62,187 bases of DNA, taken from NCBI GenBank assembly GCA_937888825.1, contig CALBFE010000071.1, forward strand, positions 1 through 62,187. The letters run 5' to 3'. This document shows, one piece after another, positions 1 to 62,187 of the stretch (position 1 is its first letter; each line of letters starts with the position of its first letter). A program made the position numbers and the translations under genes. This stretch comes from an uncultured Actinomycetes bacterium. GTDB lineage: Bacteria > Actinomycetota > Actinomycetes > Nanopelagicales > Nanopelagicaceae. The notes beneath the pieces are model-generated. The model did no database searches and had not been told where the DNA came from. It worked only from the letters and a program-made list of their open reading frames with translations.

Positions 1-325
1 AACGGACATTTGAAGGTGGGGATGTAAGAACGTTCCACAGTACAAAAGATTCCTGGCTATCGTGCAGAGCAAGTGATGATTCCAAGCGCTCTCGCATAAC
101 AGTCTGTGCAATTCGATCAATCTCATCAATTGGCTTGAGCTCGAGAAGTTTCTTAAGGGTCTTGCGAGTTAAGTCTGCTGAAACTGCCGCACCTGCGATT
201 GAGAAGTCATCAAGCTTGTCTTGGTTGAGTCCATTACCTAAATAAGTACAACCCATTGGGCTCAAGGCTGCTTCATCGTCAATGTATGTGTGGCTGAGTT
301 CGAATATCGGAGATCTAAATGTCAT
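1..325 (-). CDS. DUF885 family protein, N-terminal part (3' end outside window)
   Basis: The reading frame is open from an ATG at 325 to the window edge, about 108 codons. It starts with MTFRSPIF and contains ALSPMGCTYLG and LDDFSIAGAAVSADLTRKTL. That pattern (a proline-methionine-threonine-glycine block, then a DFS-x-AG block) resembles the N-terminus of DUF885 proteins, which are predicted zinc peptidases. The catalytic region lies outside the window, so activity cannot be judged. No strong ribosome-binding site precedes the ATG. The gene is divergent from the PAQR gene. Family assignment is from memory of the consensus, so confidence is moderate. Confidence 0.6.
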   Translation of the reverse strand, partial: MTFRSPIFELSHTYIDDEAALSPMGCTYLGNGLNQDKLDDFSIAGAAVSADLTRKTLKKLLELKPIDEIDRIAQTVMRERLESSLALHDSQESFVLWNVLTSPPSNVR

Positions 326-394
326 AGGAGATTCTTATCAGCGTGGCGAGTATTTGTCGATACAGGGGGTAGAAACAAGCAGTACCCTGCTTAC

Positions 395-1039
395 ATGACA
401 CAGCTTCCTGTTGTCCCACCTAAATTACGTGGCTGGTTTCACCTAGGTGCAACCCCTGCAGTCATTATTGCTTCACTGGTGCTTTTCATTCTTAGTAAGT
501 CATCACTCAAATTTGCTGTTGCTATTTATTCCATTACTGCAATTATGTTGTTTAGTGTCTCGGCTGTTTATCACCGAGTTCCTTGGACACCAGCAAAGAA
601 GAAAATTTGGCGACGCTGGGATCATGCAAATATCAATTTGCTAATTGCCGGCTCCTATACGCCTTTCGCAGTTGCCCTACTTGAAGGTCGAAGCAGAAAT
701 ATTTTGCTTCTAGTTGTTTGGATCGGAGCGGCAATAGGTGTGGGCTTGCGCGTTTTTTGGCTCAATGCACCGCGCTGGTTATATGTTGCAAATTATTTAC
801 TGCTTGGGTGGGTGGCCATTATTTATACGCCGGCGCTCTACCGAGAGGGTGGTTTATGGGTGCTACTTCCAATTCTTATAGGCGGCCTGTTTTACTCCAT
901 TGGTGCAATCTTCTACGCCCTCAAGCGTCCAGGGCGGGATGCTAAGTACTTTGGCTTCCATGAGCTCTTCCATATATTCGTGCTGGCAGCCTGGATTTCG
1001 CAGTACATAGCGATTTCGGTGGCGATTTACAGTAAGTAA
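395..1039 (+). CDS. Hemolysin III / PAQR family membrane protein
   Basis: A protein of about 214 residues with seven predicted hydrophobic segments. The family's putative metal-site residues are visible: a His in AVYHR, an Asp in WDHANI followed by the SYTPF block, and two His in GFHELFHIF near the C-terminus. Bacterial PAQR proteins (TrhA/YqfA type) sit in the cytoplasmic membrane and are linked to membrane-lipid homeostasis; the hemolysin name is historical. The frame is open upstream to 290, but that extension would run into the divergent DUF885 start and carries no membrane segment, so ATG 395 is preferred. A TACCCT at 383-388 could be the -10 box of a leaderless transcript, although no good -35 is seen. 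Confidence 0.88.
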   Translation: MTQLPVVPPKLRGWFHLGATPAVIIASLVLFILSKSSLKFAVAIYSITAIMLFSVSAVYHRVPWTPAKKKIWRRWDHANINLLIAGSYTPFAVALLEGRSRNILLLVVWIGAAIGVGLRVFWLNAPRWLYVANYLLLGWVAIIYTPALYREGGLWVLLPILIGGLFYSIGAIFYALKRPGRDAKYFGFHELFHIFVLAAWISQYIAISVAIYSK

Positions 1040-1090
1040 GGCCTTGCTCTAACCTAAGGCTCTCTTATCAACGAGTTGCGAGGTACGACG

Positions 1091-1909
1091 ATGGCTGAGA
1101 AAAACTCCTTCCTTAATTGGGTCGGATTTAAGGGCGAAGAAGAACAAGCGCCTTCATCCCTCGAGCGCATTCGCGAACTTGAATCACAGTTAGCTGATCT
1201 CAAATCACGCCGCGACATCACGGGATTGAGCAAAGAAGAATTTGAAATTCTTGCCACCGAGACTGCAATGTCGATGATTAAGTCGGCGCAAGCTCGTGAG
1301 AGCAAGGCGCAATCTATTGCGACTCGATTGATTGCTGAAACTAATCGCACAACAAAAGAAGAGATTGAAGCAGCTGATGCTAAAGCTCGCACTATTTTAA
1401 GTGGCGCTGAATCACGTGGTCGCAAATATATTCAAGCTGCTGAATCTGAAGCATCAGACAAGATTGCTGAAGCCGAAGTTGAAGCCGAATCACTTATTGA
1501 AAGCAAGCGCCGCGAAGCATCTGCCCTTGCAACTGCAGCACGCCGTGAGGGTGAGCGCATTGTGAGTGAAGCAACTGGAGAAGTTACTAACTATCGCCAG
1601 TGGCTTTCAAGTGTTATTTCTGAAGCAGAGCGCCTATACAAGATTCAAACACAGTCACTTGATGCTGCAGAGTCAGCGATTCACCAATCACGTTCACGTC
1701 TTGAGAGCGCATTTACGCGCCTTGCTGATCTACAACGCAGTGTTATTGAAAACCTTAACTCTGATGACACCATCATTAATGCTGGCCCAATTCGCGTTGC
1801 CAGTCAGCGCACCAAGCCAGCCTTAGCTGCTCCTAAGAAAGCGGCAAAAAAGCCTGTTAAGAAAATCGCTAAGAAAGTAGCTGCAAAGAAATCTGCGCCG
1901 CGTAAGTAA
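1091..1909 (+). CDS. DivIVA-like coiled-coil protein with lysine-rich histone-H1-like tail
   Basis: The ATG at 1091 follows a GAGG at 1080-1083; the open frame back to 1076 uses a TTG and is not preferred. Residues of roughly 25-235 are almost entirely heptad-like Ala/Glu/Lys/Arg helix, including ESEASDKIAEAEVEAESL, as in DivIVA/Wag31-like or ATP-synthase-b-like coiled coils. The last 30 or so residues are a run of PKKAAKKP, KKIAKK and AAKKSAPRK units like histone H1 tails. A cytoplasmic scaffold that touches DNA or an acidic partner is an inference. The gene lies 6 bases upstream of the acyltransferase start, so the two are probably cotranscribed. No catalytic motif was found and the family was not recognised with certainty. 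Confidence 0.7.
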   Translation: MAEKNSFLNWVGFKGEEEQAPSSLERIRELESQLADLKSRRDITGLSKEEFEILATETAMSMIKSAQARESKAQSIATRLIAETNRTTKEEIEAADAKARTILSGAESRGRKYIQAAESEASDKIAEAEVEAESLIESKRREASALATAARREGERIVSEATGEVTNYRQWLSSVISEAERLYKIQTQSLDAAESAIHQSRSRLESAFTRLADLQRSVIENLNSDDTIINAGPIRVASQRTKPALAAPKKAAKKPVKKIAKKVAAKKSAPRK

Positions 1910-1915
1910 TTAGTT

Positions 1916-3661
1916 ATGTCCACTCCCCGCGGTATTCGTTATATCCCTGCCATTGATGGCTTGCGTGCTGTAGCAGTTGTTGCAGTAATGCTCTATCACT
2001 TAGGTTTTTCCTGGATACCGGGCGGCTTTCTTGGCGTAGACCTCTTCTTTGTAATCTCTGGCTATGTAATTACGCGCTTGCTTCTAGATTCAATCCAGCG
2101 CAGTGGTGGTTTAGATTTACGCGCATTCTATAAGGCGCGAATCCGCAGATTGTTTCCACCTCTTATATTTATGATATTTGTGACAATTATCTATATCAGT
2201 ATTTGGGCACCAGAAACCATGCGCCGCTTTGTTAGCGATAGTCCATTTGCACTCCTTGGTGGAATGAACTGGTGGTTAGTTTTTAGGCATACTGACTATT
2301 TCGACACTATTTCGCGGCCGCCGCTGCTACAGCACACCTGGTCACTAGGAGTTGAAGCTCAGTTCTATTTAATCTGGCCACTCATTCTGCTCCTCGTTCT
2401 ACGCCAATTTGGTAAAGCCAAAATTCCTGGTGCTGCCTTATTTATTGCAGCGGTCTCAGGTATTGCCTTATTACTAGTCTCTTTTGAGGTTGATGCTGCA
2501 AATGCATCACAAGTAAGCCACGTTTACTTCGGCACAGATACCCACAGTATTGGATTGTTTCTAGGCGCTGCACTTGCTGTGAGTTGGGTTCCTCAGAATC
2601 TTCAAGAGCAAGTCAATAGACGAGCACAAGATTTTATTGATGGTATTGGTGTCATTGGTTTTGTTGGATTACTTGGAGTCTTTCTCTTGGTTAATGAAAA
2701 TGATCCCACTCTCTACAAATTAGCTTTCCCACTTGCGGGGCTCTTTGGTTGCGCAATCCTGACTAGCATCGTTCACCCAGCTTCACGATTTGCACCAATA
2801 CTTAGCAGCAAGGTTGCTGTGTGGATTGGTGAGCGCTCTTACGCAATTTATTTGTGGCACTGGGTTGTATTTCAAGTAACGCGCCCTGCAGTAGATCTTG
2901 AGGGATCAACATGGGCCCTGTATGCCTTACGTATTTTGGTTGTGTTTGCTCTGGCTGACATCTCACTGCGTTTAGTCGAGCTACCTGTTCGAAGCGGGCT
3001 GGTTGAGTATTGGTTTAAAGGAATGAAATATCGCACTAAGAATGTTCAGCGGCGACAAAAGAGTACGGTTGTAGCTTCAATTCTTCTCTTGATTTTGGGT
3101 ACTTCATACATCAGCGCTAATGCCATTTCACAAAGTGATAAAGAGATGGCAATTATTAAGCAGCAACTTGAACAACCTATTCAACCAAGTGAACCTACTG
3201 CAACCCAGCCAGGCGGTTTATGGGTTACTGGAGATTCTGTAATTTTAGGAATTCACTATGAGTTAGATGCTCGTAGCCATATTGCAATTATTAATGCACG
3301 TGTTGGCCGTCAAGCACCTGAACTCATTGAAGTGATGAGAGCTGATAAAGCTAACGCGCCTGATTCAACGGTTATCTTTAATTTGGGAAACAACAACAAG
3401 TTAACTTCAGATCAAGTTTTGGCCGTATTTGAAGAGGTTAAAGACCAGCCAAGAATTATCGTTGTTAACACTGCGGTGCCTAGGGGTTGGCGGGATGAAA
3501 ACAATGCCCTGATTGCGCAATACGCCGCTTTATATGGAGCAACAGTTATTGATTGGGCCACTATCTCAGCTGGTCATCCTGAATACTTTGCGCCCGATGG
3601 TGTGCACTTAGTGCCAGCAGGTGTTCGAGCATATGTTGATGCAATCACTGCAACGTTATAG
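1916..3661 (+). CDS. OafA-like acyltransferase (acyltransferase 3 domain plus SGNH domain)
   Basis: A protein of 581 residues. The first ~400 residues form the ten-helix acyltransferase-3 membrane domain, with the N-terminal signature LRAVAVVAVMLYHLG carrying the conserved His, and R-x-x-RLFPP after helix 2. The C-terminal ~150 residues are an extracytoplasmic SGNH-hydrolase-like domain: block I WVTGDSV, a block-III-like LGNNN, and a terminal PDGVHL carrying the Asp-x-x-His pair. Such proteins O-acetylate cell-surface glycans or peptidoglycan, taking acyl groups through the membrane. The substrate here is unknown. It follows the coiled-coil gene by 6 bases and ends just before a strong terminator. 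Confidence 0.92.
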   Translation: MSTPRGIRYIPAIDGLRAVAVVAVMLYHLGFSWIPGGFLGVDLFFVISGYVITRLLLDSIQRSGGLDLRAFYKARIRRLFPPLIFMIFVTIIYISIWAPETMRRFVSDSPFALLGGMNWWLVFRHTDYFDTISRPPLLQHTWSLGVEAQFYLIWPLILLLVLRQFGKAKIPGAALFIAAVSGIALLLVSFEVDAANASQVSHVYFGTDTHSIGLFLGAALAVSWVPQNLQEQVNRRAQDFIDGIGVIGFVGLLGVFLLVNENDPTLYKLAFPLAGLFGCAILTSIVHPASRFAPILSSKVAVWIGERSYAIYLWHWVVFQVTRPAVDLEGSTWALYALRILVVFALADISLRLVELPVRSGLVEYWFKGMKYRTKNVQRRQKSTVVASILLLILGTSYISANAISQSDKEMAIIKQQLEQPIQPSEPTATQPGGLWVTGDSVILGIHYELDARSHIAIINARVGRQAPELIEVMRADKANAPDSTVIFNLGNNNKLTSDQVLAVFEEVKDQPRIIVVNTAVPRGWRDENNALIAQYAALYGATVIDWATISAGHPEYFAPDGVHLVPAGVRAYVDAITATL

Positions 3662-3680
3662 GCAATCTATTTTTGGGAAA

Positions 3681-3714
3681 TAAAAGACCCCCGCTGATAA
3701 GCGAGGGTCTTTTA
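3681..3714. terminator. Bidirectional rho-independent terminator
   Basis: An AAAAGACCC-C-CGCT arm pairs with AGCG-A-GGGTCTTTT around a GATA loop, with one C/A mismatch. A-runs and T-runs flank both sides, so it can serve the plus-strand acyltransferase gene and the converging minus-strand histone-tail membrane gene. Confidence 0.9.
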
Positions 3715-3725
3715 CTAATTACTTT

Positions 3726-4544
3726 TTACTTGAATTCACCTGGAATTCCAAAGACTGTGGCAGGTGCTGTTTGTCCATCTGAGTAAACAGAAGACACACG
3801 GAATTGAGTCCATCCAGCATCACCACTCTTTGTTACAGCTTGAGTGAGTTGATCTGCAGGGACAGTTGCGATTGTTGTCCAATCACCAGTTCCATTCGCG
3901 CGGATCTCAACGTTATAGCCAGTTAAACCTTCCGTGGCCATAGGTGCTACCCAACGAAGATTTAAGCCATCTGCGCTCTTTAAAGCAACAAACTTTGATG
4001 GAGCTTCAATAGTTCCAACTACAGCTGTTGTTTCTTCTGGCGAAGCTGACTCTGATGCTTCAGCAGATTGAGACATTGAAGGTGCAGGAGCTGCGCCATC
4101 ATCACTTTCTGTACCTGACTGAGACCAAACAATCATTGCTAACAAAACAATTCCTACTACTACAGCAAATACAACACGTCCTGAAGCACCTTGCTTAGGT
4201 GCAGCAGCTGGCTTTGAAGGCGCTACTGCTTTAGCTGCTACTGGTGGCGCAGCAACTGGACGAGAAGAAGTCACAGTGACTCTTGGTGCAGCAGCTTTCT
4301 TTGCACTCTTCTTTACTGGGCGCTTTGCAACACTCTTCTTCTTGACAACCTTCTTTGCAGCAGCTTTTTTAGCTGGTGCTCTCTTCGCAGTTTTCTTAGC
4401 AACGCTCTTTTTTACTGCGCGCTTTGCAGTTACCTTCTTCTTCGCTACAGATTTCTTTGCAGTTGACTTCTTTGCTACAGCTTTTCTAGCAGGTGCCTTT
4501 TTAGCAACCTTTTTCTTTGCTGCGCTCTTCTTCTTTACGGCCAC
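3726..4544 (-). CDS. Membrane protein with histone-like Lys/Ala N-terminus and extracellular FN3-like domain
   Basis: The GTG at 4544 is chosen because AAGGAG precedes it by five bases; the longer frame to 4577 begins at a TTG without a ribosome site. The product is 272 residues. Residues ~4-86 are a tandem of AKK, VAKK and PAKKAAAKK units resembling eukaryotic H1 or HU-tail sequences. Residues ~88-122 are Pro/Ala rich. Residues ~124-142 form one membrane helix (VVFAVVVGIVLLAMIVW). After an acidic Ser-rich linker, residues ~180-272 look like one fibronectin type III sandwich (LRWVAP, GYNVEIR, FRVSSVY). The positive-inside rule puts the Lys-rich part in the cytoplasm and FN3 outside. A nucleoid-to-envelope tether is an inference; no family was recognised. 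Confidence 0.75.
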   Translation of the reverse strand: MAVKKKSAAKKKVAKKAPARKAVAKKSTAKKSVAKKKVTAKRAVKKSVAKKTAKRAPAKKAAAKKVVKKKSVAKRPVKKSAKKAAAPRVTVTSSRPVAAPPVAAKAVAPSKPAAAPKQGASGRVVFAVVVGIVLLAMIVWSQSGTESDDGAAPAPSMSQSAEASESASPEETTAVVGTIEAPSKFVALKSADGLNLRWVAPMATEGLTGYNVEIRANGTGDWTTIATVPADQLTQAVTKSGDAGWTQFRVSSVYSDGQTAPATVFGIPGEFK

Positions 4545-4599
4545 GAGTACTCCTTGAATAGTGGTGCGCACGTCCAAAACGCGCGGCTATAGGGCAAGG

Positions 4600-5217
4600 T
4601 TACCCCAGGCTCCTCAGCATTTGTATGACTTGCGGTGCAATTAGGCGCAAAGCTTTTCCGCGATGACTGATGGCATCCTTTTCTTCGGGGCTCATTTGTG
4701 CGCTTGAAATACTCATTCCTAGGGGTTGGAAAATAGGGTCATACCCAAAGCCTTCCTGGCCAATTGCTACATGCAAGATGTGGCCGTGGAAAAGACCCTC
4801 TTCAACATGGCTGCGACCATCGGGCATTGCCAACGCTGCAACGCAAGTGAAATGTGCGCTGCGTTTATCATCCTCAACATCTTTTAATTCCAGTAGAAGT
4901 TTCTCTAGGTTGGCTTGATCATTTCCATGAGTTCCGGCCCACCTAGCTGAATAGATACCTGGATCCCCATTAAGGAAATCAACACATAACCCTGAATCAT
5001 CTGAAATTGCAGGCAGCCCTGTTGCAATAGCTGTATATCTAGCTTTTAGTAGAGCATTTTCTTCAAAAGTAGATCCGGTCTCTTCAACATCAACTAAATC
5101 TGCAAATTCATCAACACCTACCAAATTGATTTCACCTGGTGCTAGGGCATCTAGAATTCTGCGGAACTCGACTAACTTTCCTTTGTTGCGCGTAGCAAGA
5201 ACTAATTTTTGTGGCAC
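4600..5217 (-). CDS. rdgB: Non-canonical purine NTP pyrophosphatase (RdgB/HAM1)
   Basis: A 205-residue protein, the usual size. It hydrolyses dITP, XTP and ITP to monophosphates, cleaning the nucleotide pool. The substrate motif LATRNKGK is at the N-terminus, followed by SDDSGLCVDFL with the metal-binding acid residues, EGFGYDPIF, and the C-terminal SHRGKAL. GTG 5217 is preferred because it directly follows the rph stop and places the TRNKGK block at the normal distance from the start; the frame upstream to 5262 lies inside rph. It is the last gene of the murI-rph-rdgB run, a common bacterial arrangement. Confidence 0.95.
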   Translation of the reverse strand: MPQKLVLATRNKGKLVEFRRILDALAPGEINLVGVDEFADLVDVEETGSTFEENALLKARYTAIATGLPAISDDSGLCVDFLNGDPGIYSARWAGTHGNDQANLEKLLLELKDVEDDKRSAHFTCVAALAMPDGRSHVEEGLFHGHILHVAIGQEGFGYDPIFQPLGMSISSAQMSPEEKDAISHRGKALRLIAPQVIQMLRSLG

Positions 5218-5219
5218 TA

Positions 5220-5942
5220 TTATGAAAGAACTTCTTTTTGTAGTTTGCTCAATGTTGCACAACCTTCAACAGCCAAATCTAGAAGTTGATTCAGTAGTGC
5301 ACGGTCAAATGGAGCACCTTCTGCAGTTCCTTGCACCTCAATAAATCGTCCATCTCCTGCAACAACAACATTCATATCTGTTCCAGCGCGCACATCTTCT
5401 TCATAGCAAAGATCTAGCATTGGAACTCCATCAATAATTCCAACACTTACTGCTGCAACGAAATCACTGAGAGGATTAGCTGCTGCCTTGATATGGCCCT
5501 GTGCTTTTGCCCAGGAAATTGCATCTGCAAGTGCAACATAGGCACCTGTTATTGCGGCGGTGCGGGTGCCACCGTCTGCTTGTAATACATCGCAATCGAT
5601 AACGATTGTGTTTTCACCAAGTTCTTTCATATTCACAATTGCTCGAAGTGAGCGACCTACTAGGCGTGAAATTTCTTGTGTGCGACCACCTAGCTTGCCT
5701 TTAACACTCTCACGATCAGAGCGTGTATGAGTAGCGCGCGGCAACATCGCATATTCAGAAGTAACCCATCCATTTCCAGAATCTTTTAACCAACGTGGGA
5801 CACCTGTAGAAAATGATGCAACACATAAAACACGGGTCTTGCCGAACTCAACTAGAACAGATCCCTCGGCATGGTCAAGCCATCCACGCGTGAACTTAAT
5901 TTCGCGCAGGTCATTAACTTCTCGTCCGTCATTGCGTGCCAT
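5220..5942 (-). CDS. rph: Ribonuclease PH
   Basis: A 240-residue phosphorolytic 3'-5' exoribonuclease that trims tRNA 3' ends. Family blocks are clear: [18 protein letters not shown] near the N-terminus, [45 protein letters not shown], and [17 protein letters not shown]. The ATG at 5942 has AGGAG seven bases upstream. It sits 17 bases after the murI stop and is immediately followed by rdgB, so the three are very likely one transcript. Confidence 0.97.
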
Positions 5943-5959
5943 TTGCTGCTCCTATGTTT

Positions 5960-6757
5960 TTATAGATCTTGGTGTTCGACGCGGGTTACTTCTGGACCTA
6001 GAAAACGTCGAGCTAAGCTTTCAAAAGCTTTGGCATCGCCAGTTGCTAAGAATTTGTGTGTAGGGGCACCGCCACGTGCATCGCGAAGTAGGTTGTTCTC
6101 AACTAATGTGCGATAGAGATCTTTTGCAGTTTCTTCAGCACTTGAAACAAGCGTCACACCGTCACCCATAACATAAGAAATAACTCCAGTTAATAGCGGA
6201 TAGTGAGTGCAGCCCAAAACTAAAGTATCAACTTTGGCTTCCATAACAGGAGCTAAGTAATCCCGAGCAATTTTAGTAATTTCAGTACCTGAAGTTTCTC
6301 CGCGTTCTACAAACTCAACAAAGAGTGGGCAAGCAATTGATGTAATCTGCAATTGAGGCGCTGCAGCAAAAGCATCTAAGTAAGCTTTGGAATCAACGGT
6401 TGCTCGAGTTCCAATAACTCCGATGTGCCCGCTTCTTGATGCAGCAACTGCGCGTCTGACTGCAGGTTGAATAACCTCAATAACTGGCACCTTGTATCGC
6501 TCACGAGCATCACGAAGCATTGCAGCACTTGCTGTGTTGCAAGCAATCACTAGCGCTTTAACGCCTTGCTCTACTAAGAAATCTAAAGTCTCTAATGCAA
6601 ACTCACGAACCTCTGCTAATGGCCGCGGACCATAAGGACCTCGTGCGGTGTCACCGATATAGATTATTGATTCATTAGGAAGTTGATCCAGAATTGCTCT
6701 GGCAACGGTCAGCCCACCTACTCCTGAATCGAAGATACCAATGGGTGCATTACTCAC
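5960..6757 (-). CDS. murI: Glutamate racemase
   Basis: A 265-residue cofactor-independent racemase that makes D-glutamate for peptidoglycan. The start motif [15 protein letters not shown], the first catalytic cysteine in [10 protein letters not shown], and the second in [11 protein letters not shown] are all present. The start is GTG at 6757. A TAGGCT lies seven bases upstream, compatible with a leaderless promoter, but no convincing -35 was seen. It heads the murI-rph-rdgB run and follows DUF2017 by 32 bases. Confidence 0.96.
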
Positions 6758-6789
6758 AGGCCAAGCCTACCCTGAGCGTGATGTGAAAA

Positions 6790-7365
6790 CTAAATAGCTT
6801 CATCCATAAGCGCCACAATTAAGGATTCTTGCAGCCAACCTAACCAACTATAAACAGCGTAGACCCCGCGCATTGGATCATCTGGTGCCAAGAGTTCTAA
6901 CTCTTCATGGCTAGTTTGTTCAACTTTTAAACGAACGCCAAGTGCCAAACGAATATCATTCATGGCACCTAACCAATCGTTAGCACCATCATGATCAACT
7001 TCAATAATTCCATCTATCGCACTCTTTAATGTTATTCGCATGGACATTGAGTGTGCATATTTTTTTGCTCTCAAGGTTGATTCGGTATACCTACGAAACT
7101 CTGCAGCATCAACTTGATCTGCATAGGCGTTAGGCAAAAGTCGAAGCAATACTTCATCTTCTGGCGGTGAATCATGAGTAGTGATTCCAACCATTGCAGC
7201 TAGTGGGTCATCTACATGGTTATCTGTGCGCTCACCTAATAGCTCAATGATTTGTTCCACTAGATTGATAAGAACTTCACGCTCAGGTTCAGAAAACTCG
7301 GCTACAAATGCATTATCTCCATGGCGATGAAATCCATGTTGTTCATTTGAATCCTGATCGCTCAT
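6790..7365 (-). CDS. DUF2017 family protein
   Basis: A 191-residue acidic soluble protein. It has the actinobacterial DUF2017 layout: an N-terminal [16 protein letters not shown] helix, [20 protein letters not shown] in the middle, and a terminal [13 protein letters not shown] block. The function is unknown. The gene overlaps the clpS stop by four bases (ATGA type), matching the widespread clpS-DUF2017 pairing in actinobacteria and suggesting a link to ClpCP proteolysis. No enzymatic motif is visible. Confidence 0.88.
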
Positions 7366-7658
7366 ATTGCTTGATCACCTCGTTGCAATGTTGCCCACAG
7401 CCCAAACTCATGCAACCGGGCAACATCGTGTTCCATTTCTTCACGACTGCCCGTTGAAACAACTGCTTTACCCTCAGTATGAACTTTCATCATAAGCTCA
7501 TGAGCTTTTTCGCGAGAATATCCAAAGAGTTCCATTAACACATATGTCACATACGTCATCAGATTAACTGGGTCATCCCAAACAATTGTTATCCAGGGTT
7601 TCTCACTACTAAATATCTCTTTAATAGCTTCTTCAATTTTGTCATCAACTTTAACCAT
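7362..7658 (-). CDS. clpS: ATP-dependent Clp protease adaptor ClpS
   Basis: A 98-residue adaptor that delivers N-degron substrates to ClpC/ClpA with ClpP. The ClpS core is present: [20 protein letters not shown] (including the conserved Asp-Asp-x-Asn binding pocket), [20 protein letters not shown], and a final [10 protein letters not shown]. It begins two bases after the GH18 stop codon and is translationally coupled to DUF2017 downstream. It follows the GH18 gene without a visible promoter, so it probably belongs to the same mRNA. Confidence 0.95.
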
Positions 7659-7660
7659 GG

Positions 7661-9511
7661 TTAGCGAACCACCACTGTAAATTCTGGAGTTAAAACCTGT
7701 TCATCCTTAGTGGTAATTTGGACTCGCAATTTCGTAACTCCTTTCTTTGCTTCGATGATACTAATTTGAAATTCACCATTAGTTCCAGTAGTTGTGGCTG
7801 TACCTATATTTTGCCACTTACCTGAAATATATTTCTGAAGTAGAACTACTTGCCCCGCCAATACTGGCAATAACGTTCCCTTAACAGTTAAATCCTTACC
7901 TGACTTTACTGTGGTTGGTCGATCTAGAACTATTCGAGAGAGAAGGACAACTTTTCCTTCATTACTCAATGACTCTGCGCGCTCCCAAGTTCCCTGGGTA
8001 GTGAACCTGAAGGATGCACTGGCCCCAATTGTTACAGGAATGCTTACTGTTCCATCCACCGCGCTAGTGAGTTCGGCGATCGGAGTCCATGAATTTTCAT
8101 TCACTCGTCTAATTTCAAGGCTTACTGGTATTCCCGCAACAGGTGATTTATCTTTAAGAGTAAGTGCTCCGCGCACAGTGAACACTCCCCCATAGAAAGC
8201 GCCTTTGCTATTGACTTGTTCAACAGTTAGCGTGCTCAAAACAGTGTCAGGAGCAATCGCTAGCGCAACATTTCGCATTGCAGTTGTTGCTGCCACATCT
8301 TCCATTCCAAGGGTCCAAAGTGCTGAGCCACCTAATCGGTATTTAGCGACAAGGTTCATGCGTTCTAGATAACTGCGATCGTTTTGATACCAAACAGTTC
8401 GGTTCACTGTGCAGGCAGTTGCTGCACCTTTGGCCGTTAAGCCGTTAAATGTTTGTTGGTATGAATATGTTGCCTCGCTACTTTTCAGGTCAAAAGTTGG
8501 AACCGCTTGATCAATCGCTGCTTTTGCAGCTGCATAATTCATCCTAAATGTTGCTGCTTTTGCTCCGGCTTTTAATCCTGGAGGAGCGGTGGCAGGGCAT
8601 GTTCCAGTAACGTTGGTTATCCAATCGCGACCATAGCCAGGAAGACCGATAAAAACTTTTGATGCCGGCATAATGGAAATCGCATACTGAAGTGTTTTTT
8701 CAGTCCAGCTAATTGGGCCAATTGGGCCAGGTTTAGCTACTGAATAGTCATAGGTCATGATTCGTAAACGATCAATACTTGAAGCAATCTCTGCCCATGA
8801 ATAGACGTAGTAACCCTTTTGTTTTTCGGCTGGGTTAAATGCATATGGGGTGGAAATCGAAAGCAACTTTTGTTGGGCACGCAAAGCAATACTGAGTTCT
8901 TTTACAAATAGAACCCAGTTAGGCGCTGTTTTAGGCCATGTCGTATTTCCATCAACAAAAGCGAAACCTTCAAAATCTAGGTCAATTCCATCAAATGAAT
9001 ACTTGTTCACAAGATCTACTATTGTTTTTACGATAGTCGTCCGTACTTCAGGCTTAGCTAAATAGCCAGATAAGACTAATTTATCTGTGCCGTCAGTAAT
9101 AGTTGGAATTAACTTCAATCCACTTTTGCGCATCAAACAGATTGTGTTGGCGATTGGCCACGATGGATTAGCTATTGAATAGTCATCTCTGATCACAGTA
9201 GGGCTTTTTAACGTGTACCAGAAAGGCATTACTTCTTTCATTAAATCTTTATTTGTAAACAAATATGAAGAATTAAGAAGTGCCATGTCTTCAGGTGAAT
9301 ATTCATTTGTTTCACAAGTGACCGGTGAATTGGCAGCTGGTGTTGGAAGTGTTGGTAGTTTTTTTATAAAAGGCATAACAGTTTTTACGGAGTAATACGG
9401 AATCCACCCAGAAACTATTTTGCGAGGTTGATTATCGGCTGCGATTGCATGTGGAGCTAATGAACTGATCATTAGTAAGGCGAGAGCTATGTAACAACTA
9501 CGCCTCATCAT
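7661..9511 (-). CDS. Secreted glycoside hydrolase family 18 protein
   Basis: A 616-residue exported glycosidase. An N-terminal signal peptide ([22 protein letters not shown]) is followed by a GH18 barrel of about 390 residues. The signature DGIDLDFEG places the catalytic Glu at about residue 181. RIMTYDYS and a late WTLGMED match the barrel's later strands. The C-terminal ~200 residues look like two Ig-like sandwiches. GH18 enzymes cut beta-1,4-linked GlcNAc polymers such as chitin or peptidoglycan-derived glycans; the YaaH type acts on cell walls. The start overlaps the DUF3039 stop as TGATG; GTG 9514 and ATG 9508 are also possible. Lying between DUF3039 and clpS is unusual company for a secreted glycosidase. 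Confidence 0.88.
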
Positions 9512-9780
9512 CACTTATCTTCTGGTTCGGGCTTTAACCCTGCATAAATCTCTTTGCACGTTGGGCAGATTGGATATTTTTCTGGATCACGAGAGGGAAT
9601 CCATTTCTTGCCACAAAGTGCTCTGACCGCTTTCCCAGTCACGGCAGATTCTGTAATCTTTTCCTTCTTCACATAGTGCGAAAATCGATCATGGCCACCA
9701 TCATCTTCTTCAAGGTCAGGTCTAGTTAAGAGATCGGTATCAGAATCCGTCTCAATTCCACGCTTTCCAAAGAGGCCCAT
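9511..9780 (-). CDS. DUF3039 family zinc-ribbon-like protein
   Basis: An 89-residue actinobacterial small protein. The DUF3039 core is clear: DRFSHYVKKEKITESAVTGKAVRALCGKKW, then SRDPEKYPICPTCKEIY. The Cys in ALCGK together with the C-x-x-C in PICPTC and a nearby His probably bind zinc. Function is unknown. It is the first gene of the minus-strand run leading to murI and is divergent from argF, with 54 bases between the starts. Its stop overlaps the GH18 start, so the two are translationally coupled. Confidence 0.88.
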   Translation of the reverse strand: MGLFGKRGIETDSDTDLLTRPDLEEDDGGHDRFSHYVKKEKITESAVTGKAVRALCGKKWIPSRDPEKYPICPTCKEIYAGLKPEPEDK

Positions 9781-9799
9781 AAGGTGGATAAGAATACCT

Positions 9800-9828
9800 T
9801 TGGCGATGGCAAAACTACCTAGTAGAAT
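9800..9828 (+). promoter_or_regulatory. argF promoter, predicted leaderless
   Basis: A -35 TTGGCG (9800-9805) and a -10 TAGAAT (9823-9828) are separated by 17 bases. The expected transcription start, seven bases past the -10, falls on the A of the argF ATG at 9835. There is no ribosome-binding site, so the mRNA would be leaderless. Confidence 0.65.
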
Positions 9829-9834
9829 TCACAA

Positions 9835-10773
9835 ATGAAGGACTTACTGCGCACACAAGATCTCAGCCGCGATGACGTTGAGCTTTTGCTGGAAACCGCT
9901 GGGGCATTTGCCGAAGATCCTCTTCGCTCAAAGAGCGCTCTAGCAAATAAGAGTGTTGCTATCTACATGACTAAGCCTTCAACGCGCACGCGACTTTCCT
10001 CTGAGACAGCAGTTGCCCATTTAGGTGGTACTCCAATCTTTATTCGTGGTGATGAATTGCAATTGGGTCGTGGCGAAACAATCGCAGACACAGCAAAAAT
10101 AATTAGTGGCTACTGCAGCGCCCTTATCATTCGCACATTCGCTCAGGCAGATGTTGATGAATTAGGTGCACATGCATCAATTCCTGTCATCAATGCCTTA
10201 ACTGATGACGATCATCCAACCCAATTACTTGCCGATTGGTTAACAATTCGCGAAAACTTTGGAAAAGATATTGGAGGTCGCAAATTTGTTTATCTTGGTG
10301 ATGGAAATAACATGTCACATGCGTGGCTGATTATGGGTGCAATTATGGGCGCGCATGTTGTTGCTGCAACACCAACAGGCAAGTGGGCACCGAATCCAAA
10401 AGTTGTTGAGATTGCAAAAAGTATTGCAGCAAAAAACGGTGGAAAAGTTGAAGTAAGTCATGATCCAGAAGCTGCATCTAAAGATGCATCGGTTTTGTAT
10501 ACCGATGTGTGGATGTCCATGGGAGATTCAGAGAGTGAGCGCGATGAGAAGGTGCTAGCACTCTCACCCTTTGCTGTAACAGAGAATTTATTTTCGCTGA
10601 CAAATAAAGATTCAATATTTATGCATTGCTTACCCGCTCACCGAGGTGAAGAGGTTGCCGCATCTGTGATCGATGGTCCACGTTCTGTGATTTGGCGTGA
10701 GGCATATCATCGCCGCACAACGATTCAATCGCTGCTTTTCCACCTCACAAAGGGTGACTTGAAAGGCAACTAG
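9835..10773 (+). CDS. argF: Ornithine carbamoyltransferase
   Basis: A 312-residue enzyme making citrulline from ornithine and carbamoyl phosphate in arginine synthesis. The carbamoyl-phosphate loop STRTR is at residues 49-53, followed by RGDELQLGRGET, the ornithine-side DDHPTQLLADW, and the Cys-bearing HCLPAHRGEEV near residue 265. Other arg genes are not adjacent, so it stands alone ahead of the transhydrogenase operon. The ATG coincides with the predicted transcription start. Confidence 0.96.
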   Translation: MKDLLRTQDLSRDDVELLLETAGAFAEDPLRSKSALANKSVAIYMTKPSTRTRLSSETAVAHLGGTPIFIRGDELQLGRGETIADTAKIISGYCSALIIRTFAQADVDELGAHASIPVINALTDDDHPTQLLADWLTIRENFGKDIGGRKFVYLGDGNNMSHAWLIMGAIMGAHVVAATPTGKWAPNPKVVEIAKSIAAKNGGKVEVSHDPEAASKDASVLYTDVWMSMGDSESERDEKVLALSPFAVTENLFSLTNKDSIFMHCLPAHRGEEVAASVIDGPRSVIWREAYHRRTTIQSLLFHLTKGDLKGN

Positions 10774-10782
10774 CACTAGCAT
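10754..10782 (+). promoter_or_regulatory. Possible pntA promoter, leaderless
   Basis: GTGACT (10754-10759), a 17-base spacer and TAGCAT (10777-10782) put the predicted start at the ATG 10790. The -35 lies inside the end of argF and matches the consensus at four of six positions, so readthrough from argF is equally possible. Confidence 0.4.
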
Positions 10783-10789
10783 TCTGCCC

Positions 10790-11911
10790 ATGCGTGTAGT
10801 CGTCCCGAAAGAAATTAAAGATGGAGAGAAGCGCGTGGCGCTTGTCCCCGACATCATCAATAAACTAACTCGACTTGGTTTTGATGTTGTCATCGAATCC
10901 GGAGCCGGAACCCATTCTCAGGCGCTAGATGCTGAATATAAGGCTGCCGGTGCGACGATTTCCGATGGTGAAGTACTGAGCTCTGCAGATGCAGTCCTAT
11001 CAGTCCAGCCTTTAACACCAGCTCAAATGAGTAAGTTAAAAAAGGGTGCGATTACCATTTCGTTCCTTTCTCCAGTTACTGCAGTTGATTCAATCGATGC
11101 TGCAGCATCTGCAGGAGTGACGGCATTTTCACTTGAACTAGTTCCTCGTATTTCACGTGCACAATCAATGGATGCACTTACTTCTCAAGCCCTATGTGCC
11201 GGATACCGCGCAGTTCTTGTCGGCGCAGAACTATCACCAAGATTTTTCCCCATGCTCATGACAGCTGCAGGAACGGTTACACCAGCACAAGTACTAGTAC
11301 TTGGTGCAGGCGTTGCTGGTTTGCAAGCAATTGCAACTGCCCGCCGACTAGGCGCAGTTGTTTCTGCTTATGATGTTCGCCCAGCATCTGCTGATGAAGT
11401 TCGATCAATGGGTGCAACATTTGTTGAGTTAGAACTTGAATCGTTAGAGGGCGCTGGCGGTTATGCGCGCGAGATGACTGAAGATCGTGCAGCTAAGCAA
11501 CGCGAACTTCTGACTCCTTACATTGCTAAATCACACATTGTTATTACAACTGCTGCAGTTCCTGGTCGCCAAGCACCTCGCTTGATGACGCAAGCAATGG
11601 TTGATTCAATGGGACCAGGCACAGTCATTGTTGACTTAGCTGCTGAAACTGGTGGAAACGTTGAAGGATCAAAGCCTGGAGAGATTGTTATTACTCCAGG
11701 CGGCGTGAAGATTTGGGGCGGTAAAGACGTCCCTAGCCAGCTCCCATTCCACGCTTCATTCCTGTATTCGCGCAACGTAGTTAATCTCTTAACACTTATG
11801 ACAACGGCTGCAAAAGAGGGTGAAACAGTTGCATTTAACCTTAATTTTGAAGATGAAATTATTAATGGCTCTGCGCTAACACACGGTGGATCACGAAGAG
11901 GAGACAAGTAA
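10790..11911 (+). CDS. pntAA: NAD(P) transhydrogenase subunit alpha part 1 (soluble domain I)
   Basis: A 373-residue NAD(H)-binding subunit. It begins with the alanine-dehydrogenase-like VVVPKEIKDGEKRVALVPD, has the Rossmann loop LVLGAGVAGLQAIATARRLGA, and ends in the hinge around GGKDVPSQLPFHAS, stopping before any membrane helix. The hydrophobic part is encoded separately by the next gene, the split PntAA/PntAB form common in actinobacteria and alphaproteobacteria. With PntB it couples proton re-entry to NADPH formation from NADH. Confidence 0.96.
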   Translation: MRVVVPKEIKDGEKRVALVPDIINKLTRLGFDVVIESGAGTHSQALDAEYKAAGATISDGEVLSSADAVLSVQPLTPAQMSKLKKGAITISFLSPVTAVDSIDAAASAGVTAFSLELVPRISRAQSMDALTSQALCAGYRAVLVGAELSPRFFPMLMTAAGTVTPAQVLVLGAGVAGLQAIATARRLGAVVSAYDVRPASADEVRSMGATFVELELESLEGAGGYAREMTEDRAAKQRELLTPYIAKSHIVITTAAVPGRQAPRLMTQAMVDSMGPGTVIVDLAAETGGNVEGSKPGEIVITPGGVKIWGGKDVPSQLPFHASFLYSRNVVNLLTLMTTAAKEGETVAFNLNFEDEIINGSALTHGGSRRGDK

Positions 11912-12193
11912 ATGGAACCGATGGCAATTGTTTCAATCTTTGTACTAGCAGTCTTCGTGGGTTTTGAAGTTGTATCTAAGGTCTCTTCAACTCTTCACAC
12001 ACCACTAATGTCAGGTGCAAACGCAATTCACGGAGTTATCTTGGTGGGCGCGATTATTGTTGCCGACCATAGTTCAACCAACCTTGAACTAGGTCTGTCA
12101 GTGGCGGCAATTATTTTGGCAACTATCAATATGGTGGGTGGATTCGTTGTTACCGATCGAATGCTTGAAATGTTCAAAGGAAACAAAAAATGA
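11912..12193 (+). CDS. pntAB: NAD(P) transhydrogenase subunit alpha part 2 (membrane domain)
   Basis: A 93-residue hydrophobic subunit with three predicted helices. The conserved stretch ending in helix 2 (STLHTPLMSGANAIHGVI) is the standard PntAB signature. The ATG follows the pntAA stop directly, with GAGGAG 12 bases upstream inside the preceding gene. Its stop overlaps the pntB start by four bases. It forms part of the membrane proton channel. Confidence 0.95.
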   Translation: MEPMAIVSIFVLAVFVGFEVVSKVSSTLHTPLMSGANAIHGVILVGAIIVADHSSTNLELGLSVAAIILATINMVGGFVVTDRMLEMFKGNKK

Positions 12194-13581
12194 GTCGCAC
12201 GCTGTATGACCTCATAGGTTTAGCTGCCGGTGTGGCATTTATCCTGGCTCTTAAAGGTTTATCTCACCCAAAGACTGCACGTCGTGGAAATTTAATTGGT
12301 GCTTTTGGCGCCACATTAGCAACGTTAGTTGTCTTCTTCTATGCCAATCCAGGTTCATCTCTTCCACTTAATAATTTAGGTTGGATTCTTGGTGCGATGC
12401 TGGTTGGTCTAGCAGTTGGTGTTCCAGCTGCCCGTAAAGTCCAAATGACACAGATGCCACAACTTGTAGCTTTATTTAATGGTGTGGGTGGTGGCGCAGC
12501 TGCTTTGGTAGCAATCGTTGAATACCTGCACTTAGGCGCTGGCGCAACTACTGCTGAAGTTGTCTTCACAGTCTTTACCGTGATCGTCGGCTGTGTTTCC
12601 TTCAGTGGTTCAATTATTACTTTCTTAAAACTCCAAGAGTTAATGACTACTCGACCAGTAATTTTCCCAGCAGGTCGATTCATCATTGCAGCCACATTAG
12701 CTAGCGTTATTGGTGTTGGAGGCTGGGTTGTTACGGCCCTTGGAACCACGCCACTTCTAGTTCTTGCTGCTCTGTCGTTACTCTTCGGAGTTCTCTTCGT
12801 TCTCCCAGTGGGTGGCGCAGATGTTCCAATTGTTATCTCGCTATTGAATGCATTCACTGGTTTAACTGTGGCAGCAAGTGGATATGTTCTAGATTCAGTT
12901 CTACTCATCATTGCAGGAACTTTGGTTGGAGCATCAGGAACAATCCTGACTCGTTTGATGGCAGAAGCGATGGGACGTTCTTTATTTGGAACTCTCTTCG
13001 GTGCATTTACTGCAAAGCCACAAGAAGCAACCGGCTTAGGCGAAGATCGTCCAGTGCGTTCTGGCTCACCTGATGACGTTGCCATCTTGCTTAACTATGC
13101 GCGTCGTGTAGTTATCGTTCCAGGATTTGGTTTGGCTGTTGCACAAGCTCAGCACACCGTTCGTGAACTTGCAGACATGATGATTGCTAAGGGAATTGAT
13201 GTTGCTTATGGAATTCATCCTGTAGCTGGTCGTATGCCTGGTCATATGAATGTTTTGCTTGCAGAAGCAAACGTTCCATACGAGCAACTTGCTGAGATGG
13301 ATGAAGTGAATCCAACATTTGGTCAGACCGATGTGGCAATTGTTATTGGCGCAAACGATGTTGTTAACCCAGCTGCACAAACTTCACCAGGCTGCCCAAT
13401 TTACGGAATGCCTATCTTGGAAGTAAATAATGCAGCAAACATCATCTTCTTAAAGCGTTCAATGCGTCCTGGCTTTGCCGGAATTGAAAATGAACTCCTT
13501 TATGATCCAAAGACCATGCTCTTATTTGGTGATGCAAAAGCTTCACTGACTAAGGTCGTATCAGCACTTAAGGCTCTATAA
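12190..13581 (+). CDS. pntB: NAD(P) transhydrogenase subunit beta
   Basis: A 463-residue protein. The N-terminal ~270 residues hold about nine membrane helices, including MPQLVALFNGVGGGAAALVA. The C-terminal ~180 residues are the NADP(H)-binding domain III with VIVPGFGLAVAQAQHTVREL, HPVAGRMPGHMNVLLAEANVPY and IVIGANDVVNPAA. It completes the proton-translocating transhydrogenase at the cytoplasmic membrane. It is translationally coupled to pntAB by a four-base overlap. No terminator is obvious before the pirin promoter. Confidence 0.97.
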   Translation: MSRTLYDLIGLAAGVAFILALKGLSHPKTARRGNLIGAFGATLATLVVFFYANPGSSLPLNNLGWILGAMLVGLAVGVPAARKVQMTQMPQLVALFNGVGGGAAALVAIVEYLHLGAGATTAEVVFTVFTVIVGCVSFSGSIITFLKLQELMTTRPVIFPAGRFIIAATLASVIGVGGWVVTALGTTPLLVLAALSLLFGVLFVLPVGGADVPIVISLLNAFTGLTVAASGYVLDSVLLIIAGTLVGASGTILTRLMAEAMGRSLFGTLFGAFTAKPQEATGLGEDRPVRSGSPDDVAILLNYARRVVIVPGFGLAVAQAQHTVRELADMMIAKGIDVAYGIHPVAGRMPGHMNVLLAEANVPYEQLAEMDEVNPTFGQTDVAIVIGANDVVNPAAQTSPGCPIYGMPILEVNNAANIIFLKRSMRPGFAGIENELLYDPKTMLLFGDAKASLTKVVSALKAL

Positions 13582-13597
13582 CTTCAAGTTGCAAGTG

Positions 13598-13611
13598 GTT
13601 GAATGTTCAAC
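13598..13611. promoter_or_regulatory. Palindromic operator candidate over the pirin -35
   Basis: GTTGAA-TG-TTCAAC is a perfect 6-bp inverted repeat lying across the predicted -35 hexamer. A further TTCAA half-site occurs upstream at 13583-13587. A dimeric repressor or redox regulator binding here would block RNA polymerase. The regulator is unknown. Confidence 0.5.
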
Positions 13612-13627
13612 TAACCTTGGCTATAAC
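13599..13627 (+). promoter_or_regulatory. Pirin gene promoter
   Basis: TTGAAT (13599-13604), a 17-base spacer and TATAAC (13622-13627) match a housekeeping promoter well. The start site would fall near 13634, giving a short leader that still contains most of the AAGGAG ribosome site around 13629-13634 only if initiation is slightly earlier. Confidence 0.6.
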
Positions 13628-13641
13628 AAAGGAGAGTTGAG

Positions 13642-14709
13642 ATGCCTGCTGTAAGCGTTGCCGATATAACTGTTTTGCCACGCGTAGCCGAAGCAGCCAA
13701 TGCGCGTGCTCGCACAGTAAAGAGCATCACGACTGCGCCTCAAGGTTTTGAAGGCGAAGGTTTTCCTGTTCGCCGTGCATTTGCTGGAGTTGATCTAGCT
13801 GAACTTGATCCATTTATTCACTTAGATCAAATGGGTGAAGTTGAATACGCACCAGGTGAGCCAAAGGGAACTCCTTGGCATCCACACCGTGGTTTTGAAA
13901 CAGTTACCTACATTATTGATGGAATTTTCGACCACAAAGATAACAACGGTGGCGGTGGAACGATTTCTGATGGTGACACACAATGGATGACAGCCGGTGC
14001 TGGAATTCTTCACATCGAAACTCCCCCAGAGAGTTTAGTAATAAGTGGCGGCTTGTTTCATGGTTTCCAACTCTGGGTAAATCTTCCTGCAGCTAAAAAA
14101 TGGTCACCTCCTGCTTATCAAGATGTGCGAGCAAAAGATGTTGCACTTCTTTCATCTAGCGATGGTGGATCACTGATTCGCGTAATTGCTGGTGAAGTAG
14201 ATGGCCATGCCGGTCCAGGAACAACTCAAACACCTATTACTTTGATTCACGCAACTATTGCAGCGGGCGCGGAGCTGCGTTTGCCATGGCGACGTGATTA
14301 CAACGCACTTGTCTACACAATGGCTGGACATGGCTTTGTTGGCGATGAAGAACGCCCAGTTCACACCGGTCAATTAACTGTATTTGGTGATGGCGACACA
14401 ATTGTTGTTCGTGCGGCTAATAATCAAGACTCACGTTCTCCAGAAATGGAGCTTTTCATTTTGGGTGGTGCTCCAATTAATGAGCCTGTTGCCTGGATGG
14501 GCCCATTCGTGATGAATACAAAGCGCGAAGTTCTGCAGGCCTTTGAAGATTTCCAAAAAGGTCTTCTCGGTTCAATTCCAGCTAACTACAAAGAAGATGC
14601 TAAGAAACCTTTAAATCGAAGCGGTGCGGGAACAAAGTTAGGTGGGGATTCAAAGCCAGCCGATGTCTTGGATGTGCACGGAGCACCAAGGGATCTACAG
14701 CAGGGTTGA
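13642..14709 (+). CDS. Pirin family protein
   Basis: A 355-residue bicupin, longer than the usual ~290-300. The N-terminal cupin carries the metal-ligand pattern HPHRGFETVTYIIDG, a later GDTQWMTAGAGILHIE with His and Glu, and LFHGFQLWVNLP, all standard pirin blocks. The C-terminal pirin_C cupin contains MELFILGGAPINEPVAWMGPFVMNT. Some pirins act as quercetin dioxygenases or redox-sensitive regulators; the role here is not predictable. An AAGGAG-type site lies at -13 to -8. The long tail (about residues 300-355) is polar and probably disordered. The palindrome over the promoter suggests inducible expression. Confidence 0.92.
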   Translation: MPAVSVADITVLPRVAEAANARARTVKSITTAPQGFEGEGFPVRRAFAGVDLAELDPFIHLDQMGEVEYAPGEPKGTPWHPHRGFETVTYIIDGIFDHKDNNGGGGTISDGDTQWMTAGAGILHIETPPESLVISGGLFHGFQLWVNLPAAKKWSPPAYQDVRAKDVALLSSSDGGSLIRVIAGEVDGHAGPGTTQTPITLIHATIAAGAELRLPWRRDYNALVYTMAGHGFVGDEERPVHTGQLTVFGDGDTIVVRAANNQDSRSPEMELFILGGAPINEPVAWMGPFVMNTKREVLQAFEDFQKGLLGSIPANYKEDAKKPLNRSGAGTKLGGDSKPADVLDVHGAPRDLQQG

Positions 14710-14733
14710 TAGATAAGCCCCACCTGTCATACT
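14706..14733 (+). promoter_or_regulatory. Possible leaderless promoter of GNAT gene
   Basis: TTGATA (14706-14711), a 16-base spacer and CATACT (14728-14733) end seven bases before the ATG 14740. No ribosome site is present. The -10 matches only four of six consensus bases. Confidence 0.45.
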
Positions 14734-14739
14734 TCACAA

Positions 14740-15312
14740 ATGATTTGGTGGCCCACAGAAGTTCCGACGCTTTCACAGGGTCTCATTACATTGCGAGCAC
14801 CCCAAGAATCTGACATTCCAGCGTTATTTGAAGGCGCTCAAGATCCCCTTATTCCAATATTTACACGCATTCCCTCTAACTACTCAATGGCCAATGCCGA
14901 GTTTTATGTTCGAGAGAGATCTCCTAACGCTTTTGCAAATCAAACAGAGCTGCAGTTAGCACTTGAATATGGCAATGGCGAAGATGCCAAATTTGCTGGC
15001 GCCTTTTCTTTTCACAGCATGGACTTGCGCGAGCACGTTGCAGAAATAGGTTATTGGCTTTGCGCACCGATGCGGGGTAAGGGCATTGCGGCAACTGCAA
15101 TAAAATTATTGACTCACTTTGGCTTTGAGAGCATCGGCTTTGAGCGTATTGAAGCCGTTGTGAATGTTGAAAATGTCCCTTCTCGTATACTCCTGGAGAA
15201 ATCTGGGTATACCCTAGAAGGCATCATGCGAAAGAAATCTCGCAAGGAAGATGGAACACAGTTAGATATGGCGCTGTATGCAGTGACACGTGAGGATTGG
15301 CAAGGAGCATAA
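14740..15312 (+). CDS. RimJ/RimL-type GNAT N-acetyltransferase
   Basis: A 190-residue protein with the Acetyltransf_3 layout. It opens with the typical LITLRAPQESDIPALFEG, has the EIGYWLCAPMRGKGIAATAIKLL acetyl-CoA pyrophosphate loop (R/Q-x-x-G-x-A type, here RGKGIA), and ends with ERIEAVVNVENVPSRILLEKSGYTLEG, a signature of protein or aminoacyl N-acetyltransferases in this group. The substrate is not known; it is often ribosomal protein N-termini or toxins. The stop overlaps nothing, but the next ATG follows it immediately. Confidence 0.9.
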   Translation: MIWWPTEVPTLSQGLITLRAPQESDIPALFEGAQDPLIPIFTRIPSNYSMANAEFYVRERSPNAFANQTELQLALEYGNGEDAKFAGAFSFHSMDLREHVAEIGYWLCAPMRGKGIAATAIKLLTHFGFESIGFERIEAVVNVENVPSRILLEKSGYTLEGIMRKKSRKEDGTQLDMALYAVTREDWQGA

Positions 15313-15705
15313 ATGGAAGGTCTGGCAGTACTAGTCACGATTCTCTTTATTCTTGCAATTATCTCAGGGCCAATAGGAATAGCGCTGGCCAGAATCAAAA
15401 CCAAAACATTTATTACTTTATTAATTAAGCGAATTTTTCATGGAGTATTTGTCGCTCTGGGAACAATGGTTGGTGCCCAATGGCTGTTTATTCAAGGACT
15501 TCCGTTAGCACCACGATTAATTGGTTTAACTTCTCTTTTCACATGTTACATCGCAACTAGAAATGAATACTTCCCTAGCTTTAAAATATTAGAACGTCTA
15601 GGAATTAAAACTAGAAATAAGCCGGCACATGGCCCAGTACTAAAATGGCGCATTGGTGGCCGCAGTGATGGAAAAGATGGACATGGCCCAGAGGGCCAGC
15701 ATTAA
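15313..15705 (+). CDS. Small membrane protein of unknown function
   Basis: A 130-residue protein starting directly after the GNAT stop. There are probably three hydrophobic segments: residues ~4-24, ~42-62 and ~64-80. The C-terminal ~50 residues are basic and Gly-rich and likely cytoplasmic. No family was recognised and no catalytic pattern is visible. The tail ends 11 bases before the convergent tmRNA gene, leaving little room for a separate terminator. Confidence 0.65.
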   Translation: MEGLAVLVTILFILAIISGPIGIALARIKTKTFITLLIKRIFHGVFVALGTMVGAQWLFIQGLPLAPRLIGLTSLFTCYIATRNEYFPSFKILERLGIKTRNKPAHGPVLKWRIGGRSDGKDGHGPEGQH

Positions 15706-15715
15706 TAAATAAAAA

Positions 15716-16085
15716 TGGTGGAGGTGCCGGGAATCGAACCCGGGTCCTTCGGTGCAAAAACAGGGCTTCTACGGGCGTAGTGTGATTATCGCTTTCTCAG
15801 TCCCGAAGTTTCTCCACACGACTCTTCGACGAACTCAGTTGCAAAAATGTTCTCCCTCGTTGTTTGCAACACCAACGAAGTGAAAAGCCCTCTAGCGACG
15901 CTAGACCCCAGGTCGAGAGCGGCACCTGGGCTAACGGCTTCGAAATGCTTATGCAGCGAGTTCGAAAGCTTGCTGATTAGTGTCAGCAGTTATTTTTTGC
16001 ACGGATTATTGGTTTACGAGATCATTCCGGCTTCCTCGGCCCGCTTCCCCTGCCTCAACATCCAAAGTCGAGACCGTTCACCCCC
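15716..16085 (-). ncRNA. ssrA: Transfer-messenger RNA (tmRNA)
   Basis: A 370-nt RNA on the minus strand. The 5' end reads GGGGGTGAACGGTCTCGACTT and the 3' end is the tRNA-like T-arm and acceptor strand ending GGCACCTCCACCA, with CCA encoded. It rescues stalled ribosomes together with SmpB. The tag frame ends at the TAA 15951-15949 and reads TADTNQQAFELAA before the stop. Read back in frame, the probable resume codon is GTG at 16002, giving VQKITADTNQQAFELAA after the alanine carried by the RNA. The upstream TAATCC fits the element before resume codons. smpB lies 169 bases upstream on the same strand. Confidence 0.97.
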
Positions 16086-16113
16086 AAGTTTAAAACTTGA
16101 AAGAAAAGAAACG

Positions 16114-16142
16114 TAATTCTTTCATCACTATGTAATTGTCAA
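16114..16142 (-). promoter_or_regulatory. Possible ssrA promoter
   Basis: On the minus strand TTGACA (16142-16137) is a perfect -35. With a 17-base spacer the -10 would be GAATTA (16119-16114), which is weak. Initiation would give a leader of about 22 bases that RNase P removes. Confidence 0.4.
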
Positions 16143-16160
16143 AGTAATTCTTAATTACTT
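16142..16160. repeat. Inverted repeat upstream of ssrA
   Basis: AAGTAATT and AATTACTT form perfect 8-bp arms separated by three bases. The repeat abuts the -35 of the proposed ssrA promoter. It could be an operator or simply AT-rich symmetry. Confidence 0.4.
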
Positions 16161-16254
16161 ACCGTCGCTAAATCGCACCCAAAATTTGGGCGAACTAGGC
16201 GGCGGTGGATTAAGTGTAAGACATAAAACGGGCAAGCCATAATCGATGAAAAAA

Positions 16255-16758
16255 CTAGTCTTCGTAACGCTTAGATGCGCGTCCGCTCTTTCCTGATGAA
16301 CCTCTAGAAACTACGCGTGCTACTTCACGATCAGCCTCACGAGCTTTAAGGGCTTCGCGCTTATCGTGGGCTTTTTTACCTCGAGCAACCGCTATTTCAA
16401 TCTTTGCTTTTCCATCTTTGAAATACAGAGAAAGAGGAACCAACGTGGTGCCCGAATCCTTAAGCTTTCCAATCAGCTTATTGAGTTCGTTTTTGTGAAC
16501 TAGAAGTTTGCGATCGCGACGTGGTGTGTGATTGGTCCATGTGCCCTCGGTGTATTCAGGGATATGAACGCCACTGAGCCAGAGTTCTCCGTCATTAATC
16601 ATGGCAAAGCCATCTATGAGCGATGCTCGACCGAGTCGTAGTGATTTAACTTCTGTGCCCGTTAAAACCATTCCACATTCAAAAACATCCTCGATTGAAT
16701 AATCGTGGCGTGCCTTTTTGTTTTGGGCAATGACTTTGCGGCCAATTTCTTTAACCAT
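16255..16758 (-). CDS. smpB: SsrA-binding protein SmpB
   Basis: A 167-residue partner of tmRNA. Family blocks include [33 protein letters not shown], the [10 protein letters not shown] strand, and a basic C-terminal tail ([12 protein letters not shown] onward) that enters the ribosome mRNA channel. ATG 16758 is chosen because GGCGGTGAT, close to the anti-SD complement, lies just upstream. The frame stays open to ATG 16782, which could serve a leaderless mRNA. It is 76 bases past the ftsX stop, in the usual actinobacterial prfB-ftsE-ftsX-smpB-ssrA order. Confidence 0.96.
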
Positions 16759-16834
16759 AACTGCATCACCGCCCTTCCTCATTTGTTTGCGTTAAAGGAT
16801 TACAGGGGCAATTCTCTCACTAGATGCGAAAGCT

Positions 16835-17737
16835 TTAGACCTTTAAGTAGCGGCGTAGCGTGATTACTGATGCAACTGTTGAAACAAATAGGCCCGTTGC
16901 CAGCAAATACGCTGATGCGACCCACACTTCTCCCCAACCGAAGAAGTTGGTAAAGGACAGAAGTGGGGCGACTTTGGAATCGATAACACTCTTGAGGCCC
17001 GCAAGTAATCCAGTTGCAACTGCCCAACCAACGATTGCCGAAATAACTCCTTCAAGAAGAAATGGCAGTTGAATCGACCACGAGGATGCACCGACAAGTT
17101 TCATCACGCCAGTTTCACGCCGGCGGTTAAAGGCTGCAATTCGAAGTGTGTTACTAATTAACAATGCAGCAGTTAGTACTGAAGCCAGACCAACCAGCAA
17201 TGCGCCATTTCTAAGTACTCCCAATAATTTAAAGAACTTCTCCAAAATACTCCGCTGATCTTGGACAACATCTACTCCAGGGCGACCTGAGAATGCGCTA
17301 ACAATTACGGCAAACTGAGTTGGATCCTTTAATTTAACTCTAAATGATTCAGGAAGCTGATCTGCAGTTACGTTTGCTGCAATTGCAGAATCCTTAAAGC
17401 GCTCCTGGAAACGATTAAAGGCCTCTGATTGAGATTCATAAAAGACGCTATCCACTGCTGGCATTAACTGGAGATCTTGCTGAATTTGCAGTCGTTGTTC
17501 TGAAGTAACTAGGCCACCTGAGCACGATGGAGATTCAGAAAGTGAACCACACAAGAAAACCGATACTTCAATCTTGTCATACCAATAATCCTTCATTGCA
17601 CCGACTTGTGCATTTGAAAGCAAGCCAATTCCTAGCAATGAGAGTGAGATAGCTGTCGTAACAATGACGGCAAAAGTCATTGTCATATTTCGACGAAGGC
17701 CAATACCAACTTCGCTTAAGAGAAACCGTGCGCGCAT
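16835..17737 (-). CDS. ftsX: Cell division protein FtsX
   Basis: A 300-residue integral membrane protein that, with FtsE, transmits a conformational signal to extracellular peptidoglycan hydrolases. There are four membrane helices: one near residue 25 and three in the C-terminal third. Between them is the large extracytoplasmic loop (YESQSEAFNRFQERF, LPESFRVKLKDP). The block NTLRIAAFNRRRETGVMKLVGAS is the FtsX/MacB signature. ATG 17737 has AAGGGG six bases upstream and lies just after the ftsE stop; the longer frame to 17770 overlaps ftsE and is not needed. Confidence 0.96.
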   Translation of the reverse strand: MRARFLLSEVGIGLRRNMTMTFAVIVTTAISLSLLGIGLLSNAQVGAMKDYWYDKIEVSVFLCGSLSESPSCSGGLVTSEQRLQIQQDLQLMPAVDSVFYESQSEAFNRFQERFKDSAIAANVTADQLPESFRVKLKDPTQFAVIVSAFSGRPGVDVVQDQRSILEKFFKLLGVLRNGALLVGLASVLTAALLISNTLRIAAFNRRRETGVMKLVGASSWSIQLPFLLEGVISAIVGWAVATGLLAGLKSVIDSKVAPLLSFTNFFGWGEVWVASAYLLATGLFVSTVASVITLRRYLKV

Positions 17738-17747
17738 GTTGTGCCCC

Positions 17748-18437
17748 TTATCCCGTGTATCCATAGACACCGCGAACTTGGTCGCGGATGACGTGGCCTA
17801 AATCAAGTTCAATAACACGCTTGCGCATCTGATCCACAATTCCAGCATCGTGAGTTGCCATCAAAACTGTTGTTCCCTCACGGTTAATGCGATCAAGGAG
17901 TTTCATAATTCCAACAGAAGTCGCTGGATCTAAATTTCCAGTTGGTTCATCGGCAATTAAAATTGGTGGGCGGCTCACATATGCACGCGCAATTGCCACA
18001 CGCTGTTGCTCACCACCAGAGATCTCTGAAGGCAAACGATCACCCTTATCTTCAAGACCTACGAGTTCTAATACTTCAGGAACTTCGCGATTGATCTCTT
18101 TTTGGGAATATCCAAGAACATGCAGAGCAAATGCCACGTTTTCAGTGATTGTCTTATTTGGCAGTAAACGAAAATCTTGGAAAACAGTTCCAACCTGGCG
18201 GCGAAGCTCAGGAACCTTATGTGTTGCAAGTGTTCCTAAATCCTTACCGGCAACATGGATAACTCCTGCCGTGGGACGTTCTTCACGCAAAATCAATCGC
18301 AGGAAAGTAGATTTACCGGAACCTGAAAGTCCAACAAGGAAAACGAACTCACCTTTAACTATTTCAAGATTTACAGAATCAAGGGCTGAACGTTCTTGTC
18401 CTGGGTAGATCTTTGTGACGTTCTCAAAGCGAATCAT
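17748..18437 (-). CDS. ftsE: Cell division ATP-binding protein FtsE
   Basis: A 229-residue ABC ATPase paired with FtsX. The Walker A is [14 protein letters not shown], the signature is [14 protein letters not shown], the Walker B is [13 protein letters not shown], and the switch His is in TVLMATHD. The start is ATG 18437 in the form ATGATTCGCTTTGAGAACG. The 147 bases back to prfB hold a short GCGGAT/ATCCGC inverted repeat at 18463-18482 and presumably the ftsEX promoter; no clear hexamer pair was found. Confidence 0.97.
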
Positions 18438-18584
18438 TTAAATCTCCCATTGCATCTGCGGCGCGGATATCGGGGAATCCGCTCTCGGCCTATTGCATAG
18501 TTTATGGAAAATCGAGGCAAATACCCGTATGTAACGCGCATCTGAGCCTGTGAAAAAATGTGATTTATGCTTTAGACAGGGAAA

Positions 18585-19685
18585 TTATGAACTTCGGCGC
18601 CACCTAATACCGGCCTCGATAAATTCATCGATTTCACCGTTGAGAACCGCAGAAGTATTTCCTGTTTCATAATCAGTGCGCAAATCCTTGACCATTTGAT
18701 ACGGCGCTAAAACATAGGAGCGCATTTGATTTCCCCATGAACCCGAGTTATCGCCCTTGAGGGCATTTATCTTCGCTTGTTCTTCTTGACGGCGACGCTC
18801 CAATAACTTTGATTGCAATACGGCCATTGCAGTTGCTTTGTTTTGAATTTGTGAGCGCTCATTTTGGCAAGAGACAACAATGCCAGTTGGAATGTGCGTC
18901 AAGCGAACTGCTGAGTCTGTGGTGTTAACACCCTGTCCTCCTGGCCCAGAGGAACGATAAACATCTACACGCACTTCTTTTTCATCAATTTCAACATGAT
19001 CACTTTGATCAACCACTGGCACAACTTCAACACCAGCAAAAGAAGTGTGACGGCGGCTTTGGCTATCAAATGGTGAAATACGAACAAGACGATGAGTTCC
19101 TTGTTCCACAGATAAAGTGCCGTATGCATATGCCGCAGTGACTCTAAAAGTTGTTGACTTAATGCCTGCTTCTTCAGCATAGGAAGTTTCTAGGACATCA
19201 ACTTTAAAGTTATGACGCTCGCAATAGCGCAAATACATGCGCATGATCATCTCAGCCCAATCAGCGGCCTCAACTCCCCCAGCCTCTGAGCGAATTGTTA
19301 TCAATGCATCACGATCATCATATTCACCATTGAGCAACGTCTGAACTTCTAATTCTCCGATTGATTTCTTAACTGCATCTAACTCTTTTTCAGCATCTTG
19401 AATTCCAGATCCATTAGGTTCACTTGCGGCTAATTCAAAAAGAATCGGTAGATCTTCAACACGTTGGCGCAGACCAGATAGCTTGACAATCTCTGACTGC
19501 ACGCGAGATAAACGGCTCGTAATCTTTTGTGCACTCTCTGGGTCATCCCACAAATTGGGAACTCCCGCTTCTTCCTCTAACTCTGCAGCTTGTTTGCGCA
19601 GCTTAGGAAGGTCTAAAACCTTTTCAATTGAGACAAGGGTCGCATCAATTTCATTGATCTCTAATTGATATTCACGCACTGCCAT
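18585..19685 (-). CDS. prfB: Peptide chain release factor 2
   Basis: A 366-residue class I release factor for UAA and UGA. The stop-reading tripeptide is in [17 protein letters not shown], and the peptidyl-transferase GGQ loop is in [20 protein letters not shown]. The frame is continuous from ATG 19685; the programmed +1 frameshift used in many bacteria is absent, as is usual in actinobacteria. The C-terminus ends IRWRRSS. It heads the ftsE-ftsX-smpB-ssrA neighbourhood. Confidence 0.97.
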
Positions 19686-19738
19686 TGTGCAAGGATAGCG
19701 GAGAGCGAGTTAGCGAATAACCGATGTCCTCACTGTGG

Positions 19739-20284
19739 TCAATGCAGGCGAACTCCAAATAGATAGAAGCCCTCTTGCACTTGATTGGTACTGGCGGCGC
19801 TGGAATACAAATGAGCTGAGCTCTGGGAAGTAAATGGCACCATGAATGGAAACTTCACTGTGGCATATGTAGAAATCTCAACCGAAGTTCCATCACAAAC
19901 GAAATCTGTCAGCACTATCCCCTGCAATTCTTGGCGTTTCATTGAAGAATCATCTGTGCTCCAATTATTTAACTCCAACATCACATCAATAACGGCTTGA
20001 TTGCAATCTATTGGAATTGCGGGATGTTCGCGCTTATTAATCAGCGCAAGAGGTGTTGTAGCCATCGTGCCTTTTCCTGAGTAATAAGTGTCGCGATCTA
20101 ACGTATGAACCCCTCGCATAGCAGCAGCTTCTGTGGCTTGAGTTAAGGAGCGCTTTGCAACCATGACAGTTGCAATATCTGTCATCACCATCAAACTAGC
20201 AACTGTTATAACAAATAGTCCAATAATCACCACACTTAAAGATCCACGCTCATCTTTTACTTTTGAATTCCATTTCATTTCCAT
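19739..20284 (-). CDS. TadG-like / pilus-assembly pseudopilin-like membrane protein
   Basis: A 181-residue protein with a short charged N-terminus (KVKDERGSLSV), then one membrane helix (VVIIGLFVITVASLMVMTD) and an extracytoplasmic domain. The arrangement Glu-Arg-Gly then hydrophobic helix then AKRSLTQATEAAAMRG matches actinobacterial TadG / helicase-secretion-neighbourhood proteins. Two Cys in the outer domain could form a disulfide. The start overlaps the upstream TadE-like gene by ten bases. It is the last gene of a four-gene run. Confidence 0.75.
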   Translation of the reverse strand: MEMKWNSKVKDERGSLSVVIIGLFVITVASLMVMTDIATVMVAKRSLTQATEAAAMRGVHTLDRDTYYSGKGTMATTPLALINKREHPAIPIDCNQAVIDVMLELNNWSTDDSSMKRQELQGIVLTDFVCDGTSVEISTYATVKFPFMVPFTSQSSAHLYSSAASTNQVQEGFYLFGVRLH

Positions 20285-20679
20285 GGGCTTATATTTTCTT
20301 GTGCTGAGGCAGCAATAGTGCGATGAGATCTACTATCAATATAGGAAATAGTTAAGCGAATCCGGCTATTTGCTGACAAACATGGCAAACGGGAGCATTG
20401 ATAGTTGGTATCTATCGTTTCGATTTCACGTGAACTCAACCCTAAATGCTGAGCAATAAGTTCAATGACTTGTCCAGAAACTATGCGGCCGGAGTAATCA
20501 CTATCACTTGCAGTATAAGCACGAACTCCTTCGCGTGCCATCACTCGAATCACAGCCTCATTTCCACTGACGGAGGCAAAACTATTGAGATATATAAACA
20601 CCGGGATAAAAAGTGGAATAGCCAGTGCGACAAATTCCACAATGGCGCTTCCACTTTCATCTCGCAATCTTGAAATCAA
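20275..20679 (-). CDS. TadE-like pseudopilin
   Basis: A 134-residue protein. The N-terminus DESGSAIVEFVALAIPLF is the classical TadE pattern, with the prepilin-peptidase Gly and a Glu five residues later, followed by a single helix. The rest is a small outer domain with Cys pairs (QCSRLPC). Such proteins are accessory pseudopilins of Tad/Flp pili. It overlaps both neighbours (four bases upstream, ten downstream), so the group is one operon. Confidence 0.85.
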   Translation of the reverse strand: MISRLRDESGSAIVEFVALAIPLFIPVFIYLNSFASVSGNEAVIRVMAREGVRAYTASDSDYSGRIVSGQVIELIAQHLGLSSREIETIDTNYQCSRLPCLSANSRIRLTISYIDSRSHRTIAASAQENISPWK

Positions 20680-21053
20680 TTGAGGTTTTCCATGACTGCT
20701 GCCCCATTTACTTCAACAACAGCATTGCCACCAAGAAGTGCAACTAAACCCGGAACTAGTTGCGGTAATGAGTGTTTTCTTCTAGTAATCAGTAGCTTCA
20801 TATGTGTGAATGAATCGGGTGAACTCAACTCAATGACGTGATCTGAACTAGTAACTATCCCGCTGATTGCCCTGCTTGAGGCATCACTTTGAGCCAGAGC
20901 AAAATCGCTGTTGCGAAGATTGGTTGCAACTATGAGTTCAACTGCAATGAGAAAGAGAATAAGAAGAGGAATGAGAACTAGGGAGCTTTCAACATTACCG
21001 TTTTCTTGCCTAAGTTTGCGCAGGAAAGTTTTATTAAAGGCTCTTGGCGTCAT
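20676..21053 (-). CDS. TadE-like membrane protein
   Basis: A 125-residue protein. ATG 21053 is preferred because it immediately follows the upstream pilin-like gene; the longer frame to 21173 lies within that gene. The N-terminus RQENGNVESSLVLIPLLILFLIAVELIVA is a pseudopilin-like Gly plus a single helix, though the position-5 Glu is replaced. The outer domain is short and has no Cys. The coding frame ends in a four-base overlap with the next TadE-like gene. Confidence 0.7.
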   Translation of the reverse strand: MTPRAFNKTFLRKLRQENGNVESSLVLIPLLILFLIAVELIVATNLRNSDFALAQSDASSRAISGIVTSSDHVIELSSPDSFTHMKLLITRRKHSLPQLVPGLVALLGGNAVVEVNGAAVMENLN

Positions 21054-21055
21054 TG

Positions 21056-21289
21056 TTATCGGATCCCATTCATGGCATCGAGAGAGTTTTTTAGAATTGC
21101 AGTCAAGCGAGGGGCGGCAATCGTCCAGATTGCAGTTACTAATCCGGTAGTCATAAGGACTACTAAAACCCAACCCGGCACATCTCCCTGCTCATCTCTT
21201 AGCTGTGAATAGAACCTCTTGTGGGCTTTAACAAGGCGTTCGCGCAGAACTAACTCTGCATCAACCATTGATTTCATCAAGTTATTCAT
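21056..21289 (-). CDS. Small Flp-pilin-like protein
   Basis: A 77-residue protein with a ~32-residue charged leader, then DEQGDVPGWVLVVLMTTGLVTAIWTIAAP as one helix, and a short amphipathic tail (LTAILKNSLDAM). This resembles actinobacterial Flp/DUF4244-like pilins, although the canonical Glu at +5 is absent. It is the first gene of the cluster, as pilin genes usually are. The 111 bases upstream should contain the operon promoter; no clear hexamers were found. Confidence 0.65.
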   Translation of the reverse strand: MNNLMKSMVDAELVLRERLVKAHKRFYSQLRDEQGDVPGWVLVVLMTTGLVTAIWTIAAPRLTAILKNSLDAMNGIR

Positions 21290-21400
21290 TTACTTCTCTT
21301 TTCTTGTGAGTGATGTGTGAAGATTTAGTAACGCTCAATCTTGTTCTAGGTTTCAAGATGAAAATGTCTTGTAGCTTTGGCTGTGCACAACTGCGTCTTT

Positions 21401-22561
21401 CTAGAGAAGTACGTCTGCACTTGTCCATAGACATTCACACTCTGGGTGCTGTGGGAAATGCTGTAACTGGGGATTGAGGGCATCTAGAAAATCCACAATC
21501 AATTGCGCGGCCTGTAGCTCACTTTTGCCTGTATCTATAAATTTCAACGCCGCATGGGCCGCTAGTGCTGCAACTTGGTGGGCAACTGCAATAGGAAGCT
21601 CATCACTAGTGCCAAGTGGAATGGATAGTTCAGCAACGCCCACGCGATCGGCTTCAATGAGTGAAAGACAGCGCCGGCATGGAGTGCTACCTGGTTGAAC
21701 AAAAGGCCCCACAGTTGCAACATGACCAGGTGCTCTACCAACAAAGAAATGGTCTTGCCCATCACGTAAAAGATGCTCTACATACTGTGAATCAAAGCTG
21801 CCGCAGATTATTCGTAAATTCTTCTCTGGAACAACAGGTTTTGGTGCACCTCGCTGGGCAAGTGCAAAACTAGATGCCACTGGAAAGAGTGACCATTCCC
21901 GCGCAAGTTCTTCAATTCTATTTTTGTAGTTCAATCCTAAATCAGTCGTTCTCAGTGATCCTGAGCCTAAATCACTATCGACCACCGTTGGATGTTTATA
22001 GGAGGCTGATAATGAAATTCGAGTATTTGTAACACCGCTTGCTAAAAGAATTGAAAAGAGCAAAGTTGCTGTTCGTGAGTTCCCAATTATTTCAACTCCA
22101 AAGTTCTGGCGTGCAGTCATGACATCCACACCACCATCTCGAACTCCTTGAATCCAGGTGGCTTGGCTTAATTCTGGTGCTAAACGTTTTTGTAGTTGAC
22201 TAAAGGCAGCATCATTGCTTTGGTCTTGTGTGTGAGCTGCTCGGGATTGGATTAATGATTGAAATCTATTATTGAGCTTTATTGTTTTTCGCTGTGTGTC
22301 AAGAAAGTTTGCAGCCAGTAGTTCATCAATGATGGATTCAATTGTTTTGATTGGAATTCCTAATTTTTGAGAGATTTCATCACAGCTCAAGATTCCAGTG
22401 AACTGTTCAATTATTGATCTGGCCGAAGAGTGGTTAATGGCAACCCCATGAGATGAGGTTGCCATCGTGATGGAGCTTTCCTGTGTTGAAGTTTGTGAAC
22501 TAATAAAGACGCCGTTTTTTAGACGGGGAAATATGGGAGCCTCGGTTGATGTTGTAGTCAT
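21401..22561 (-). CDS. ThiF/E1-like, TOMM-cyclodehydratase-like protein
   Basis: A 386-residue protein. An N-terminal winged-helix-like part (SIIEQFTGILSCDEISQKL) resembles the leader-peptide-binding domain of TOMM proteins. A degenerate Rossmann region follows (VEIIGNSRTATLLFSILLASGVTNTRISL), and a Zn site is suggested by PCRRC and, near the C-terminus, HPECEC. Actinobacteria carry orphan homologues next to DUF5679 and YgjP-like genes, as here. The usual Gly-rich ATP loop is poor, so catalysis is doubtful. ATG 22561 is preferred; an in-frame GTG at 22600 is possible. No precursor peptide gene was found nearby. The function is unknown. Confidence 0.7.
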   Translation of the reverse strand: MTTTSTEAPIFPRLKNGVFISSQTSTQESSITMATSSHGVAINHSSARSIIEQFTGILSCDEISQKLGIPIKTIESIIDELLAANFLDTQRKTIKLNNRFQSLIQSRAAHTQDQSNDAAFSQLQKRLAPELSQATWIQGVRDGGVDVMTARQNFGVEIIGNSRTATLLFSILLASGVTNTRISLSASYKHPTVVDSDLGSGSLRTTDLGLNYKNRIEELAREWSLFPVASSFALAQRGAPKPVVPEKNLRIICGSFDSQYVEHLLRDGQDHFFVGRAPGHVATVGPFVQPGSTPCRRCLSLIEADRVGVAELSIPLGTSDELPIAVAHQVAALAAHAALKFIDTGKSELQAAQLIVDFLDALNPQLQHFPQHPECECLWTSADVLL

Positions 22562-22682
22562 GGTGCAAGAGTTGCTATGGCCAAGGGCTTGCGTTTTCAC
22601 TCACTGATAGCCTGTGGAATACCCAGCTTAATTACTACTCTGGGACATGTGTCATCACGGGTTGAATAAGTGCGATTGCACG

Positions 22683-22722
22683 AAGAAACCCCCACGTTCA
22701 CTTAGGAACATGAGGGTTTCTT
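22683..22722. terminator. Rho-independent terminator after DUF5679 gene
   Basis: AAGAAACCCcCAcGTTC pairs with GAACaTGaGGGTTTCTT around a six-base loop, with two mismatches. It lies between the DUF5679 stop and the ThiF-like start, so it separates their transcripts on the minus strand. The T-rich flank is better on the plus side. Confidence 0.75.
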
Positions 22723-22760
22723 TTAACGCTAGACGCTCACATCGTGTGAGCGAAATTTAA

Positions 22761-22925
22761 TTACTGTGCTTTGCCAAGGATGCGATTGACCTTGGTGCCA
22801 CACACTGGGCAGATGCCCTGTGCCATGCGACGACCAGAGTCAGAGACCTTTACAGTTCCCTCGAAATCACGCTTCTCTTTGCACTTAACGCAGTAAGCGT
22901 CACCTTTGTATGTCTCAACTGTCAT
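22761..22925 (-). CDS. DUF5679 zinc-ribbon protein
   Basis: A 54-residue protein. Two C-x-x-C knuckles, AYCVKCKEK and GICPVCGTKVNR, form a zinc ribbon of the DUF5679 type, short proteins common in actinobacteria. ATG 22925 has GGAGGACAAG upstream; the frame stays open to 23024 but that part is the structured leader and is not coding. The function is unknown. It is bracketed by a strong terminator downstream and a GC-rich folded leader upstream, both notable for so small a gene. Confidence 0.85.
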   Translation of the reverse strand: MTVETYKGDAYCVKCKEKRDFEGTVKVSDSGRRMAQGICPVCGTKVNRILGKAQ

Positions 22926-22942
22926 TTTCTTGTCCTCCGTCC

Positions 22943-22989
22943 GACGCTTGCAATCCCTAAGGGGTTGCTCCCCGTGCGGGGCGAGCGTT
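22943..22989 (-). promoter_or_regulatory. Folded leader (three-way-junction-like) of the DUF5679 gene
   Basis: Within the 5' untranslated region, GACGCT (22943-22948) can pair with AGCGTT (22984-22989). This encloses a 6-bp hairpin AATCCC/GGGGTT (22952-22957 with 22961-22966) and a hairpin CCCC-GTGC-GGGG (22970-22981). It is GC-rich in an AT-rich region and lies just before the ribosome site. It could be a cis-regulatory RNA, a terminator of the preceding YgjP gene, or both. Confidence 0.45.
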
Positions 22990-23044
22990 CTGTTAAGTGA
23001 GACGATACCCCTCGACACGCTCAATCAAGCGTAACTAGCCGCGT

Positions 23045-23653
23045 TTATAGAGGAGTTTTTTCACCCTTGGCCAGGAGCTTTTTGAGCGCTTCTGGGGCTG
23101 CGAGCGCAGTTTCAGCTGCCTCATACCCATCTAGATAGGCGCTGGCGAGCTCGGCCTTGGCAAACCTGGCTAAAAGCTCTTTGAACTGCGGCCCATGGTC
23201 GAAATACTCAAGATGAATGGCTTCATGAAAGAGGACATAGTCCAGAGCGTAGTCAGGGGCGCCTTTGAGTCGATCAGAGATTCGGATAGTCCGATCTACC
23301 CCCGTGCAAGAACCCCAGCGCTCGCGCATACCTCGCCAGAGAACCGATGCTGGCCGCAGGCAGATTTCTGGGGCGAGTTCGCTCAAAAGCTCCTCTATTC
23401 GTATGGCCAAAGCCTCTTCGCTCATCGTTATGGCGGCTTCTTGGGCCCTAATCTTGGCCACCATCTCTGGAACCATCGCCCGTTCATCGGCTTTACTCAT
23501 TCTGGCCGGGATCGAGACCACAATTCTCCCACCTTGGCGATAAGCAGAGATGTTTTTCTTTCGCCGGGTAGATCTAATAACAATGATCTCGCCTTCACCG
23601 ATTCCGGGAAGTGTGTTCTCACTTCCTACATCTTCAAAAGCAGGGCTGTCCAT
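23045..23653 (-). CDS. YgjP-like (DUF45) zinc metallopeptidase
   Basis: A protein of about 202 residues. The zinc motif is VLFHEAIHLEYFDHGPQF, with HExxH at residues ~143-147 and a third His six residues later, and the preceding RERWGSC is the YgjP/DUF45 signature (WLM/SprT-like fold). It is predicted to be a cytoplasmic peptidase of unknown substrate. The frame is open to a TTG at 23674; the ATG at 23653 is preferred but neither has a strong ribosome site. It is grouped with DUF5679, ThiF-like and DUF2342 genes, a recurring actinobacterial neighbourhood. Confidence 0.85.
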   Translation of the reverse strand: MDSPAFEDVGSENTLPGIGEGEIIVIRSTRRKKNISAYRQGGRIVVSIPARMSKADERAMVPEMVAKIRAQEAAITMSEEALAIRIEELLSELAPEICLRPASVLWRGMRERWGSCTGVDRTIRISDRLKGAPDYALDYVLFHEAIHLEYFDHGPQFKELLARFAKAELASAYLDGYEAAETALAAPEALKKLLAKGEKTPL

Positions 23654-23822
23654 AGAGAGCACGGTATCTGCCAACCCTGATGCGGCATAGAAACCTCAAC
23701 CACGTGTTGAGAGATTTTTACAATCGATGCGATAAATAAATCTCCACTACACGAAAAAAAATAGGTTGTGTCAAAGGCTCTCTCAGTTGATTCTCGGGCC
23801 AAATACATTTACGTTACGACTA

Positions 23823-23893
23823 CGAACTCCTCGGATAACTGTTCTATATCAGCAAGGGGAAGGCTGATACAGAATGAGCGGCCGGGGAGTTCG
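23823..23893. other. Long two-part hairpin in intergenic region
   Basis: CGAACTCCTCGG (23823-23834) pairs with CCGGGGAGTTCG (23882-23893), 12 bp with one G-U wobble. Inside, TTCTATATCAGC (23842-23853) pairs with GCTGATACAGAA (23863-23874), 12 bp with one mismatch, around a nine-base AAGGGGAAG loop. A seven-base internal loop joins the stems. On the plus strand it is followed by CTTTTCT. No gene explains it; on the minus strand it lies in the 3' region of the DUF2342 transcript. It may be a small RNA, a terminator or a leader of the YgjP gene. Confidence 0.6.
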
Positions 23894-23911
23894 CTTTTCT
23901 ATCTGTGGGTT

Positions 23912-25228
23912 TTAGAGACCCGATAAATCATCAGGAATTTCAACACTGGCCAAGTAACTCTGCGGCGTTAATAGATCATCAGATGTTGGAAGGATTCCAC
24001 TCCAAATTCGATCTCTACCTTCTAAATCTTTCACCTCGCGAACTGCCTTCCAAAATGTTGTGGCTTCTCGTGCCAGCTTTGGTGAGACCTGCAAACCAAA
24101 CATTGTTGCAAATAACTGTTGAGCCGGCGCTGAAGTTGCTCGACGACGGCACAAAGTTTCTTGCAATGCAACAAGATTAGGAAGGCGATCCCCTGCTGCA
24201 AGTGTGACAACTTCTTCACTCCAGCCATCTATGAGAGCAAGAACGGTTTCTAACTTTGTTAAAGCTGAACGTTGAGCAGGAGTTTCCTCCGGTGTGAAAA
24301 TTCCTTCATTGAGGGCAATGTTAAAACTCTCTGGGTTGGTTGGATCAAACTCTTTTCCCTCTTGTGATGCATTATCAAAAACTTCTTGTGCTTGACGCTG
24401 AATCGCATCGATATCTATGCGAATACCTTTTCCATAATCTGAAATTGCAGTGCGAATATAAGAAATTAACCAAGGGTTGTGAGCAAATAATCGAGCAACG
24501 GCACTCTCGCGCAATGCATGAAAAATTCGAACTTCATCCATCGGAATATTAAGGTCTTGACCCCACTCATCGATATTTTGTGGAACAAGGGAAGGATAAA
24601 CAGGCTCTACTAAAGGAAGTCCCACATCATGCGTGCCAGTCACCGATCCGGCTAATCCGCCAATGGCTTGGCCCAACTGTGTTGCAATTAAAGAGCCAAT
24701 AAAGGAGCGCAGAAGCGTTGCAATCATCCCAACAGGGATCTGCATGGCGCTTTCAGCCTCGCTGTGGCCTTGTTCTCCATTGGCATTGTTGAGTAGCTCT
24801 GAGATGGCAGCGGCTAAGCCCGTGGCTAGGGGCTCAACAGATACATGCCAGCCATTTAATGTTGTGTCGACCCAATCCGTTCTGGCCATCGCAGGATTTC
24901 CAGTGGCCGTAGATTGAGAAAAGAAAGTTGCCTCATTGAGCCATAGCTCTGCGATTGCAAAAGCTTCTTGGATCTTTGCCACATCATTTGCGCCAATAGG
25001 AGCTGAGCCCTTTGCAGTGACAAACTTCTTTGCAGTATCTCGAACAATGTTTTTTGGAAGAGCTTCTGTCGTTGCAGAAAATCCTGGGGCGCTCATACCA
25101 AGTGCAGAAAACTGTTGCTGAATCTGTTGTTGCATCTGCGCCATCATGGCTGCAAAATCAACTGACTCCCCATCCTGATTTTTTTCAGGCTCATCTGAAC
25201 TATCAGGTGTAAAACCAAATGGCGACAT
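23912..25228 (-). CDS. Zinc-dependent metalloprotease-like protein (DUF2342 / TIGR03624 type)
   Basis: A 438-residue protein. The N-terminus is polar and Gln-rich. The core matches DUF2342: LVPQNIDEW, LRESAVARLFAHNPWLISYI, LALIDGWSEEVV, LQETLCRRRATSAPAQQLFATMFGLQ, and the final GRDRIWSGILPTSDDLLTP. Annotations call the family a zinc-dependent metalloprotease or putative hydrolase, but no HExxH is present here and the usual REAAH block reads RESAV, so catalysis is uncertain. It is the first minus-strand gene of this group and is divergent from the 99-residue membrane protein. Confidence 0.85.
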   Translation of the reverse strand: MSPFGFTPDSSDEPEKNQDGESVDFAAMMAQMQQQIQQQFSALGMSAPGFSATTEALPKNIVRDTAKKFVTAKGSAPIGANDVAKIQEAFAIAELWLNEATFFSQSTATGNPAMARTDWVDTTLNGWHVSVEPLATGLAAAISELLNNANGEQGHSEAESAMQIPVGMIATLLRSFIGSLIATQLGQAIGGLAGSVTGTHDVGLPLVEPVYPSLVPQNIDEWGQDLNIPMDEVRIFHALRESAVARLFAHNPWLISYIRTAISDYGKGIRIDIDAIQRQAQEVFDNASQEGKEFDPTNPESFNIALNEGIFTPEETPAQRSALTKLETVLALIDGWSEEVVTLAAGDRLPNLVALQETLCRRRATSAPAQQLFATMFGLQVSPKLAREATTFWKAVREVKDLEGRDRIWSGILPTSDDLLTPQSYLASVEIPDDLSGL

Positions 25229-25358
25229 GAGTAAATCCTCCCAGTGCTATAACCAGATGGCCATCTGATTTCTTCCCCAAACTCAACGAGTCATTTGTGA
25301 GCAAGTTGACACAAACCCATCTTTAGCACGACGCCTCTTCTGACGGTAGGCTGGCCCT

Positions 25359-25658
25359 ATGTCCAGCGCCTTCCTTGCACTCATCTGGTGGGTAGTCCCG
25401 GCTCTAGGTTTGAGCGGGGCCCTTCTCTATGTTTTATGGGTCACTAAATTTGAAGGAAAGTTCCAGCAAGAAACACAGCGCTCTGTTGGCCAGTTTCAGC
25501 GCTTTCAAGATTCTCTGCGCGATTCACAAGCTCGTGATTTTGCAGCTGAATCTCAAATAGCTCCCACAGCAGCGGCCGGCAACAATCAAACCCAGTTAAT
25601 TAAGCCCGATCCAGCTAGTGATTTTCATGACGATAATCCTTTCCTGAAGAAATCCTAA
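25359..25658 (+). CDS. Small single-pass membrane protein of unknown function
   Basis: A 99-residue protein with one N-terminal helix (residues ~5-27), then a charged, probably helical segment (FEGKFQQETQRSVGQFQRFQDSLRD) and a disordered tail. A conserved short protein of this shape often accompanies the Lon-like protease gene in actinobacteria; no domain was recognised. It lies 20 bases upstream of that protease gene and is probably cotranscribed with it and UPF0182. Confidence 0.65.
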   Translation: MSSAFLALIWWVVPALGLSGALLYVLWVTKFEGKFQQETQRSVGQFQRFQDSLRDSQARDFAAESQIAPTAAAGNNQTQLIKPDPASDFHDDNPFLKKS

Positions 25659-25678
25659 ACAGAACCCTCGTTCAGACT

Positions 25679-26416
25679 GTGCGCTTTTCACCGCTTCCAC
25701 GAATAGTCGTAATAATTCTTACCCTCTTTGGCGCACTAGCACTTATTGCCCCATTGCCTTATGTCATTATTTTGCCGGGGCAAGCACAAAATATTTTTGA
25801 TAAGTTAATTACTATTAAAGATCAAAAATCATATCCAGCAAATGGCCGTATTGATTTAATGTCAATCAGAGTCACTAACCCAAACTCTTGGTTAATTGGA
25901 CCCGAAATTATTTACTCATGGATCAGAGCTGACGAGGCTGTTTATCCCCGCTCTGCAATCTATCCGCCTGGCACCACGCAAAAGAGTGAAGACAAGAAAG
26001 CTAAAGCTGACATGACTAACTCGCAGGACACTGCAAAAACCGCAGCACTCTCTTTTTTGCGATTACATCCTGAATATGGCGTTGCTGAAAATGATTTGCG
26101 TATAAAAAATATAACTTTTGATGTGAAGAAAACGGGCGGGCCTAGTGGCGGCATGATCTTTGCTATTGGTGTTATAGAGCTGCTCACCGAAAAGGACTTA
26201 TTGCAGGGCCGCCACATCGCAGGGACGGGCACGATTTTAACTGATGGAAAAGTCGGTCCTATTGGTGGGATAAACGAGAAGATCTTGGCCGCTCATAAGG
26301 CTGGCGCCACACTCTTTTTAGCCCCTGCTGGCAATAGCGCTGACATCGCACGTATTCCGGCTGGAATCAAAGTAGTGATAGTTGCCACTCTAGCCGAGGC
26401 TATCGCTTCCCTCTGA
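25679..26416 (+). CDS. YlbL-like secreted Lon-family (S16) serine protease lacking the PDZ domain
   Basis: A 245-residue protein. One N-terminal helix (residues ~9-32) anchors it; an outer domain covers ~35-125. The Lon-type S16 domain has the Ser-Lys dyad, GGPSGGM with Ser156 and GGINEK with Lys201, plus TGTILTDGKVGPIGG. Actinobacterial and Bacillus YlbL proteins normally have a PDZ domain between the anchor and the protease and measure ~340-370 residues. Here that domain is missing with no frameshift visible. The start is GTG 25679; no ribosome site is obvious. Confidence 0.88.
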   Translation: MRFSPLPRIVVIILTLFGALALIAPLPYVIILPGQAQNIFDKLITIKDQKSYPANGRIDLMSIRVTNPNSWLIGPEIIYSWIRADEAVYPRSAIYPPGTTQKSEDKKAKADMTNSQDTAKTAALSFLRLHPEYGVAENDLRIKNITFDVKKTGGPSGGMIFAIGVIELLTEKDLLQGRHIAGTGTILTDGKVGPIGGINEKILAAHKAGATLFLAPAGNSADIARIPAGIKVVIVATLAEAIASL

Positions 26417-26454
26417 TGGGTAAGAATGAAGCTTGCGCTCTCTTGCGCTAGCGT

Positions 26455-29295
26455 ATGGCCATGACGAGTAATGCAACCCCACAGTTCAATTTCAAAGGCC
26501 GCCGTAGTCCCCTCACACTAACAATCACAATTTTGGTTGTTCTTTCAGGAGTCCTGCTCTCACTCAGTGGTTTCTATGCTGATTGGTTATGGTTTAAATC
26601 AGTAGATTTCACTTCAGTGTGGACAACAGTCCTAACGACCAAGATTTTTCTCTTCGTAATCGCCGGATTGCTTACTTCATCAATTATTTTACTCAACATA
26701 ATCATCGCCTATAAGCGACGCCCACTCTATGTTCCGCTAAGCATCGAGGCAGATAATCTTGAGCGCTATCGTGCACAAATTGAACCAATTAAGCGCTGGG
26801 TTGTTCTCGCACTTGCTGTAGGACTTTTTTATTTTGCGGGTACATCAGGATCAGCGATGTGGGAGTCATGGCTGTTGTTTAAGAACTCAACTAGTTTTGG
26901 TGTGAAAGATCCACAGTTTAATATGGATATCTCTTTCTTTGCATTTAAGTTACCGTTCTACCAAACATTAATTGCTTGGGCGATATCTACATTAATTCTT
27001 TCTATCATTGCCGCAGCCGTTGTTCATTATCTTTACGGTGGAATCCGCCTGCAAGTTCAAGAAGACCGCACAACCGTTGCTGCACGTGTGCAGCTCTCAG
27101 TTCTTCTTGGTGGCGTTGTCTTAATGAAGGCAGTTGCCTATTGGTTTGATCGTTATCAATTAGCTCTTAAAGAAGGTAAATTAATTACCGGTCTTACATA
27201 TACCGATGTAAATGCCACGCTTCCTGCTAAAGCGATTCTGGCCGCGATTGCCGTTGTGTGTGCGCTGCTATTTTTTGCAAATATTATTCGCCGTTCTTGG
27301 GTACTGCCAGCTGCCGGAACTGCCCTCCTTGTGGTTTCTTCAGTCTTGATCGCAGGAATTTACCCAGGTGCTATCCAACAGTTCCAAGTAAAGCCAAGTG
27401 AGTCTTCAAAGGAGGCTCCATTTATTCAGCGAAATATCGATGCTACCCGCAGCGCATATGGCTTGGATAATGTTGCGATGAGTGATTACCAAGCAACTGT
27501 TGCGACAAATACCGGACAGCTTGCAGATGATGCGGCAACCATTGCCAATATTCGCCTAATGGATCCAAATGTTTTGTCTGCGACCTTTAGACAACTTCAG
27601 CAGATTCGTCCGTACTACAGCTTCTCGGAGTCGCTGGACATCGATCGCTACACGGTAGATGGTGTAAAGCGCGATGTTGTTATTGCCGTTCGCGAGTTGA
27701 ATATTGAAGGAAACCCATCACGTAACTGGATTAACGATCACCTTGTGTACACACATGGTTTTGGTCTAGTTGCAGCATATGGAAATGATCGAGATGTAGA
27801 TGGTAAGCCAAAGTTTGCAGTCGGTGACCTACCTCCTACCGGAGCGTTGGGAGACTTTGAACCTCGTGTGTACTTTGGCGAGAACGTTCCAAATTACTCA
27901 ATTATTGGAGGCGTAAAGACCGAGACACCAGTTGAGTTTGATTATCCAGATGACACATCACCTAACGGACAGCGTAACTACACCTACACAGGTTCTGGTG
28001 GGGTCCCAGTTGGTTCATTAATCAACAAAGTTATCTTCGCTTTGAAGTACCAGGAGCAGAGAATTCTTCTTTCAAATCTCATTAATAAGGATTCAAAAAT
28101 TCTCTTTGAACGTAATCCTCTTGACCGTGTTGCAAAGGTCGCTCCATGGTTGACCCTTGATGGAGATCCATACCCAGCTCTGGTTGATGGAAAAATCATG
28201 TGGATTATTGATGGCTTTACAACAAGTGCTGGCTACCCTTATTCACGCCAGAGTGTTCTTTCAAATGTAATTGCAGATATTCCAAGCTCTGCAACTATCG
28301 GTACCCAGCGAAATCGAACCGTTAATTACATTCGTAACTCAGTTAAGGCTACAGTTGATGCCTACAACGGTACTGTGACTTTGTACGAGTGGAATGAAAA
28401 GGATCCAGTTCTAAAGACTTGGGCAAAGGCTTTCCCAAACACCATTAAGCCAAAAAGCGAGATCTCTGCCCAGCTTCTAGAGCACATTCGCTACCCAGAG
28501 GATCTATTCCGTGTTCAACGTGAAATCCTTAGCTCTTACCATGTTAAGACAGCCGAAGCTTTCTACGGTGGTCAGGATTTCTGGCGCGTACCTCGTGACC
28601 CATCAACATTTGGAGCTAACGCATCTGCGCAACCTCCTTATTACTTAACACTTCAAATGCCAGGTACAAAGAAGCCTGTCTTCTCATTGACTACCCCATT
28701 TGTTCCACGTGGTGGTCGCGAAAACCTTTCAGCATTTGCAGTTGTTAACTCAGATCCAGGTCCTGATTACGGAAAGATCTCCGTGCTGCAATTGCCGCGT
28801 AACACCAACATTGCAGGTCCATCACAGGTAGCCTCAAACTTTGAAGCAAAACCTGAAGTTGCAAACTCATTGTCACTTCTACGTCGTGGTGGCTCTGATG
28901 TTGTACTAGGAAATCTGCTCACACTTCCAGTTGGTGGTGGTCTCTTGTATGTACAGCCTGTTTATGTCAGAGCGACTTCAAACACAGCTGCATATCCATT
29001 GCTTCAGAAGGTCCTCGTATCCTTCGGAGATCAAATTGGTTATGACGACACATTAAAGGGTGCACTCGATCAAGTGTTCGGTGGTAACTCCGGAACTGTG
29101 GCAGGTGGCTCTTCTAGTGACACCGCTGGTCAGACGACCACAAACTCTTCACTTGCAAACTCACTAGCGAGTGCAAAACAAGCATATGCAGATGGCCTTG
29201 CCGCACTTGCAAAGGGAGATTTTGCAGCGTATGACAAAGCACAAAAGCGATTGAAGTCCGCTCTTGATGCAGCAATCAATGCACAGAACAAATAG
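26455..29295 (+). CDS. UPF0182 family large membrane protein
   Basis: A 946-residue protein. About seven helices lie in the first ~320 residues (ADWLWFKSVDF, FFAFKLPFY), and a large extracytoplasmic domain follows, with family blocks IRLMDPNVLSATFRQLQQIRPYYSF, HLVYTHGFGL, and FFxRP-like LPRNTNIAGP. The C-terminus after an acidic, Ser/Thr-rich linker has a short basic helix. The function of UPF0182 proteins is unknown. ATG 26455 or 26461 may be the start; a TAGCGT six bases before 26461 would suit a leaderless message. It follows the Lon-like protease, as in many actinobacteria. Confidence 0.93.
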   Translation: MAMTSNATPQFNFKGRRSPLTLTITILVVLSGVLLSLSGFYADWLWFKSVDFTSVWTTVLTTKIFLFVIAGLLTSSIILLNIIIAYKRRPLYVPLSIEADNLERYRAQIEPIKRWVVLALAVGLFYFAGTSGSAMWESWLLFKNSTSFGVKDPQFNMDISFFAFKLPFYQTLIAWAISTLILSIIAAAVVHYLYGGIRLQVQEDRTTVAARVQLSVLLGGVVLMKAVAYWFDRYQLALKEGKLITGLTYTDVNATLPAKAILAAIAVVCALLFFANIIRRSWVLPAAGTALLVVSSVLIAGIYPGAIQQFQVKPSESSKEAPFIQRNIDATRSAYGLDNVAMSDYQATVATNTGQLADDAATIANIRLMDPNVLSATFRQLQQIRPYYSFSESLDIDRYTVDGVKRDVVIAVRELNIEGNPSRNWINDHLVYTHGFGLVAAYGNDRDVDGKPKFAVGDLPPTGALGDFEPRVYFGENVPNYSIIGGVKTETPVEFDYPDDTSPNGQRNYTYTGSGGVPVGSLINKVIFALKYQEQRILLSNLINKDSKILFERNPLDRVAKVAPWLTLDGDPYPALVDGKIMWIIDGFTTSAGYPYSRQSVLSNVIADIPSSATIGTQRNRTVNYIRNSVKATVDAYNGTVTLYEWNEKDPVLKTWAKAFPNTIKPKSEISAQLLEHIRYPEDLFRVQREILSSYHVKTAEAFYGGQDFWRVPRDPSTFGANASAQPPYYLTLQMPGTKKPVFSLTTPFVPRGGRENLSAFAVVNSDPGPDYGKISVLQLPRNTNIAGPSQVASNFEAKPEVANSLSLLRRGGSDVVLGNLLTLPVGGGLLYVQPVYVRATSNTAAYPLLQKVLVSFGDQIGYDDTLKGALDQVFGGNSGTVAGGSSSDTAGQTTTNSSLANSLASAKQAYADGLAALAKGDFAAYDKAQKRLKSALDAAINAQNK

Positions 29296-29360
29296 TGATG
29301 CACTAAAAGAAAAGTAATTACAAAGATAAGGGCCAGGTTCATGCGAGCAATTGCATGGAT

Positions 29361-29390
29361 TTGGTCTTTATCTATTGATGCGCATAAGAT
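29361..29390 (+). promoter_or_regulatory. tRNA-fMet promoter
   Basis: TTGGTC (29361-29366), an 18-base spacer and TAAGAT (29385-29390) lie 11 bases before the mature tRNA 5' end. This leaves a leader of about four bases for RNase P. Confidence 0.5.
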
Positions 29391-29401
29391 TGCTTCACCG
29401 A

Positions 29402-29479
<78 letters not shown>

Positions 29480-29498
29480 GCACAACAGTATGAAAGAT

Positions 29499-29532
29499 CT
29501 CGCTGGTGGAATATCCACTGGCGGGATTTTTT
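29499..29532 (+). terminator. Rho-independent terminator after tRNA-fMet
   Basis: CTCGCTGGTGGA pairs with TCCACTGGCGGG (12 bp, several wobbles) around ATA and is followed by ATTTTTT. The end touches the stop codon of the convergent copper ATPase gene. Confidence 0.88.
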
Positions 29533-31786
29533 ATTTAATTCGAAGTGAGTTAGTAACCACAAAGAGTGAAGAAAGCGCCATTGCCCCTGCGGCATAAAGT
29601 GGTGTTAACAGGCCAAGGGCAGCGATCGGCAAGCCAATGACGTTATAGATAAGGGCCCAACCCATATTCAAGCGGATGATCTTCAAGGTCTTTTGAGAAA
29701 GCTTGAGCGCTGAAATAACACTTCCTAAACCTGAGTTCATCAACGTTATGTCGGCTGAGGAGATTGCTGTGTCAGTGCCAGTTCCCATAGCCATAGATAA
29801 ATCAGCAGCAGTAAGAGCTGCAGCATCATTGATCCCATCGCCAATCATAAGAACGCAACGTCCTTCAGCCTTTAACTTCTCTACGATCTGCAACTTAACC
29901 TCTGGCATAGCAGCAGAAATAACATACTCACTATCAATACCCACAGTTGAAGCAACAACGGCAGCAACTTCTGCGCTATCTCCTGTAACAAGCCATGGCG
30001 TGATACCCATTGATTGAAGAGCGCTAACAGTTACGGCTGCATCATTTTTTAATTGATCGCCGACAGCAAAGACAGCTAAAGCAACGCCATCCCATGCCAA
30101 AACTGCAACCGTTAATCCTGCATTCTGCCCTGCTGTTACAGCTGCCTTAATCTCTGGGTGAAAATCTGTGCAGCTGTGTGCAACTGCTGCCGGTGAACCG
30201 ATCAAAACCACAGGTGATTGAGTTCCAAGATTTACACGACCCGCAGCTCCAGATCCTGGTGTAACTGAGAAATCTGTGGCCACTAAGTTCTTTGCACCGC
30301 CCGCTAACGCATAGCGAGAAATAGCTAAGGCAACTGGGTGTGAGTTTGCAGATTCAATAGCATTTGCTGAAGAAAGTATTGTTGTTTCATTTATCAATGA
30401 TGCGAAAGAAGCACCTAGAACTGATCCAGCAGTAGCCGAAATAGTTGCATTCTGCACATTCATAACGCCTTCTGTGAGTGTTCCAGTCTTATCAAAGACA
30501 ACTGTGTCAACATTACGAGCAACTTCTAGTACCCGAGGTTCGCGCAAGACTATTCCGCGCTGTGCTCCGCGTCCTGATGCAACAAGTAGTGCAACAGGTG
30601 TGGCAAGTCCTAGCGCACATGGACAAGCAATGACAAGCACAGTAATTGCCACAGAAATAGATTGCGTGAGGGAATAACCGCTGTAGTACCAAGTGGCAAA
30701 AGTTGCGATTGAAATTACAGTAACAATCGGAACAAAGACTGCGCTAATTCGATCAGCTAGGCGCTGAATAGGTGCTTTAGTACCTTGGGCGCTAATTACC
30801 ATTGCTGTGATGCGGGCAAGTTCAGTATCACTTCCCACTCGTGTAGCGCGCACAATCAATCGACCATTGTGATTAACCGATGCACCTATAACTTGTGATC
30901 CAGGACCCACATCTACAGATTTTGATTCACCCGTGAGCATTGAGTTATCAACTGCGCTCTGCCCGCTGACAACAATGCCATCAGTTGCAACACGATCACC
31001 GGGTCTGACTTCAAATTCATCACCAATTTGTAGCTGCTCAATCGGGACAATCAGTGGGAATCCCCCACGAATGATTGTTACCTCTTTACTACCTAGGGCT
31101 AAGAGAGAAGAAAGAGCTGCGCCAGCACGTGCCTTGGCTCTGGTTTCTAAGAAACGTCCAAGGATGACAAAGAAAATAACTCCAGCTGCAACCTCTGTAT
31201 AGACATCGCCCTCACCAGTTGAATTTGCATAAATCGACCAAGTAAATGCTGCAATTGAACCCATTGAAATTAAGTTATCCATTGTTGGGTGTTTCAAATT
31301 TCGTAGTGCAGCTCGGTGAATTGGCCAAGCAACTATCAAAACAACGGGCGCACTTAAGGCAATTACTAGCCATGCGGTGGCTGAATAGAGTGGACGCGCA
31401 ATTCCAAATGAGTCTAACTGACTAATAAGCCACATATCTATGTGGTGATGCCAACTCATAACCATTGAGAGTGTGACTGCTGGAACGGCAAATATAAATG
31501 CAAAGAACAAAGCCCGAGCTGATTTCTTGCTATGCAAAGTTACTGCCTGTGCATCCTGTAAAAGGCTGGCTTTATATCCGGCCTTTTCGACAGCTTTGAT
31601 TAACTCTTTAATATCCACATCGGCAGGTGCCAAAACGTGGGCAGTCTCGGTTGCAAAGTTAATAGTTGCTCGAACACCATCCATCTTGTTCAGCGCCTTT
31701 TCAACTGTGTTAACGCAGGAAGAACAGGTCATTCCCTCAATGGCAAGGGTTGTCGGTTCTAAGATCTCTTCAGTTACCATTGCCAT
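29531..31786 (-). CDS. copA: Copper-translocating P-type ATPase (CopA-like)
   Basis: A 751-residue P1B ATPase exporting Cu(I). An N-terminal HMA domain carries GMTCSSC (~residues 18-24). The membrane ion site is ACPCALGLATP, the phosphorylation site is DKTGTLTEG, the actuator carries MLTGES, the ATP-domain HP dipeptide is in SHPVALA, and the hinge is MIGDGINDAAAL. The transmembrane pattern has paired helices before and after the actuator. The start abuts the upstream hisN-like gene (TAA then ATG), an unusual partner. No adjacent CsoR or CopZ gene is in the window. Confidence 0.93.
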   Translation of the reverse strand: MAMVTEEILEPTTLAIEGMTCSSCVNTVEKALNKMDGVRATINFATETAHVLAPADVDIKELIKAVEKAGYKASLLQDAQAVTLHSKKSARALFFAFIFAVPAVTLSMVMSWHHHIDMWLISQLDSFGIARPLYSATAWLVIALSAPVVLIVAWPIHRAALRNLKHPTMDNLISMGSIAAFTWSIYANSTGEGDVYTEVAAGVIFFVILGRFLETRAKARAGAALSSLLALGSKEVTIIRGGFPLIVPIEQLQIGDEFEVRPGDRVATDGIVVSGQSAVDNSMLTGESKSVDVGPGSQVIGASVNHNGRLIVRATRVGSDTELARITAMVISAQGTKAPIQRLADRISAVFVPIVTVISIATFATWYYSGYSLTQSISVAITVLVIACPCALGLATPVALLVASGRGAQRGIVLREPRVLEVARNVDTVVFDKTGTLTEGVMNVQNATISATAGSVLGASFASLINETTILSSANAIESANSHPVALAISRYALAGGAKNLVATDFSVTPGSGAAGRVNLGTQSPVVLIGSPAAVAHSCTDFHPEIKAAVTAGQNAGLTVAVLAWDGVALAVFAVGDQLKNDAAVTVSALQSMGITPWLVTGDSAEVAAVVASTVGIDSEYVISAAMPEVKLQIVEKLKAEGRCVLMIGDGINDAAALTAADLSMAMGTGTDTAISSADITLMNSGLGSVISALKLSQKTLKIIRLNMGWALIYNVIGLPIAALGLLTPLYAAGAMALSSLFVVTNSLRIK

Positions 31787-32584
31787 TTATGCATTCAGCG
31801 CTTTGATTAAAGATTCATGTACTGCCTTGTTTGTAGAAACTCCACTGCCACCAAATGGGCCATGTTCACCCGAAGTATTTGTAAACACCCCTCCAGCTTC
31901 GCGCACAATAATATCTAGGGCTGCCATGTCCCATACTGCAAGAGTTGGCTCAATCGCAATATCTACCGCGCCTTCTGCAACTAATACATGTGACCAAAAA
32001 TCACCCATTCCGCGAGTGCGCCATGCAGTAGAGAGAATTGAATTAAAAGCTTTTAAGCGTGAATCAAAACCCACAAAATCTGAATAGGCAATTGATGCAT
32101 CACGCAGAGATGAAACTTGTGACACTGCTAATTTTCTACTCTGGCCATTAAAGTTTACGAAAGCACCTTCACAACATGATGCGTGCCATCGACGCGCAAG
32201 TGCTGGCGAGCTAGCAATTCCCACAACTACTTCTTGCGTGCCATCTTCGGCAACTTCAACGAGTGCAATCAAGGTTGCCCAAGTTGGAACCCCACGCATA
32301 AAGTTTTTAGTTCCATCAATGGGATCTATAATCCAGTAGCGCTTGAAACCTGTGATGTCACTGCCAAACTCTTCACCTAGTAATCCATCATTGGGGCGAT
32401 GCGTTGCAAGTGCTTCACGGATTGCCGTTTCTACTGCGCGATCAGCATCGGTAACTGGTGTGTTATCTGGCTTGGTTGTAATGACTAAATCTAAGGATTG
32501 ATAGCGATCAAGTGAGATTGAGTCTGCAATGTCGGCAAGTAGGTGTGCCAAAGCTAAATCTTCGGCGTACTTACTTTCGCTCAT
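31787..32584 (-). CDS. hisN: Histidinol-phosphatase / inositol-monophosphatase family (HisN-like)
   Basis: A 265-residue magnesium-dependent phosphatase. The metal residues are visible: LGEEFG, WIIDPIDGTKNFMRGVPTWATLIAL, and the late AVWDMAALDIIVREAGG. Close resemblance is to the actinobacterial HisN that removes phosphate from histidinol phosphate; inositol or fructose-1,6-bisphosphate phosphatase activity cannot be excluded by sequence alone. GAGAGAAG precedes the ATG. It is upstream of copA and 46 bases after rsgA, probably in one operon. Confidence 0.9.
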   Translation of the reverse strand: MSESKYAEDLALAHLLADIADSISLDRYQSLDLVITTKPDNTPVTDADRAVETAIREALATHRPNDGLLGEEFGSDITGFKRYWIIDPIDGTKNFMRGVPTWATLIALVEVAEDGTQEVVVGIASSPALARRWHASCCEGAFVNFNGQSRKLAVSQVSSLRDASIAYSDFVGFDSRLKAFNSILSTAWRTRGMGDFWSHVLVAEGAVDIAIEPTLAVWDMAALDIIVREAGGVFTNTSGEHGPFGGSGVSTNKAVHESLIKALNA

Positions 32585-32630
32585 TTTCTATTCTTCTCTC
32601 ATTCAACTCAAGCGCCCTATAGATTGAATA

Positions 32631-33653
32631 CTAATCCTCTGGCACAAATACTGCTTGGTCCTTGACCGATAACAATGAACGAAGACTGCTCAATCTGGCT
32701 GCACGCTCATGATCCACTGCCCCGTTTGGCGCAGCCCATGCATCAAGTTTGCAAGAGCTCTCAGAGTGTGAGCAATTCGACAAACATGTTGCAGCCACAA
32801 GTGAAAGATCAGTGAATGCATCAACAATTCGACTGACATCGATATGAGATAAGCCAAATGCTCGAATACCTGGTGTGTCAATAATCCATCCATCTTGTGT
32901 ATCTAGAGCAAGTGCCACTGCGCTAGAAGAAGTGTGGCGACCGCGGCCAGTTGATTCATTCACATCACCAGTTAAACGATCTGCTGCAGGAACAAGTGCG
33001 TTAATGAGCGTTGACTTACCCACACCTGAATGACCAACGAGTACTGAGATTTTGCCTGAAAGCATCTTATGCAGCGCATCCAAATCTTTCTCTCGTGAAT
33101 CACTCTTGATTGCGGTGTGCAGAATTTCAACATCTAACTTTGCATACTCAGCTAGAAACTCTGGCACTTGCCCTAAATCAGTTTTAGTTACAACTAACTT
33201 TGGTGTAATGCCTTCAGTAAAGGCTGAAACTAGAAAACGGTCAATCAGACCTCGACGAGGTTCGGGATTTAGGGCCGCAACAACTATGACAAGTTGATCT
33301 ACGTTTGCAACGATTGTGCGCTCTACTTGCGCAGCATCATCAACAGTTCTACTCAATGTGTTACGGCGCTCATTAACTGCAACGATACGAGCCAAACTTC
33401 CTTCATCACCGGTTACATCACCAACAATAGAAACTCGATCACCTACCACAACAGATTTAGGTCCGAGCTCCCTGGCACGCATCGCAGTAATAATCACCCC
33501 ATCATCACTTACGCATGTTTGTCGCCCGCGATCAACTCCTGTAACAAGAGCGGAAATGGCAGTGGAATGAGTTGGTCGATCTTTGCTACGTGGACGCGTG
33601 CTACGTGCAGGTCTTACCCGCGCATCTGATTCATCGTATTCGCGCGGGCTCAT
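32631..33653 (-). CDS. rsgA: Ribosome small-subunit-dependent GTPase RsgA
   Basis: A 340-residue circularly permuted GTPase that helps mature the 30S subunit. An N-terminal OB domain is followed by the permuted motifs: G4 VVTKTDLG, then G1 VGHSGVGKSTLINAL and G3 IIDTPGIRAFG. The C-terminal zinc knuckle CLSNCSHSESSCKLD has the expected Cys-His spacing. The basic N-terminus may bind rRNA. It lies between aroA and hisN, a conserved actinobacterial order next to the sigR/rsrA pair. Confidence 0.95.
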   Translation of the reverse strand: MSPREYDESDARVRPARSTRPRSKDRPTHSTAISALVTGVDRGRQTCVSDDGVIITAMRARELGPKSVVVGDRVSIVGDVTGDEGSLARIVAVNERRNTLSRTVDDAAQVERTIVANVDQLVIVVAALNPEPRRGLIDRFLVSAFTEGITPKLVVTKTDLGQVPEFLAEYAKLDVEILHTAIKSDSREKDLDALHKMLSGKISVLVGHSGVGKSTLINALVPAADRLTGDVNESTGRGRHTSSSAVALALDTQDGWIIDTPGIRAFGLSHIDVSRIVDAFTDLSLVAATCLSNCSHSESSCKLDAWAAPNGAVDHERAARLSSLRSLLSVKDQAVFVPED

Positions 33654-33668
33654 AGTGGCATTTTCTGA

Positions 33669-34973
33669 CTAAACAAGAAGAGAACCCCATAGACCTGGAA
33701 AATCTGGCAAAGTTTTGCGAGTAGTTGTGATGTTTTCTACTTCAATTCCTGAAACGACTAAACCAAGAACAGCACCTGCCGTTGCAAGGCGATGATCATC
33801 GTATGTATGGAATAGGCCGCCATGAAGTGGTGCTGGAGTTATATGCAGTGCACTTTCTTCCTCAATCACATTTCCACCTAGAGCATTTATTTCCCGTGTG
33901 AGAGCAGCAAGTCGATCGGTCTCATGCAGGCGAAGGTGGGCAATACCGCGCAAGTGCGAGGGTGAATCAGCAAGGGCAGCAACTGCTGCAATAGAAGGAG
34001 TTAATTCACCAACATCATGTAGATCAATATCTATTCCGTGAATAACGCCAGTTCCAGTTAACGTTAGCCCGCGCTCATCCATAGATACCTTTGCGCCCAT
34101 CTGTGTAAAGATTGAACGTAGCTGATCCCCCGGCTGAGTTGTAGAACTTGGCCAATCTGCAATCGTGACGCTTCCACCACACACCATGGCAAGAGAGAGG
34201 AATGGTGCGGCGTTAGATAGATCAGGTTCAATCACTAAATCTTGTCCATGAAGTTTTCCTGGCTTAACGCTCCACGATTGCGCACTTGTATCGACGCTTA
34301 CTTGTGCTCCAAAACTGCGCAACATATCAACTGTCATTTCAATGTGAGGCATAGATGGCAATAGTCCACCTTCATGTGTTGCAACAATGCCGTTTTCAAA
34401 GCTAGGTGCTACTAAAAGAAGAGCAGATAAAAACTGGCTAGAAGCAGTTGCATCAATTGTTAGCGCACCGCCTGGAATCTTTCCAGTTCCGTGCATTTTC
34501 ATCGGCAAGCTATAGCGTCCGCCATGTTCGATTGAAATTCCTAACTCTTCTAAAGCTTTAATCACTGGCCCCAGTGGGCGCTCATATGAACGTGGATCAC
34601 CATCGAATGCAACATCTCCTGATGCAAGGGCAGCAAGTGGAGGAAGAAAGCGCATGACTGTTCCAGCATTTCCAACATCAACTTTCACGCCACCGCGAAG
34701 AGGAGCTGGAGTTACCACCCACTGATTTTCTTCTACGCCATTTATTACTACGTTCTTTTCTTCAATTCCAACACCTAGTGCACGCAGTCCTGCAACCATC
34801 AATTCGCTATCGCGGGAAACTAGTGGGCGGCGAAGTGTGGAAGGAGAATCTGCTTGGGCTGCCAAAATCAATGCACGGTTTGTTACAGATTTAGATCCAG
34901 GAATGACAACGAAAGCTTCGACTGGTTGTGAGCCGCGAAAGTGCGCGGGCCAGTGTGCGTTGTTATTCATCAT
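33669..34973 (-). CDS. aroA: 3-phosphoshikimate 1-carboxyvinyltransferase (EPSP synthase)
   Basis: A 434-residue shikimate-pathway enzyme. The N-terminal PGSKSVTNRALILAA binds the phosphate; VGNAGTVMRFLPPLAAL, DGDPRSYERPLGPVI, and the late LRLHETDRLAAL and YDDHRLATAGAVLGL are also conserved. The NAGTVMRF motif, with the variable residues after Gly-Thr, suggests a class I-like form. Two adjacent ATGs start the gene. It is divergent from the SRAP gene with 54 bases between starts. Confidence 0.96.
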   Translation of the reverse strand: MMNNNAHWPAHFRGSQPVEAFVVIPGSKSVTNRALILAAQADSPSTLRRPLVSRDSELMVAGLRALGVGIEEKNVVINGVEENQWVVTPAPLRGGVKVDVGNAGTVMRFLPPLAALASGDVAFDGDPRSYERPLGPVIKALEELGISIEHGGRYSLPMKMHGTGKIPGGALTIDATASSQFLSALLLVAPSFENGIVATHEGGLLPSMPHIEMTVDMLRSFGAQVSVDTSAQSWSVKPGKLHGQDLVIEPDLSNAAPFLSLAMVCGGSVTIADWPSSTTQPGDQLRSIFTQMGAKVSMDERGLTLTGTGVIHGIDIDLHDVGELTPSIAAVAALADSPSHLRGIAHLRLHETDRLAALTREINALGGNVIEEESALHITPAPLHGGLFHTYDDHRLATAGAVLGLVVSGIEVENITTTRKTLPDFPGLWGSLLV

Positions 34974-35027
34974 TGCCTAAGTCTATCGCGGCTAACATCA
35001 CTCTCGTTTTACGCATATCCTTTGCAC

Positions 35028-35765
35028 ATGTGTGGTCGTTATGCGCAAAGTGCAGATATGCGCGAACTCATGGAGCAATTTGAAGTTACTGGCACTTCTC
35101 CGGACCACTCCATTCCAGTTAACTGGAATATCGCCCCTACTAATCCCATCTACATTGTTCGCTCCCCTCTAAAAGAGCAATTCCAATCCAAGAAAGATTT
35201 GGCAATAGTGTCTTGGGGATTAATCGCGCCTTGGCTAACAAATACTTCAGAGGCAAAGACGTCACAATCCCGAGCTATTAATGCACGCAGTGAAAGCGTT
35301 CATGAGAAACCAACATTTAAAGATGCATTCAAACAACGCAGATGTTTAGTTCCAGCCCAAGGTTATTACGAATGGGCAACTGCTTTAGGGCGCTATAAAC
35401 CAAAGCAAGCTTTCTATATCTCTTCTCTAGATGGTGCTCAACTCTCAATTGCAGGAATTTGGAGTAGCTGGCGCGCACCTAACGGTGAAGTTATTGAGAG
35501 TGCATCCATCATTACGCAAGAAGCACAAGGTGAACTCGCAACCATTCACAGCAGAATGCCAGTGTTTATGCCCCATAATCGATGGGATGCTTGGCTAGAT
35601 CCTGAGAATAAAGAGATTGAGGGTTTGCGAAATCTGATGGTGGTTCAATCCCCCGAATCAATAGTTAAGGCCCACCCCGTTTCATCCAACGTTAACTCAG
35701 TTGCAAACAATGGGGCCCAGCTAACCCAGGCAATTGAATTGGGCGAGCCAGAGACCCTGTTTTAG
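35028..35765 (+). CDS. SRAP (HMCES/YedK) abasic-site DNA-protein crosslink protein
   Basis: A 245-residue protein that forms a thiazolidine crosslink with abasic sites in single-stranded DNA. The catalytic Cys follows the initiator Met (MCGRYA); NWNIAPT, RAINARSE, CLVPAQGYYEW with the Glu, and IHSRMPVFM with the His are all present. ATG 35028 is the only start that puts Cys at position 2, as the mechanism demands; the open frame upstream to 34941 is not coding. TATCCT at 35016-35021 suggests a leaderless promoter. Confidence 0.94.
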   Translation: MCGRYAQSADMRELMEQFEVTGTSPDHSIPVNWNIAPTNPIYIVRSPLKEQFQSKKDLAIVSWGLIAPWLTNTSEAKTSQSRAINARSESVHEKPTFKDAFKQRRCLVPAQGYYEWATALGRYKPKQAFYISSLDGAQLSIAGIWSSWRAPNGEVIESASIITQEAQGELATIHSRMPVFMPHNRWDAWLDPENKEIEGLRNLMVVQSPESIVKAHPVSSNVNSVANNGAQLTQAIELGEPETLF

Positions 35766-35783
35766 CGATAATCTTTGCTAGTA

Positions 35784-36419
35784 ATGACATCGACTGATTT
35801 AGTTAAAGAGAGCTCAGCGGAGCGTAACGCCCGCTTTGAGCGAGATGCCCTTGCTTTCACTAACCAGCTCTATGCAGCAGCATTGCGTTATACAAGAAAT
35901 CCTGATGATGCCAAAGATTTAGTCCAAGATACTTACTTAAAAGCTTTTGCTTCTTTCCATCAATTTGAGCCAGGTACAAATCTAAAAGCATGGCTCTATC
36001 GTGTTTTAACAACTACTTTTATTAATACCTATCGCAAAGATCAACGCCGCCCTCAATTATCAGCTGGTGAAATTGAAGATTGGCAGTTAGCAGATGCCGC
36101 ATCACACACAAGTAATCAAGGTAAATCTGCAGAAGTTGAAGCCCTTGAGAATCTGCCAGATAGCGATATCAAACGTGCACTGCAAGATATTCCAGAAGAG
36201 TTTCGAATAGCGGTCTATCTAGCCGATGTAGAGGGATTTTCTTATAAGGAGATCGCTGAGATTGTTGGCGTGCCAGCTGGAACGGTGATGTCCAGACTGC
36301 ACCGGGGAAGAAAACAGCTACGTGAGCGGTTAACAGAGTATGCGAAGGAACTTGGATATAACGTCAAAGCCAAGCCTGCGGCAAAGAAAACTGACCCTGA
36401 TGAGGGGGCAGACTCATGA
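35784..36419 (+). CDS. sigR: ECF sigma factor of SigR/SigH type
   Basis: A 211-residue ECF sigma factor. Region 2 is [31 protein letters not shown] with [15 protein letters not shown], and region 4 is [42 protein letters not shown]. Together with the RsrA-like gene that overlaps it by four bases, this is the thiol-oxidative stress pair of actinobacteria. ATG 35784 is preferred to the TTG at 35775; GATAAT at 35767-35772 could be its -10. The basic C-terminal tail (KAKPAAKK) is an extension of no known role. Confidence 0.92.
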
Positions 36420-36820
36420 GCTTTTCATTTGTGACCCCATGTAGCGAAGTACTCAACTCCTTCGTTCTACTTATCGAAGGCAATATTGAGCAACCACAGA
36501 TGCAGGTCATTGAGGTCCATGTTGCCCAGTGTCCAGCCTGTGAAGAAGAGCTTGCACATGAGCGTGCGATGCATTCTCTTGTGCAGCAAGTTTTGCGCCG
36601 CACATGCAACGAAGAAGCACCGGCTGAATTACATCACGCCCTCTTTAACCAAATTCATGGCCAGATAGCTGGCGCTTTTACTGAGGTTGTTACGCAGTTC
36701 AGCATGACTGAGATTTCTATTGAGATTGATGAATTCGGTCAAGTTGAACACCGCGAAGTAACGATCGAACACACCGAAGAAATTCGTTACATCAATGAAG
36801 GCGATAATCCCACCACTTAA
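36416..36820 (+). CDS. rsrA: RsrA-like zinc anti-sigma factor
   Basis: A 134-residue protein. Cys9, His35, Cys39 and Cys42 sit at the same spacing as RsrA residues 11, 37, 41 and 44, which bind Zn and form a disulfide when oxidised, releasing SigR. The ZAS motif is [22 protein letters not shown]. The C-terminal ~65 residues, rich in acidic beta strands ([19 protein letters not shown]), extend the protein beyond the ~105 residues of RsrA and are of unknown role. It is translationally coupled to the sigma factor gene. Confidence 0.9.
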
Positions 36821-36845
36821 GGCCTAAGCAGGTAAGTTATTAATC

Positions 36846-37250
36846 ATGAAACCTGCAGAGGAAGTCATTGGAGCCGTTGGTTTAACGGTTATGACTGTGC
36901 GGGCTGGTGACACATCAGTTGCAATGGGAATTGGTGATCTACCAATTGTTTCTCAATCGCAGTTGATTTCCTTAATGGAGCATGCAGCAATCATTTCAAT
37001 GGATGAGCATTTGGAGCCAGAAGAAACAACAATTCCAATTAGCTTTGAAATGATTACTTTAGGTCCATCTTCTATTGGTGCTGAGCTGCGCGCGGTCTCA
37101 CGCTGTATTGAAGTTGAAAACCGGGAATTAACTTTTGAATGTGAAGTTTATGAAGGTGAGCGCCAAGTAGCAGCTGCCCTGATAAAAAGATCAGCGGTGG
37201 AGCGAGTTTCATTCCTCGCCCGCACCGCCGCGCAATCTTTAATTTCTTAA
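36846..37250 (+). CDS. Hot-dog thioesterase, FlK-like
   Basis: A 134-residue single hot-dog domain. The catalytic-loop block LPIVSQSQLISLMEHAAI and the strand IPISFEMITLGPSSIGAELRAVSRC match the fluoroacetyl-CoA-thioesterase-like family; substrate unknown. It follows rsrA by 25 bases and may belong to the sigR transcript. Its TAA shares bases with the stop of the convergent sodN gene. Confidence 0.82.
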   Translation: MKPAEEVIGAVGLTVMTVRAGDTSVAMGIGDLPIVSQSQLISLMEHAAIISMDEHLEPEETTIPISFEMITLGPSSIGAELRAVSRCIEVENRELTFECEVYEGERQVAAALIKRSAVERVSFLARTAAQSLIS

Positions 37251-37636
37251 GCTTTTTTAGTTGCCCAGAAAATCTCTGCGATTTCATCGATCTTTGCGAT
37301 CAACTTATCTGCAACTGCAACATCTTGAGTTCCTTTTGTGCCAGCAGCACCGGCAAGCTTTGTTGCATCATTAAATAGTGAATGCAGTTGTGGGTATGCC
37401 TCAAAGTGTGGGGCCTTGAAATAGTCAGTCCATAGAACCCATAGGTGTTCTTTGACTTGGTGTGAGCGCTCTTCTTTGATTGCTACAGAGCGTGAGCGGA
37501 AATCCGCATCAGGATTAGCTGCGTATTTTTCCATGCATGCTTTTACTGAAAGAGCCTCAATCTTTGCTTGGGCTGGATCGTAAACACCACATGGAAGATC
37601 GCAGTGTGCGTAGACAGTTGTCTTTGGTGCAAACAT
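37247..37636 (-). CDS. sodN: Nickel superoxide dismutase
   Basis: A 129-residue precursor. The Ni hook HCDLPCGVYDP begins at residue 11, so a ten-residue leader MFAPKTTVYA must be removed to expose His1 and Cys2/Cys6 as ligands. The rest is the four-helix bundle (KIEALSVKACMEKYA, HLWVLWTDYFKAPHFEAYPQLH). ATG 37636 has AAGGGG upstream; the frame open to 37831 is not coding. It dismutates superoxide in the cytoplasm. The maturation protease is encoded divergently 61 bases away. Confidence 0.97.
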   Translation of the reverse strand: MFAPKTTVYAHCDLPCGVYDPAQAKIEALSVKACMEKYAANPDADFRSRSVAIKEERSHQVKEHLWVLWTDYFKAPHFEAYPQLHSLFNDATKLAGAAGTKGTQDVAVADKLIAKIDEIAEIFWATKKA

Positions 37637-37650
37637 GATTTTCCCCTTAT

Positions 37651-37676
37651 GAGCCTTCGATAGAAGTTTAAGGCTC
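37651..37676. promoter_or_regulatory. Inverted repeat in the sodN-sodX divergent promoter
   Basis: GAGCCTT (37651-37657) and AAGGCTC (37670-37676) are perfect 7-bp arms with a 12-base spacer, in the 61-base intergenic region. It may be an operator for coordinate control of both genes or a leader hairpin in sodN mRNA. It does not match the Nur-box sequence known from Streptomyces. Confidence 0.45.
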
Positions 37677-37697
37677 GTAAGTGCGAGACTACCGCCC

Positions 37698-38027
37698 ATG
37701 AGCAAATTTGGCACAGTCAAGGTATCGGGTGGTTCCATGCTTCCCGCATACCGAGATGGGGATTGGCTCTTTGTCAGTTGGATAGATGGGGCGGCGGGGT
37801 TAGCTGCGGTTGGAAAATCAATCGTTGGCAAGGTCGTTGTTGTAGAGCGTGAAGAAAGACCTGGAATCTTTTTAGTTAAACGCGTGCAGAAATTTCATAG
37901 TGACAAGTACTGGGTTGAGGGCGATGGTAACGAGAGCACTGATTCGCGCAGCTGGGGTTGGATAGCAGCCCAAGAGATTGTTGGTGTGGTTCTATTTCGT
38001 TACAAGCGAGGCAAAAAACTCGTTTAG
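37698..38027 (+). CDS. sodX: Nickel-type SOD maturation protease
   Basis: A 109-residue member of the S26 signal-peptidase-like family. The catalytic Ser is in VSGGSMLPAYRDGD (Ser13) and the Lys in FLVKRVQ (Lys61), followed by WVEGDGNESTDSR and EIVGVV, all typical. It has no membrane anchor, so it acts in the cytoplasm to cleave the SodN leader. It is divergent from sodN. Its TAG shares bases with the TAA of the convergent kgd gene. Confidence 0.93.
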   Translation: MSKFGTVKVSGGSMLPAYRDGDWLFVSWIDGAAGLAAVGKSIVGKVVVVEREERPGIFLVKRVQKFHSDKYWVEGDGNESTDSRSWGWIAAQEIVGVVLFRYKRGKKLV

Positions 38028-41000
38028 CGTGTGAAAGCTTCCAGCATTAAGGCTTTTTGTTCATCCTCATGCAAGTGATGATTTCCAGTTGCAGGTGCCG
38101 CTGTTGCTCTGCGAGAAATACGTCGCAAAATACGTGAACCAAATCCATGACCACCATGTTGTTCTGAAGTGCGAAGTGCAATATGTGACCATGGCCCTTG
38201 ATTTGCAGGTTCATCTTGCACCCACAATAAATTAGCATTTGGATGCTTATTAGCTTCTGCAACCATTTCATCAACTGGCAGTGGATACAAAAGCTCAACG
38301 CGAACAATTGCAGTTGAAGTTTCACCCAGCTTTGTGCGCTCTGCAACTAGATCGTGATAAACCTTGCCAGAACAGAAAATCACTCGAGAGGCGTTACTAA
38401 CTGAATCATCAGCAATAACTGGCTGGAAGTGTCCAGAGGTGAAATCACTTAATGCAGAGGCTGCAGCCTTTAAGCGCAACATTGATTTAGGTGTAAAGAC
38501 AATCATTGGTCGGCGAGCAGGGTTCTTTGCATGCCAGCGCAGTAAGTGGAAGTAAGAAGCAGGAGATGATGGCTGAGCCACAGTCATATTTTGCTCTGCG
38601 CAGAGTTGTAAGTAACGCTCGATACGTCCTGATGAGTGATCTGGTCCTTGGCCTTCATAGCCATGTGGCAAGAGCAGAACAACGGATGAGCGCTCACCCC
38701 ACTTTTGAAGTGCGGAAGAGATGAACTCATCAATAATTGTTTGTGCTCCGTTAGCAAAGTCGCCAAATTGGCCTTCCCATAAAACAAGGGCTTCTTCGCG
38801 CTCAACGCTATAGCCATATTCAAAACCCATGGCTGCATATTCACTGAGTAGTGAGTCAACAACAAAGAACTGGTTCTCATCAGAGATTAATGCACGAAGT
38901 GGTGTCCACTCATTTCCATTTTCTTTATCAACGATAACTGCGTGGCGGTTAGAGAAAGTTCCACGGCGTGCATCTTGACCAGCAAGGCGGATGGGACGGC
39001 CCTCTTTAAGAAGTGAACCAAATGCCAACATTTCTCCCGTTGACCAATCAATGGATGCATCATTGAGTGACTCAACGCGCTTAGCCAACTGTGGTGAAAG
39101 TTTTGGATGAACGTTAAAGCCCTCAGGAACTGTAGTTTGAGTTGCTGCAATCTCGCGCGCTAGCTGTTCTGTAATAGAAGTAACAATTGTGTTTGCATCC
39201 GGTGCAACTGGTGCCTTGAAGTTTGGATTAGTTTGCGCACTTAAGTTATTAACTGCAGCAAAGACGGCTTCAAGTTGTGACTGGTAATCGCGTGCTACTT
39301 CTTCTGCTTCTTCAACTGTGATGTCACCGCGTCCAATAAGTGCTTCGGTGTAGAGGTGGCGTGTAGAGCGCTTTGCATCAATGAGTTTGTACATCAATGG
39401 CTGAGTAAAGCTTGGCTCGTCGCCTTCATTGTGACCACGGCGGCGGTAGCAAACCATGTCAATGACAACATCTTTTTTGAATTCTTGGCGGTATTCAAAA
39501 GCTAAACGAGCAATGCGAACGCACGCCTCTGGATCATCACCGTTAACATGAAAAACAGGTGCCTGGATAATCTTGGCAAAGTCAGTTGAATAGCGTGAAG
39601 AACGAGCTGCACTTGGTGCAGTAGTAAAGCCCACCTGGTTATTTACAACAATATGAATAGTTCCACCTGTGCGATACCCAGCTAATTGAGACATCTGAAG
39701 TACTTCAGCGTTCACTCCTTGGCCAGCAAAGGCTGCATCACCATGGAGCAAAATAGGCAGGATTGAATAAGCATTTTTAATATTCAGGCGATCTTGCTTA
39801 GCGCGGACAATGCCCTCTAGAACTGGGTTAACGGCTTCTAAGTGTGAAGGGTTTGCTGCTAAATAGATCTTTGTTGTTGCACCAGAGTTCGCAGTGAAAA
39901 CCCCTTCGGTACCCAAGTGGTACTTAACATCGCCAGATCCTTGGACCTGATTGTTAGCATAGTGACCTTGGAACTCTTGAAAGATCTGTCCTGCAGATTT
40001 ACCGGCAATATTTGCCAAAATATTCAAACGCCCTCGGTGTGGCATTCCAATACATACCTCATCCATCTTTGTTTCTGCTGCAGATGAAATAACAGCATCA
40101 AGAAGTGGAATAACAGACTCGCCACCTTCTAGTGAGAAACGCTTTTGTCCAACGAACTTAGTTTGTAGGAAGTTTTCAAAGGCTTCAGCGCTATTGAGCT
40201 TGTGCAGAATTCGAAGTTGTTCTTCACGTGGGAATTGCTGCACCCCAACTTCAACGCGCTCTTGAATCCACTTACGCTCTGCCGGGGTTTCGATGTACAT
40301 GTACTCAACACCCACAGTGCGACAGTATGAATCCCGCAAAATTCCAAGAATCTTTCGTAGCAACATGAACTTCTGCCCACCAAAGCCACCAGTTGCAAAC
40401 TCACGATCAAGGTCCCATAGAGATAATCCATGGTTCTGGACATCTAAATCAGGGTGCGTGCGCTGAACGTATTCCAGCGGATCAAAATCTGCCATTAAGT
40501 GGCCGTTAGTGCGATAAGCGTGAATTAACTGCTGAATACGTGCAGTCTTATCAATCTCTTCATCATGGGCAAAGTCTTTATCTGCCGCCCAGCGAATTGG
40601 CTCGTATGGAATATGCAGGGCAGCAAAGATTTCATCATAGAAACCATCAGCTCCCAGAATGTATTCATGCATTCTGCGCAGGAAATCACCTGAAGTTGCG
40701 CCTTGAATAATGCGGTGATCGTAGGTGCTTGTGAGGGTAACAACCTTGCTAATAGCCAGACGGGCCAAAGTTTCTTCGCTAGAGCCAGCAAATTCAGCTG
40801 GGTAATCCAGCGCTCCAACACCAAGAATTAATCCTTGTCCCTGAACAAGGCGTGGCACTGAGTGCACTGTGCCAATTGTTCCTGGATTAGTAATAGACAT
40901 TGTTGTTCCTGCAAAATCCTCAACAGTGAGTGAACCATCACGTGCCTTTTTAACTACTTGTTCATAGGCGCTGCGGAACTGTGCAAAATCTAAAGACTCA

Positions 41001-41716
41001 CAACCTTTTACTGATGGCACTAAGAGCTGGCGTGAACCATCGGCTTTAGCTAAATCAATAGCAACGCCAAGGTTGATGTGTTCAGGTTTTCCGATAGCAG
41101 GCTTGCCATCTAATTCACCAAAGAATGCATTCATCTCTGGCATCGCACGAACTGCTTTAATCATGGCATAAGCGATGATGTGCGTAAAAGATACTTTTCC
41201 GCCACGAGCACGCTTCATGTGATTATTAATCACAATGCGGTTATCAATCATTAATTTTGCAGGAACTGCGCGCACTGATGTGGCAGTTGGAACTGAAAGT
41301 GAGGCTTCCATACTTTGCACAACGCGGGCAGAGACTCCACGAATTACCTCAAGAGTTGAAGCACTGGGTGTAGCTAAAACTGGTGCAGGTTTAACAACTG
41401 GATCAGCTGGCTTAGGTTGTACCGCCGCACTTTCACGAACTATTGGCTGAACATGTGGAACGGGTGCAGAAGTTTCAACAGGTGGAACTGGTTGTGGAGC
41501 TGGAGCTTTTTTCGAAGCCTTTGGGACAGGTGGAACACCCTTTGAAACTTGATTTGAAACTTGAGTGGTAGATGTAGATGCTGTGGCAGGAGATCCTGGT
41601 TTATTGTTTTTAAAATACTCAACCCATGCAGGGTCTACAGAAGAAGGATCCTGCAGATAGTGCTCGTACATTTCATCGACGAGCCAATCATTTGCACCAA
41701 AATCCTGTGCCGACAC
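38024..41716 (-). CDS. kgd: Multifunctional 2-oxoglutarate metabolism enzyme (E1o/E2 fusion, Kgd type)
   Basis: A 1230-residue actinobacterial fusion. Residues 1-40 are the N-terminal peptide NDWLVDEMYEHYLQDPSSV; ~45-115 a Pro/Ala linker; ~120-345 the E2-like acyltransferase core with the His in STYDHRIIQGA; the rest a thiamine-diphosphate E1 with MPHRGRLNILANIAG, HLGTEG, GDAAFAGQG and CYRRRGHNEGDEPSFTQP. It feeds the TCA cycle from 2-oxoglutarate as decarboxylase, dehydrogenase E1 or carboligase. The start is GTG 41716 with AAGGAG seven bases upstream. Length matches the mycobacterial enzyme. Confidence 0.97.
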   Translation of the reverse strand: MSAQDFGANDWLVDEMYEHYLQDPSSVDPAWVEYFKNNKPGSPATASTSTTQVSNQVSKGVPPVPKASKKAPAPQPVPPVETSAPVPHVQPIVRESAAVQPKPADPVVKPAPVLATPSASTLEVIRGVSARVVQSMEASLSVPTATSVRAVPAKLMIDNRIVINNHMKRARGGKVSFTHIIAYAMIKAVRAMPEMNAFFGELDGKPAIGKPEHINLGVAIDLAKADGSRQLLVPSVKGCESLDFAQFRSAYEQVVKKARDGSLTVEDFAGTTMSITNPGTIGTVHSVPRLVQGQGLILGVGALDYPAEFAGSSEETLARLAISKVVTLTSTYDHRIIQGATSGDFLRRMHEYILGADGFYDEIFAALHIPYEPIRWAADKDFAHDEEIDKTARIQQLIHAYRTNGHLMADFDPLEYVQRTHPDLDVQNHGLSLWDLDREFATGGFGGQKFMLLRKILGILRDSYCRTVGVEYMYIETPAERKWIQERVEVGVQQFPREEQLRILHKLNSAEAFENFLQTKFVGQKRFSLEGGESVIPLLDAVISSAAETKMDEVCIGMPHRGRLNILANIAGKSAGQIFQEFQGHYANNQVQGSGDVKYHLGTEGVFTANSGATTKIYLAANPSHLEAVNPVLEGIVRAKQDRLNIKNAYSILPILLHGDAAFAGQGVNAEVLQMSQLAGYRTGGTIHIVVNNQVGFTTAPSAARSSRYSTDFAKIIQAPVFHVNGDDPEACVRIARLAFEYRQEFKKDVVIDMVCYRRRGHNEGDEPSFTQPLMYKLIDAKRSTRHLYTEALIGRGDITVEEAEEVARDYQSQLEAVFAAVNNLSAQTNPNFKAPVAPDANTIVTSITEQLAREIAATQTTVPEGFNVHPKLSPQLAKRVESLNDASIDWSTGEMLAFGSLLKEGRPIRLAGQDARRGTFSNRHAVIVDKENGNEWTPLRALISDENQFFVVDSLLSEYAAMGFEYGYSVEREEALVLWEGQFGDFANGAQTIIDEFISSALQKWGERSSVVLLLPHGYEGQGPDHSSGRIERYLQLCAEQNMTVAQPSSPASYFHLLRWHAKNPARRPMIVFTPKSMLRLKAAASALSDFTSGHFQPVIADDSVSNASRVIFCSGKVYHDLVAERTKLGETSTAIVRVELLYPLPVDEMVAEANKHPNANLLWVQDEPANQGPWSHIALRTSEQHGGHGFGSRILRRISRRATAAPATGNHHLHEDEQKALMLEAFTR

Positions 41717-41737
41717 TGGCGAGCTCCTTCTTGGCGG

Positions 41738-41765
41738 TAATTAGGTTAAGCCTATAGCCATGCAA
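41738..41765 (-). promoter_or_regulatory. kgd promoter
   Basis: On the minus strand TTGCAT (41765-41760), a 16-base spacer and TAATTA (41743-41738) precede the kgd ribosome site. It would start transcription near 41731. Confidence 0.55.
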
Positions 41766-41852
41766 GGCTTGCTTAAACTAATAAACTGCTACAGGAGCGC
41801 GAGATATGCCACAAAGCCACTGCTTTTAGAGCTACTCCAGATCTGCCGTGCC

Positions 41853-42788
41853 CTAGAGCCCTACGGCACGTTCAATCTCAGTCACGGCATGGGAAATATC
41901 TTGAACCACGACCACGTCTTTGCACTCGTCTTGGTTCCACCCCGGTCCGCCCAACACCACTCTGGGCATTGGTCGGATAGCCGGGATGTCATTGAAAAAC
42001 TTAGGATCAGCGTTTTTGGAAAGCTGTGCCCATAAGAACACTGCAGGTGGTGCAGATTTTGTAATCATTGCCGACAACGCTTCATGCGGTGTTCTGGATC
42101 CAAGAAAATGGGTTTCGATTTTGCGCTCAGCTAAAGCTGCAGCAAGTGCGTACAAAGCAAGTGAGTGCAGTTCTTCACCAACGGAAGCAAGCAATACTGG
42201 TTGAGCATTTACAGGTGTTTTAATATCTTCAACCCGCTCACGCAAAAGCGCTTTGAGGACCCCAGTGAGTAAGTGCTCGATTTCAATGCCTTTACCGCTT
42301 TCTTCCCAGTCACTTCCCACTAAGAATAAAAGTGGAACCATGACCTCAGACCATGATTGTTCAACACCGAACTCAGCTAGATCCTCGCGCAAGGCTGCTT
42401 TAATGAATTTCTTATCTAGGGCTTTGGCAGCTTTATGTAATACGTTTACTAATTCTTCACGGACTACATAGTCCTCAAGAATTCTTTCCACTGAGATTGT
42501 GCCTTTATGATTCTTAGCTTGCTGGGCTGCATCAGCGGGTGAAACTCCACTCGTGATTAATCTGCGCATCACAGTCAAACGCGCTAAATCCGCGGGGCTG
42601 TAGCGGCGGTGTTGACCGCTCTCATGGGCAGATGGGCCCAGGCCATAGCGGCGATCCCAGGTGCGAAGGGTGGCAGGGGCAACTCCCAGGCGGCGTGCTA
42701 CGGCCGCAACGCTCAGATGCTCTTCTTCGGTTTCCACTGGATAATCCTGGCTTGAAGTGGGCCAACTCACCAGTTGAAACACGTACAT
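41853..42788 (-). CDS. MerR-type regulator with B12-binding domain (CarH/LitR-like photoreceptor candidate)
   Basis: A 311-residue protein. A MerR helix-turn-helix lies near residues 25-75 (VAAVARRLGVAPATLRTWDRRYGLGP). A four-helix cap follows with DWEESGKGIEIEH, an exact W-x9-E-H, the adenosylcobalamin-sensing motif of CarH/AerR. Then a B12 fold begins with VGEELHSLALYALAAAL, in which E-x-H is kept while the usual Gly two residues later is Ala. These together predict a light- or B12-responsive DNA-binding protein. ATG 42788 lies seven bases from a TAGAAC -10; GTG 42737 with AGGA upstream is an alternative. It is divergent from whiB. Confidence 0.85.
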   Translation of the reverse strand: MYVFQLVSWPTSSQDYPVETEEEHLSVAAVARRLGVAPATLRTWDRRYGLGPSAHESGQHRRYSPADLARLTVMRRLITSGVSPADAAQQAKNHKGTISVERILEDYVVREELVNVLHKAAKALDKKFIKAALREDLAEFGVEQSWSEVMVPLLFLVGSDWEESGKGIEIEHLLTGVLKALLRERVEDIKTPVNAQPVLLASVGEELHSLALYALAAALAERKIETHFLGSRTPHEALSAMITKSAPPAVFLWAQLSKNADPKFFNDIPAIRPMPRVVLGGPGWNQDECKDVVVVQDISHAVTEIERAVGL

Positions 42789-42794
42789 AAGCAA

Positions 42795-42800
42795 GTTCTA
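42795..42800 (-). promoter_or_regulatory. Possible -10 of the MerR-B12 gene
   Basis: On the minus strand TAGAAC ends seven bases before the ATG 42788, as expected for a leaderless mRNA. No good -35 was found. Confidence 0.3.
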
Positions 42801-42812
42801 GAGCGTTGGGAC

Positions 42813-42841
42813 TTGAACAACCTATGGCGCGGTTGTACAGT
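42813..42841 (+). promoter_or_regulatory. whiB promoter, predicted leaderless
   Basis: TTGAAC (42813-42818), a 17-base spacer and TACAGT (42836-42841) place the start at the A of ATG 42848. The AAAGG before the ATG would then not be in the mRNA. The region is shared with the divergent MerR-B12 gene. Confidence 0.6.
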
Positions 42842-42847
42842 AAAGGC

Positions 42848-43150
42848 ATGGCTGAAATATCCCGATTACCCCGTCCCGTTGCTGATGAATGGGAATGGCA
42901 GTACCAAGGTTCATGCCGCGAGCTTCCAAGTGAGATGTTTTTCCATCCTGATGGCGAGCGCGGTCCGCGCCGTCGTAACCGTGAAAACACTGCCAAAGCT
43001 ATTTGTGCAGCATGCCCAGTAATTGCAGCATGCCGTGCACACGCACTCGCCGTGCAAGAGCCTTATGGAATTTGGGGCGGCCTTTCAGAAGATGATCGCT
43101 TAGTAATTATTGGTAAAGAAATTACACCAGATATTTCACATGCATCCTAA
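42848..43150 (+). CDS. whiB: WhiB-family iron-sulfur transcription factor (WhiB1/WblE-like)
   Basis: A 100-residue protein. Four Cys bind a [4Fe-4S] cluster: Cys in WQYQGSCRELPSEMFFHPDGERG, then CAACPVIAAC (C-x-x-C-x5-C). The turn GIWGGLSEDDR and the family WhiB1/WblE start AEISRLPRPVADEWEW are clear. WhiB1-like proteins partner with the principal sigma factor. ATG 42848 is chosen from the family start; the frame extends to 42806 without need. It is divergent from the B12-type regulator and convergent to groEL across a strong terminator. Confidence 0.95.
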   Translation: MAEISRLPRPVADEWEWQYQGSCRELPSEMFFHPDGERGPRRRNRENTAKAICAACPVIAACRAHALAVQEPYGIWGGLSEDDRLVIIGKEITPDISHAS

Positions 43151-43176
43151 GTTTTAACTCTCCTCCTGAGTTGAAA

Positions 43177-43214
43177 AAGTAAAGCCCCGCAGATTCTTCT
43201 GCGGGGCTTTACTT
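43177..43214. terminator. Bidirectional terminator between whiB and groEL
   Basis: AAGTAAAGCCCCGCAGA and TCTGCGGGGCTTTACTT pair perfectly (17 bp) around a TTCT loop. It serves both convergent genes. Confidence 0.93.
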
Positions 43215-43229
43215 ATAACTTCTTCTTCC

Positions 43230-44870
<1,641 letters not shown>

Positions 44871-45158
44871 TTACTTCTCGATTACAGCGAGAATGTCGCG
44901 TGCTGAAAGAACCAAGAGGTCATCTCCACCATGCTTGATTTCAGTTCCGCCGTACTTGCTATAAAGAACTACATCGCCAACTTTGACATCCATAGGAACG
45001 CGAACACCATCATCAAAGCGACCTGGGCCAACTGCAATAACTGTGCCTTCCTGTGGCTTCTCTTTAGCTGTATCCGGGATAACAAGACCTGATGCTGTAG
45101 TTGTTTCAGCCTCATTAGTCTTGATAACAATGCGATCTTCTAGTGGCTTAATTGCCAT
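44871..45158 (-). CDS. groS: Co-chaperonin GroES
   Basis: A 95-residue lid for GroEL. It has the expected [16 protein letters not shown] start, the mobile loop region [26 protein letters not shown], and the [33 protein letters not shown] end. AAGGGAG precedes the ATG. Expression should be heat-inducible through the CIRCE site 43 bases upstream. tsaD ends 107 bases upstream. Confidence 0.98.
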
Positions 45159-45200
45159 GTGCCTAACTCCCTTTACTCTGATTTCCTCGTGCGGGCCCGA

Positions 45201-45227
45201 TTAGCAGTGTGGACCCGTGAGTGCTAA
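45201..45227. promoter_or_regulatory. CIRCE operator (HrcA-binding site) upstream of groES
   Basis: TTAGCAGTG-N9-GAGTGCTAA matches the CIRCE consensus TTAGCACTC-N9-GAGTGCTAA; the right arm is perfect and the left arm differs at two positions. HrcA would repress groESL here. No hrcA gene is in the window. Confidence 0.88.
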
Positions 45228-45265
45228 CGCAAGGTTAGACGGGGCTATTCCAGAGGGCAAATCGG

Positions 45266-46300
45266 CTAGGACAGGCTCACAACCTCAACAGGCATGCTGG
45301 AATCGGCATCAAAGGCCACAGGGCTAGGCGCACGCCCAGCCGCTGCCATAAGTGCTCCCAGGCTGGCAACCATCGCGCCATTGTCCGTACACAGCCCTGG
45401 TGCTGGGATCCGAAGGTGAATACCTGCCTTTTCGCACCGCTGCTGGGCCACGGCCCTTAATCTGGAGTTAGCGGCAACGCCTCCAGCAATAACTAATGAA
45501 TCTATCCCCCTCTCCTTACATGCAGCCAACGCCTTTAGCATCAAGACATCCACAATGGATTCTTGAAATGATGCCGCAACATCTGCGCGCACGTATCCAG
45601 GAACGCTTTCTAAATATCTAGCAACAGCAGTCTTTAAACCAGAAAAAGAAAAATCATAGGGACGTATTTGCCAATCATTAGAAGTTGTTAGACCACGTGG
45701 GAAATCAATGGCAGTGGCATTTCCCTCTTTAGCAATAGCATCAATGGCAGGACCTCCTGGAAAACCTAACCTCATTACTCTGGCTATTTTGTCAAAAGCC
45801 TCACCGGCAGCATCATCAATAGTTTGGCCTAACTTCACAACCGAAGATGTAATGTCATTTACCTGCAAAAGTGATGAGTGACCGCCACTTACTAGTAGTG
45901 CAATTGTTGGTTCAATCTCTTGCGCATGCGTTAAGTAGTCAACGCTGATGTGGGCAGCTAAATGATTGACTGCATAAATTGGTTTATCTAAACCAATAGC
46001 AAGACCTGCGGCAGATCCAACCCCCACAAGCAATGCGCCAACTAAACCAGGACCTGCTGTCACAGCAATTGCATCTATATCGATAAGTGAAACTTTTGCA
46101 TCAGCTAGCGCCTTTTTAATCGTTGGCTGCATTGCCTCTAAATGAGCTCGGCTAGCAATTTCAGGGACAACTCCCCCAAAACGGGCATGTTCTTCAACGC
46201 TAGATGCAATGACATTTGCCAGCAATGTTCGACCACGCACAATTCCAACTGCAGTCTCATCACATGATGTTTCAATTCCAAGTACCAGCGGCTCACTCAT
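45266..46300 (-). CDS. tsaD: tRNA t6A synthesis protein TsaD (Gcp/Kae1)
   Basis: A 344-residue catalytic subunit that transfers threonylcarbamoyl to A37 of ANN-decoding tRNAs. Metal and active-site blocks are [13 protein letters not shown], the HxxxH in [24 protein letters not shown], and [14 protein letters not shown]. The start overlaps rimI by four bases. It is the last gene of the tsaE-tsaB-rimI-tsaD operon and precedes the groESL control region. Confidence 0.98.
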
Positions 46301-46743
46301 GGTAGCTCCTTGCGCATGACTAATGCATCTAAGCCACTACCAAAGTAATCTTTTCGAACATTTAGCTTTGAATATCCAAGGGATTCATACAAAGCAATCG
46401 CTTCAACGTTGTCGGTTTTAACCTCTAACATCATGGCAATTGAGCCTTCCTCCATTGCCCATTTGGTAATGCGTGCCATTAATGCTCGCGCAATCCCCTG
46501 CCCGCGATGCTGCGAGATCACCCCAACGGTTAAAACATCAGCTTCAGCTCCCCCAGGTGCAAAAACTCCTGCATAACCAATAACGCTGCTCGCATCATCA
46601 AGTGCGACAACAAAGAGGCGTGTGGGGGCAGAGATCTCTTCCCGGTATTGCCCTGAAGACCATGGCGAATAAGGAAATAACTCTTTATCTAAAGAAACCA
46701 GAACAGGAATGTCCATGGAGTGAGCATCGCGATAAGTAATCAT
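46297..46743 (-). CDS. rimI: Ribosomal-protein-alanine N-acetyltransferase RimI
   Basis: A 148-residue GNAT protein. The acetyl-CoA loop is [20 protein letters not shown], and [19 protein letters not shown] is characteristic. It acetylates the N-terminus of S18 and possibly other proteins. It overlaps both tsaB and tsaD by four bases, the standard operon in which RimI lies between the t6A genes. Confidence 0.94.
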
Positions 46744-47276
46744 GTGCGATCCGCCATTGCTACTGCATCTGGGCGTCTTAGATAGATGGGTTGAGTGATA
46801 TTTCCGCTAAGTGCCACTAAAGCTTTCATATCTGGAAACAAATCTGCATAGATTGGAGCACCCGAAACATCTGCCGGGAAACTAACTGCTGGTTCACCAA
46901 CTCGAACTCCATCTTTATAGCGAGCCCAATAAACCTCTTTGCGTCTGGCATCAACTGTGACAATAAAGTCTTTTTCATCTACCTGTGCTGCAATGGCATC
47001 AAGTGAACACACTCCACGAACTGAAATCCCGCGAGCCAATGCAAAACTTTGTGCAAAGGCAATTCCCACACGCAATCCTGTAAATGGACCTGGCCCCATC
47101 CCAACTACAACTTCATCAATAGCAAATCCTTTAATACCTTCTTGAACCAGGGAAGGTAGAGCTGGTCCATGCTCTGTTGCACCATCTCTGTACCCACTCC
47201 ACAGTATTGAACCATCTTCAATAACGGCAACTGATGTGCGAGAAGTGGACGTATCTATAGCTAAAATAATTGTCAT
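46740..47276 (-). CDS. tsaB: tRNA t6A synthesis protein TsaB
   Basis: A 178-residue ASKHA-fold partner of TsaD and TsaE. The start ILAIDTSTSRTSVAV and GMGPGPFTGLRVGIAFAQSFALA are diagnostic. The C-terminal half is short, since many TsaB proteins run to ~220 residues. It overlaps rimI and tsaE by four bases. Confidence 0.95.
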   Translation of the reverse strand: MTIILAIDTSTSRTSVAVIEDGSILWSGYRDGATEHGPALPSLVQEGIKGFAIDEVVVGMGPGPFTGLRVGIAFAQSFALARGISVRGVCSLDAIAAQVDEKDFIVTVDARRKEVYWARYKDGVRVGEPAVSFPADVSGAPIYADLFPDMKALVALSGNITQPIYLRRPDAVAMADRT

Positions 47277-47710
47277 AGCGAAAAGCCATTCCAGCGAGCA
47301 CCAATAGCTTTAATCTCAACTTCACGTATTTCATTAGCTCTATCAATAGTAATTTCTAGACGATCTTCACTTAGGCGAGCAGATTCTGCCCCGCCCCACT
47401 CAACAACTGTGACTGAGTATTCTGTATCTAAATCTAAATCATCCAAATAAAGGTTGGGGTTTTCTGTATCAATCAGACGATATGCGTCCACATGAATCAT
47501 GGGTAATACGCCTTTATGTGTTCGAGATATTACAAATGTGGGAGAAGTAATGTCAGTGATTCCTAGGCCTTTGCCGATGCCTTGCGCTAAAACTGTTTTA
47601 CCTGCGCCAAGCGGGCCATTGATAAGAATGAGATCACCAGCTCTGAGGTGAACAGCAAGGGAAGTGCCGAGATTAAACATCTGCTGCGCCGTTGCTACTT
47701 CGATTCTCAC
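47273..47710 (-). CDS. tsaE: tRNA t6A synthesis ATPase TsaE
   Basis: A 145-residue P-loop ATPase. The Walker A is INGPLGAGKTVLAQGIGKGLG, followed by SPTFVISRTH and HVDAYRL with the conserved Tyr-Arg; VEWGGAE is the late Walker-B-like region. It drives TsaBD cycles. The start is GTG 47710. It heads the t6A operon, and a terminator separates it from the upstream esterase gene. Confidence 0.95.
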   Translation of the reverse strand: MRIEVATAQQMFNLGTSLAVHLRAGDLILINGPLGAGKTVLAQGIGKGLGITDITSPTFVISRTHKGVLPMIHVDAYRLIDTENPNLYLDDLDLDTEYSVTVVEWGGAESARLSEDRLEITIDRANEIREVEIKAIGARWNGFSL

Positions 47711-47729
47711 GGCTTAAGAGTAAAGGAAA

Positions 47730-47757
47730 CGGGGGCCTCGGTTTCCCGAAGCCCCCG
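47730..47757. terminator. Terminator after the transporter-esterase operon
   Basis: CGGGGGCCTCGG pairs with CCGAAGCCCCCG around TTTC with one C/A mismatch. On the minus strand it follows the alpha/beta hydrolase stop by 18 bases and is followed by TTTCCTTTA. Confidence 0.85.
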
Positions 47758-47775
47758 CTTATTACCCTCGATGTA

Positions 47776-49407
47776 TTAGTTGTCGCCGTAGTACTTAAGC
47801 AGTGGAACGCTGATTCCCTTATCAATTGAAAGGTTGCCAGCTTTACGTACTGCTGTATACAACGCTCCACCTGATGGAAGCTTTCCTGTGCTTGAGGCTT
47901 GAACCAAAGACTTCGCTACCAACACTAGTTGTGCTGAGGTGAAGTTACAGTGGTTTGTGCCTTGTGCAGCTGGAATTGATGTGATTGGAGCTCCAGTGGC
48001 AGCAAACTTTGTATAGCTTGATGGAGTTGTATTCCAAAGCATCAAAAGTTTGTTTGTAGGTGTCTTGTAGTCACGAGTAGTTTGGTAGGCCTTAAAAGCT
48101 GCAGCCTTTTCAGCTGCATACTGTTCAGCATATAAATCAACTAGACGCTGTGAGGCACCCGCTGGAGTAATCGGATCAGCAACACCAACCATCAAAACAG
48201 TTGGAACGTTGATCTTTCCAGTGTTGATGTGTAGAGCGCGCATCTTTGCAACTGCAGCAGAGTTAGCAACAGCACGTGGTGCACCTGGGTTAGCTGCAGA
48301 GAGCGCTCCCAACATTGCATCAATTACTGTGTTACCTGATAAAGCAGCGTTAAAAATAACTCGCTCAACATCAACGCGTGCTGCGTAGTCAGTCTTTGTG
48401 TTATCAAAGATTGCTCCACCGGCCTGCATTTCAACATCTTGAGTTGCAAGGATTGCAAGTGCTGCAGCATTTGTTCCATTTTCTAGAATTGCAAGTGCTG
48501 GGCTAACTGCAAGTGGGAACGACAACTTCAACGCACCCTCTGGTCCAGAAATTGAATCAAAGTGTGCTGATTGAGTTGGAATTCCTGCCATTAAGCCAAG
48601 AAGCAATAACGCGCTTCGTACAGGAATACCAGCAGCTGCTAGTGCTTTACCTGTTGCAGAAGCAGTATCTGGCCAAGCGCCCGTTGAAATTCCACCTTGC
48701 AACTTGCCCATAACTGTAAATACCTTAACTAGGTCTGCATATGATTCAGCAACTCCAGCAGCTCCAGCTGAGTAATTTCCAGCCTTAATTGTTGGATCAA
48801 ATAGAACCTTGATGCCCCAAAGGAAATCTCCGGCACCAGTTAGTTGGGGTTCTACATTATCTGCCATACACATTGGAGCAACTGCACTCACTAGGTTTGG
48901 ATACTTTTCAGCAAGACCTTGAGTGATCACACCACCAAGAGATGATCCCCATGCGATTACCTTTGTAGTCTTTGGGAACTGCTTCTTGAATGTGTCGATG
49001 AGCTCAACGTTTGTCTTGATTGCAGAATCTGGGTTCCAACCTTGACGTGCAAAGCCTGAACCTAGGATCGCAATACCTTGGCTAAAGAAGTACTTAGCAA
49101 CATCAGCATTTCCACCAGGAACTGGTTCTGGAGTATTAGTGATCTTGTATCCACCAATTAGTGGAATGCCCGCTGGGATATCAACGTTGTAACGGTATCC
49201 GTGTGAGTACAAGGCAACAGTTCCATTGAAATTTGCTGGAACCTGCATTGCATATGGAGCACCGTCAGATGTTACGCCAACGCATGACTGAATTGGACTC
49301 TTGCCATCACACGCAGGAGCAGCGTTAGCTGCTACTGGTACTGATACAAGAACAGTTGTGACAAGTGCTGTTACTGACAGAAGCGAAAGAATTCTTACTT
49401 TTTTCAT
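47776..49407 (-). CDS. Secreted alpha/beta hydrolase
   Basis: A 543-residue exported serine hydrolase. A signal peptide (residues 1-29, cleavage near ANA) precedes the mature enzyme. The nucleophile elbow is AWGSSLGG with Ser156; an Asp in VGVADPITPAG and the His in QGTNHCNFT complete a plausible triad, and a large helical lid lies in the middle. Two Cys pairs may form disulfides. The substrate is unknown, perhaps an ester linked to branched-chain-type acids. Its ATG overlaps the livK stop by one base (TAATG), so it is translationally coupled to the transporter. Confidence 0.85.
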   Translation of the reverse strand: MKKVRILSLLSVTALVTTVLVSVPVAANAAPACDGKSPIQSCVGVTSDGAPYAMQVPANFNGTVALYSHGYRYNVDIPAGIPLIGGYKITNTPEPVPGGNADVAKYFFSQGIAILGSGFARQGWNPDSAIKTNVELIDTFKKQFPKTTKVIAWGSSLGGVITQGLAEKYPNLVSAVAPMCMADNVEPQLTGAGDFLWGIKVLFDPTIKAGNYSAGAAGVAESYADLVKVFTVMGKLQGGISTGAWPDTASATGKALAAAGIPVRSALLLLGLMAGIPTQSAHFDSISGPEGALKLSFPLAVSPALAILENGTNAAALAILATQDVEMQAGGAIFDNTKTDYAARVDVERVIFNAALSGNTVIDAMLGALSAANPGAPRAVANSAAVAKMRALHINTGKINVPTVLMVGVADPITPAGASQRLVDLYAEQYAAEKAAAFKAYQTTRDYKTPTNKLLMLWNTTPSSYTKFAATGAPITSIPAAQGTNHCNFTSAQLVLVAKSLVQASSTGKLPSGGALYTAVRKAGNLSIDKGISVPLLKYYGDN

Positions 49408-50693
49408 TAGTTAGGTAGTCCCTTCGCTGGCATTGCTGGACGAACATAAGTTGACTTAACGACTGCGCCAGAGCCAGAGTCAGTTGTGTATGTGACATAT
49501 GTGCCACCTATTGGTGAAAGATCACCTGTTGGTGAGTACTTACCAACCCAGTAACCAGTTAATCCAACGTGGCTAGTCTTTGAATAGCCTGCAGGAACGA
49601 GAGCTGAGTTGGCAAAAGATGCGCCCTTGCTATCGATTGCTGCCATCAATGACTTACGTGTTGGATTCCGACCTGCAGCCTGAAGGGCTTGCGCAGTCAT
49701 GAATGCTGTATTCATACCGAGTAGAACATTGAGATCAAATGTTGATCCAGGAACTGCCTTGGCATAGATATCTGAGAAGAATTTAACGTATTCATCCTTC
49801 ATATCTGTTGTTGCTGGAACTGGTGAGAAACCAATTGCGTTATATAGAACACCGGCTGGAACACCAGTCAATTTGATTGTTGTTGCATCTCCACCAACTG
49901 AACCAAGCATCCACTGTGGTGCATACTTCAATTGAGCTGCAACGCCGAGCATTGCAGAAGTTGCGCTAGATACACCGAAAAGAATTACAACATCGGCTTC
50001 AGCAGCCTTGAACTTTGTAATCCAACCAGCTGCAGCTGCAGCACCTTGTGAACCTGATGCATAAGCAACCTTGACTGCGAAGTTAACTCCAGCAGTCTTA
50101 AATCCTGCGAGCGCATCTGTTCCGAAGTCGTCGTCCTGGTAAAGAAGACCAATCTTCTTACCTGCAAAGTTATCCTTGATGTACTCACCCATGATCTTTG
50201 CTTCCATGACGTATGAAGGCAAAACTGTGTAAGTGGTCGGATACTTCTTTTTTTCAGCAAATCCGCTGAAACCAGTATTAATGAATAGAACAGGGACGCC
50301 ACGGCGAGCTGGGTTAACTGAAGCTGCAACAGCCTTAACGTTGGCTGTTCCTAATGGAGCAAGAAGAGCCATGACCTTATCTTTAAGAATAAGTTCATTT
50401 GTCTTTGCTACTGCCTCTGTTGGTACATAGCGATCATCTTTAACAATGAGTTTGACCTTGCGGCCGTTAATTCCACCATTCTTGTTCAGATAATCGAAGT
50501 ACGCCTTTGCTGCACCTGGAATCTTGTTGTAGCCAAGTGATGCTGTACCTGTCATTGGTAGTGTCATTCCGAGTTTGATTTCTCTTGATGAGACTCCTAC
50601 TGCCGCTTGCGCTGGGACTGCTGTAACAGCCAAGCTCACTGCGGCAAGTACCGCTGAAACTTTTATCAGTTTCCGGCGATTCATTGCTTTCAT
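49407..50693 (-). CDS. livK: Branched-chain-type ABC transporter substrate-binding protein
   Basis: A 428-residue periplasmic-binding protein type I. The signal region NRRKLIKVSAVLAAVSLAVTAVPAQA includes a twin-Arg-like start. The domain shows IKLGMTLPMTGTASLGYN, RKVKLIVKDDRYVPTEAVAKTNEL and IGLLYQDDDFGTDALAGFK. Substrates of this family include Leu/Ile/Val, amides, urea and short organic acids; sequence alone does not decide. GAAGGAA precedes the ATG. It follows livM and is coupled to the esterase gene. Confidence 0.92.
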   Translation of the reverse strand: MKAMNRRKLIKVSAVLAAVSLAVTAVPAQAAVGVSSREIKLGMTLPMTGTASLGYNKIPGAAKAYFDYLNKNGGINGRKVKLIVKDDRYVPTEAVAKTNELILKDKVMALLAPLGTANVKAVAASVNPARRGVPVLFINTGFSGFAEKKKYPTTYTVLPSYVMEAKIMGEYIKDNFAGKKIGLLYQDDDFGTDALAGFKTAGVNFAVKVAYASGSQGAAAAAGWITKFKAAEADVVILFGVSSATSAMLGVAAQLKYAPQWMLGSVGGDATTIKLTGVPAGVLYNAIGFSPVPATTDMKDEYVKFFSDIYAKAVPGSTFDLNVLLGMNTAFMTAQALQAAGRNPTRKSLMAAIDSKGASFANSALVPAGYSKTSHVGLTGYWVGKYSPTGDLSPIGGTYVTYTTDSGSGAVVKSTYVRPAMPAKGLPN

Positions 50694-50735
50694 GTGTTTC
50701 CTTCCATCGAGGGTTTATTACGAGAGGTATTACTT

Positions 50736-51725
50736 TTACTTCTTTAACGCTAAGTGCTTTGCCTTTCGAGCGCGGTGTTGTTCAACCGGTCCATTTGGAA
50801 CAAACAGAACAGTCAAAATCAGCAGTGCGCTCACCAAAAAGCCCGGCAAGTTCGTAGTCACTCGTTCAGAGCTACCAACACGGTGTGCCACCACATCGGC
50901 AATCTCTGGAATAGCGACCAGGACCACTGCCCCAATCATTGCGCCTCCAAGGGTAGTTAGGCCAGATAGAACTGCGCCTGCCAGGAGAGAAAATGAGAGG
51001 GCAAGGGGAAATGCGCTCGGGGAGACCGTTCCTATGGTCATAGAAAGCAACGCCCCGGCCAAACCGGCAATTCCCGCGCTGATTGTGAAGGCCAGGATCT
51101 TGGAGCGGGCGATATTGATGCCAGAGAGCTGGGCAGCGACCTCGTTGCCTCGAATCGCCCTCCATGTACGCCCGTATCGTGAGCCCAAAATATTTTTGAT
51201 AATCCACATTGATATTAGTGCTGCAAGACCTGCAATCCAGAAAAACCATTTGTATTGTGTGAACTCTTCACCTAATGAAAGTGGTGGGAAACCAACATCA
51301 AAGAGAAGTCCTTGTTCACCACCTAGAACTGTAAATTGATTTGCAAGAGAAGGTAAACCAATTGCAAGAGCCAGGGTTGTTCCTGCCAAATATGGTCCTG
51401 ATAAACGCGCAGCGGCCGCGCCAAGTAATGCGCCTCCGATTGCTGCGAGAAGAACTGCAACAACGAAACACAGAATAATTGGGAGTTTGAATTCAATACG
51501 AGTAACAGCTGCTGCATATGCACCTACTGCCATCAGTGCACCATGACCTAATGAAACTTGACCAGAATAACCCGTTAATAAAATTATTGATGAAATTGCA
51601 ATGACGTATATCGCAATTGTTGCGCCTTGATAAACCCGTAGCTCATCCACCATGCCGCTGAGGAAGAAGAGAACAACTCCCCCAAGAATAAATAGGAAAA
51701 TATCGCGAGATTGTTTTTTATGCAC
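50736..51725 (-). CDS. livM: Branched-chain-type ABC transporter permease LivM
   Basis: A 329-residue permease with about ten helices. LLTGYSGQVSLGHGALMAVGAYAAA and the EAA-like RGNEVAAQLSGINIARSKILAFTISAGIAGLAGAL block are diagnostic of LivM. GTG 51725 is preferred, with AAAGGCGG six bases before it, and overlaps the livH stop; an in-frame TTG at 51746 gives a longer form. It forms the transporter channel with LivH. Confidence 0.94.
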   Translation of the reverse strand: MHKKQSRDIFLFILGGVVLFFLSGMVDELRVYQGATIAIYVIAISSIILLTGYSGQVSLGHGALMAVGAYAAAVTRIEFKLPIILCFVVAVLLAAIGGALLGAAAARLSGPYLAGTTLALAIGLPSLANQFTVLGGEQGLLFDVGFPPLSLGEEFTQYKWFFWIAGLAALISMWIIKNILGSRYGRTWRAIRGNEVAAQLSGINIARSKILAFTISAGIAGLAGALLSMTIGTVSPSAFPLALSFSLLAGAVLSGLTTLGGAMIGAVVLVAIPEIADVVAHRVGSSERVTTNLPGFLVSALLILTVLFVPNGPVEQHRARKAKHLALKK

Positions 51726-52623
51726 GACGGGCCGCCTTTGCACCAAATATACCTTGCGGGCGAATAAACAATACAGTTAACAGAATTACAAAAGGTGCAA
51801 TAAAGAAAAGTCCACTACTTACATACATCAGCACAAATGCGATCATAAGTCCTAATACAAGTCCCCCGATTACTGCACCGATTAAACTATCCAAGCCCCC
51901 AATAACTGCAGCAATAAAACCTGAAACAAGAAGAAGTGAAAATTCAATCGAATCCGGAGACAACGTCCCATTGCCATTGACCGTCTGGAACATTCCAGCC
52001 ACCGCACCTGCTGCTCCAGCCAGTGCCCATCCCAATGTGCGAACCCAATCAACTTTAATCCCAGACAAGCGTGCAATTTCTGGGGCATACGCCGATGCTC
52101 TTAGAGCTAGACCGATATTAGTTTTTTGGAAAACAATCGAAAGAATCAGCATTAAGACCAACACTGTTACAAGAATTAATAGCTTAAGTGGTGAGAAAAC
52201 CAGCGTAGTACCATTAATTGTGAAGCCATCATTTGATATCGGGCCAACGATGCGCAGATCTTGACCACCCCAAATCATCGCTGAAATTGATCGAATAACA
52301 CCTAATAAACCTAAAGTCGCAATAATTGGTGCAACTCCAGCAATAGGACCTGAGGAGCTGTGTTTTACTAGCAAACGAATCAAAATTATTTCAACGAGAG
52401 CTGCAACTAGCGCTCCACCAATCATCGCTACAGGCAGGGCAATCCAAAATGATCCCAGCCTTGAAACAGCTTCGTAGCCGAAATAAGTTGAAAGCAAAGC
52501 CATTCCTGCTTGGGCAAAGTTAACAACACGTGTGCTGCGCCAAACCAAAACCATTGAAATCGCCATCAAGGCATAAATGGTGCCTGCAGTGATGCCAATG
52601 AGGAATGTATTGAGTAGGTCCAT
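51718..52623 (-). CDS. livH: Branched-chain-type ABC transporter permease LivH
   Basis: A 301-residue permease. FLIGITAGTIYALMAISMVLVWRSTRVVNFAQAGMALL is the standard LivH start, and the EAA loop region is ASAYAPEIARLSGIKVDWVRTLGWALAGAAGAVAG. It ends IRPQGIFGAKAARRA, also typical. It overlaps livM and follows livF by two bases. Confidence 0.95.
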   Translation of the reverse strand: MDLLNTFLIGITAGTIYALMAISMVLVWRSTRVVNFAQAGMALLSTYFGYEAVSRLGSFWIALPVAMIGGALVAALVEIILIRLLVKHSSSGPIAGVAPIIATLGLLGVIRSISAMIWGGQDLRIVGPISNDGFTINGTTLVFSPLKLLILVTVLVLMLILSIVFQKTNIGLALRASAYAPEIARLSGIKVDWVRTLGWALAGAAGAVAGMFQTVNGNGTLSPDSIEFSLLLVSGFIAAVIGGLDSLIGAVIGGLVLGLMIAFVLMYVSSGLFFIAPFVILLTVLFIRPQGIFGAKAARRA

Positions 52624-52625
52624 GA

Positions 52626-53336
52626 TTAATACCCCAAATATGCCGCGCGCACGGCAGGATCATCGATCAGCGCTTGGGCATGATTAATTGCGACAACTTT
52701 TCCAAGGTTGAGAACAATTCCAAGGTCTGCAATCTTTAAAGCTCCCATGGCATTTTGTTCAACTAATAAAACCGTTAAATTCATTGATGTTGTTAAGTCA
52801 CGAATTGTTTGGAAAATCTGTTCAACAACCAGGGGTGCAAGGCCAAGAGATGGCTCATCTAATAGAAGTAGTTGCGGCTTTGCCATAATTGCCCGCCCAA
52901 TAGCCAGCATCTGTCGTTCACCGCCGGATAGTGTGTCTGCACGCTGTTGAATACGCTCACCTAAACGTGGAAATATTGAAACTACTTGATCAATAGATTC
53001 TTTTGATTCTTTAGCATTGCGGCGCCAAATTGCACCTAGCTCTAAGTTCTCGCGCACTGTTAACTCTGGGATAACTGATTTACCTTCAGAAACATGTGAA
53101 ATACCTCGGCGCACTAAGGCTTCAGGTTTAATCCCAACAATCTTTTCACCTTTCCACATTATTGAGCCATTGGTTGGGTTCTTGAGTCCAGAGAGAGTGC
53201 GCAGCAAAGTGGTTTTGCCCGCTCCATTTGAACCAATAATTGCCGCTAACTTGCCCGTTGGGACTGCAATTGAAACCTGGCTAATTGCACGTATCGCACC
53301 ATGGTGGACAGTTAAGTTAGAAACATTCAGGCTCAT
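52626..53336 (-). CDS. livF: Branched-chain-type ABC transporter ATPase LivF
   Basis: A 236-residue ABC ATPase. The Walker A is IGSNGAGKTTLLRTLSG, the signature is LSGGERQMLAIGRAIMAKPQLLLLDEPSLGLAP, and the C-terminal region LLVEQNAMGALKIAD is LivF-like. The ATG directly follows the livG stop. Confidence 0.96.
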   Translation of the reverse strand: MSLNVSNLTVHHGAIRAISQVSIAVPTGKLAAIIGSNGAGKTTLLRTLSGLKNPTNGSIMWKGEKIVGIKPEALVRRGISHVSEGKSVIPELTVRENLELGAIWRRNAKESKESIDQVVSIFPRLGERIQQRADTLSGGERQMLAIGRAIMAKPQLLLLDEPSLGLAPLVVEQIFQTIRDLTTSMNLTVLLVEQNAMGALKIADLGIVLNLGKVVAINHAQALIDDPAVRAAYLGY

Positions 53337-54101
53337 TTAGGCACCTGTCCCCAAGTACGCAGCCATCACTGCTGGATCACGGCGCACTGTTTCAGAACTT
53401 CCGCTTGCAATAACTTCACCAAAGTTAAGAACATATAACTTGCTACACACTGACATAACAACATCCATATGGTGTTCAACAAGCAGTACTGACATAGATG
53501 CACTCAAATTTCGAATGAGAAGATTCATCCATTCAATATCTTGTGAACCCAAACCGCCCGCTGGTTCATCCAACATCAAGATCTTTGGTTCACTCACTAG
53601 CGCTCGAGCGATGGCAACTCGCTTTGTATCAGGATACGACAATGTATCTGCACGACGATTAGCTAAGCCGCCTGCATACACACGCTCTAGTGCACTAAAA
53701 GATCGTGTTCGAATCTCTTTTTCATCTTTACCACTTCGCCCTAGCGCTGCAGAAATCAAACCTGAATTTGCAAGATGGTGCGCGCCAACCATCACATTTT
53801 CAAGAACAGTTAAATCTCCAAATAATCCCACACCTTGTAATGTGCGAGATATTCCTAAATCAACTAAATTCGAAGTCTGTGGAAAATCCTGCTCTTTTCC
53901 ATCTAAGAAAAACTTTCCAGAATCTGGCTTCACTAAGCCGCACAGTGCGTTAAACAAAGTTGTCTTGCCTGCGCCATTAGGTCCAATTAATCCAACAACC
54001 TCATTCTTACCAATCTCTAAATAAACATCATTGAGAGCGCGAAGTCCGCCGAAGGAGATGTTGACACCTTCGACACGCAGTGCTGCATTATTAGTAGACA
54101 T
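53337..54101 (-). CDS. livG: Branched-chain-type ABC transporter ATPase LivG
   Basis: A 254-residue ABC ATPase. The Walker A is IGPNGAGKTTLFNALCG, the LivG-specific SNLVDLGISRTLQ follows, the signature is LSYPDTKRVAIARALVSEPKILMLDEPAGG (SYPD replacing the usual SGG-like start), and VLLVEHHMDVVMSVC ends the core. Its start overlaps the alr stop by 11 bases, tying the transporter operon to the cell-wall genes. Confidence 0.95.
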   Translation of the reverse strand: MSTNNAALRVEGVNISFGGLRALNDVYLEIGKNEVVGLIGPNGAGKTTLFNALCGLVKPDSGKFFLDGKEQDFPQTSNLVDLGISRTLQGVGLFGDLTVLENVMVGAHHLANSGLISAALGRSGKDEKEIRTRSFSALERVYAGGLANRRADTLSYPDTKRVAIARALVSEPKILMLDEPAGGLGSQDIEWMNLLIRNLSASMSVLLVEHHMDVVMSVCSKLYVLNFGEVIASGSSETVRRDPAVMAAYLGTGA

Positions 54102-55194
54102 GAGGTGAATAGATTCTAGGCACTCGGGGACCGATTCTTGTCACGATTTCATAATTTATTGATAACGAAGCGTTACCCCAATCATCGGCGGTGTATTCAC
54201 CGTGAGAACCATCGCCAAAAACAACCACCCAATCACCTGAATTGGCGGTAGAGCTCACCCCTAAATCAACTACAAATTGATCCATAGAAACTCGCCCAAT
54301 TATCGGAGCTCTCTTGCCGTCAATAAACACCCCTGCACCTTGTGCAATACGTGGAATTCCATCGGCGTAACCCATTGCAACCACGCCAAGTTTTGTCTCT
54401 TTTTCTGTTACCGCAGTTGCTCCATAACCAACTGGAGATCCAGCAGGAACATGCTTTACTAAATGTAATTTAGCTCGAAGTTGCATGACTGGCTTTAAAC
54501 CTAATTTCTTACTATCCCCCATAGCTTTAACATCTGGGCTCAACCCATACATCGCAATACCTGTGCGCACCATGTCAAAAGCTGAGGCACTATCAAGGAG
54601 TGTGGCAGCCGAGTTAGACAAATGTTTGATCGGTGGATTGATCCCAGCGGTCTTTAACTGCTCGACCTTTTTATTGAAATCTTTGAGTTGATCAATATTT
54701 TGTTGCTGGCCTGCTTCATCAGCACGTGCAAAGTGAGAGAAAATTCCCACAACTTCTACTTTAGAAAAATCTGCCTTAAGGAGCTCGTTCCACTCATCTA
54801 GAAAACCACCACGTGTCATTCCTGTGTCGACTTCAATATGAATGCGTGGTTTATTAGGTAGTTTTGAAATCTCTTTAAGTGTTACCAAAGATGCAACTGC
54901 AACATCAATGTCATGTCTTGCAGCTGAATCAAAATCGGATCCTGGTGGAACCAACCACGCCAAAATTGGAATGCGAACACCATGCGCACGAAGCGCGACT
55001 GCTTCTTCTAGTAACGCCACGCCTAACCAATCGGCACCACTTTTCTCTGCTGCTAAACCAATTTCAACTAATCCATGACCGTAGGCATCTGCTTTTACAA
55101 CAGCTAATAAATCAACTTTGGATGCAGATTTTAGAGTTGAAATATTTGAAGCAAGTGCAAGCAGATCAATGCGTGCTTCCGCGCGGTGTTCCAT
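54091..55194 (-). CDS. alr: Alanine racemase
   Basis: A 367-residue PLP enzyme making D-Ala for peptidoglycan. The PLP Lys lies in LLAVVKADAYGHG; VDTGMTRGGFL, the barrel block HLSNSAATL, VRTGIAMYGL and the C-terminal GRVSMDQFVVDLG are conserved. The ATG overlaps the acpS stop as TAATG. In many actinobacteria nnrD lies between acpS and alr; it is absent here. Confidence 0.97.
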   Translation of the reverse strand: MEHRAEARIDLLALASNISTLKSASKVDLLAVVKADAYGHGLVEIGLAAEKSGADWLGVALLEEAVALRAHGVRIPILAWLVPPGSDFDSAARHDIDVAVASLVTLKEISKLPNKPRIHIEVDTGMTRGGFLDEWNELLKADFSKVEVVGIFSHFARADEAGQQQNIDQLKDFNKKVEQLKTAGINPPIKHLSNSAATLLDSASAFDMVRTGIAMYGLSPDVKAMGDSKKLGLKPVMQLRAKLHLVKHVPAGSPVGYGATAVTEKETKLGVVAMGYADGIPRIAQGAGVFIDGKRAPIIGRVSMDQFVVDLGVSSTANSGDWVVVFGDGSHGEYTADDWGNASLSINYEIVTRIGPRVPRIYSPHVY

Positions 55195-55538
55195 TAATTA
55201 CGCTCCACAATCACCATTGCCGATGCGATACCGGCATCATGGGAAAGAGATAGGTGAACATGGGCCCCATCAACTAAATCAGCGATTTCACCGCGAAAGA
55301 GAAAAGCTGGTTTTCCACTCTCTAAATTAACAACTTCGGCCTCATGCCAGCTCAGGCCCTTGCCTGCGCTCAACGCTTTAGCCAGCGCTTCCTTAGCCGC
55401 AAATCGGGCAGCAAGTGAGTGAATTGGCTTGCTTTGTTCATTGATCGTGAATAGCTTTTCAAGCAATCCTGGTGTTCGTTCTAGTGAGGATTTAAATCGC
55501 TCGATATCAACGACATCAATGCCGATTCCATCAATCAT
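55194..55538 (-). CDS. acpS: Holo-[acyl-carrier-protein] synthase
   Basis: A 114-residue phosphopantetheinyl transferase activating [15 protein letters not shown] carries the metal Asp, and [11 protein letters not shown] carries the Glu and Lys. The final [18 protein letters not shown] is typical. ATG 55538 is chosen because the first residues match the family; the open frame upstream to 55592 lies within the PAP2 gene. Confidence 0.95.
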
Positions 55539-55548
55539 GTCGTTGAGT

Positions 55549-56217
55549 CTAGTGCAGTTGGCTCTTTGAGGGAACGTAGCGATCAACGGCAATAACTGTC
55601 ACAAGTAAGGCACTTCCTATAAAGAGGCCCCCTAATAAATCAGTAAACCAGTGAGTATGGCGAATGAGAGAAACGACGCAAACTGTCAATGAAATCGTTA
55701 CTACCCCGGCACTGGCTAAGCGGCCTTGATATCTATCTACCTTTGCATATCTATAAATTAGGTATGCCAATATACCCCACGATAAGACTGCATTAGATGC
55801 ATGCCCACTTGGATAAGACATTCCACCAGCATGCAATAAATCAAAACCATCGCGGGGTTTAGTTCTTCCTAAGATTAATTTGGAAGTTCCAACGACTAAA
55901 TTTAACATTATCAATGAAAGAAAAGCTAAATTCAAAGGTCGCCACGTCTTAAACTTATAAGCAATAAATAAGGCGGCTAGAATTAAAACAGTTGCTGTTA
56001 ATCCACGTAGGCCTAAGTCATCTAATCTGCGAAGAATAAATCCAGCAAAACCCTCAAATTGCGGTTTTGGATCACTATTAATCTTCTTGTCATATTCAAC
56101 TAAAGGACCAAAAGTAAGTACTTGCTGTGTAACCAAGAGAAAACCGGCAAAGAGAAATAAGGACCAGCGCAAGGCGCGATCCATCTGTTTTCTGCGAAGT
56201 TGAGTTTCTATTTGCAT
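55549..56217 (-). CDS. PAP2-superfamily membrane phosphatase
   Basis: A 222-residue protein with about six helices. The three motifs of the phosphatidic-acid-phosphatase type 2 family are [20 protein letters not shown], and [12 protein letters not shown] with the catalytic His and Asp. It probably dephosphorylates a lipid (undecaprenyl pyrophosphate or phosphatidate) on the outer membrane face. It begins directly after glmS and precedes acpS, so it is in the operon, where actinobacteria often have other genes. Confidence 0.92.
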
Positions 56218-58056
56218 TTATTCAACTGTAACTGATTTAGCCAAGTTTCTTGGCTGATCAACATCATTGCCACGTGCAACTGCCATCTCATAGGCGAAAA
56301 CCTGCAGAGGAACTGTTGCTAATACTGGCTGGAAAAGAGCCGGAACCACCGGAATACGAATAATGTGCTCTGCACCTTCAACATGGGCGCCTTCTTCAGC
56401 GATAACAATGACTCGAGCACCACGAGCTTTTACTTCTTGGATGTTGCTGAGCATTTTTTCATCCAGTGCGTTTTCATGTCCGGCAGGCAAGATTGCAATC
56501 ACTGGTGTGCCCTGATCAATTAAGGCAATCGGACCATGCTTGAGTTCTCCGCCAGCAAAGCCTTCGGCGTGAATGTAAGCAAGTTCCTTTAACTTAAGCG
56601 CACCTTCGAGTGCAACTGGGTATCCAATATTTCTACCTAAGAACAAGACAATATTGTTCTCGGCGAAACTGCGTGTAAGTGCGCGTAGTGGCTCTACAGT
56701 TTCAAGAATCTGTTCAATCTTTCCTGGTAGCTCCAAAAGCTCTTTATACAAGCTCTCTACTTCGGCATCTTTAAGTGCGCCATTTACTTGCGCTAAGTGA
56801 AGTCCAATCAAGTAAACCGCCACCATCTGCGTTAATAGCGCTTTAGTAGAAGCAACCGCAATCTCAGGGCCAGCATGGGTATATAACACCGCATCTGATT
56901 CGCGTGGAATCGTTGAAGAGTTTGTATTACAAATCGCTAATACTCGACCACCAGCAGCCTTGGCATGGCGCACAGCCATCAATGTGTCCATAGTTTCACC
57001 TGATTGTGAAATAGCGATAACTAAAGTTCCTGCATCGATGATTGGATCGCGATATCTAAACTCACTAGCAATCTCTACCTCCACTGGAATCTTTGCCCAC
57101 TTTTCAATTGCATACTTAGCAACTAAACCTGCGTGATAAGCCGTTCCACATGCAATAACAGTAATTTTCTTCAATGCTCTAATTTCATCAGTGCTCATGC
57201 GCAGCTCATCTAGAACTATCTGCTTGTTATCACTTAAGCGACCAATCAAAGTATCAGCCACAGCCTTTGGTTGTTCAAAGATTTCTTTGAGCATGAAGTG
57301 CGTAAAGCCACCCTTTTGAGCAGCACTTGCATCCCACGTTATTTGATACTCCTTAGGTGCTACTTCTTTGCCCTCTAAATCAGTAATTTTCACCGATGTC
57401 GGAGTCATGGTTACAACTTCATCTTGGCCAAGCTCTATTGCGCGCTTGGTGTAATCGATAAAGGCTGCAACATCTGAGGCCATAAAGTTCTCGCCATTGC
57501 CCAAACCAACTACCAATGGAGAATTTCTTCGCACACCAACCACAACCTCTGGGGCATCCCCATGGATTGCAAGAAGAGTAAATGAGCCTCGCAAGGCTTT
57601 AACTGCCTCGCGCATTGCAGCTGGTAAATCTCCACCATGTTTTTTGCGCAAATCACTCAGCAAATGTGCAACTGACTCAGTATCTGTTTCAGAAGAAAAC
57701 TTATGTCCGCGAGCCTCTAACTCTTTTCGCAGTTCTGAATAGTTCTCAATAATTCCATTGTGGATAACGGCTAATTTGCCTTCGTTATCAACATGAGGAT
57801 GAGCGTTGTGATCAGTAGGCCCGCCATGTGTAGCCCAACGCGTGTGGCCGATTCCAGAGTGGACTACGGGAAGGGATGCATCTAAAGAGCTTTCAAGATT
57901 TGAAAGTTTTCCAGCCTTCTTTTCAATAAAAAGTTTTCCTGGGGTTCCAAGTGCGATTCCAGCAGAGTCATAGCCACGGTATTCAAGTCGGCGTAAACCT
58001 TCGATCAGGGGCGTTGCTGCAGATTGTGGCCCTGTGTAACCCACAATTCCGCACAT
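56218..58056 (-). CDS. glmS: Glutamine-fructose-6-phosphate aminotransferase
   Basis: A 612-residue enzyme, first step of UDP-GlcNAc synthesis. The glutaminase domain starts MCGIVGYTGPQ with the catalytic Cys after Met, then RGYDSAGIAL, HTRWATHG and HNGIIENYSELR. The two SIS domains hold ISQSGETMDTL and GRNIGYPVALEGALKLKELAYIHAEGF. The C-terminal DQPRNLAKSVTVE is invariant. glmM is seven bases upstream. Confidence 0.98.
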   Translation of the reverse strand: MCGIVGYTGPQSAATPLIEGLRRLEYRGYDSAGIALGTPGKLFIEKKAGKLSNLESSLDASLPVVHSGIGHTRWATHGGPTDHNAHPHVDNEGKLAVIHNGIIENYSELRKELEARGHKFSSETDTESVAHLLSDLRKKHGGDLPAAMREAVKALRGSFTLLAIHGDAPEVVVGVRRNSPLVVGLGNGENFMASDVAAFIDYTKRAIELGQDEVVTMTPTSVKITDLEGKEVAPKEYQITWDASAAQKGGFTHFMLKEIFEQPKAVADTLIGRLSDNKQIVLDELRMSTDEIRALKKITVIACGTAYHAGLVAKYAIEKWAKIPVEVEIASEFRYRDPIIDAGTLVIAISQSGETMDTLMAVRHAKAAGGRVLAICNTNSSTIPRESDAVLYTHAGPEIAVASTKALLTQMVAVYLIGLHLAQVNGALKDAEVESLYKELLELPGKIEQILETVEPLRALTRSFAENNIVLFLGRNIGYPVALEGALKLKELAYIHAEGFAGGELKHGPIALIDQGTPVIAILPAGHENALDEKMLSNIQEVKARGARVIVIAEEGAHVEGAEHIIRIPVVPALFQPVLATVPLQVFAYEMAVARGNDVDQPRNLAKSVTVE

Positions 58057-58062
58057 AGATTC

Positions 58063-59403
58063 TTACCCCAGTTCGCTTTTTACAATGTCTGCAAGTTCTC
58101 TAGCAACTTCTTGGGCAAGGCTATCACTGGCGGCTTCAACCATGACTCTCACAAGGGCTTCAGTACCAGATGCACGAAGTAATACACGCCCACTATCAGC
58201 CAAGCGAGCTTGAGCCGCTTTCACCGCTACTGCAATAACAGCAGAATCTGCCAACTTATCTTTGTGAACATCTTTAACATTGATCAAAACTTGTGGGAAA
58301 CGAACCATTGCTGCTGCAAGTTCTTGCAAAGTCTTTTCCGTACGAACTACCTCTTGAAGCAGTTGCAATGCAGTCAAAATCCCATCGCCCGTATTTGCAA
58401 GATCGCGCATGATGACGTGCCCTGATTGTTCCCCGCCCAATGAATAATCATTTGCAATCATGTTTTCAAGAACGTAGCGATCTCCAACAGGGGTAGTAAC
58501 CACATCAATTCCTGCATCTTTCATGGCATGCATGAAACCAAGATTGCTCATCACTGTGCTAACAACTGTGTTGCCCTTTAACTTGCCACGCGCTTTAAAA
58601 CCACGGGCCAATAAAGTCAGAATATGATCGCCATCAATTTCATTTCCAGCAGCATCAATTGCTAAGCAGCGATCGGCATCACCATCATGGGCGATACCAA
58701 CATCGGCGCCTTCTTTAAGAACTGCAGCACGAAGTTGGTGAAGGTGAGTGGAACCGCAATCATCATTAATGTTCCAACCATCTGGCTGATTAAAGATGGC
58801 AACTACTTCAGCGCCTGCGCGGCGATATGCTTCAGGTGCGACAAAGGATGATGCACCATTGGCACAATCCACAACGATCTTTAAGCCCTTAAGTGGAGTT
58901 TCAACTGATGCAAGCAAGTGCTTTAAATAACGCTCAGTGGCACTGTCATCATTGATTGCACGTCCCACATTTTTACCTATTGGACGTTCCCAATCTTCAC
59001 CCATGCGCGCTTCAATACGAGCTTCAATGGCATCATCTAACTTGCCACCACCGCGGGCGAATAACTTAATTCCATTATCTGGCATTGGATTATGTGAAGC
59101 ACTAATCATGACACCAAGGTCTGCCTTTGATTCGGCGACAAGATGAGCAATTGCTGGGGTAGGTAATACGCCAACGCGATAAACATTAATTCCAGCACTG
59201 GTTAAACCAGCAACAACAGCTGCTTCTAAGAACTCACCAGATGCGCGTGAGTCTTGACCCACAATTGCCGTTGGGCGATGGTCCTTATTTGATGAGCTTT
59301 CAACCAATATATGTGCAGCTGCAACAGAGACATCTAGGGCAAGTTCTGCAGTTAAATCACGATTGGCTAAGCCACGAATTCCATCAGTACCAAAGAGCGC
59401 CAT
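58063..59403 (-). CDS. glmM: Phosphoglucosamine mutase
   Basis: A 446-residue enzyme converting GlcN-6-P to GlcN-1-P. The phosphoserine loop is MISASHNPMPDNGIKLF, the metal loop AHDGDADRCLAID, the sugar loop GGEQSGH and the phosphate loop RASGTEALVRVMVEA. It begins 27 bases after the rpsI stop and is followed by glmS. Confidence 0.98.
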   Translation of the reverse strand: MALFGTDGIRGLANRDLTAELALDVSVAAAHILVESSSNKDHRPTAIVGQDSRASGEFLEAAVVAGLTSAGINVYRVGVLPTPAIAHLVAESKADLGVMISASHNPMPDNGIKLFARGGGKLDDAIEARIEARMGEDWERPIGKNVGRAINDDSATERYLKHLLASVETPLKGLKIVVDCANGASSFVAPEAYRRAGAEVVAIFNQPDGWNINDDCGSTHLHQLRAAVLKEGADVGIAHDGDADRCLAIDAAGNEIDGDHILTLLARGFKARGKLKGNTVVSTVMSNLGFMHAMKDAGIDVVTTPVGDRYVLENMIANDYSLGGEQSGHVIMRDLANTGDGILTALQLLQEVVRTEKTLQELAAAMVRFPQVLINVKDVHKDKLADSAVIAVAVKAAQARLADSGRVLLRASGTEALVRVMVEAASDSLAQEVARELADIVKSELG

Positions 59404-59430
59404 TGGAACTCCTCTGCTAGAAAGTGTGAA

Positions 59431-59919
59431 TTAACGCTTGCTGTATTGAGAACGCTTACGTGCCTTCTTAAGACCGTACTTCTTGCGCTCGATAACACGT
59501 GCATCACGTGAAAGGAATCCAGCTTTCTTTAACGCTGGACGGTTTGCTTCTTCATCAATCTGGTTAAGTGAACGTGCAACGCCTAGACGTAGTGCACCAG
59601 CTTGACCAGAAACTCCGCCCCCATTGATACGGGCGAAGACATCGTATGAATTTTCTGCACCAACAGTGCGGAATGGTTCTGACACTAGTTGTTGGTGAAC
59701 CTTATTTGGGAAATAGTTTTCAAGAGTCTTTCCATTAACTACCCACTTGCCGCTACCTGGAACTAAGCGAACACGTGCAACTGCCTCTTTACGACGACCT
59801 GTTCCGCGACCTGGAGCCTTGATAGCTGGGCGGTTAGTTGCTGGTGCTGGAGTTGAAGAAGAGTATGAAGTAGGAACTTCGGCCTCATCGAGATCGAAAG
59901 CTGTTGTGTTCTCTGACAT
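59431..59919 (-). CDS. rpsI: 30S ribosomal protein S9
   Basis: A 162-residue protein with an N-terminal extension of about 35 residues before the S9 core, which starts at [19 protein letters not shown]. The core ends with the basic tail [18 protein letters not shown] that reaches the P-site tRNA. ATG 59919 has AAGGG six bases upstream; ATG 59925 directly abuts that site and is less likely. Operon with rplM, nine bases away. Confidence 0.97.
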
Positions 59920-59928
59920 TGTCATCCC

Positions 59929-60381
59929 TTACTTCACGATTTGTGAAACTTGATCGAATACATATGGTGTTGGTGCTTGTGCTGCGTGTGGGTGATTTGG
60001 TCCCGCATAAACCTTAAGCTTTGAAGCGATATCGCGACCAAGACGGTTCTTAGGAATCATTCCCTTAATAGCCTTTTCAACTGCGCGAGTTGGGTGCTTC
60101 TCAAGAAGTTCGCCGTACACAGTTGAAGTTAAACCGCCTGGGAAACCTGAGTGATGGTGAGCCCACTTCTGCTTTACCTTGTTTCCAGAAAGTGCAATCT
60201 TTTCAGCGTTAATGACGATAACGAAGTCACCCATGTCCATGTGTGGTGCAAATGTTGGCTTGTGCTTTCCACGAAGTAGAACGGCAGCATGTGTTGCAAG
60301 ACGGCCCAAGACCACATCTTGTGCATCGATGATGTGCCACTTACGGACTGCATCACCAGCTTTTGGACTGTATGTACGCAC
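59929..60381 (-). CDS. rplM: 50S ribosomal protein L13
   Basis: A 150-residue protein. [29 protein letters not shown] and [28 protein letters not shown] are clear L13 blocks. The start is GTG 60381 with AAGGTAGG upstream. A good promoter (TTGACC-17-TACCCT) lies 60 bases before it. Confidence 0.98.
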
Positions 60382-60441
60382 GCTATTGCCTACCTTCTTA
60401 TTCGTTGATTACTGCCAAGCCCCTTTTAAGGGCAGAGGATT

Positions 60442-60470
60442 AGGGTACCCGTGCAGCGCGAATGGGTCAA
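60442..60470 (-). promoter_or_regulatory. rplM-rpsI promoter
   Basis: On the minus strand TTGACC (60470-60465) and TACCCT (60447-60442) are separated by 17 bases. The ~54-base leader contains a short CCCTT/AAGGG hairpin that might serve ribosomal-protein feedback. Confidence 0.6.
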
Positions 60471-60477
60471 AATGGCC

Positions 60478-61254
60478 TCATTCTGAGTAGTCCACCTGGC
60501 GCAAAGTCAGGCCCCGAGATGGAAAAACAAGGGAATCTGAGATCCGCTCTTTATTCTCCAAGGTGGCTTGAATCCAATCAGAGCCAAAGCGCCCCTCTGC
60601 AACGCAGACAGCTGCCCCAACAAGATTTCGCACCATGGAATAGCAAAATGAATCAGCAGCTAGTTCAGCAACCAAAATTCCTTCGCTATTTCGAACCCAA
60701 TCAAATCTCACCAGGTTTCGAATGGTTGTACTGCCTTCACGGAATTTGCAGTACGCCGCAAAATCATGTTCGCCGACCATTAAGGCACTGGCGGAATTGA
60801 GGAGTTCAACATCTAGGGTGCGATACCAGGGCGTAATATCAAAGCGGTTGATGGGTGGAACCGCTTTATTGCCATCCATAATCTTGTATGTGTAATACCT
60901 ACGGGTTGCAGAAAAGCGAGCATGAAAAGCCCCAGTTACAACTGCCACATTGTTTATGCGAATATCTTCATCCAGCATTCGATTTAACTTGAAAGCTAAC
61001 TCATCAAGGCTTGTGGTCTCTGGGACATCAACATGGATTACTTGCCCAGTTGCATGAACTCCAGCATCAGTACGCCCGGCAACAAATGTTTCAATGGTGC
61101 TTTGCGTAATAGTTGAAAACGCCTTCTCAAACTCTTCCTGGACTGTGCGGCGATCAGGTTGTTTAGCCCAGCCTGAATAATTAGAGCCGTCATAGGCTAA
61201 ATCAATCCGTAAACGAAGAAACCCACTCTCTGGGTAGAGAGTGGGTTCCGTCAT
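60478..61254 (-). CDS. truA: tRNA pseudouridine synthase A
   Basis: A 258-residue enzyme modifying U38-U40 of tRNAs. RIDLAYDGSNYSGWAKQPDRRTVQEEFEKAF opens it; the catalytic Asp is in AGRTDAGVHATGQVIH, and FCYSMVRNLVGAAVCVAEG is near the C-terminus. It is 26 bases past the rplQ stop, as in many bacteria. Confidence 0.97.
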   Translation of the reverse strand: MTEPTLYPESGFLRLRIDLAYDGSNYSGWAKQPDRRTVQEEFEKAFSTITQSTIETFVAGRTDAGVHATGQVIHVDVPETTSLDELAFKLNRMLDEDIRINNVAVVTGAFHARFSATRRYYTYKIMDGNKAVPPINRFDITPWYRTLDVELLNSASALMVGEHDFAAYCKFREGSTTIRNLVRFDWVRNSEGILVAELAADSFCYSMVRNLVGAAVCVAEGRFGSDWIQATLENKERISDSLVFPSRGLTLRQVDYSE

Positions 61255-61280
61255 GAGAATGAATTTCTAAGGTTTTAGAC

Positions 61281-61646
61281 TTAGTTATCTTTCTCAGTTA
61301 AAACTTCGATTACTGCCATAGGTGCATTGTCACCCTTGCGAGGACCGACCTTAGTAATGCGTGTGTATCCACCATTACGTGCAGCAAAGCGTGGACCGAT
61401 TACAGTGAAAAGAGTGTGTACAACGCTCTTATTTGAAATCTGAGCCATGACTTGGCGACGTGCAGGAAGATCACCCTTCTTAGCGAAAGTTATTAACTTT
61501 TCCGCTAATGGACGCAGGCGCTTAGCCTTTGCCTCGGTTGTTGTGATCTTGCCATGCTCAAATAACTGCTCTGCAAGAGTGCGTAGGAGTAAGCGTTCGT
61601 GTGATGGGCCTGAACCCAAACGAGGACCTTTACTTGGTTTTGGCAT
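61281..61646 (-). CDS. rplQ: 50S ribosomal protein L17
   Basis: A 121-residue protein with the L17 core [64 protein letters not shown] and the end APMAVIEV. The ATG has AGGAGAAA upstream. It directly follows rpoA. Confidence 0.98.
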
Positions 61647-61657
61647 TTCTTTTTCTC

Positions 61658-62187
61658 CTAGGCCTGATCTGCATCGACGAAGTCATCGTCAACTGCTGCG
61701 TTGTAGTTTTGGTGCTGAGTTGGATCAAATCCAGCTGGGCTGTCCTTAAGAGACATTCCCATTGAGACAAGCTTTGCCTTGACCTCATCAATTGATTTTG
61801 AACCAAAGTTACGGATATCAAGTAGATCAGCCTCTGAACGACCAACCAACTCACCAACTGTGTGAATGCCTTCGCGCTTCAAGCAGTTGTATGAACGAAC
61901 TGTGAGATCAAGATCTTCGATTGGAAGAGCAAGATCAGCAGCTAGAGCAGCATCCATAACAGATGGCCCCATCTCGATACCTTCAGCATCAAGATTAAGT
62001 TCGCGTGCTAGACCAAATAGTTCAACCAATGTGCGGCCCGCTGATGCAACAGCATCGCGTGGCTTCATTGATGACTTAGTTTCTACATCTACAACAAGGC
62101 GATCGAAGTCTGTGCGCTGTTCAACGCGAGTAGCTTCTACCTTGTATGTAACCTTCAAAACTGGTGAATAGATTGAGTCAACAGGAA
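61658..62187 (-). CDS. rpoA: RNA polymerase alpha subunit, C-terminal part (5' end outside window)
   Basis: The frame is open from the window edge: the visible part starts [21 protein letters not shown], the end of the N-terminal dimerisation domain. After the linker, the alpha-CTD contains [27 protein letters not shown] and [20 protein letters not shown], the helix-hairpin-helix that binds UP elements. The ORF's apparent TTG start at 62158 is internal. The order rpoA-rplQ-truA-rplM-rpsI is common in bacteria. Confidence 0.97.

Follow-up and report, generated by a model that had tools for sequence, protein, structure and literature searches.

In the 62,187-nucleotide stretch of DNA analysed here, hereafter called the window, a gene for a LitR/CarH-type MerR regulator lies divergent to a gene for a WhiB3-type Fe-S regulator. 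The reading that we favour, with rather better than even confidence, is that the regulator would be a photoreceptor of the actinobacterial LitR branch, acting as an adenosylcobalamin (AdoCbl)-dependent dark repressor, and possibly as a light activator, of whiB3. The host genome (1.37 Mb, 99% complete) has Candidatus Planktophila, actinobacterium SCGC AAA044-N04 and IMCC26103 as its named relatives, which points to the freshwater acI group. The coding features of the pair are listed below; named motif residues (W131, H177, W222 and others) are numbered as in Thermus thermophilus CarH.

41,853–42,737, minus strand: LitR/CarH-type MerR regulator gene, 294 residues, GTG start with AGGA seven bases upstream
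42,522–42,716, minus strand: MerR winged-helix domain (Pfam), with recognition helix RTWDRRY (RxWERRY in CarH)
42,273–42,308, minus strand: Wx9EH motif WEESGKGIEIEH, residues 144–155, invariant in 110 of 110 congener orthologs
42,156–42,173, minus strand: ELHSLA, residues 189–194, aligned with the lower axial ligand position E175-x-H177, Ala replacing G180
42,024–42,032, minus strand: WAQ, aligned with SxT/V of CarH, exactly 41 residues after position 180
41,937–41,951, minus strand: GGPGW, the conserved GG of the B12 motif followed by the family-specific Trp251 (alignment)
42,848–43,150, plus strand: whiB gene, WhiB3/WhiD-type, 100 residues, four conserved Cys (Pfam Whib, 1.7e-23)

The family architecture of CarH and LitR, a MerR DNA-binding domain joined to a B12-binding fold, is present in the regulator. 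A preliminary description made from the window had already recognised a MerR-type protein with a B12 fold, and this is confirmed by Pfam matches to MerR_1 (5.9e-16), B12-binding (1.6e-7; 31.6 bits against a cut-off of 32.1) and B12-binding_2 (0.008). The top PDB match is T. thermophilus CarH/LitR, with E values of 1e-17 for the single sequence and 1e-27 for the profile. Structure prediction, which had been proposed as a check, gave an AF2 model with a mean pLDDT of 86.8 (35 orthologs as input), whose C-terminal domains resemble the B12 domains of Thermus CarH with a TM score of 0.85 and an rmsd of 2.4 Å. The start codon had initially been placed at ATG 42,788, only 59 bases from whiB, and this has been revised. 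GTG 42,737 is preferred because it is preceded by AGGA and because only 52 of 104 congener loci keep an open frame as far as ATG 42,788, a stop intervening in the other half. The divergent spacing is thus probably 110 bases (42,738–42,847).

Residue conservation was scored in 110 congener (freshwater) orthologs and nine class relatives. The exact Wx9EH motif, which is the published CarH criterion for the four-helix bundle (PMC8156234 / PMC9304148) and caps the adenosyl group in CarH (PMC8156234), is found in the regulator and is followed by an E-x-H with Ala in place of Gly, as originally described. W131, E141, H142, H177 and both Gly of the GG pair are invariant in the 110 congener orthologs, and E175 is kept in 109. 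Since the first four of these residues never vary, the match is not a chance one. Lack of conservation of the His ligand had been named beforehand as an argument against a B12 light sensor; His177 is conserved class-wide (110/110 congeners and 9/9 class relatives), with one low-scoring exception in a wider set.

The view that these motifs form the hallmark of a B12 light sensor holds for Wx9EH and E-x-H, but not for the second half of the motif. The published consensus D/ExHx2G/P-x41-SxT/V-x22-27-GG (PMC8156234 / PMC9304148) is matched by the regulator in its Glu, its His, the spacings of 41 and 24 and the GG pair, whereas the G/P position is Ala and SxT/V reads WAQ. The resulting changes from CarH, Ser222 to Trp, Val224 to Gln and Ala251 to Trp, are conserved across the regulator's family; Trp222 occurs in all 110 congeners, in 8/9 class relatives and also in LitR-type proteins. 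The replacement of SxT/V by WAQ alters the B12-tail pocket, and this speaks against the AdoCbl light-sensor reading. Position 180, where the published motif allows G or P (PMC9304148), is A or P across the congener orthologs. His132, on which the bis-His light state of T. thermophilus CarH depends, was found neither in the regulator, where it is Glu, nor in the 110 orthologs, where it is E, A, Q or K; this particular light state is thus impossible in the regulator. Compared with the T. thermophilus structures (5C8D, 5C8A, 3WHP), the regulator therefore shares the fold, Wx9EH, the lower His, GG and both spacings, but only about 27% identity, and it differs by S222W, V224Q, G180A and H132E. CtMerR (8JBS), a confirmed MerR-B12 photoreceptor (PMC11796333), likewise carries Ala at 180 and has no His at 132 (Arg by sequence comparison), although it keeps SxT (as SAT) and is more distant from the regulator in the PDB search.

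Canonical CarH identity is ruled out by WAQ in place of SxT/V, by the missing His132 and by the score of 96.4 bits against the NCBIfam CarH equivalog NF052513, far under its curated cut-off of 400. The four elements of the SignatureFinder photoreceptor signature (GxxW, EH, GxxH, GxxxP) are not all found either: GSDW, EH and GSRTP are present, but GxxH reads E-E-L-H, with Glu at G174 and the Gly one residue earlier. What stands of the proposed CarH-like B12 photoreceptor is thus the fold, the Ado-cap motif and the lower-ligand His, without the full CarH motif or a score above the NCBI cut-off. Because these last two are missing, the regulator is better filed with the actinobacterial LitR proteins. 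A search of 158 near-complete genomes from the class gave homologs at E ≤ 1e-30 in 73 of them, and the residue signature is also found in forty further loci.

The link to LitR passes through a syntenic protein of Streptomyces atratus rather than through S. coelicolor LitR itself. The gene of this LitR-type protein is divergent to an ECF sigma factor gene, with lycopene cyclase, phytoene synthase and crtI alongside; its motifs are Wx9EH, ENHTLP, WSQ and GPGW. In both tree and alignment it falls inside the regulator's family and shares its residue signature, so that, on sequence grounds, the regulator can be assigned to the actinobacterial LitR branch. Other family members adjoin genes for polyprenyl (GGPP-type) synthase, ECF sigma factors or photolyase. 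S. coelicolor LitR is reported to be a coenzyme-B12-based light sensor that represses the divergent litS in the dark and activates it in the light; in S. avermitilis, added B12 deepens dark repression and raises expression in the light (PMC12705666). The Streptomyces litR-litS-crt system resembles the present one in its MerR and B12 domains, Wx9EH, ExHxL(P/A), W222, GPGW, the absence of His132 and a gene divergent from that of a pleiotropic transcription regulator. It differs in that the partner is an ECF sigma factor within a carotenoid cluster, and not WhiB3 next to groEL. By analogy through the S. atratus protein, the Trp222 signature is compatible with B12 light sensing.

As the tail pocket is altered, a CarA-like state and a different tetrapyrrole both stay live as rivals. 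In the former, to which we give a minor chance, Trp222 and Trp251 would fill the B12 pocket and DNA binding would be constitutive or depend on a protein partner, the models being CarA of Myxococcus and class II LitR of Pseudomonas. CarA of M. xanthus indeed shares the MerR and B12-fold domains and an RxWERRY-type recognition helix with the regulator, and retains the lower B12 motif yet needs no B12 (PMC9304148); class II LitR works through a LOV protein (PMC9758184), and the fixation of S222W, V224Q and A251W in the family would suit a filled pocket. However, CarA has lost the Trp of Wx9EH (PMC9304148), whereas this Trp is invariant in the regulator family, together with E141, H142 and H177 in the 110 sequences. 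W222 is also found in the LitR-type proteins of Streptomyces, and a requirement for B12 has been reported for LitR (PMC12705666). Since the signature thus occurs in a Streptomyces LitR-type protein, and since S. coelicolor LitR is reported to be B12-based, B12 binding by the regulator remains likely by analogy.

The partner gene had been described as encoding a WhiB-type redox regulator, divergently transcribed, and this proves correct. Its product scores 118 bits against Mycobacterium tuberculosis WhiB3 and 49 bits against WhiB1, so that by sequence comparison it is a WhiB3 ortholog, and the gene sits beside groEL/groES. All 75 congener loci whose flanking DNA is long enough show it divergent to the regulator gene, as do most other families of the class; the arrangement is both genuine and ancient. 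In a 64-member tree, genes paired with WhiB occur in most lineages, the deepest among them, those paired with ECF are nested, and the choice between WhiB and ECF partner involves two changes. An ancestral WhiB pairing is thus likely, though short of proof, since the tree is rooted by a very long outgroup branch. In a sister genus with complete genomes (G141, G168), the regulator gene and the WhiB3-type gene are both absent, a joint loss.

The space between the two genes contains the following features.

42,738–42,847, no strand assigned: shared intergenic control region of 110 bases (98-sequence alignment)
42,813–42,841, plus strand: whiB core promoter TTGAAC-17-TACAGT, with a TGAACA (TnnACA) half-site at −35 (98-sequence alignment)
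42,817–42,836, no strand assigned: dyad ACAACC-N8-GGTTGT in the promoter spacer (genome scan)
42,789–42,808, plus strand: degenerate upstream copy of the site, AAGCAAGTTCTAGAGCGTTG (GAACAACTTCTGGAGCGTTG in relatives) (alignment)

Both promoters had been expected in this shared space; that of whiB is present and conserved, but none was identified for the regulator gene. Across 98 congeners the whiB promoter reads TTGAAC, a 17-base spacer and TAnnnT, and most positions of the segment ACTTGAACAACCTATGnCGCGGTTGTA are at least 90% identical. A standard sigma70 scan of the intergenic region returned no promoter, owing to its strict hexamer rules. As the promoter ends six bases before the ATG, the whiB transcript is probably leaderless.

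The TGAACA overlapping the whiB −35 fits the CarH half-site TnnACA (PMC9304148). The form TG[AC]ACAA is found in 103/104 congener and 18/29 class intergenic regions (shuffle mean 1.5, maximum 5), and 11 of the 29 class loci are without it. It occurs in just 2/19 whiB3-type promoters that have no regulator partner (Fisher p=0.0007 against paired ones, an optimistic value because the loci are related). Four of six close same-strand half-site pairs are spaced by 11 or 22 bp, like CarH operators, two of these four being near relatives; such tandem spacing is seen in only a few class loci. A strict 11-bp tandem operator is absent from the window, which has degenerate steps only. The best-looking CarH-type operator seen is in a class relative (L202), whose whiB-carH intergenic region holds multiple TGAACAA half-sites on both strands and the tandem TGAACAACTTA-TGAACAAGTTT with an 11-bp period. 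The dyad has its sole perfect copy in the host genome here and is likewise single in the congeners listed. One-mismatch dyad matches recurring in three genomes (G004, G015, G010) were rejected as second operators, falling inside coding sequence, and photolyase promoters in congeners showed no clear half-site.

From these conserved elements, the regulator probably controls the whiB3 promoter. The resemblance of TG[AC]ACAA to an ordinary −35 element tells against an operator, and it is quite unlikely, though worth weighing, that the regulator senses light without whiB3 as its target, the pairing being inherited linkage and the conserved DNA a plain whiB promoter. TTGAAC fits a −35 as well, and the rest of the genome yielded no second convincing operator site; but the element tracks the gene pair and not whiB3 alone, the conserved block continues as a dyad across the promoter spacer, and the partner genes (WhiB or ECF sigma) were swapped only about twice on the tree.

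For the photoreceptor reading, we infer the following course of events. In the dark, AdoCbl would lie between the four-helix bundle, with its Wx9EH, and the Rossmann domain, with His177, holding an oligomer together; this oligomer would repress the divergent whiB3 by binding TnnACA half-sites that overlap its −35. Green or blue light would cleave the Co–C bond and alter the oligomer, and the whiB3 promoter would be released or activated. The Fe-S regulator WhiB3 would then be made in the light and act according to its redox state.

The cell should both make and use AdoCbl, since a PduO-type cobalamin adenosyltransferase and a class II RNR are encoded in the host genome, although class II RNR alone would also explain this machinery. 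The adenosyltransferase is found in 73/73 class genomes with the regulator gene, and the eight genomes that lack it also lack the regulator gene (p=0.006), a weak co-occurrence because seven of these eight belong to one family and share ancestry. The least probable of the three rivals is a heme, a cobinamide, a different cobamide or another tetrapyrrole or corrinoid without the usual lower base, with Trp222 in the base pocket and a signal that comes not from light but from heme, redox or corrinoid supply: the upper- and lower-face residues are kept while tail-pocket residues were changed and then fixed, and a redox signal would go well with a redox partner gene, but Wx9EH is specific for capping the adenosyl group in CarH (PMC8156234) and family members accompany carotenoid and photolyase genes. 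The only other B12-fold protein of the genome (L001, 149–2100, contig C96) is a 221-residue stand-alone corrinoid protein, adjoining a 126-residue Cys-rich protein and a MetF-like reductase. In many congeners its place is taken by a protein of about 1190 residues, the length of MetH, which hints that the genus has two alternative systems for methyl transfer.

In actinobacteria, WhiB3-type proteins serve as redox regulators of development and virulence, and in many cases the drivers of their transcription are unclear. Through a pairing, across the class, with a family of B12 light sensors, they would receive a light signal from upstream. The acI-type bacteria, an abundant freshwater group with actinorhodopsin, would in addition gain a photoreceptor. 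Photoreceptors of this family are already known; a literature search that left many subscription papers outside its scope returned no link of LitR or CarH to WhiB and no Trp222/Trp251 signature. A bolder proposal, which we hold tentatively and at somewhat less than even confidence, has two parts: the ancestral job of the actinobacterial LitR photoreceptors would be to gate WhiB3, as a B12-light to Fe-S-redox relay in many families, the ECF sigma/carotenoid link of Streptomyces being a later swap, and the family would bind AdoCbl in a remodelled tail pocket (Trp222/Trp251) unseen in solved CarH structures. The fixed Trp pair raises the structural question of what holds AdoCbl in place when the tail pocket lacks its usual Ser, and the recurrence of the gene pair across many actinobacterial families makes a light-to-redox relay directly testable.

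Immediately downstream of the regulator gene, and on its strand, both the window (38,024–41,716) and its closest relatives have a gene for a 1230-residue protein, annotated by reading alone as of the fused 2-oxoglutarate dehydrogenase/succinyltransferase type. At 35,775–36,820, some six kilobases away from the regulator gene, an ECF sigma factor gene is followed by a zinc-finger (zf-HC2) anti-sigma-like gene, an arrangement that resembles the SigR/RsrA pair.
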